Shown here piece after piece: positions 1 through 28,288 of a stretch of DNA of 28,288 bases; within the stretch, counting starts at the first letter, position 1, and each line of letters begins with the position of its first letter. The DNA is from a virus: positions 1-28,288 of IMG/VR virus record IMGVR_UViG_3300037258_001179, one strand, 5' to 3'. The notes below the pieces were generated by a model. That model did not search any database. It worked only from the letters and a program-made list of their open reading frames with translations, and was not told where the DNA came from. The translations under genes were made by a program, and so were the position numbers.

Positions 1-432
1 ATGCCGCTCAGCGAACGGCTGATCCGCGCGCAAACGTCCGCGCCCGAATGCGGTTCGCGTATTCTCGCCGCCATGGCCTCCGGAGCGAGCATCGACGAGA
101 TCGCCGACCAGGAGTGCCTGTCTCCAAAGCAGGTTGAAAGATTGCCGCGCGAGGAATTGGGGCGTCGATGGGTCGCGCCGACGCGGGAATATGCGGGCCT
201 CCAAATCGTTCGTCTCGGGAAGATGAGCGCCGAACCGCGTCTCGAGGCCGAGAAAGGCGACCTACGATCGAGCGATCGTGTCCTCGAGATATTCGATCGC
301 GCGGATCGCCATCACGTCTTTTCAAAAATATTTCCCTCGCCGCCGGAACTCGACGAAAACATCCGCGAGAAGCCGCGGGTCACGCTCGAGCGCCTCGCCC
401 GGATGTCGTCGACCAATCCGAGCTATTCGTGA
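1..432 (+). CDS. Probable phage terminase small subunit
   Basis: The 143-residue product has a short helix-turn-helix-like segment near residues 25-50 (GASIDEIADQECLSPKQVER), followed by a charged helical region and a second charged stretch to the C-terminus. Small terminase subunits bind the packaging start site with such a motif and recruit the large subunit. The assignment rests on the HTH-like segment and on the position directly before the large subunit: the stop codon overlaps the GTG start of that gene (GTGA at 429-432). The ATG is the first base of the window, so the true start could lie further upstream. Sequence conservation alone would not identify it; it could also be an unrelated HTH protein. 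Confidence 0.6.
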   Translation: MPLSERLIRAQTSAPECGSRILAAMASGASIDEIADQECLSPKQVERLPREELGRRWVAPTREYAGLQIVRLGKMSAEPRLEAEKGDLRSSDRVLEIFDRADRHHVFSKIFPSPPELDENIREKPRVTLERLARMSSTNPSYS

Positions 433-1835
433 CCGACGCGAAAGCGCGCGGCGCCGAGCCGAAGAATCAGCGGGTAGGATCGACTAAACCTCCCGTGCAC
501 TCGGCGCTTCAGGAGTTTCGCCGTCTGTTCGCGCTCAACCCTACCGAGCGCGCCCGACTTTTCGCTGCAATGACCGAGAAGGAATGCCAGGAGTTCTACT
601 ACGATTGGTCGCTGTGGGGTCGCCCCGAACAGAAGCCGCCGCGGGGCGATTGGCTTTATTGGTTGATTCTGGCCGGTCGCGGCGCCGGCAAGACCCGCGC
701 CGGCGCCGAGGCGGTGCGCGAATGGGTCAAGACCTTCGAGATCGTCAATCTGATCGGGTCGACCCATGACGACGTCCGCGACATCATGGTGCTCGGCGAA
801 TCCGGCTTGATGTCGATCTGCCCGAACGAGGAGCGGCCACGTTACGGGCGCGCCTCGGCGCGACTTTCCTGGCCCAACGGCGCGGTGTCACAATTGTTCT
901 CGGCGGAAGAACCGGACCGGCTGCGTGGCAAGCAGCACATGAAGCTGTGGCTCGACGAACTCGCGGCGTGGCGCAACCCCGACGCGTTCGAACAGGCGCT
1001 GCTCGGCCTCCGCCTCGGCGACAAGCCGCAGGCGGTGATCACGACGACGCCGCGTCCGACCAAGCTGATCAAACAACTCGTCGCCGACAAGCACGCGATG
1101 GTCACCCGCGGCTCGACGTTCGACAACTCGCACCACCTCGCCGAGGCGTTCCTGAAGCGCATCACCCAGCGCTACGAGGGTCGCGCGATCGGACGGCAGG
1201 AATTGTTCGCGGAAATCGTCGAGGAAGCCCCCGGCGCGCTGTGGACCCGCGCTCTGATCGAACGCCAGCGGCTACGCGCGGACACCGCCACGAACTATAA
1301 CGAAATCGTGATCGGCGTCGATCCGCCCGCCAAGTCCGGCGCGAGAGCCGACGAATGCGGGATTCTCGTCGTCGGCAAGACCGAACGGGCGGTGATCCAC
1401 GTGATCGCGGACCTCACCAGCCAGGGCGACACGCCGGGCCAGTGGTCGGCGCGCGTCGTCGCGGCGTATCGACGCTTCAAAGCCAACCGGATCGTCGCCG
1501 AGATCAACAACGGCGGCGAGATGGTCGTCGAAGTGCTGCGACAGAGCGACCCCAACCTGCCGGTGCGCAAGGTCACCGCGACTCGCGGCAAGTTTTTGCG
1601 CGCCGAACCGATCGCCGCCGCTTACGAACGCGGCGCCGTATTCCACCTCGGCGATTTCCCGAAGCTCGAGGATCAGCTCTGCACGCTGACGCCGGATTTC
1701 GATCCGCGCGCATCAGGGTTCTCGCCCGATCGCGCCGACGCGCTGGTCTGGGCGATCGCCGATCTGATCGCAATCGAGCCCGCGGGAGCGCAAGCGCTGC
1801 TCGACTTCTATCGCGAGGAGATGAAGACGGTTTGA
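429..1835 (+). CDS. Phage terminase large subunit (GTA/COG5323-like)
   Basis: This is the ATP-driven DNA packaging motor and nuclease, 468 residues from the GTG at 429. The ATPase domain shows Walker A GRGAGKT (residues 83-89), Walker B LWLDE (173-177) with catalytic Glu177, and the TTTPRP coupling motif (205-210). The C-terminal RNase H-like nuclease shows its acidic residues in GVDPP (Asp298), VAEINN (Glu358) and DRADAL (Asp437). The frame is open upstream to 168, but that part overlaps the small subunit, so I chose the GTG that overlaps its stop. An internal ATG at 570 would remove the conserved helical leader. The gene ends 3 bases from the end of a convergent minus-strand gene. Family and function are secure; the exact start is less so. 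Confidence 0.95.
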   Translation: MTDAKARGAEPKNQRVGSTKPPVHSALQEFRRLFALNPTERARLFAAMTEKECQEFYYDWSLWGRPEQKPPRGDWLYWLILAGRGAGKTRAGAEAVREWVKTFEIVNLIGSTHDDVRDIMVLGESGLMSICPNEERPRYGRASARLSWPNGAVSQLFSAEEPDRLRGKQHMKLWLDELAAWRNPDAFEQALLGLRLGDKPQAVITTTPRPTKLIKQLVADKHAMVTRGSTFDNSHHLAEAFLKRITQRYEGRAIGRQELFAEIVEEAPGALWTRALIERQRLRADTATNYNEIVIGVDPPAKSGARADECGILVVGKTERAVIHVIADLTSQGDTPGQWSARVVAAYRRFKANRIVAEINNGGEMVVEVLRQSDPNLPVRKVTATRGKFLRAEPIAAAYERGAVFHLGDFPKLEDQLCTLTPDFDPRASGFSPDRADALVWAIADLIAIEPAGAQALLDFYREEMKTV

Positions 1836-1838
1836 ATC

Positions 1839-2177
1839 TCAGCGCCGAGGTTCGAATTCAGGGGCGACCACTTCGTGCAGAGCGTCGCCCAGCTTGCGAT
1901 GGAACGCCTCGGCGGTGAATTGCGCGTTGACCATCTCGGTCCTGTCGTTCTTCGGCGCCGGGCATTGGGCGTCCGAAGCCGCGACGCCCCGCCCCTTGAG
2001 ATAGGCCTTCAGATCGACCTCGAGCCGCGCCCGGTCGCGGGCGGCGGGAAAGACATCGGTGATCCAGATATCCTTTCCGCGGGCCGCCTCGGCGACACAG
2101 AAGGTCCAACCGCCCGCGCTCGCGGGTCCGCCGAGCAGGGGTAGAATCAAGAGAATTCGCGGGGCGAACGCGCGCAT
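1839..2177 (-). CDS. Small exported protein of unknown function (possible moron)
   Basis: This is the only convincing minus-strand gene in the window. The 112-residue product starts with a Sec-type signal peptide (Arg near the start, hydrophobic stretch LLILPLLGG, cleavage likely after PASA near residue 21). The mature domain is small, with two cysteines (27 and 72) that could form a disulfide. I chose the ATG at 2177 because it gives the signal peptide and has GGAG about 9 bases upstream; a longer in-frame start at 2234 would place unrelated residues before the signal. It lies convergent to the terminase gene, in the interval where a portal gene is usually found. Opposite orientation, independent expression and export are moron-like traits. 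I do not recognise a function. Confidence 0.6.
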   Translation of the reverse strand: MRAFAPRILLILPLLGGPASAGGWTFCVAEAARGKDIWITDVFPAARDRARLEVDLKAYLKGRGVAASDAQCPAPKNDRTEMVNAQFTAEAFHRKLGDALHEVVAPEFEPRR

Positions 2178-2234
2178 CGGGGCGACTCCGGGTCGGACCC
2201 GCCATAGCCGCCGGCGCAGCGCCGGGCAAGCCAA

Positions 2235-2265
2235 AGCGGCGTCCGGGTTTCGTCCGGACGCCGCT
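2235..2265. terminator. Perfect 12-bp hairpin, possible terminator
   Basis: AGCGGCGTCCGG at 2235-2246 and its exact complement at 2254-2265 enclose a 7-base loop. On the minus strand the stem is followed by a weak T-containing stretch, so it could end a leftward transcript, or it may be a structured repeat lying 58 bases upstream of the leftward exported-protein gene. There is no clear U-tract on the plus strand. The structure is certain; the function is inferred. Confidence 0.45.
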
Positions 2266-2544
2266 ACGGGGCTTGAAAACGCGAAAATCGTTTCGTGCTG
2301 AAAAGCAATCGGTCGGAGATGAAAATTTCGTCGGCTGAGGAAGCAATTACGCGCGCCCCGGTCGACGCCGAGACTCCTACGCCGACCCGCTCCCCCGCCG
2401 CGGTGGCGAAAGTCACGTCGCGGTGGCGATTTTCGAATGGCCAGAACAAAACATGAACTTTTGCTTGCGCTGTTACGCCGTTCGTGGCATAGTCATCTAC
2501 ATTGGAGATGGTGCGGCCGGCGGCCACGCGCCCGCTCGGCCCCG

Positions 2545-2683
2545 TGAAGTTCCCCTCCCTGCGTCCGTGGGGAGAGGTGAGGGGTGGGGCGGTCGCGGGA
2601 AACGCGCCGACCTCCAGTCTCGCGGCGACCCCACCCCCGGCCCCTCCCCGTAAGAACGGGGAGGGGCGGCGACCGCCGCCCCG
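2545..2683. repeat. Palindromic intergenic repeat cluster (REP-like)
   Basis: Three nested structures are visible. A long imperfect palindrome has arms at 2569-2598 and 2621-2649. A perfect hairpin follows (CCCCTCCCCG 2641-2650, loop of six, CGGGGAGGGG 2657-2666). A second perfect hairpin uses part of the same sequence (GGGGCGGC 2663-2670, GCCGCCCC 2675-2682), so the two cannot form together. The composition resembles mobile intergenic palindromes common in alphaproteobacterial chromosomes, which are uncommon inside phage structural operons. Confidence 0.7.
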
Positions 2684-2776
2684 AAATTTGCTCTCGCGCT
2701 CGAAACTATTCGTCCCGCCGGACGCCGCGCTCGCGCGGCGGCGCGCGCGTCCTCACATCACGGAGCCTTCCCAGCG

Positions 2777-3718
2777 ATGTCGATGCTCGATCTCTTCTTA
2801 CCGCTCGCCAAGGTCGATCTCGACCAACGAGTCGTCCATGGCGTCGCGACCGCCGAGGCGCCCGACCGGTCGGGCGAAATTTGCGACTATGCCAGCACCA
2901 AACCGTTTTTCGAGGCGTGGTCGGCGGAGGCGGAGAGCGCCAGTGGCGGCAAGTCGCTCGGCGCGGTGCGCGCGATGCATGGTCGGGTCGCGGCTGGCAA
3001 GCTGACCGACATCGCGTTCGACGACGAAGGCAAGCGCATTCTCATCGCCGCGAAGATCGTCGATGACGACGAGTGGGTGAAAGTGACCGAGGGCGTCTAC
3101 ACCGGCTTCAGTCAGGGCGGCCGTTATGTCAAACGCTGGCCCGACGCGGACACCGGGCTGACGCGCTACACCGCGGAGCCGACCGAGATCTCGCTGGTCG
3201 ACCTGCCCTGCCTGCCCGACGCGACCTTCGAAGTCGTCAAGGACGGCGTGATCGAGAAACGCGCGTTCGCGCCGAGGCCGACGCCGACGGAAAATCGGCG
3301 GCTCGTGGCGGAACCCGCGCCCGAACAACGTAACCAGGCGCGCGTCGAGGCCGTTCCACCTTCCGCCGCGCTCGGTTCCGCCTCCCCTTCCCAAGCGCTC
3401 GCAAGGGCGGTTGCCGCCCTCTCCCGCGCCGCCGACAGATTGGAAAAAGCGATCGACGAAAATTCCGCCCTACGAAAATCCGTCGCCGACATTTCGCCCA
3501 CGATCGAATCGCTGGCCAACCGCCTCCGAATCCTGGAGTCGCGGCCGGCGCCCGCGAGGGCGGCGCTGCGCGGCGTGAGCAAGAGCGAGGATCGCGTCGA
3601 TCCGCCAGCGACCGACTCGCAGGCCGCGATCTCTCATCTCGCGAGCCTTCCGCCGCAAGAACGCGCGCTCGCGCTGACCAAGATCAGCCTCGCCAACCCG
3701 CTGCCGCCGCGGTTCTGA
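2777..3718 (+). CDS. Prohead protease with C-terminal scaffold-like region (XkdF-like)
   Basis: The product cuts scaffold and capsid proteins during head maturation. The first 165 residues resemble the phage prohead protease of the PBSX XkdF / herpes assemblin type. They carry a candidate catalytic His68 in AMHGRV, a candidate nucleophile Ser112 in GFSQGG, and a later EPTEISLVD strand. After residue 165 comes a low-complexity linker, then a helical, probably coiled-coil stretch (about 210-265, with LARAVAALSRAADRLEKAI), which would act as the internal scaffold. The 313-residue length fits a protease-scaffold fusion. GGAG lies about 11 bases before the ATG at 2777; a second in-frame ATG is at 2783. 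It precedes the capsid gene as usual, with a fibre-like gene in between. Confidence 0.8.
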   Translation: MSMLDLFLPLAKVDLDQRVVHGVATAEAPDRSGEICDYASTKPFFEAWSAEAESASGGKSLGAVRAMHGRVAAGKLTDIAFDDEGKRILIAAKIVDDDEWVKVTEGVYTGFSQGGRYVKRWPDADTGLTRYTAEPTEISLVDLPCLPDATFEVVKDGVIEKRAFAPRPTPTENRRLVAEPAPEQRNQARVEAVPPSAALGSASPSQALARAVAALSRAADRLEKAIDENSALRKSVADISPTIESLANRLRILESRPAPARAALRGVSKSEDRVDPPATDSQAAISHLASLPPQERALALTKISLANPLPPRF

Positions 3719-3767
3719 CGTCGGTTCACCCGGCTCGCTCCGCGCCTCCAATCAAGGACCTCTCGAC

Positions 3768-4916
3768 ATGGGCCTGAACTACCTCGCGCCATCCCCGTAT
3801 GCCGCCTTCGTCACCCGCAAGGGCACGTTCCAGGCCGATGTGAATGGGCTGATCGCCAATGTCGGGCCGGGGGCGCAAGCGCTCGATCTCATCGCGGACG
3901 GCTGCGTGCCATTGGCGTTCAACCCGTTCGCCAATTTCCGCAACCTGATCGACGGCGGCGACTTTTCGATCAATCCGTTTCAGCGCAACGTTCCGGGCCT
4001 CGCCTCCGGCGGCGTCATCGCGAACGCGATCGCGGCGACGCCGACCTATTTCGCCGACCGTTTCTTCGCCGCCGGCGGAGCTTCGTCGGCGATCCTGATG
4101 GCGGCGGTCGCCGAGGCGAGCCTCGTCGGCTTCAACCAGAGCCTCAAGGTGTCGCGTCAACCCGGCAACGCCAACACGGCCTCGATCTTTCTCGGACAGG
4201 TGACGGAAACGTTCGACGCGCTGCGCTGCCAGGGCCAGACGGTCACGCTCTCGTTCTGGGCGCGCACTGGCGCGACCTATTCCGGCGGGCCGCTCACGGT
4301 TCAGATCGCCTATGGCTCGGGCGTCAACCAGAGCGCGGCGAGCGCGCTCGCCTCGACCTGGACCGGCCAGGCGAGCGTGCTGATCGCGACACAGTCGCTG
4401 ACCTCCGGCATGACGCGCTATCAGTTCACCGGCGTTGTTCCGACCAGCGCCACGCAGCTCGCGGTGTTGCTGTCGTTCACGCCGAGCGGAACCGCGGGCG
4501 CGGACGATTCGATCGTCGTCAACGGCGTCCAACTCGAGATCGGCGCCAGCGCCTCGCCGTTCGAGCGGCTCGACGCCCAGGTCGTGCTCGAACTCTGCCA
4601 ACGCTACGCCTGGGTGCAGGCGGAGCCGGCGGCCGGCGTCGTGGTCGGCGTCGGCGCCAACACGGGCGCCTCCTCGCAGCTATTTTATATCGCGACCCCC
4701 GTTCCGCTACTGAAAGGCCCGACGGTCACCGTCTCCGCGGGCGCCTTCAAGACCAACCAAGCCGGCGTCGCCACGGCGACCACGATCACGCCGGGCGCAA
4801 CCCACACTCCGAATGCGATCTCGATCAACGGCAGTTCCTCGGGAACGGCCGGACAGGCGACGATGCTGCAGGGCGGCGGCGGATCGGGGTGGATTCTGGC
4901 GAGCGCGGATTTCTGA
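3768..4916 (+). CDS. Fibre-like virion protein in the head cluster (possible head fibre/decoration)
   Basis: The 382-residue protein has a short N-terminal module (about 1-50, ending near ALDLIADGCVPL) of a kind often seen on phage head-associated proteins. A jelly-roll, carbohydrate-binding-like domain follows (about 59-275). It begins with NLIDGGDFSINPFQR and ends with VQLEIGASASPFER, which together are hallmarks of phage fibre domains. The last 100 residues are Gly/Ala/Thr-rich strands. AAGGA lies 9 bases before the ATG. Its place between protease and capsid genes suggests a capsid-surface fibre or decoration protein rather than a tail fibre. I infer that it binds sugars outside the capsid; the exact role is open. 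Confidence 0.6.
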   Translation: MGLNYLAPSPYAAFVTRKGTFQADVNGLIANVGPGAQALDLIADGCVPLAFNPFANFRNLIDGGDFSINPFQRNVPGLASGGVIANAIAATPTYFADRFFAAGGASSAILMAAVAEASLVGFNQSLKVSRQPGNANTASIFLGQVTETFDALRCQGQTVTLSFWARTGATYSGGPLTVQIAYGSGVNQSAASALASTWTGQASVLIATQSLTSGMTRYQFTGVVPTSATQLAVLLSFTPSGTAGADDSIVVNGVQLEIGASASPFERLDAQVVLELCQRYAWVQAEPAAGVVVGVGANTGASSQLFYIATPVPLLKGPTVTVSAGAFKTNQAGVATATTITPGATHTPNAISINGSSSGTAGQATMLQGGGGSGWILASADF

Positions 4917-4987
4917 GACGATTCGGGCGAGCCCGTCCGCTGTCCCTCGGGAATACGCCGGCCAACCAGGACTTGTGGCAAGACTTC

Positions 4988-5064
4988 CGTCATTGCAAGC
5001 AAAGCGAAGCGATCCAACGGATTGGCGGACGACGGTGGACTCCTTCGATTCGCTTGCAATGACG
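4988..5064. repeat. REP-like inverted repeat upstream of the capsid gene
   Basis: CGTCATTGCAAGC at 4988-5000 and its exact complement GCTTGCAATGACG at 5052-5064 frame an internal AAGCGAAGCGATCC segment. It matches in type the GTCATTGCGAGCGAAGCGAAGC repeats scattered through Rhizobiales chromosomes (from memory, not searched). A diverged relative lies at 11095-11173, upstream of the tail tube gene. Confidence 0.75.
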
Positions 5065-5123
5065 GCGCCGGGCCTGTGAGAGCATGCCCAACCAAATCTC
5101 CCTCACCCGATAGGACCCACACC

Positions 5124-6611
5124 ATGAGCATCACCCAGACCACGCAAGAAACCCTAGGCCTGATGAAGGAGTCGCTCGCCAAGAACATCAGCATCTCCAC
5201 CGGCCTGACCAACTACGATCTCCAGGCGCCGGCGAAGAATCTCTATCCGATCATCACTCCGCTGCGCAACTCGCTGCCGCGGGTACAGCGGCTCAATCCT
5301 GGCGACGCCGCGCGCTGGCGCACGATCGGCTCGATCACCGGTTCCGGCTTCGACGCGATCGGCTGGGTGCCCGAGGGCCAGCGCTCCGCGAGCATGTCCT
5401 ATGTCGCGACGCCCCAGGTCGCTCCCTACGTCACGCTCGGCGAGGAAGACACGGTGACCTTCGAAGCCGAGGCCGCCGCTCAAGGTTTCGAGGACATCAA
5501 CTCCACCGCGACCCTGCGCCTCTTGCAGAAGACCATGCGCAAGGAAGAGACCGCGCTGCTCGGCGGCAACACGTCGGTCGCGCTCGGCACGCCCTCGACC
5601 CCGACGCTGAGCGCGTCGGGCTCTGGCGCCACCTTGCCCGCGGCGACGTATTCGGTCATCGTCGTCGCGCTGACTTTCGAGGGCTATCGCAACTCCTCGC
5701 TGGCCAGCGGCGTCGCGACATCGAAAACCATCACCGGCAACGACGGCAATACCTATCCGATCAACGGTGGCTCCTCCAACCGCAGCGCCAACGCGACCCA
5801 GGCGGTGACGCTCGGCCAGTCGCTCAACGCCACCGTCGCGATCGTGAACGGCGCCGTCTCCTACGCCTGGTTCGTCGGCGCGGCGGGCTCGGAGACCTTG
5901 CAGGCGATTTCCTCGATCAACAGCGCGACATTCTCGGCGCCGCTGCTCTCGGGCCAACAGCTCGCGAGTTCGATCACTGCCGACAATTCAAGAAATCCGA
6001 CGCTCGCCTTTGACGGCCTGCTCACCGTCGGCTTCAATCCGGCCAACGGCGCCTATGTGCAGTCGTTTGCGTCGGGCGTCGCGGGAACCGGCACGTTCCT
6101 GACCTCCTCGGGCCGGGGCTCGGTCGTCGAGATCGACAACATGCTGACGCAGATGTGGAACCTCTATCGGCTGTCGCCGACGGTGCTCTACGTCAACGCG
6201 CAAGAGCAGAAGAACATCACCAACAAGTGCCTGACGAACGCCTCCGGCCCGCTGCTGCGCTACAACGTGACGGCGGACGGCGACAATGGCGGCCCCTACG
6301 GCGTCTCGGCGTCGGGCGTGGTTCGCTGGTACTACAACCCGTTCAGCGTCGACGGCGGCTTCGACATTCCGGTCAAGGTCCATCCCGATCTGCCGCCGGG
6401 CACGATCCTCGCCTACTGCGAGCGCCTGCCGGTCTGGTACCAGTCCAACCAAGTCCCGAATGTCGCCGAGGTGCTGACCCGGCGGGACTATTACCGCGTC
6501 GATTGGCCGCTGCGCACCCGTCGCCGTGAATATGGCGTCTATGCCGAGGAAGTGCTTGCGGTCTACGCGCCGTTCGGCATCGGCATTCTCACCAATATCG
6601 GGAACGGATGA
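5124..6611 (+). CDS. Major capsid protein (HK97 fold) with an inserted domain
   Basis: The 495-residue product forms the capsid shell. The N-terminal arm and E-loop region (about 1-150, with GWVPEGQRSASMSY) and the C-terminal part (about 290-495, with the P-domain-like NMLTQMWNLYRLSPTVLYVN) look like HK97-type capsid proteins of this phage group. Between them, residues about 155-285 are a Thr/Ser/Ala-rich beta-type insert (ATYSVIVVALTFEGYRN and following) resembling an Ig or fibronectin-like domain. I chose the ATG at 5124; an in-frame ATG at 5022 would begin inside the REP-like repeat. The ribosome-binding site is weak (TAGGA about 8 bases upstream). No delta domain is evident, which fits the separate scaffold in the protease gene. 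Confidence 0.85.
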   Translation: MSITQTTQETLGLMKESLAKNISISTGLTNYDLQAPAKNLYPIITPLRNSLPRVQRLNPGDAARWRTIGSITGSGFDAIGWVPEGQRSASMSYVATPQVAPYVTLGEEDTVTFEAEAAAQGFEDINSTATLRLLQKTMRKEETALLGGNTSVALGTPSTPTLSASGSGATLPAATYSVIVVALTFEGYRNSSLASGVATSKTITGNDGNTYPINGGSSNRSANATQAVTLGQSLNATVAIVNGAVSYAWFVGAAGSETLQAISSINSATFSAPLLSGQQLASSITADNSRNPTLAFDGLLTVGFNPANGAYVQSFASGVAGTGTFLTSSGRGSVVEIDNMLTQMWNLYRLSPTVLYVNAQEQKNITNKCLTNASGPLLRYNVTADGDNGGPYGVSASGVVRWYYNPFSVDGGFDIPVKVHPDLPPGTILAYCERLPVWYQSNQVPNVAEVLTRRDYYRVDWPLRTRRREYGVYAEEVLAVYAPFGIGILTNIGNG

Positions 6612-6698
6612 CGCGGGACGGAGACTGGCGAACGGACGCGGCCGGGCCGCCTCCGCGTTTTGCGCCGCCGCGATTGGTTGCTCCCCGAGGGTTGTCCG

Positions 6699-7520
6699 AT
6701 GTCCCCGTATGACCTGACCACGCTCCCCGCTCTGAAGGCCTGGCTCGGGTTGCCGAGCCCGGCGTCGCCCAGCGACGCGACGCTCTCGGCGTTGATCATC
6801 GCCTGCAGTCGCGCGATTCTCTCTGCTCTCAGCCGGCCCGGCCTGTTGCCGCAAACCTATGTCGAGACCCTCGACGCGGAAAGTCAGCGGGTGATTCTGC
6901 GGCATTGGCCGGTGTCGCGGGTGCTGTCGGTCACGCTGAACGGCTTGCCTGTTCCGCCCGCGGCGCCCGCAAGCGCTTCTCCGGAATTCGGCTATGTCCT
7001 GCAACCCTCAGAGGCCGCGCCGCCCGGCAAGCCGCAGGCCCTCGACGTGCACGGATTTCGCGTGCGCCGACGGCGACAAAATCTCGTCGCCGCCTACAGC
7101 GCCGGCTATTCGGTCCAGGGGGAGGCAGCCGCCGTCCCCGGCGCGGCGCCTTGGACGCTGTCCACTTTGGCGCCCTATGGACCTTGGGCCTCGGACCTCG
7201 GCGTGAGCTACGCCTCGACCGGCGCCGCCCTGACCGCGGTCGGCTCGGCGCCCACGATCGGGCAATATGTCGTCAGCGCCGGCGTCTATCAGTTCAGCGC
7301 GGGCGACGCCGCCGAAAGCGTGTCGATCTCCTACGGCTATGTCCCGCAGGACATCGGGCAGGCCGCGCTGGAATTCGCGGCCGAGCGTTTTCGCGCCGCG
7401 GAGCGGATCGGGCTGCGCTCGAAATCGATCGGCGGACAGGAGACAATCGGCTACGACTCCTCGGCGATCTCGGCGCCCGTGATGGCGCTGCTGCAGCCCT
7501 ATCGCCGAGTCGCGGTCTGA
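6699..7520 (+). CDS. Head-tail connector (gp6 / phiE125 gp8-like)
   Basis: The 273-residue adaptor is thought to sit on the portal and join head to tail. The first 80 residues (LKAWLGLPSPASPSDATLSALI, then helical ILSALSRPGLLPQTYVETLDA) match phage gp6-like connectors. The C-terminal helix after residue 215 (DIGQAALEFAAERFRAAERIG) is also typical. Between them, residues 171-214 hold a small beta module (GQYVVSAGVYQFSAGDA) that recurs in the tail tube and tip proteins of this window. The ATG at 6699 has GAGGG 7 bases upstream. The stop overlaps the next start by one base (TGATG), suggesting coupling. Confidence 0.8.
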   Translation: MSPYDLTTLPALKAWLGLPSPASPSDATLSALIIACSRAILSALSRPGLLPQTYVETLDAESQRVILRHWPVSRVLSVTLNGLPVPPAAPASASPEFGYVLQPSEAAPPGKPQALDVHGFRVRRRRQNLVAAYSAGYSVQGEAAAVPGAAPWTLSTLAPYGPWASDLGVSYASTGAALTAVGSAPTIGQYVVSAGVYQFSAGDAAESVSISYGYVPQDIGQAALEFAAERFRAAERIGLRSKSIGGQETIGYDSSAISAPVMALLQPYRRVAV

Positions 7521-8008
7521 TGTTGAGGATCGCGATCGAGGGCGCCGATGCGCTCGACGTCCGCCTCGCCGCCTATTCCGGCGCTTTTCGCGACGCGCTC
7601 GCCGCGAAGGCGGAAGCGCTGGCGAACGCGCTCGCTGACAAGGTGAAGTCCGAAAAGCTCGACGGCGAGGTCTTGAACGCACGGTCCGGCGCGTTGAAGA
7701 ACTCGGTCGCGGCGGAGGTCTCCGGCGACGGCGCGGATTTCGTCGCGACCGTCGGCTCGTTCGGCGACGTCAAATATGCCGCGATCCAGGAATATGGCGG
7801 GCGCACGGCGGCGCATGAAATTCTCCCCGACAAGGGAAACGTCCTGGCCTTTCTGGTCGGCGGTTCATTGCACTTCGCGCGTCGGGTTCAGCACCCCGGC
7901 TCGACGATTCCCGAGCGCTCCTATTTGCGCTCCAGCCTCGACGAAATGCGCGACGAAATCGTCGCCGCGCTCGCCACGGCGGCCGACGAGTCCTGGGAGG
8001 CGTCATGA
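7520..8008 (+). CDS. Tail-completion protein, HK97 gp10 family
   Basis: The 162-residue protein resembles HK97 gp10 / lambda gpZ-like tail-completion proteins, which join the finished tail to the head connector. The N-terminal helix region ends with LNARSGALKNSVAAEV. A central strand region has VGSFGDVKYAAIQEYGG, and a conserved IPERSYLRSSLDEM segment precedes the C-terminal helix. Such motifs (ARSGxLxxS, YAxxxEYGG, PERSYLR) are typical of the family. It lies between connector and tail terminator genes, with a one-base overlap upstream and an ATGA overlap downstream. Confidence 0.8.
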   Translation: MLRIAIEGADALDVRLAAYSGAFRDALAAKAEALANALADKVKSEKLDGEVLNARSGALKNSVAAEVSGDGADFVATVGSFGDVKYAAIQEYGGRTAAHEILPDKGNVLAFLVGGSLHFARRVQHPGSTIPERSYLRSSLDEMRDEIVAALATAADESWEAS

Positions 8009-8439
8009 GCCGGGAAGCCGCGTTCTCCGCCTTATTCGCCGCCGTCACCGCCGCCTATCCCTGGGGGCTGACGTCGCGACGGATGAAACTCTGGACCGAG
8101 GTGCCTTCCGCGCTCCGCCCCGCCTTCTTCCAGCTCGAATCCGGTCCCGAGTCCTACCAGTGGGCCTCGCCGGCGACGCCGCGGCGCACGCTCGAGGCGA
8201 AACTGTTCCTCTATTTCGACGCCCGCGATCCCGCGACGCCGGGGGCGACCGCGATCAACCAGGCGCTCGACGCGATCGACGCGGCGCTCACGCCCTCGGG
8301 CGCCGACCTCGCGAGCGGCCGGCAGACGCTCGGCGGCGTCGTCCATGATTGCAAGATCAATGGAGTGCCGGTGCGCGACACCGGCGATCTCGACGGCGAT
8401 GGGCTGGCGGTGGTCAGCGTGAGATTGATCGCGCCCTGA
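8005..8439 (+). CDS. Tail terminator-like protein
   Basis: The 144-residue protein starts with a helix (REAAFSALFAAVTAAYPW), then alternating strands and a helix (AINQALDAIDAAL), and ends with strands (LAVVSVRLIAP). Size, layout and position after the gp10-type gene match the tail terminator family (GTA gp8 / lambda gpU-like), which caps the tail tube and stops its growth. It shares ATGA with the upstream gene. In GTA-like clusters the tail tube gene follows directly; here the portal-toxin gene intervenes. The function is inferred from context and general fold pattern. Confidence 0.65.
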   Translation: MSREAAFSALFAAVTAAYPWGLTSRRMKLWTEVPSALRPAFFQLESGPESYQWASPATPRRTLEAKLFLYFDARDPATPGATAINQALDAIDAALTPSGADLASGRQTLGGVVHDCKINGVPVRDTGDLDGDGLAVVSVRLIAP

Positions 8440-8470
8440 GGCGCGCCTCGTCCCCTCAAGGAACATCCGC

Positions 8471-10432
8471 ATGCCCTCGGACGGAATCGAAACGCCGTTG
8501 CCGGCGAGCCTGTTCGCGCGCCTGGCCGCCGCCGCGCGCTACGCCATCACCGGGGTGACGCCCGATACCTGGTTCGGCCCGCAACAGCCGCTCACGCCCC
8601 AGGCGCCGCCGGAGGTCAAGGGCCGGCAATGGGACTATCCATTCGGCGTCAACCTCTCCTACGTCCCGCGCTCGGAAGCGGGCATCTCGTTTCTCGAGTT
8701 GCGCGCGCTCGCCGACGCGCTGCCGCTGCTGCGAGCGGTGATCGAGACCCGGAAGGATCAGATCGCCGGGTTGAATTGGTCGGTGCGCGCGCGCGATCCC
8801 TTCGGCTCGCCAAACGCGGGCGCGCGGATCGCCGCGGCGCGCGGCTTCCTCGCGCGCCCCGACCGCCGCCACGACTTCGCGACTTGGCTGCGCATTCTGG
8901 TCGAGGACATGCTGGTCATCGACGCGGCGACGATCTATCCGAGATTCGCGCTCGATGGCTCGCTCTACTCGCTCGACGTCATCGACGGCTCGACCATCAC
9001 GCCGCTGATCGGCGAAGACGGCCGCTCGCCGGAGCCGCCCGATCCCGCCTACCAGCAAGTGTTGCACGGCGTGCCGGCGGCGGACTTCGCCTTCGACGAT
9101 TTGCTGTATCTGCCGCGCAATGTCCGCTCGCACCGGCTCTACGGCATGAGCCCGGTCGAGCAGATCGCGCTGACGATCAACATCGCGCTGCGCCGCGACA
9201 CCGCGACGCTCGACTACTATCGCATGGGCTCGGTCCCGGACTCCTTCGCGACGCTGCCGAAAGACTGGACGACGGATCAGCTCAGGCAGTTTCAGGATTA
9301 TTTCGACTCGCTGATGAGCGGGAATCTCGAGCGCCGGCGGATGGTCAAGTTCATGCCGGCGGACTTCAAGCTGATGGAAACCCGCCAGCCGCCGCTGAAG
9401 GATCAGTACGACGAATGGCTGGCGCGGGTGATCTGCTACGCCTTCTCGGTCCCGGCCTCGGCGTTCGTGTCGCAGGTCAACCGAGCCACCTCCGAGACCC
9501 TGCGGATGCAGGCGACGCAGGAAGGGCTGGCACCGCTGAAATCGTGGGTCAAGAACGCGCTCGATTGCGTGATCCAGGTCCACCTCAAACAGCCCGATCT
9601 CGAGTTCGTCTGGGTCGGCGATGACGGCGTCGATCCGCTGGAGCAGGCGCAGACCCTGCAGATCCTGGTCGGCGCGGGGATCAAGACGCGCGAGGAGGCG
9701 CGGGCGGATCTGGGGTTGGCGGCGGAAAGTGGCAAGGGCGCGCCCGGGTTGGGGAAGTTCAACCCGTATCACGATGAACAAGGGCGGTTCACGGGCGCGA
9801 CGGGGGCGGTCGATACACGCGGGGATGTCAATCGGGCGCCGAGGTCGGAAAGCATTCAGGTTGCCGCTCTCGACAATTTCGCGGCGGACGCGAGTGTCGC
9901 CGGAGGCGATTCCAACGCCGTCGCGGCCGGCCCGACGATGCCGATGATGGAAGAGCCGGCGCCGGAGCCGGTGAAGCCAACGGAGCCCAGCCCCGCCGCC
10001 CCCGACTCGGCTAACCCGTCGACCAATCCATCAACTTCGGGTTCTGGTCGCGCGGCGGCGCTCGTCGATCCGACATTGCTCGATCGAATTATCGCGTCAG
10101 GTGTCAAGGTCACGCCTGAAAACGTTGTTGCGACGGGCGTAATGCCGGATGGAAGGATGGTCTGGCTCGAAACGGGCGACAAAGATAGCGGTCTCGCGCA
10201 TATCATAGGCGACCACGGATTGGAATTTACGAAAATCGGCGTTGCCGACGCAGATATTCCTCAGGTGATTATCAACGCGTTGACAAACGGTACAATAGTT
10301 GGTTACCAGGGCCAAGGCAACGATCGGCCAATTATTGAAACTGAAATCAACGGGGAGCAATACAAAATAGCTATTACGGTCGGGTCTAACGGATATATAG
10401 TCGGTGCGAATATGAGAGGTCGCTCGCGATGA
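8471..10432 (+). CDS. Portal protein fused to a C-terminal toxin-like domain
   Basis: Residues 1-430 look like a phage portal protein, the dodecameric ring through which DNA enters and leaves the head. Seen are LRAVIETRKDQIAGLNWSVR, DAATIYPRF, LYLPRNVRSHRLYGMSPVEQ and SQVNRATSETLRMQ. Typical portals end near here. This one continues with NPYHDEQGRFT (431-441), a motif type I associate with phage proteins carrying effector tails. A Pro/Ala/Ser-rich linker follows (about 442-525), then a compact domain (526-653) described separately. AAGGAA lies about 8 bases before the ATG. The stop overlaps the next gene by ATGA. The gene lies after the tail terminator, not after terminase, which is unusual. 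The portal call is secure; the toxin part is an inference. Confidence 0.85.
   Translation: MPSDGIETPLPASLFARLAAAARYAITGVTPDTWFGPQQPLTPQAPPEVKGRQWDYPFGVNLSYVPRSEAGISFLELRALADALPLLRAVIETRKDQIAGLNWSVRARDPFGSPNAGARIAAARGFLARPDRRHDFATWLRILVEDMLVIDAATIYPRFALDGSLYSLDVIDGSTITPLIGEDGRSPEPPDPAYQQVLHGVPAADFAFDDLLYLPRNVRSHRLYGMSPVEQIALTINIALRRDTATLDYYRMGSVPDSFATLPKDWTTDQLRQFQDYFDSLMSGNLERRRMVKFMPADFKLMETRQPPLKDQYDEWLARVICYAFSVPASAFVSQVNRATSETLRMQATQEGLAPLKSWVKNALDCVIQVHLKQPDLEFVWVGDDGVDPLEQAQTLQILVGAGIKTREEARADLGLAAESGKGAPGLGKFNPYHDEQGRFTGATGAVDTRGDVNRAPRSESIQVAALDNFAADASVAGGDSNAVAAGPTMPMMEEPAPEPVKPTEPSPAAPDSANPSTNPSTSGSGRAAALVDPTLLDRIIASGVKVTPENVVATGVMPDGRMVWLETGDKDSGLAHIIGDHGLEFTKIGVADADIPQVIINALTNGTIVGYQGQGNDRPIIETEINGEQYKIAITVGSNGYIVGANMRGRSR
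10046..10432 (+). other. C-terminal polymorphic-toxin domain of the portal protein (PBECR-like)
   Basis: Residues 526-653 follow the pattern of a toxin domain family found at the tips of polymorphic toxins and phage proteins. It has an MVWLETG strand (Trp565), a GLAHIIGDHG motif with His577 and His582, an IPQVIINAL helix, GTIVGYQGQG, DRPIIETEING, and a final SNGYIVGAN signature. From memory this resembles the phage Barnase-EndoU-ColicinE5/D-RelE-like (PBECR/BECR) nucleases, so an RNase with catalytic histidines is the best guess. Base composition falls here, with many A/T-rich codons (around 10200-10400), unlike the portal part. A cognate immunity gene follows at once. Toxicity and target are not shown by sequence. 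Confidence 0.65.
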
Positions 10433-10734
10433 GAACGATAAAATTGATGGCGGACTACCTTTCATATCCAATCTGGGAGGGTATAAATGGAGACATCCCT
10501 CCAGATTCTCTGCCAATTTCTGAATCACTCACCGATTCTTTGTTGAATTGGGCCTCCGATTATGACAAAACTTTCGTTTCGTACGACCCGCCATCATCTG
10601 GATTTGAGTCGCAAGAATCTGCGGATAAATTCGTCGCGACTGGCTACGATTTGCTGTCTCGCCTCAAGGCTGAGCTAGGCCCAGATTTTGAGATTGCGCA
10701 CAGTATCAGGGCACGGGTTAAACCGACAGCCTAA
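10429..10734 (+). CDS. Probable immunity protein for the portal-linked toxin
   Basis: A small acidic protein of 101 residues with the layout of immunity proteins encoded behind contact-dependent or polymorphic toxins: an N-terminal strand (IKLMADYLSYPIW), a central LNWASDYDKTFVSYDPPSSGF segment, and a helix with SADKFVATGYDLLSRLKAELG. The pattern of a DYD stretch, DPPSSGF, and a LxxRLKAELGP helix is one I recall from immunity proteins paired with related toxin tips. The start overlaps the toxin stop (ATGA at 10429), with AGAGG 9 bases upstream, giving tight coupling. Composition is about 44% G+C over 10441-10560, against about 62% at 9301-9360, so the pair looks recently acquired. The immunity role is inferred. 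Confidence 0.65.
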   Translation: MRTIKLMADYLSYPIWEGINGDIPPDSLPISESLTDSLLNWASDYDKTFVSYDPPSSGFESQESADKFVATGYDLLSRLKAELGPDFEIAHSIRARVKPTA

Positions 10735-10793
10735 ACACGACCCGATGCGTGATCCATAGCCCCCGCGGCCGGAACCCGACAGGGTTGCATCCG

Positions 10794-11069
10794 GAGTGGT
10801 GGGCGCGGGTGATCTGTTGTGTGGTCTCGACCCCAGCGTCGCCGCTCGTCAGTCAAGTCGTATCGTATGGGCTCGGTACCAGATTCCTTCGCGACGCTGC
10901 CGAAGGACTGGAGGACGGATCAACTCAGGCTTCCAGGATTATTTCGACGCGCTGATGAGCGGCAATCTCGAGCGCCGGCGGATGGTCAAGTTCATGCCGG
11001 CGAAGTTCAAGCTGATGGAGACCCGCCAGCCGCCGCTGAAGGATCAGTATGACGAATGACTGGCGCGGG
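10794..11069 (+). pseudogene. Two scrambled, decayed fragments of the portal gene
   Basis: Fragment A (10794-10859) aligns without gaps to 9413-9478 of the intact portal gene, about 70% identical by hand count. Fragment B (10861-11069) aligns to 9218-9428 at clearly higher identity, with a net 2-base deletion (CAGGCAGTTTCAGG has become CAGGCTTCCAGG). The order is reversed relative to the intact gene: A derives from a more 3' part than B. B has a nonsense change, Trp TGG to TGA at 11057-11059. The open frames that remain are therefore not functional portal proteins. The fragments begin about 60 bases after the immunity gene, the arrangement expected when toxin modules are swapped and old gene pieces are left behind. 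Confidence 0.85.
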
Positions 11070-11094
11070 CCAACCGGCGCGCTGGTCGATCGCC

Positions 11095-11173
11095 GGCATC
11101 GCCAGCGGAGCGAGGCATTCTGGCCGCGGCGAGAGACGAAGCCGATGGATGACCTCGCTTCGCTCGCCATGAC
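11095..11173. repeat. Second REP-like inverted repeat, upstream of the tail tube gene
   Basis: Arms at 11095-11115 and 11153-11173 pair with 17 of 21 positions matching. Read on the minus strand the element begins GTCATGGCGAGCGAAGCGAGG, which is related to the repeat at 4988-5064. The remaining interval 11174-11237 holds only the GGAG ribosome-binding site (11228-11231) of the next gene. Confidence 0.65.
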
Positions 11174-11237
11174 GGCGCGGGCGAGGAATTCCCCCGCGGC
11201 CGGCCGCCGCCCCAAACTTCACCCCACGGAGATCCCC

Positions 11238-11972
11238 ATGTTCGTCTTTGGCTCCGGCGTGCTGATCGGCACGCCGCAAGGCGGGACGCCGATCAATTTC
11301 GGCCTCGCGCAGGAAATCTCGCTCAATATCGCGACCACCACAAAGGCCCTCTATGGCCAGAACAACTTTCCGGTCGCGATCGGCTCCGGCACGCGCAAGA
11401 TGACCGGCAAGGCCAAGCTCGCGCGCATCTCGGGCCAAGCGCTCGGCAACTTGTTCTTTGGCGTCTCGCCGAGCGTCGGCGGCGCGCAGACGCAGTTCGG
11501 CGAGGCGACCAACGTGCCGGCGAGTTCGCCCTATACCTACACTACGACCTTCCACACCACGTTCGTCTCCGACCAGGGCGTCGTCTACGCCTCCAGCGGG
11601 CTGCCGCTGAAGTTGGTCGCGTCGTCGCCGGCGACCGGACAATATTCCGTCGCGTCCGGCGTCTACACCTTCGCCGCCGGCGACGCGGGCGCGGCGGTAT
11701 TGGTCTCTTACACCTACACGGTGACGTCGAGCGGCGAGAGCATCGCGGTCACCAGCCAGTTGATCGGCCCGTCGATCACGTTCTCGGCCAATCTTTTCGC
11801 CTCCGATCCGACGAGCGGAAAGCAGTTTTCGCTGCTCCTTTACAATTGCGTTGCCGAGAAGCTCGCGTTCGGCACCAAGCTCGAGGACTTCATGATGCCC
11901 GAACTCGACTTCCAGTGTTTCGCCAACGCCGCCGGACAGGTTTGCCAGCTCAACTTCGGAGACGCCGCGTGA
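11238..11972 (+). CDS. Major tail tube protein
   Basis: The 244-residue protein is the likely subunit of the tail tube. It starts with short strands (VFGSGVLIGTP, INFGLAQEISLNI), then a TGKAKLARISGQALGNLFFG region, and ends with FSANLFASDPTSGKQFSLLLYN and a Met/Phe-rich strand; this is the usual order in tube proteins of this group. Residues 117-160 contain a small beta module (GQYSVASGVYTFAAGDAG) also found in the connector and tip proteins, probably displayed on the tube surface. GGAG lies 6 bases before the ATG. The position before the tail chaperones fits. The stop overlaps the chaperone GTG start (GTGA). Confidence 0.75.
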   Translation: MFVFGSGVLIGTPQGGTPINFGLAQEISLNIATTTKALYGQNNFPVAIGSGTRKMTGKAKLARISGQALGNLFFGVSPSVGGAQTQFGEATNVPASSPYTYTTTFHTTFVSDQGVVYASSGLPLKLVASSPATGQYSVASGVYTFAAGDAGAAVLVSYTYTVTSSGESIAVTSQLIGPSITFSANLFASDPTSGKQFSLLLYNCVAEKLAFGTKLEDFMMPELDFQCFANAAGQVCQLNFGDAA

Positions 11973-12346
11973 GCGACGAGACCTTCGCGATAGAACTCGC
12001 GGGGCTCCGCTGGTTGCTCCCGCATCTGCCGTTCCGCGCAATCAAGGCGATCCAGCCGGCGTTGTTCCAAGTCTACGCCGACGCGGGCGGCGCGAATCTC
12101 ACGACCGGAAGCGTCGCCGCGCTCGGCGAGGCCGAGATCGAACGCCTCGCCGAGGCGACCTGGCGCGCGATCTCGCATGTCGATCCCGCGCTGAGCTACG
12201 ACGACTTCCTCGCCCTGCCCTTTTCCGTCGGCGATCTGATCCAGGCGTTCCCGTCGGTCGCCAAGGCGGCGGGGCTGCGCGCCAAGGCGAATCCGGCGAC
12301 GCCGGAGGCGTCGCCCGAGCCGGGAAAATCGATTTCGACGCCGTGA
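11969..12346 (+). CDS. Tail assembly chaperone, G-type product
   Basis: From the GTG at 11969 the gene encodes 125 residues, mostly helical (AIKAIQPALFQVYADAG, EIERLAEATWRAISH, SYDDFLALPFSVGDLIQAFPSVAKAAG) with a Pro-rich end. Lambda gpG-type chaperones bind the tape measure protein and recruit tube subunits. The position between tube and tape measure genes, the small helical product and an in-phase slippery heptamer near the 3' end all support this role. About four-base overlaps join it to genes on both sides. The start is GTG with no strong ribosome-binding site, so it is probably translationally coupled to the tail tube gene. Confidence 0.8.
   Translation: MSDETFAIELAGLRWLLPHLPFRAIKAIQPALFQVYADAGGANLTTGSVAALGEAEIERLAEATWRAISHVDPALSYDDFLALPFSVGDLIQAFPSVAKAAGLRAKANPATPEASPEPGKSISTP
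12322..12328 (+). promoter_or_regulatory. Predicted programmed -1 ribosomal frameshift site (G GGA AAA)
   Basis: The heptamer GGGAAAA is in the exact phase for -1 slippage: zero-frame codons read CCG GGA AAA TCG. After the shift the frame reads on through ATC GAT TTC GAC GCC with no stop and joins the downstream frame, giving a fusion of about 196 residues (11969-12558). Tail assembly chaperones of many siphophages use such a site; lambda uses GGGAAAG. Confidence 0.8.
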
Positions 12347-12558
12347 TCGCCCAGGTCGTCGCCAATACGGGCTGGACCTGGGACGAGGCGCTGGATGGAC
12401 TGACCCTGCCGCGCCTGCTCGCGTTGCAAGCCGAATGGCGGGCGCGGCCGCCCGCGCATTGGTTGCTCGCCAGCGCGTTCAAATACCGCGCGCCCGACGC
12501 CGCGGCGGCTCCGCCGCGCCAACCCACGATCGACGAATTGAAGGCGGCGCTCCGCTGA
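12343..12558 (+). CDS. Tail assembly chaperone, T-type extension
   Basis: This open frame encodes about 71 residues from a GTG that overlaps the previous stop (GTGA), but it is probably made mainly as the C-terminal part of a -1 frameshift fusion. The fused junction would read GKIDFDAVIAQVVANTGWTW, a natural continuation. The segment has GWTWDEALDGLTLPRLLALQ, a pattern of tail chaperone T domains, which link the G domain to the tail tube subunit in lambda. The Ala/Pro-rich tail ends with IDELKAALR. Independent initiation at the GTG cannot be excluded. Confidence 0.75.
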   Translation: MIAQVVANTGWTWDEALDGLTLPRLLALQAEWRARPPAHWLLASAFKYRAPDAAAAPPRQPTIDELKAALR

Positions 12559-12598
12559 GGCCCTCCTACGCGCTTGCCGCCACACGAAAGCCCGCGCC

Positions 12599-13837
12599 AT
12601 GTCCGACGCCAACGTCGCCGTCACCTTCTCCGCGTCGGTCGGCGATCTCGTCTCGGGAATCGCCGACGCGCGCGAGGCGCTCGCGAGCCTCTCCGCGCCG
12701 ATCTCCGAAATCAGCGGCCAGTACGCATCGCTCGGCGCCTCGCTGACCGCCGCGCACGCGCAAGCCGCCGCCGCGCTCCGGTCGGGCAACGACGCAGCCT
12801 ACGGCGACGCGCTGCGCGCGGCGCGAGACGCCGTCAACGAGGAGATCAAAGCAGAGCGCGACGGTGTCAAGCAGAAGCTCGCCATCTACGCCGACGACGC
12901 CCGCGAACACCGCATCACCCAGCAGGAGAAAGTCGCCTCGTCGCGCGAAGCGATCGACGAGGCCTATTCCGCCGAGTTCGCCTCTCTGCAAAAGGAAGCC
13001 GCGCTCGGCGCACGGACTCTCGATCAGAAGCAGCGGATCCAGAATCAGATCCTCGACGCCGAGCGGCGGCACCAGGACCAGATCGAACAGATTACCCGGC
13101 AATCGCTCGACGAGCAGCAGCACGAATACGAGGCGTTTGGCAATGCGATCACGCAATCCTTCGACTCGCAATTGCGCGGACTGCTTTCGGGCACGGAGAA
13201 CTGGCACACCGCGTTCAAGAACGTGCTCGAGGATCTCTTGATCAAATTCATCGAATGGTGCGAGACCTCGGTCGTGCAACATGTCGCGGCCGAAGCCGCC
13301 AAGACCTCGGCGACGACCGCCGGCGTCGCGGCGCGGACGGGGACCGAGCAGGCGGGCGCGGCCGCCTCGCTGGCGGCGCAAGGCGCGGCGATCATTCGCT
13401 CGATCATGTCGTCGGCGGCGGAGGCGTTCGCCGGCGTGTTCGGGTTCCTCTCCCCGATCCTGGGGCCGTTCGCCGCCGCCCCCGCGGCCGCCGCCTATGG
13501 CGAGGTGGCGGCAAAAGTCGGGTCGGTCGCCTCGGCGGATATCGGTATGTGGAGCGTTCCCTCCGACATGCTTGCGCTCATCCACCACAACGAACTGATC
13601 ATGCCGGCGGCCCAGGCCGGCGCGTTCCGGGACTTGCTGTCCGATGGCGCGCCCCAGGCCGGCGGCGCTCGCGCGGCGGTCCACATCCACCCGACCACGA
13701 ACTTCCATGTGTCCGCCATCGATTCCGGGTCGGTCGCGCAGTGGATGCGGTCGAACAGTTCGACAATGCTGAAGGCGATCGACGAAGCGGTCCGGCACGG
13801 CGCGCATCTCGGCACGCGTCGGCTGGCGAATTCTTGA
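12599..13837 (+). CDS. Tape measure protein (short)
   Basis: The 412-residue protein sets tail length and is probably ejected with DNA. It has a long alpha-helical, charged region (residues about 60-200, with KAERDGVKQKLAIYADDAREH and QNQILDAERRHQDQIEQIT). An Ala/Gly-rich hydrophobic stretch follows (about 235-310), and then the conserved end segment MWSVPSDMLALIHHNELIMPA, typical of phage tail length proteins. At about 1.5 Angstrom per residue this predicts a tail near 60 nm, short for a siphophage but close to GTA-like particles. It follows the chaperones by 40 bases. The length estimate is an inference from the usual scaling. Confidence 0.8.
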   Translation: MSDANVAVTFSASVGDLVSGIADAREALASLSAPISEISGQYASLGASLTAAHAQAAAALRSGNDAAYGDALRAARDAVNEEIKAERDGVKQKLAIYADDAREHRITQQEKVASSREAIDEAYSAEFASLQKEAALGARTLDQKQRIQNQILDAERRHQDQIEQITRQSLDEQQHEYEAFGNAITQSFDSQLRGLLSGTENWHTAFKNVLEDLLIKFIEWCETSVVQHVAAEAAKTSATTAGVAARTGTEQAGAAASLAAQGAAIIRSIMSSAAEAFAGVFGFLSPILGPFAAAPAAAAYGEVAAKVGSVASADIGMWSVPSDMLALIHHNELIMPAAQAGAFRDLLSDGAPQAGGARAAVHIHPTTNFHVSAIDSGSVAQWMRSNSSTMLKAIDEAVRHGAHLGTRRLANS

Positions 13838-13846
13838 GACGCGACC

Positions 13847-16324
13847 ATGGGCTACATCGCGGGAGTTCACCTCCTGCCCGCCACCGGCGAGTTCACTTAC
13901 GACACGGTCGCTTACGAGGGCGCGCGGCCGGGCGCGCCTTCCTCGCCGATCAACACCTTTTTCGCACCCGGCGGGTCGAAGACCGACTGCAGTTACGCCA
14001 TCGATCAATTGGTCGCGGCGCATCCCGAATGCGCGACGGTCGCGCTGGTTTGCGCGTGGTTCGCTGATTCACTCGACGCCGCGACCTGTCGAGTCTACCC
14101 CGCCACGACCTTTGTCGGAGGGACATTCCAACAGATCGGCGGCGCGGCGGATCTCTGGCGCGTGTCCAGCCTGGACCAGACCTCGCCCGGCCTCATCGCG
14201 CTTCCGATAAACGGATCGAGCTTCGTTTACGGGGGCACGCCGTCCGATCAGAGCGTCGTGCGTTGCCTCAGGGATTTGCGGGCGCGCGGCTTCAGGATTG
14301 TGTTCTACCCCTTCCTCCTGATGACCGCTTCTGGCTACCCCTGGCGGGGGCTCATCACCCACGCGCCCGATATGACCTCCGCCGCGACCACCGCGGTCTC
14401 CGCGTTTCTCGGATCGGCCTCCCCGACGCAGTTCACCCTCGATCCGGTCAACCTGACGGTCGCCTATTCGGGTTCGCCGACGGACTATTCCTATCGCCGG
14501 ATGATCTTGCACTACGCTTGGCTCTGCGTGGTCGCGGGCGGCGTCGATCTCTTCCTGCTCGGCTCGGAGTTGCGGGGCCTCGAGTCGATACGAGGCGTCG
14601 ACTGGACCGCCGCGGGGACGACCGACGGTTTGGGAAAAGCCGTCTGGGACTATCCGTTCGTGGCGGGCCTCAACACGCTCGCCGCCGACGTGCGCGGCAT
14701 CTTCGACGGCCAAGGCCTGACGAAGAACCTTTCGACGCTGACGAACTTGGTCGCCTATTCCGCCGACTGGTCGGATTGGATGGGGTTTCAGCATCCGGGC
14801 GCCGAGGGCCAATGGCCGCATCTCGACTCGCTGTGGGCGAATTCGGCGATCGACATGGTCGGTTTCGACAACTACCTTCCCCTGACCGATTGGACCACGG
14901 GCAACGGCGGGCTCGACGCGGTGGAGTGGCTGACCCCGGCGCCGTCCGGCCCCTGGCCGCCCAGCGACCCGTCGATGAGCGGCCTCGGGCAATCAGGGCC
15001 GCCGACGATCTATTCGCTATCCTATCTGAAAGCCAACATCGAGGGCGGGGAGAAATTCAACTGGTTCTACGATGACGGAGTGAACGCCGGGCCAGGATTC
15101 GATCCCGACGGCTCCGACACGATCGTGTCGCTGCCCCAGGGCGATCGGTTGGCGCAAACACGAAGCGCCTATTCCGCCGATCAACAATTGCTCGCCAACA
15201 AGCAGCTGCGCTGGTGGTGGAACAATTCGCACCAGGCGATCTACGACAACGGCGACGGCCACGGTTGGGCGCCACACGGACCGACCACCGAATGGGTTCC
15301 CCAATCGAAACCGATCGCCTTCATCGAATATGGCGTTCCCGCGTGCGACAAGGGAACGAACCAGCCGAACGTGTTTTTCGATCCGAAGTCGACCGGCAGC
15401 GCGACGCCCTATTGGTCGCTCTGGCAAGAGGTCCCCGGGGGTGGCTACACTCCACTTCGCGACGACACGATCGCGACGCTCGCATTGCAGGCGATCTATC
15501 AATATTGGAACGCTGACGGCCACAACGCCACGTCGTCCGGCGGCGTCCCGATGGTCGAGTTCGCGTTCTCTTGCGTTTGGAACTGGGACGCGCGCCCGTT
15601 TCCGGTTTTCCCCGTCCTCGCGAGCCAGTGGGGCGACGCGGGAAATTGGCAAGCCGGGAACTGGCTCAACGGGCGCGGGCCTTCGCTGCCTCCGGTTGCA
15701 CCCTCGCCTCCACCCACGCCGGGCAACTATCCGAGTTTTCCGACGCTTTCGACTCTCGGATGGTCGACGCATGTCAAGCCGAGATTCGCGACAGACGTCG
15801 CCGATCACGCCTCGGGCCGTTCGACGAGGCGGTCGCGCCGCGCGGCGGCGTACTATGACGTCGAATTGACCTTCGATCTGCTGCGCTCCGATGCGGCGGA
15901 CCTCGAGATGCAAGCGATCGCCGGCTTCTTTGAAATGACGAGCGGGGCGGCGACGCCGTTCTGGCTCGCGCCGCCCGCCTTGTCCGCGGTCTCGGACCAG
16001 ACGCTCGGCGTCGGCGACGATGTGTCCTCGAGGTTCGCGCTTATTCGCTCCTTCGGCGGATACGACGAGCCCGTCGCGGGAACTTCCAGCGTCTCGGCGG
16101 CCTATCTCGATGGCGTCGCCCAATCGGTCGGCTCGTGGTCGGTCACCTCGGGCTACGCACCCGCGATCGTCTTCGCGGTCGCGCCGCCGATCGGGGCGGT
16201 CGTCTCGGCGGACTTCGAGGCGCTGTGGCTCTGCCGCTTCGCCGAGGACGCGCTCGATCTCGAGGAGTTCATGTCGATGCTGTTCGAGCTTCGAACCGTC
16301 AACCTGTCGACGGTGAGGCCATGA
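13847..16324 (+). CDS. GTA TIM-barrel tail protein fused to a DUF2460-like domain
   Basis: The 825-residue product has two parts. Residues 1 to about 610 match the glycoside-hydrolase-like TIM-barrel domain of GTA host-specificity proteins. Diagnostic stretches are YSADWSDWMGFQHPGAEGQ, IDMVGFDNYLPLTDW, LKANIEGGEKFNWFY and PIAFIEYGVPACDKGTNQ. A Pro-rich linker (near 614-626) leads to a DUF2460-like domain (about 629-825, starting YPSFPTLSTLGWSTHVKPRF) that is paralogous to the next gene. In Rhodobacter GTA the barrel is part of gp15, whereas here it is separate and upstream. It may bind or cleave envelope or capsule glycans; activity is unproven. The stop overlaps the next start (ATGA). Confidence 0.85.
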   Translation: MGYIAGVHLLPATGEFTYDTVAYEGARPGAPSSPINTFFAPGGSKTDCSYAIDQLVAAHPECATVALVCAWFADSLDAATCRVYPATTFVGGTFQQIGGAADLWRVSSLDQTSPGLIALPINGSSFVYGGTPSDQSVVRCLRDLRARGFRIVFYPFLLMTASGYPWRGLITHAPDMTSAATTAVSAFLGSASPTQFTLDPVNLTVAYSGSPTDYSYRRMILHYAWLCVVAGGVDLFLLGSELRGLESIRGVDWTAAGTTDGLGKAVWDYPFVAGLNTLAADVRGIFDGQGLTKNLSTLTNLVAYSADWSDWMGFQHPGAEGQWPHLDSLWANSAIDMVGFDNYLPLTDWTTGNGGLDAVEWLTPAPSGPWPPSDPSMSGLGQSGPPTIYSLSYLKANIEGGEKFNWFYDDGVNAGPGFDPDGSDTIVSLPQGDRLAQTRSAYSADQQLLANKQLRWWWNNSHQAIYDNGDGHGWAPHGPTTEWVPQSKPIAFIEYGVPACDKGTNQPNVFFDPKSTGSATPYWSLWQEVPGGGYTPLRDDTIATLALQAIYQYWNADGHNATSSGGVPMVEFAFSCVWNWDARPFPVFPVLASQWGDAGNWQAGNWLNGRGPSLPPVAPSPPPTPGNYPSFPTLSTLGWSTHVKPRFATDVADHASGRSTRRSRRAAAYYDVELTFDLLRSDAADLEMQAIAGFFEMTSGAATPFWLAPPALSAVSDQTLGVGDDVSSRFALIRSFGGYDEPVAGTSSVSAAYLDGVAQSVGSWSVTSGYAPAIVFAVAPPIGAVVSADFEALWLCRFAEDALDLEEFMSMLFELRTVNLSTVRP

Positions 16325-16938
16325 CGACGCCGCCCTCGTTCCCGACGCTGCCGGGACAAGGCTGGAGCGTCCACAAGAAACCTACGTTCGCGACGATCGT
16401 CGCGAGCCACGTCTCCGGACGCGAGGTGCGCGACGCGTTGTATCAAAATCCGATCTGGCAATTCGAGTTGCGTTTCGACGGGTTGGGCTCGGATTCAATT
16501 TCGTACCCCGGCCTCGGCGCCCAATCCTTGCAGGGCCTGATGGGCCTGTTCCTGCAATGCCAGGGCCAGTTGGGGACATTCCTCTATATCGATCCCAGCG
16601 ACAATTCCGCTACGAACCAGACATTCGCGACCGCCGACGGCGTGACGACGAGCTTCACTTTCGCCCGCGCGCTCGGCGGATTTCTCGAGCCGGTCGGCTG
16701 GGTTACGAGCGTCTCTCAAGTGACTATCGCCGGCGTCGCCCAAGGCTCGGGTTGGTCATTGGCCGCCCCGGCCAGCCTCGTATTCGCGGCAGCGCCGGCG
16801 AGCGGCGCGGCGATCGGCGCGTCATTCGCCTACGCGTTCGAATGCCGGTTTGACGACGACTCGGCGGATTTCGAGGAAGTCATGCGAAATCTCTGGACGC
16901 TGGAGAGTCTCAAGTTCCGGTCGGTGCGCACGTCATGA
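16321..16938 (+). CDS. Distal tail protein, DUF2460 family (GTA gp12-like)
   Basis: The 205-residue protein has the DUF2460 pattern: an N-terminal FPTLPGQGWSVHKKPTFAT region, a central QGLMGLFLQCQGQLGTFLY segment, and a C-terminal beta-domain with DGVTTSFTFARALGGFLEPV and VFAAAPASGAAIGASFAYAFECRF. In GTA this family forms the distal tail ring that joins the tube to the baseplate. Overlaps of ATGA on both sides show tight coupling with the TIM-barrel gene and the hub gene. It is a close relative of the last 197 residues of the previous protein, so the window holds two copies of the domain. Confidence 0.85.
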   Translation: MTTPPSFPTLPGQGWSVHKKPTFATIVASHVSGREVRDALYQNPIWQFELRFDGLGSDSISYPGLGAQSLQGLMGLFLQCQGQLGTFLYIDPSDNSATNQTFATADGVTTSFTFARALGGFLEPVGWVTSVSQVTIAGVAQGSGWSLAAPASLVFAAAPASGAAIGASFAYAFECRFDDDSADFEEVMRNLWTLESLKFRSVRTS

Positions 16939-17804
16939 AGACCGCGTCGACCGCGCTCCTCGCCTTCCTGAACGCGGCGCGAGCGAATCCCGATGCGCCA
17001 ATCGCCTTCGCCGATTGCTTCACGTTCACGCTCTCGACGGGAACGATCCTCACCTATACCAACGTCGACCAACCCATCGTCTACAACGGCTCCCTCTTCG
17101 CGGCCGATGGTCCGTTGGTGCAGGGACTCAAATACAAGGCGGCGGTCGGTTTGGAAGTCGACAAGCAACAAATCACGATCGCGGCGCGACCCGCCGACCT
17201 CATCAATGGCGCGGCGTTCCTCACGGCGCTACGTGACGGGGCAATGGACGGCGCGACCGTGCAGCGCGACCGCGTGTTCATGAGCGCGCTGGCGCAAACG
17301 CCCGTCGGCGGCGTCACTTTGTTTCACGGCCGGGTCTCGACCGTCGACATGGTCGGGCGCACCAGCGCGACCCTGACGATCGCCTCGGACCTCGTGGTGC
17401 TCGACTACGACATGCCGCGGAATCTCTATTCGCCGACCTGTCTGCACACGCTCTACGATGCCGGCTGCGGTGTCATCCGCGGGACCTACGCCTCGAGCGG
17501 AACCGTGGCGGCGGGCTCCACCGCGAGCACGATCAACTATGTGGGCGCCGCGGCGAGCCAAACGCAGGGCTCGCTGGTGATCAGTTCAGGGGTCAATGCC
17601 AACGTGCGCGCGACTGTGAAGAGCGTCGTGGTCGGCGTCTCGCTCAACCTGATCTATCCGCTACCTTCGCTCCCGGCGGCCGGCGATGCGTTCACCGTCT
17701 ATGCCGATTGCGACCATACGCGCGCGACCTGCCAATCGCGGTTCAACAACCTCATCAATTTTCGCGGGTTCCCGTTCGTTCCGCCGCCGCAGATTGCGTA
17801 TTAG
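16935..17804 (+). CDS. Baseplate hub protein, DUF2163 / phage BR0599 family (GTA gp13-like)
   Basis: The 289-residue protein starts with the family pattern of a helix, FADCFTFTLSTGTILTYTN, and a strand-rich domain. It ends with a Cys-containing domain: Cys169, Cys178, Cys259 and Cys266, in SPTCLHTLYDAGCGV and DCDHTRATCQSRFNNLINF. Four such cysteines are a family trait, and the related lambda tail tip protein gpL binds an iron-sulfur cluster, so Fe-S ligation is a reasonable inference here. The hub lies at the tail tip between the distal tail ring and the megatron-like protein. The start overlaps the upstream stop by ATGA. Confidence 0.85.
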   Translation: MKTASTALLAFLNAARANPDAPIAFADCFTFTLSTGTILTYTNVDQPIVYNGSLFAADGPLVQGLKYKAAVGLEVDKQQITIAARPADLINGAAFLTALRDGAMDGATVQRDRVFMSALAQTPVGGVTLFHGRVSTVDMVGRTSATLTIASDLVVLDYDMPRNLYSPTCLHTLYDAGCGVIRGTYASSGTVAAGSTASTINYVGAAASQTQGSLVISSGVNANVRATVKSVVVGVSLNLIYPLPSLPAAGDAFTVYADCDHTRATCQSRFNNLINFRGFPFVPPPQIAY

Positions 17805-17838
17805 ACGGTCGGGGATCGACGAAGAAAAGGCGTGGCGA

Positions 17839-18327
17839 ATGGCGAAGACCGAATCGAGTACCGACGTCTCGCGACGGCTTCCCTCACACTCTCGCTCCGC
17901 TGTCGTGGCCGCCGCGCGCGAGTGGATCGGAACCCCCTACCATCACATGGCCGACGTCAAGGGCGTCGGCTGCGATTGCGCGATGTTGTTGGTGCGCGTG
18001 TTCTGCGATCTCGGACTCGTCGAACCGTTCGATCCGCGCCCCTATACCCGCGATTGGCATTTGCATCGCGGCGAGGAGCGCTACCTCGGGTTCCTGCTCG
18101 CGCGCGCGCATTCCGTCACGGCGCCGCTGGCAGGCGACGTGATTTTATTCAAATATGGCCGGTGTTTCAGCCATGGCGGCATCGTTACACGGCCGAGTCC
18201 TCTGACGATGGTGCACGCCTTCCATCCCGCGCGCGTGGTGCTGGAGGAGGAGATCGAGCGCAACGCCGAGGTGGCCGCGCGTCTCGGCGAGGCGAGGTTC
18301 GCGAGTTATTGGAGTCCCTCGCGATGA
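17839..18327 (+). CDS. Tail-tip NlpC/P60 peptidoglycan peptidase (GTA gp14-like)
   Basis: The 162-residue enzyme belongs to the NlpC/P60 cysteine peptidases, which cut peptide stems of peptidoglycan during DNA entry. The nucleophile is Cys47 in GVGCDCAML and the general base is His112 in CFSHGGIV, with a third polar residue near His126. Upstream REWIGTPYHHMADVKGVGCD matches the phage tail subfamily. I chose the ATG at 17839, which is preceded by an AAAAGG-like site; there is a 34-base gap after the hub gene. Its stop shares ATGA with the tip gene, consistent with delivery in the same baseplate complex. Confidence 0.85.
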   Translation: MAKTESSTDVSRRLPSHSRSAVVAAAREWIGTPYHHMADVKGVGCDCAMLLVRVFCDLGLVEPFDPRPYTRDWHLHRGEERYLGFLLARAHSVTAPLAGDVILFKYGRCFSHGGIVTRPSPLTMVHAFHPARVVLEEEIERNAEVAARLGEARFASYWSPSR

Positions 18328-20693
18328 GCTGGTTCCGACAAAAGGGAGCGGTGAAGCCGGACTACACCGGTCTCCAGTTGCAGACTTCGGTCAACACCCT
18401 GCCGATTCCGATCGTTTGGGGCCAGAGCAAGCTGGCGGCGAACGTCGTCTGGTACACCAATTTCCAGACCCATGGCGGCGGAGGCGGCAAGGGCGGCCTC
18501 TTCTCGACCCCGAACGCCAACTACACCTACACCGCCGATCTCATCATGGCGCTCTGCGAAGGTCCGATCTCCGGGATCGGCGTGATCTGGCGGGACCAAT
18601 CGACTTACACAATGTCCGAACTCGGACTGACGTTCTTCAACGGAACGACTCCGCAGGCGGTTTGGGGCTATCTCGCCGCCAGCTATCCCGTGCAAGCGCT
18701 CGCCTATCAGGGCACGGCCTACGTCTGCGCGGCAAGCTATCAACTCGGCGACACCGCCGATATCGGCAATCACAATTTCGAGATCATCGGAGTTCTCGCC
18801 GGAACTGGCGTCAATGGGATCGACGCCGATCCAGCGCAAGTGATCAACGACTTTCTGACCAATCCGCAATATGGCGTTGGCTTCTCCGGCGGCAGCATCA
18901 ACGCGACGACGCTGTTCGGCTCAGGCGGCGACGCCTCCCTGCAAACCTATTGCAAGGCGCTGGGGCTCGCCTTCAGCCCCGCGCTGACCGACCAAGAGCA
19001 GGGCTCGAGCATTCTCTCGCGATGGCTGCAAATTCTCAATTGCGCGGCGGTCTGGAGCGGTGGGCAACTCAAGTTCATACCCTACGGCGACACGACTATC
19101 TCCTCGGGGAATGTCTCGCGCACCATTCAGTTCGCCGTACCAACGCCTGTCCAAGCGAGTTCGGGCGCGACGCCCCCGCCCTCGATCACCGTCTGCACGA
19201 CCTCCGAATTCGTCGCCGATGGCGGCGTGACGTACGCCTTCACAGGGGTCGCGCTCACCTACATCGGCGCGACGGCGCCTTCCTCGGGAGGACAATACGG
19301 GCTATCGCCAGCCGGCACATACCTCTTCTGTCCCGGCGACGAAAGTCAGGCCGTCTCGATCACTTTCACTTACGCGACGCCGACCAGCTACGTGCCGAAC
19401 CTCGCGCCGGTCTACAGTCTGACCGATCTCGATTTTGTCGACGAAGGCGGAAACAAGGACCCGGTCCAAGCCTCGCGCGTCGATCCCTTTTCCCTCGCGA
19501 CGATTCAACGCGTCGAGTGTCTGTCGCGCTCCAACCAATATGGAGCGACGCCGGTCGAAGCGCGCGATCAATCGCAGATCGAGCTTTACGGTCCGCTGGT
19601 CGGCTCGACCATCCAGGCGCATGAAATCTGCGACGAGATCAATATTGGCCCGATCGTCGCGCAAACGATCCTGCAGCGGCAGCTTTACGTCCGCGCGCAC
19701 TTCACGTTCAAGCTTTCGTGGGAATATGGCCTGCTCGACCCGATGGATATCGTCGAGATCAGCGACGCCAATCTCGGCCTGTCGAACTATCCCGTCCGGA
19801 TCGTTTCGATCGAGGAGGATGACAAAGGCCTCCTGACGATCACCGCCGAGGAGTTGACGGTCGGCGTCTCGTCGCCAGTCCTGTATCCGAATTCGGGCCC
19901 GACGGGTTTTCTACCCAATCAAGGCGTCGCGGCGGACCCAGTCAACGCGCCATTGATCTACGAACCTCCGCCCGAATTGACCGGCAATATAGCCCAGGTC
20001 TGGGTCGGCGCCTCCGGCGGCGCTGGCGGCGTCGCCGACCCGAATTGGGGCGGCGCCTATGTCTGGCTCTCGCTCGATAACGTCACCTATTCTCGGATCG
20101 CCACCATTACGCAACCCTTGCGACAGGGTTCTCTCACCGCGTCGCTCGCCTCGGCGAGCGGTTGGGACACGACCGATACGCTTTCGGTCACGCTGGCGGA
20201 GAGCGCCGGCGTACTGTCGGGCACTTCGATCGCGGGCGCCCAACAGGGCGTTACTCTTTCGCTCGTGGACAGTGAATTGCTCGCGTATGAGAGCGCCATT
20301 TTGACGGGCGTCAGCTCCTATAGTCTCGACAATCTCCAGCGCGCCCTCTACGCAACGCCTCCGGCCTCTCACGCGATCGGCGCTGCCTTCGCCCGGCTCG
20401 ACTCCGCGATCGTCAAATATGACTTGCCCGCCAACTATATCGGCCAGACGCTCTACCTGAAATTTCAGAGCTTCAACATCTTCGGCGCGGGCGTACAGGG
20501 CTTGGCGGCGTGCGCGGTGTATAGCTACACGCCGACAGGCGCGGGATCCATCGGCCCAGTCGCCCAGAGCCTCGCGGCGGGAAGTTCGCTCGACTACGGC
20601 CTCGCGAGCGCCGTCGTCTCCGAGACCGACGATTTCGGCGATCTCACCTCTCCCTATGTCACCACGATCGATCTCGGGAATCTCGACTCATGA
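18324..20693 (+). CDS. Tail tip / host specificity protein (gpJ- or megatron-like)
   Basis: The 789-residue protein matches the C-terminal portion of GTA gp15 and related phage tail tip proteins (Phage-tail_3 type). It starts PDYTGLQLQTSVNTLPIPIVWGQ and has a Gly-rich loop (51-58). The core has LIMALCEGPISGIGVIW and NDFLTNPQYGVGF, and a later stretch has FKLSWEYGLLDPMDIVEISD. A beta module (304-350, GGQYGLSPAGTYLFCPGDE) related to ones in two other virion proteins interrupts the core. The rest is strand-rich and probably contacts the host surface. The TIM barrel found at this position in GTA gp15 is missing and is encoded by the gene at 13847. The stop overlaps the fibre start (ATGA). Confidence 0.85.
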   Translation: MSWFRQKGAVKPDYTGLQLQTSVNTLPIPIVWGQSKLAANVVWYTNFQTHGGGGGKGGLFSTPNANYTYTADLIMALCEGPISGIGVIWRDQSTYTMSELGLTFFNGTTPQAVWGYLAASYPVQALAYQGTAYVCAASYQLGDTADIGNHNFEIIGVLAGTGVNGIDADPAQVINDFLTNPQYGVGFSGGSINATTLFGSGGDASLQTYCKALGLAFSPALTDQEQGSSILSRWLQILNCAAVWSGGQLKFIPYGDTTISSGNVSRTIQFAVPTPVQASSGATPPPSITVCTTSEFVADGGVTYAFTGVALTYIGATAPSSGGQYGLSPAGTYLFCPGDESQAVSITFTYATPTSYVPNLAPVYSLTDLDFVDEGGNKDPVQASRVDPFSLATIQRVECLSRSNQYGATPVEARDQSQIELYGPLVGSTIQAHEICDEINIGPIVAQTILQRQLYVRAHFTFKLSWEYGLLDPMDIVEISDANLGLSNYPVRIVSIEEDDKGLLTITAEELTVGVSSPVLYPNSGPTGFLPNQGVAADPVNAPLIYEPPPELTGNIAQVWVGASGGAGGVADPNWGGAYVWLSLDNVTYSRIATITQPLRQGSLTASLASASGWDTTDTLSVTLAESAGVLSGTSIAGAQQGVTLSLVDSELLAYESAILTGVSSYSLDNLQRALYATPPASHAIGAAFARLDSAIVKYDLPANYIGQTLYLKFQSFNIFGAGVQGLAACAVYSYTPTGAGSIGPVAQSLAAGSSLDYGLASAVVSETDDFGDLTSPYVTTIDLGNLDS

Positions 20694-21751
20694 GCGTTCA
20701 AGTCAAACGTCGTCGCGACACCGCGGGCAACGTCGCCGCCTTTACCGGAGCGCAGGGCGAAATCGTCGTCGACACGACCAACAACCGCATGGTGCTGCAG
20801 GATGGCCTCACCGCTGGGGGCTGGCCGGCCGCCAAGCTCGGCGAGGTGGTGACATGCGCGCGAACCTCGGTCAGCGACGCAGCCTATTCCGTGCTCGCGA
20901 CCGACCGACTCGTCGCATTCACCTCGCTGACGGCCTCGCGAGCGGTGACCCTCTGCACCGCCGCGTCCTATCCGCCCGGCGTGCGTTTGATGATCGTCGA
21001 CGAGACCGGCGCCTGTTCCGCGTCAAAGACCATCACGGTCGACCGCGCCGGCGGCGACACGATCGACGGCGCGACGAGTTTCGCTCTCAATGCCGCGTTC
21101 GCGGGGCTGGAGATCGAAAGCAACGGGACGAACGCTTGGACTATCCTTTCCCCCGCGCCGAGCGTCATCGCGTCGGTGGTCGGCGTCGGCACGGCCCCGG
21201 ATCCCACCAACCCGTTGTCGGTCTACGGCGGCGCGGCCCTGTTCAACGGAGCGAATTTCAATGTTACCGTCAACAAGTCGATCGCGACCAATACCGCGTC
21301 GTTGATCTTCCAAGACGGTTTCTCCGGGCGGGCGCAGATCGGACTCAACGGCAGCGACAATCTCAGCTTCAAGGTTTCGCCGAACGGATCCACCTGGACC
21401 GCCGGAATTTCCCTGGACGCCGCCACGGGCGTTCCCACCTTCGCCAATCTTCGAACTCCCGTCTCCGACGCGGCATATTCCGCGCTGATCACCGATCGGC
21501 TGGTCGCCTACACGACGATCACCGCCGCGCGCGTGGTCACGTTGCCGAGCGCTGCTGCGTATCCGCCCGGCCAGTCACTGACGATCGTCGACGAATCCGG
21601 TTCCTGCTCCTCGCTACTGACCATCACGATCTCGCGGTCCGGGACCGACGCGATCAATGGCGGAACTTCGGCGGTTCTGTCTTCCGCGTATGGCTTCACG
21701 ACTGTCGAGAGCAATGGCGCCAGCAAATGGACCGTGCTCGCGCACGGTTGA
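20690..21751 (+). CDS. Tail fibre with Mtd-like N-terminus and an internal duplication
   Basis: The 353-residue protein begins with VQVKRRRDTAGNVAAFTGAQ and ends its first module near MVLQDGLTAGGW. This is the pattern of the N-terminal attachment domain of phage fibres such as major tropism determinant. Two related repeats of about 95 residues follow (59-153 and 256-350), both starting VSDAAYSxLxTDRLVA and ending SNGxxxWTxL. They flank a domain with SLIFQDGFSGRAQIGLNG, seen in phage receptor-binding proteins. The repeat cores probably form beta-prism-like sheets of a trimeric fibre. It is coupled to the tip gene by ATGA. No variable-region or reverse-transcriptase signature is present, so diversity generation is not supported. 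Confidence 0.7.
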   Translation: MSVQVKRRRDTAGNVAAFTGAQGEIVVDTTNNRMVLQDGLTAGGWPAAKLGEVVTCARTSVSDAAYSVLATDRLVAFTSLTASRAVTLCTAASYPPGVRLMIVDETGACSASKTITVDRAGGDTIDGATSFALNAAFAGLEIESNGTNAWTILSPAPSVIASVVGVGTAPDPTNPLSVYGGAALFNGANFNVTVNKSIATNTASLIFQDGFSGRAQIGLNGSDNLSFKVSPNGSTWTAGISLDAATGVPTFANLRTPVSDAAYSALITDRLVAYTTITAARVVTLPSAAAYPPGQSLTIVDESGSCSSLLTITISRSGTDAINGGTSAVLSSAYGFTTVESNGASKWTVLAHG

Positions 21752-21822
21752 TCATTCGGGCCTTCCTCGCTCCATCCGACCGAATACGTCAGGCGCCGCC
21801 CCAAAACTTCGAGGAATTGCAA

Positions 21823-22209
21823 ATGTGTCATAAACCGCTTCGGGCGGCGCTCGTCTGCGCCCTGCTCGCCGCGCCGGCGATGGCGCAGACTTACAGGGAT
21901 TCCGGCGGCACCGTCGTGCCCGGGGTCGTGCCCCTGCCCTTCGCCTATACGCCGATGCCGCCCGGTCAGCACAATTTGGCGCCGGCCTCGGCGACCGCGC
22001 TCACTATTCCCGCGGGCGCGCGGCTGGCGACCATTTGCGCATCCACCGCGCCGGTCAAGTACACCACGGACGGCGTCACGACGCCGACCGCGAGCGTGGG
22101 ACAGCCACTGGCGGCAGGCGCTTGCGTAATCTTGTCCGGCCCCGCCGTTATCGCCAATTTCCTTGCGATTTCCGCGGGGGGAACGCTCGACGTGGAGTAT
22201 TTTCAATGA
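21823..22209 (+). CDS. Small exported tail-cluster protein with QTYRDSGGTVVP motif
   Basis: The 128-residue product begins with a clear Sec signal peptide (KPLRAALVCALLAAPAMA), predicted to be cut before QTYRDSGGTVVPG. The mature part is strand-rich (TALTIPAGARLATICAST, VILSGPAVIANFLAISAGGT). GAGGA lies about 8 bases upstream of the ATG. The same signal-plus-motif pattern recurs in the protein at 24381. Its stop overlaps the tailspike start (ATGA). I recall such small proteins near alphaproteobacterial phage fibre genes but know no function. It could be a fibre accessory, a chaperone or a periplasmic protein. Confidence 0.7.
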   Translation: MCHKPLRAALVCALLAAPAMAQTYRDSGGTVVPGVVPLPFAYTPMPPGQHNLAPASATALTIPAGARLATICASTAPVKYTTDGVTTPTASVGQPLAAGACVILSGPAVIANFLAISAGGTLDVEYFQ

Positions 22210-24269
22210 GATCGGTCGTTCGAGCCGCCGCCTTCGTCCTCTTGTCGATCGGTTCGGCCTCCGCCGATCCAACGCCGATGATTCCGGCGACTTCGGGTCC
22301 GACGACCTTTTCCAACACTGAAATCCACTTCAGGGGCGCGGGCGCGGCGGGCAATGGCGTCGCAGATGACACCGCCGCCATCAACTCCGCCTTCACAGCG
22401 GCCCGAACCGCCCTAGCGGCTGGAGGCGGCGGCGTCGAGATCGTCTGTGACCCGGGCGTCTACAAGATCACTGGACCGATCAACGCCACTGGGCTCGCCG
22501 CTTATCCCGCGACGCGCCCGATCGTCATCAGCGGCCCCGGCTGCCTGATCGACGCGCACTTCTCCGGCGCCCCCATCATCGACGCCTTGGGAGACACGGC
22601 CGTAACATTTCGGGACTTCGCGCTCTACGGCGACGTTGCGCCGTCCCCGGCATCGTTCACCGCGACGATCTCAGGCGTCGTTCTGAATGTGACGGCAATT
22701 TCGTCGGGCGCGATTTCGGTCGGGGCCCACGTCGCCGGCGCCGGCGTTACCCCAGGGACGATCGTCACCGCGACCGGAACCGGGACAGGCGGAATCGGGA
22801 CCTACATGATTTCTGTCTCTTCGACGGTGGGAAGCAGCGAATCGATGTCGAGTTATTCCGGCCCGACGACCGGCATTCAGATCGGCCGCCTGTCCACGGG
22901 CTCCTCTGACAGGAACGTCATCGACGAGGTCACCGTCTCCGGTAATTTCACGATCGCGGCCTGTTACAATCTCGCCAGCGAGACCACCCATTACAACCAC
23001 GTCCGATGTTACAACTCGAATTCGGACCCGCAGAGCTACGGAGCGATTTGGGACGGTATCAATCATTTCAGTATCCAATCGCCATTCCAGGCACAAACGC
23101 TGGGTGCGAACGTTGCGAACGTCAGTCTCGACGACGATGTCTGCACCGATTGCGATATTCATTCCAACGCGGGAGGTCCAACCGTTTGGCTCGCGCAGAT
23201 CCAGCGAATCTTCTTCGACGGCGGCTACATCCTCAATCAGAACGGCCAACCCGGCTTCGTCCTCTATGCGGGCGTTGGATCGCTGCAATACCTTCACGTC
23301 AACATACACATGGAGCTCGGGACGATGCCGGAGAATTTTCTCATCACCGGCACATCGTCGTCGCCGACGGTCCAAGGCCTGGAATATGAAGATCAGACCA
23401 ATTTCGCCTCCACGAGCTTGATCGCGCTCGACGCGTCGTCCGGCGTGACGTCGGCTACGATCCGAGAGCTGAGAATAAGTATCGGAACCTTCATCAAGAA
23501 CTCCGTGACCGTATTCGACAACCCGTCCGGCTATACGATCTTCGGCGGAACCATCCATCTTCCTTCGCCGACCAACTGGAACAATCCCGCCAGCTTTTCT
23601 GGAACCGTCTTCACCGCCGGAATTGCGCCATCCGGACAAGGTGCGACGCTCAACTACGGGGGTGGTTCGAATACGGCCACCGGCCTCAACGCGACCGTGT
23701 GCGGCGGCGCGCAGAATGTCGCGTCGGGGTCCGCCGCGTTTGCTTGCGGGTTGGGCGACATCGCCGACGGCTCCTACGATGTGTCACTGGGAGACGGCGC
23801 GCTCGCGCACGGGCGGCTCGGGATCATGTGCCACGGATCGAGCAATAGTACGCCGGGTCAGACGCAGTCGTGTTCTGGACAGATGCAGGCCGCGGGCACG
23901 ACGCCGATGCAGTTGACGGCGAACGCGGCGGCCGGCGACACGTCTAACGAATTCAACGTGACGACCAGCGATACGACTTTCGGCTTCGCCCTGAGGATAA
24001 GCTGTCGAGACATCACCACGCCGGGGAATGATGTCAGCGCGTTGTGGCTCAACCTGATGTTGTCGCGCGACGCGGGCGCCTCGACCACGACACTGACCGC
24101 GGCCAGCAAAACTACTCCCGACTACATTCAGACGCGGGGCGCGGCGGCGTTCACCTGGGCCCTGGCGGCCGACACGACCAACGCCGGGCTTTCGGTCACC
24201 GCGCTGCCGCCAAATGCCGACACGTGGCATTGTGGCGCGCAGGTGCTGCCATCGATCGAGGTTCAATAG
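22206..24269 (+). CDS. Tailspike-like protein, pectate-lyase superfamily beta-helix, with signal peptide
   Basis: The 687-residue protein has a predicted signal peptide (residues 1-20, ending SASA), unusual for a virion protein. The beta-helix region starts with the pectate-lyase-3 pattern FRGAGAAGNGVADDTAAINSAF and VEIVCDPGVYKITGPI (about 42-93). A small module (149-213, FTATISGVVLNVTAISSGAI to GTGTGGIGTYM), known from many phage tail proteins, interrupts it. Strand repeats continue to about 470. A stretch near 483-537 (NTATGLNATVCGGAQNVASG) resembles YadA-type trimer head repeats, and the end is another beta domain. It likely binds or degrades surface polysaccharide. Catalytic residues cannot be named by eye. 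Confidence 0.75.
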   Translation: MRSVVRAAAFVLLSIGSASADPTPMIPATSGPTTFSNTEIHFRGAGAAGNGVADDTAAINSAFTAARTALAAGGGGVEIVCDPGVYKITGPINATGLAAYPATRPIVISGPGCLIDAHFSGAPIIDALGDTAVTFRDFALYGDVAPSPASFTATISGVVLNVTAISSGAISVGAHVAGAGVTPGTIVTATGTGTGGIGTYMISVSSTVGSSESMSSYSGPTTGIQIGRLSTGSSDRNVIDEVTVSGNFTIAACYNLASETTHYNHVRCYNSNSDPQSYGAIWDGINHFSIQSPFQAQTLGANVANVSLDDDVCTDCDIHSNAGGPTVWLAQIQRIFFDGGYILNQNGQPGFVLYAGVGSLQYLHVNIHMELGTMPENFLITGTSSSPTVQGLEYEDQTNFASTSLIALDASSGVTSATIRELRISIGTFIKNSVTVFDNPSGYTIFGGTIHLPSPTNWNNPASFSGTVFTAGIAPSGQGATLNYGGGSNTATGLNATVCGGAQNVASGSAAFACGLGDIADGSYDVSLGDGALAHGRLGIMCHGSSNSTPGQTQSCSGQMQAAGTTPMQLTANAAAGDTSNEFNVTTSDTTFGFALRISCRDITTPGNDVSALWLNLMLSRDAGASTTTLTAASKTTPDYIQTRGAAAFTWALAADTTNAGLSVTALPPNADTWHCGAQVLPSIEVQ

Positions 24270-24380
24270 ATGTCATCGCGTCGAGCTTCGGCTGGGCCCC
24301 GATGACTCGGCATGCGGGACCGACGCACGGTCTCGACCCACCGCGTCGACGTGAAACAACGATCCGCGAGAGAATCCGAA

Positions 24381-24866
24381 ATGTTCAACCTTCGCTTGCT
24401 CAGAGCCGTGTTCGTGGGTCTCGGAATCGCGGCGGGGCCCGCCTTCTCGCCGCGTTCGCTGGCGCAGACCTACCGTGATTCCGGCGGGACGGTCGTGCCG
24501 GCGATCGGGCAGGCCGGCTCGAACGGTAAGGACTACAGCGCCAATCCACCGACGCCGCCGAACATCGGCGCGAATTTCGGCGCGACCGGGCCCTACGCCA
24601 ATTACGTCCTGATCGCGACCGTCCCCGCGAGCGCGACACGCTTCTTGATCGATGTCGAGAACACCTCGGGCGCGCAGGTCGTCATCGTCCGTGACGACGG
24701 CGTGGCATCGGGGGGCGTGTCTCCCGCCAACGCCAGCATCTTCGCGCTCGGGGCAGGTTCGGGGGTCGGTTCGCAGGGCGGTTCGTGGTCTTCGCTGACT
24801 TTCAAGGGGCGGGCGCAGATCTATGCGCCATCGTCGATGGCACAAGTCGCCGTGTTCGTGGATTGA
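24381..24866 (+). CDS. Exported tail-cluster protein sharing QTYRDSGGTVVP motif
   Basis: The 161-residue product carries a signal peptide (hydrophobic AVFVGLGIAAGPAF, cleavage likely after SLA) and then QTYRDSGGTVVPAIGQ, nearly identical to the mature start of the protein at 21823. After that the sequences differ: here a linker rich in Pro/Gly/Asn, then a beta-domain (YVLIATVPASATRFLIDVEN, VVIVRDDGVASGG, FKGRAQIYAPSSMAQVAVFV) that resembles a jelly-roll or fibre-head fold. Nearby GAGAGA upstream could serve as ribosome-binding site. It lies between the tailspike and the esterase genes, so a role at the tail periphery or in the periplasm is plausible. No function is known. Confidence 0.65.
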   Translation: MFNLRLLRAVFVGLGIAAGPAFSPRSLAQTYRDSGGTVVPAIGQAGSNGKDYSANPPTPPNIGANFGATGPYANYVLIATVPASATRFLIDVENTSGAQVVIVRDDGVASGGVSPANASIFALGAGSGVGSQGGSWSSLTFKGRAQIYAPSSMAQVAVFVD

Positions 24867-24878
24867 GGGTCGGATTTC

Positions 24879-26894
24879 ATGAGCTCGCCTCCCCCCTTCA
24901 ATCCCTCGAGACTCGCGGCCCTGACGATCAACGGGCTCGGCGACAGCATCATCGGCGGTCAGTCCTCCTACGCGGTTCTCAACTCGGCGACGTTTCAGTC
25001 TCAACTCGCCAACAACGTTCCAGCATGGGCGCCGAGCACCGCCTACGCGTTGAATTCCGTCGTGAAGAACGGCGGCTACGCCTATTATTGCACGGGCGGG
25101 GGAACATCGGCGTCGTCGGGCGGCTCGAGCGGCATTGGCAATGCGATCGCCGACGGCTCCGTGACTTGGCATCTGAACCCTTCCGTCAAGGCGCAGAAGA
25201 GCGGCACCAGCATGCTGTTTTGGGCGGAGGCGTTTTCTCTCGGGACACTGCGTTGGGACCTCGCGCAGGGCTACGGCGGGATTGCATTGTCCCTGCTCAA
25301 GGTCATTGTCGTGAACGGGGGGAGCAATTACTCGATCGGCGACACGGTCACATTCAGTAGCGGCGCGGTTGGGACGCTGACGATCGTTGGCGGCGTCATC
25401 AAGCGTGTGACGTTGAGTAACTGCGGCTATTCCGCAACCAATACATTTGCCTATTCGCTCAACTCCTCGACTGGATCGGGCGCCGTGCTTTCGTTGGTCG
25501 GAGCTGGCACGGGAACATTCGGCGTCCCCGGGTGCCTGACCTCGGACATGGTCGCCAGATTGCCGGATTGTCTGGCCTCGTCCGTCGACATTTTCGTGGT
25601 CAACGGCGGAACCAACGACGCCAACAACGGAATCGCCGCCGCGACGATCTGTGCAAACCTGCGGACCTGCTACGAGACCCTCATCGCGGACGGCCGCAAG
25701 GTTATCGCCTCGCCGATCTCGCCGCGCGCGACGAACAACCTCGTCACCATCATGACCACGATACAGCGCGTCAACCATTGGGTCCGCGCTTACTGCCGCG
25801 GCGAACCGTGGGCCAATCCCAGCGGCTTCAATCAGATCGCGCTCGCCGATCCGACCGGATATTGGACCGACGGAACCAGCGGACTATTCTACCCGATCGG
25901 CGGGACCGGCGGCATTCAAGGCGCCGTCACTCAGGACGGCCTGCACCCATCACATCGCGGGGCGATGTATTGGGGCAATTGCATCTGGCAAGCCGCGCAG
26001 AAATTCGCCGCTGTGAACTGCGGGTACTCACCGAGGGGATATTCGAGCGATGACGGCTACGACAGTCTGCTCGCTCCGGGCGGCAATATGCTCGAAGGCG
26101 TGGGCTGGATTCCACTGTCCGCCTACGTCGTGGGTCAGCAATGTTTCAACGGATCCAGCACATACCGGTGCGTGACATCGGGCACCTCAGCGGCTTCGGG
26201 AGGACCGCTCGGCGCCGGCTCGAACATCATCGACGGCGCATGCGCCTGGACCTGGATGAAGCAAGCGAAGCTTTCTGTGATGGGGTCCGGCTCGACCAGC
26301 GCCGCGGCGACGGTGGGCGCCGTCAGCGTCAGCGGAAATCTGGCGACGGGCTATACTCTGAGCCGCTACGGAGGGTCCGCGGCCGGAACGATCGTCTGCG
26401 CGATCGAAAACCCCTGGAGCAACGGCCAGAAGGGCCAGCGGCAGAAGCTGATATTCTCGCTCGGCTCCGGCACGACCACGGAACAGTGGGCGTTGACCCT
26501 CGGTTTTGCCGACACCATCACGTCGATGAACATTCCGATCAGCGATCTCGGCGTGACCTACTTCGAATACGAGATCGAGCTGGAACTTACCGGCGTCGCC
26601 AACCTGACGCAGTGCTACCTGATGCCCGCTAGTGGCGACACGAATCTGTTGGTGAGCACAGGGCCGGCCCTGGGCGGCGCGGGATGTGAGTTGGTCGCGT
26701 CGAGCGGCGATCCGATGCCATGGCCCAATGGCGGCAAACTGCTGCTGCGCTCGGCCCCCGTGATCCTGCCCCCCAACATTGTCGACTACTTCACTCAGTT
26801 CATCATCGGCTTCAACGCCTCCGGCGCCGCTGGCTCGGCGACCGCCGCCGTCGCGGTGAACTATCTCAGCGCTCGCAAGTACGGGCAGCTGTGA
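24879..26894 (+). CDS. SGNH/GDSL esterase tail protein with inserted binding modules
   Basis: The 671-residue protein has the SGNH hydrolase blocks: GLGDSI (Ser23), GGTND (Asn246) and DGLHPSH (Asp353, His356). Phage SGNH proteins deacetylate host surface polysaccharides. Between Ser23 and Asn246 lie about 220 residues instead of the usual short spacing. This part holds a small sugar-binding-like module (49-100, WAPSTAYALNSVV to IADGSVTW) and a Gly-rich repeat domain (about 144-207, VVNGGSNYSIGDTVTFSSG). A second copy of the binding module lies after the catalytic domain (409-460), and a strand-rich domain fills 470-671. A GAGGG site lies upstream of the ATG at 24879. There is no signal peptide, unlike three neighbours. 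Confidence 0.8.
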   Translation: MSSPPPFNPSRLAALTINGLGDSIIGGQSSYAVLNSATFQSQLANNVPAWAPSTAYALNSVVKNGGYAYYCTGGGTSASSGGSSGIGNAIADGSVTWHLNPSVKAQKSGTSMLFWAEAFSLGTLRWDLAQGYGGIALSLLKVIVVNGGSNYSIGDTVTFSSGAVGTLTIVGGVIKRVTLSNCGYSATNTFAYSLNSSTGSGAVLSLVGAGTGTFGVPGCLTSDMVARLPDCLASSVDIFVVNGGTNDANNGIAAATICANLRTCYETLIADGRKVIASPISPRATNNLVTIMTTIQRVNHWVRAYCRGEPWANPSGFNQIALADPTGYWTDGTSGLFYPIGGTGGIQGAVTQDGLHPSHRGAMYWGNCIWQAAQKFAAVNCGYSPRGYSSDDGYDSLLAPGGNMLEGVGWIPLSAYVVGQQCFNGSSTYRCVTSGTSAASGGPLGAGSNIIDGACAWTWMKQAKLSVMGSGSTSAAATVGAVSVSGNLATGYTLSRYGGSAAGTIVCAIENPWSNGQKGQRQKLIFSLGSGTTTEQWALTLGFADTITSMNIPISDLGVTYFEYEIELELTGVANLTQCYLMPASGDTNLLVSTGPALGGAGCELVASSGDPMPWPNGGKLLLRSAPVILPPNIVDYFTQFIIGFNASGAAGSATAAVAVNYLSARKYGQL

Positions 26895-26988
26895 CGGGCA
26901 GTATGGAGCAGCGGGTTCGCGCGCTCTTTCGCTGACCGCCGGCTGCCCGCCGCTCATCGTCCCGTGCTCCGCAACCAAAGGATCCGCC

Positions 26989-27411
26989 ATGTCGAAACCG
27001 GTCGTCGCCGGAGCGTTCCCGCTCGCCCGTCTCGCCATGGGCCTCCTACTGCCGATCGCCTGCTGTCTGGTTCCCCTGTCGGCCCATTCAGAAGACGCCG
27101 GGGGCTTCCGCTGCGGCCCCGCTAGCGGCGCCAATGAGATGGCGAGGGCCACCGGCGGTGAGCCGTTCATCACGTTGTCGGGCGAGCAATTCCAGTTCGT
27201 TCGTGGCCTGTTCGTTATGGCGCCGGACACACCCTCGTCGCTGCCGCCGGGGGACCGCGCGGCGATGTCGATGCGCGCGGACGGCTCTGCGTCGATCGTG
27301 TTCGTCGATGGCGACCAAGCTTGTGCGCCGATGAAACTCGGAAAGGAAGGCGTCGACCTTCTGATGCAGGTCGGGCGCGGAGAGATCGTTCACGTCGGGA
27401 GCGGGCTTTGA
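26989..27411 (+). CDS. Exported protein at the head of the lysis cassette
   Basis: The 140-residue product has an N-terminal hydrophobic segment (LARLAMGLLLPIACCLVPLS) that looks like a signal peptide, with cleavage likely near SAHS. The mature part has two cysteines (42 and 112) and a conserved-looking pattern, FVRGLFVMAPDTPSSLPPGD, then SASIVFVDGDQACAPM. I recall similar proteins beside endolysin genes in alphaproteobacterial phages, but no function is known. AAAGGA precedes the ATG. It overlaps the next gene by TTGA. A role in lysis or envelope modification follows only from position. Confidence 0.65.
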   Translation: MSKPVVAGAFPLARLAMGLLLPIACCLVPLSAHSEDAGGFRCGPASGANEMARATGGEPFITLSGEQFQFVRGLFVMAPDTPSSLPPGDRAAMSMRADGSASIVFVDGDQACAPMKLGKEGVDLLMQVGRGEIVHVGSGL

Positions 27412-27533
27412 GCCTGCCAGCGGCGCCGGACCATCCCGGCGATGTCGACTTCTATCTCCTGTTCCTCGCGGCGATATGCGTCGTCGCGGCCATCAAGCTG
27501 TTTGTCGTCATCCGCGCGGAGAGACGAAAGTGA
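27408..27533 (+). CDS. 41-residue single-span membrane protein (possible holin or lysis accessory)
   Basis: From the TTG at 27408 the frame gives a protein with a short acidic N-terminus (PDHPGDVD), one membrane span (FYLLFLAAICVVAAIKLFVV) and a basic tail (IRAERRK). The TTG overlaps the stop of the previous gene (TTGA), and the stop overlaps the endolysin GTG start (GTGA), so all three are coupled. A GGGAG site lies about 7 bases before the TTG. The frame is open further upstream but would add an improbable Arg-rich leader. Small one-span proteins next to endolysins are often holins or pinholins; sequence alone cannot prove it. Confidence 0.55.
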   Translation: MSLPAAPDHPGDVDFYLLFLAAICVVAAIKLFVVIRAERRK

Positions 27534-28288
27534 CGCCGACCTTTCTGCAGCCGCCGACCCACTATGAGCGCGACGAATTCCGCGCCTACATCCAAACCTT
27601 GACGTGGGGCGCGTGGATTCCGCGCATGCCCTATCTCCACAACACCGGCGTGCCGTCACTGAGGCAGTGGCTGGCGATGGGCGCGACGCCGCGGGAGCGT
27701 TGGGGCGGCAACCTCGATCGATACTATCGAGGCATGGGCTGGCACGCGGGCCCGCATCTGGTCGCGTGTCCGGACTATATCTGGGTGTTGTGTGATCCAA
27801 CAATGCCGGGCGTCGCCCAGAGTTGCTCCAATTCCCTCGCGTTCGCGATCGAAATGGTCGGAGATTACGAGGTCGGAGGCGACGATTTCGCCAGCGGCGA
27901 GGGTGCGAAGGTGCGGGACAACGCCGCCTTCGCCGTGGCGGTGATGGCGGACCTATTCGGCTGGCGCGATCTCGCCGACTACGCCTTCAACGAAAGGGGC
28001 CTACACTTTCATCACGATTGCGCGGCCGATCATCACGCTTGCCCCGGCTCAAAAGTTACCAAGCCCGACATGCTCGCGCGCGTCGCCTCGTTTCGCGCCG
28101 AATTCGCGGGAAAGCCGGGGGGGGGCCGCCTCCGTCGGCTCTTCCGACCGAGCCGATCCCGTCCGAGCGACGCGCGCCGCCGGCCGTCAATTCCGTCGAC
28201 GACATCCAGGCGGCGCTCAATCGCCTGCACATTCCACCCGAGGAACCGATCGATGGCGCCTACGGCCCCATCACGATCGCCCGGGTGA
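27530..28288 (+). CDS. N-acetylmuramoyl-L-alanine amidase endolysin, frameshifted C-terminus
   Basis: The first 193 residues form an amidase domain (Amidase_2/PGRP type) that cuts the bond between muramic acid and the stem peptide. Likely zinc ligands are His37 (LHNTG), His162 (HFHHD) and Cys171 (HACPG), with Glu108 in AFAIEMVGDYE nearby. The GTG start overlaps the preceding stop. After a run of nine G the reading frame continues with an Arg/Ser-rich tail that looks like out-of-frame translation and stops at the last base of the window. In the -1 frame the DNA encodes a Pro-rich linker and then a peptidoglycan-binding domain (VDDIQAALNRLHIPPEEPID). The true product is probably longer and runs beyond the window. 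Confidence 0.85.
   Translation: MTPTFLQPPTHYERDEFRAYIQTLTWGAWIPRMPYLHNTGVPSLRQWLAMGATPRERWGGNLDRYYRGMGWHAGPHLVACPDYIWVLCDPTMPGVAQSCSNSLAFAIEMVGDYEVGGDDFASGEGAKVRDNAAFAVAVMADLFGWRDLADYAFNERGLHFHHDCAADHHACPGSKVTKPDMLARVASFRAEFAGKPGGGRLRRLFRPSRSRPSDARRRPSIPSTTSRRRSIACTFHPRNRSMAPTAPSRSPG
28117..28125 (+). other. G9 run at the endolysin frameshift
   Basis: Nine G lie between the amidase domain and the linker. One extra G (ten) would place the peptidoglycan-binding domain in frame. Candidate explanations are a sequencing or assembly error, a real mutation, phase variation, or slippage during transcription or translation. Confidence 0.75.

Follow-up and report, generated by a model that had tools for sequence, protein, structure and literature searches.

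A predicted programmed -1 frameshift and a conserved upstream hairpin in the putative tail chaperone genes of uncultured phages

Programmed -1 frameshifting in tail chaperone genes is textbook biology, and a pair of overlapping reading frames ahead of a phage tape measure gene raises the question of whether two separate proteins are made from it or one protein together with its frameshifted extension. Such a pair is found in a 28,288-base virus record (IMG/VR IMGVR_UViG_3300037258_001179, positions 1-28,288), the whole of which is referred to here as the window. A first-pass annotation, made from the letters of the window, had proposed that an in-phase GGGAAAA joins the two frames by a -1 shift, and that the GTG overlapping the end of the upstream frame would be the start of the second gene in a conventional two-gene reading.

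The gene order is of the tailed-phage type: portal, probable tail-tube gene, the two frames, tape measure and baseplate (Table 1). The tape measure protein is the expected partner of tail chaperones. The product encoded directly 5' of the chaperone-like frames, a position that is the basis for its assignment as the tail tube, matches phrog_8234 (3.3e-46) and phrog_2729 (5.6e-5); this assignment is weaker than that of the tape measure, since phrog_8234 is of function unknown and phrog_2729 is a "virion structural protein". With that qualification on the tail-tube call, the overlapping frames lie between the major tail and tape measure genes, as do G and GT of lambda. A chaperone function is suggested by this gene order before the tape measure and by the two-frame architecture.

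Table 1. Coordinates of the features at the two-frame locus (positions in the window)
Feature	Position	Strand	Remarks
Probable major tail (tube) protein gene	11238..11972	+	Start approximate (ORF 11049-11972)
Upstream (G-like) putative tail assembly chaperone ORF	11969..12346	+	125 aa, GTG start
5' hairpin GCGACGC-CGGAG-GCGTCGC	12296..12314	+	9 bp GGCGACGCC/GGCGTCGCC in the window
Shine-Dalgarno-like GGAGG	12304..12308	+	13 nt before the heptamer
Slippery heptamer G_GGA_AAA	12322..12328	+	Phase is that of the upstream frame; kept in relatives
Downstream (T-like) -1 frame	12322..12558	+	Conserved protein; phrog_8018, 1.9e-6
GTG proposed as separate start, rejected	12343..12345	+	GTG in 3/68, no Shine-Dalgarno
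Zero-frame stop TGA	12344..12346	+	Ends the unshifted protein
Tail tape measure protein gene	12599..13837	+	phrog_2854, tail length tape measure protein, 1.8e-17

Other parts of the window hold features that are of interest in themselves. The baseplate protein carries a GTA_TIM domain (9.8e-101) and, after it, DUF2460 and phiJL001-type hub domains. DUF2460 (distal tail) occurs twice in succession within 13847-16938, once fused to the GTA_TIM baseplate protein and again in the next ORF. In the portal region (8471-10734), the portal protein is extended at its C-terminus: about residues 430-653 form an additional part, whose match to PBECR1, a phage Barnase/EndoU/ColicinE5-RelE-like nuclease domain, is sub-threshold (E 0.014). 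A 101-aa ORF (10429-10734) that overlaps the portal stop and has no family match could be an immunity protein. At 10861-11069 is a decayed duplicate of the portal gene, with 211 aligned bases that are 92% identical to portal positions 748-958 and a broken frame; it lies right behind the possible toxin/immunity pair, which gives the impression that a cassette has displaced the original end of the portal. In the tail-fibre region, the ORFs at 21870-22209 and 24372-24866 have a common start, AQTYRDSGGTVVP, after a signal-peptide-like leader, and the parts of them that were scanned gave no PHROG match.

Slip site and the two reading frames

Codons of the upstream frame begin at positions equal to 2 modulo 3 and read G GGA AAA TCG ATT TCG ACG CCG TGA, which places the heptamer in phase as had been claimed. 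The -1 frame, GGG AAA ATC GAT TTC and onward, is open without an intervening stop to the TGA at 12556-12558. Ribosomes that shifted would continue from ATC 12328, yielding a predicted fusion of 196 aa (the first 120 aa from the upstream protein, then 76 aa) as against the 125-aa unshifted product, and translation across the predicted junction, EPGK/IDFDAVIAQ, returns the peptide GKIDFDAVIAQ of the first-pass annotation. Nevertheless, the motif in a single sequence is weak evidence, since the window contains four copies of GGGAAAA where 2.4 would be expected, and an open -1 frame comes easily in DNA of 65% GC; indeed stops in that frame are absent from the entire upstream gene (zero in 11900-12555).

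Comparison among relatives is far more informative. Relatives were gathered from IMG/VR and from genome contigs, the latter including Methylocapsa sp. S129, a Bradyrhizobium MAG and a Hyphomicrobiales MAG, and removal of identical junctions left 68 close members (the window among them) and 18 distant ones; the upstream ORF is conserved in 67 relatives. A slip site was scored where the final 17 codons of the upstream frame contained X_XXY_YYZ or GGGGGAR in the -1 phase. By this measure all 68 close and all 18 distant junctions possess an in-phase site, whereas the counts for the remaining phases are 2 and 0 of the 68, and 1 and 2 of the 18. The sequences are related, so that 68/68 and 18/18 are not counts of independent events, but an excess of this kind over the other phases is not due to chance. 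The close junctions use GGGAAAA (35), GGGAAAG (28) or GGGGGAG (5), that is GGGAAAR in 63 of 68, and the distant ones G_GGG_GAR, C_CCA_AAA, A_AAA_AAA or C_CCT_TTG. On a 67-row tree of close members and a few intermediate ones, with the junction columns left out, the variants GGGAAAA, GGGAAAG and GGGGGAG require at least seven changes; the slip site therefore has switched repeatedly between working alternatives. A TGA or TAA stands at the zero-frame stop site in every one of the close members, seven of which also have TAG directly after the heptamer.

The conservation of heptamer and phase that had been named as a check is thus found throughout the family, relatives that keep the frames and lack a slippery sequence did not turn up among these junctions, and the proposal of a programmed -1 frameshift in a tail-chaperone pair gains strong support. 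The case from the single sequence is modest and the comparative case decisive: judged on the aligned junctions, the pair in the window is very probably decoded by a programmed -1 frameshift that would give two protein forms from one message. In E. coli GGGAAAA is reported to be an inefficient heptamer and GGGAAAG to be among the best (PMC4066793); the use of both in this family fits a moderate, context-tuned level of fusion and cautions against expecting high efficiency.

The conventional reading, in which two separate genes overlap at GTGA 12343-12346 and the second is translated by coupling or re-initiation, appears very improbable in comparison. The GTG at 12343 does exist in the window, where it overlaps the TGA, and the upstream gene itself starts at a similar GTGA overlap with the stop of the preceding gene (11969-11972). 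However, the GTG at 11969 has a GGAG 7 nt ahead of it, and a search of the window for a Shine-Dalgarno sequence ahead of GTG 12343 found none; the strong ribosome-binding site that would have spoken for a separate start is lacking there. Among the close members the codon at this place is CTG in 59, TTG in 4 and GTG in only 3; in 52 of the 68 the -1 frame has no ATG, GTG or TTG among its first 16 codons, and a start in that frame with a Shine-Dalgarno-like sequence occurs in just one. The downstream frame hence has no conserved start signal of its own, as is expected of the lambda G/GT type. Since neither start codon nor Shine-Dalgarno is conserved, and seven members have TAG after GGGAAAR, the second domain has no conserved route of expression besides the shift, and separate genes would in addition leave the in-phase slippery sites unexplained. 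Still less probable, to the point of being negligible, is that a sequencing or assembly indel, or decay of the gene, split one reading frame. A frame break inside one conserved protein can look alike, and the window does hold a decayed fragment of the portal gene, but the same break, in phase and at the heptamer, recurs in 67 other distinct contigs or genomes with the protein conserved on both sides, and this conservation rules out such a cause.

Neither protein is matched by a Pfam or NCBIfam model, and thus no named chaperone family was recovered from these collections; the upstream protein has no match among 50,697 phage records, and no credible sequence match was found among solved structures. 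The family itself was seen in one of 397 genomes sampled from the order of genome G002, namely G002 itself. A profile of the upstream family nevertheless aligns with that of the distant upstream proteins at 96.8% probability (hhalign, E 2.2e-10). Most of the distant upstream proteins that were individually scanned belong to phrog_7947 and the downstream frames belong to phrog_8018, both listed as "unknown function"; the upstream protein of one relative (L112) matches phrog_2115, "tail protein", at 1.2e-6. Isolated phages are included (L290 to L292): the homologous pair of frames, with G_GGG_GAA as the slip site, is present in Acinetobacter phages 5W and MD-2021a and in Pseudomonas phage KT1. 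At the 5W locus (L290, 2696-3270) the junction reads TCG GGG GAA TAG with a -1 continuation. The annotated records of 5W and MD-2021a present the frames as two separate hypothetical or uncharacterised proteins, the second of those in 5W, both hypothetical, starting after the junction. When the 5W frame is translated from the match point, the phrog_8018 profile starts to align only at residue 13, which is consistent with annotated starts that miss the junction. This indicates that phrog_7947 and phrog_8018 are the two halves of one recoded gene that is annotated in sequenced phages as separate hypotheticals.

Upstream hairpin and internal GGAGG

Two further elements at this locus, a 5' hairpin and an internal GGAGG, were absent from the first-pass annotation. 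The consensus hairpin has a 7-bp stem, GCGACGC-NNGAG-GCGTCGC, and ends exactly 7 nt before the heptamer; its loop and the opening base of the 3' arm together form GGAGG. Across the viral collection as a whole the hairpin 19-mer was found in 68 viral contigs, of which 57 then have GGGAAAR at exactly 7 nt. This placement, together with the single copy per contig or genome, led to rejection of a dispersed repeat as the origin of the hairpin. The element has no Rfam match to a known RNA family. A generic pattern, GGAGGCGN3CN7GGGAAAR, matches many unrelated contigs and so is not specific by itself, and a covariance model of the element gave weak, probably chance, matches below about 31 bits in GC-rich alphaproteobacterial genomes; the seven loci that were checked led only to the known case.

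Among 64 distinct sequences 97.1% of the pair cells pair. Pair 4 changes from A-U to G-C in three sequences and to G.U in two, U.G or G.U occurs at other pairs, and 10 of the 64 have the innermost pair broken; changes on both sides of the stem are seen at one pair only (3 cells). The hairpin of the window folds at -19.6 kcal/mol (z -3.65), and the mean 30-nt folding energy over the 68 members has its minimum of -15.6 at the hairpin, as compared to -3 to -12 outside the segments that overlap it; no 30-nt structure in the 150 nt to either side is stronger. Downstream of the heptamer no conserved 3' stimulatory stem or pseudoknot was found among the close members with RNAalifold.

Nucleotide-level selection on the hairpin block follows from its codon usage: at codons 110-115 the dominant codon is identical in 98-100% where the residue is kept, as against a mean of 70% elsewhere, even though residue 112 varies among P, R and Q and the linker around the block is variable on both sides. 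Relatives at intermediate distance lend support to a hairpin being favoured over a fixed sequence. L123 retains the hairpin, with one base deleted and pair 4 as G.U. The stem of L103 differs in sequence (CCGCCTC/GAGGCGG) and likewise stands 7 nt before GGGAAAA, and L109 has GCGGCCTC/GAGGCCGC 3 nt before C_CCA_AAA; L105, a near-twin of L103, is predicted to fold otherwise. It is accordingly rather doubtful that the slip site is real and the upstream block is kept for some other reason, as an ATPEAS linker peptide or as a DNA palindrome bound by a protein. The block does encode a nearly constant peptide, and its perfect inverted repeat is palindromic in DNA as well. A peptide, however, accounts poorly for codons that are almost fixed around a middle residue that changes within a variable linker, and a palindrome for the six departures to G.U or U.G, pairs that RNA allows but that break a DNA palindrome; neither would call for the constant 7-nt spacing of all 57 contigs that have hairpin plus heptamer, or for the L103 hairpin of other sequence at that same spacing.

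GGAGG stands at 13-nt spacing in 62 of the 68 close junctions. The spacing of a Shine-Dalgarno sequence that stimulates -1 frameshifting is given as 9-14 nt in PMC5009743, and the 13 nt found here fall inside that range. The stem has been lost in L022 and GGAGG kept at the same spacing, which suggests that GGAGG is more important than the stem. Three members with GGGGGAG (L021, L054 and L089) have lost the hairpin, and just 4 nt separate their GGAGG from the slip site, less than the stimulatory range. The prophage region of Methylocapsa sp. S129 (L116) likewise has GGGGGAG and lacks the hairpin. Another possibility is that the hairpin directly stimulates -1 frameshifting and GGAGG is incidental. 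Although the hairpin is the only strong local structure, such a direct role seems unlikely, if somewhat less so than a peptide or palindrome role, given the survival of GGAGG in the stem-less L022 and the finding that upstream hairpins attenuated -1 frameshifting in tests with 70S ribosomes (PMC6321510).

Proposed decoding of the gene pair

The two frames would then constitute a single gene unit like lambda G/GT. The majority of ribosomes would translate 11969-12346 to give the 125-aa putative chaperone, and a minority would slip back by one base on G_GGA_AAA to give the 196-aa fusion that ends at 12558. By analogy to lambda (PMC5009743), the short form would coat the tape measure protein and the fusion would recruit tail-tube subunits. 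The frameshift signal apparently consists of two conserved parts, the heptamer and a GGAGG that would act as a Shine-Dalgarno-type stimulator and is held largely in the loop of a stable hairpin. Hairpin and ribosome would compete for GGAGG: the folded hairpin may hide it from free 30S subunits, and a hairpin that refolds behind the ribosome may counteract backward slippage, and would in these ways help to fix the fusion at a low level. The function of the hairpin is the least certain step of this scheme, and we would put its chances at about even. Evenly balanced, too, is the more general proposal of a natural bacterial signal in which a conserved hairpin on the 5' side of the slip site contains a stimulatory Shine-Dalgarno-like sequence, where folding and anti-Shine-Dalgarno pairing would be mutually exclusive and would set the chaperone-to-fusion ratio without a 3' structure.

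The hairpin upstream of the slip site, which nearly all relatives keep along with the site, is invisible to standard annotation. About 65 naturally varied hairpin and Shine-Dalgarno arrangements at fixed spacing would make the role of 5' structure in bacterial -1 frameshifting directly testable, and a large uncultured family of alphaproteobacterial (mostly Rhizobiales) tail genes is added to the frameshift-decoded chaperones.

Relation to known systems

The frameshift is a further case of the known tail-chaperone type, from uncultured phages. Lambda G/GT (G_GGA_AAG) has likewise overlapping frames before the tape measure, the -1 phase and the same class of heptamer, and its GGGAAAG is the exact heptamer in 28 of the 68 members here. 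Unlike in lambda, the proteins of this family have no sequence match to named chaperone families, and they come with a conserved 5' hairpin containing GGAGG that is not mentioned for lambda in the review excerpts consulted. GGGGGAA is the "fivetwo" motif of actinobacteriophage chaperone frameshifts, with about a thousand such motifs in the PRFect work (PMC10885494); the distant relatives and Acinetobacter phage 5W share it in the form G_GGG_GAR in the same phase, whereas the window and its close family use GGGAAAR, and the hosts differ.

The conserved 5' hairpin with a Shine-Dalgarno-like sequence and no 3' structure was not found described in the literature searched, in which few subscription journals were covered. 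Its parts nonetheless have counterparts. Signals of the E. coli dnaX and IS911 type likewise have a Shine-Dalgarno-like GGAG(G) 9-14 nt upstream of an A-rich heptamer as a stimulator (PMC5009743, PMC4066793); they have a 3' stem-loop, whereas the present family gave no sign of a conserved 3' structure and has its GGAGG in the loop and stem of a hairpin. In the SARS-CoV-type attenuator, in the 70S tests (PMC6321510) and in the 5' stem-loop of T4 gene 60, a hairpin similarly ends within a few nt on the 5' side of the slip site. These examples, however, come from eukaryotic viruses, were designed or involve bypassing, and the hairpin of the present family is conserved among phages and carries a Shine-Dalgarno-like sequence.
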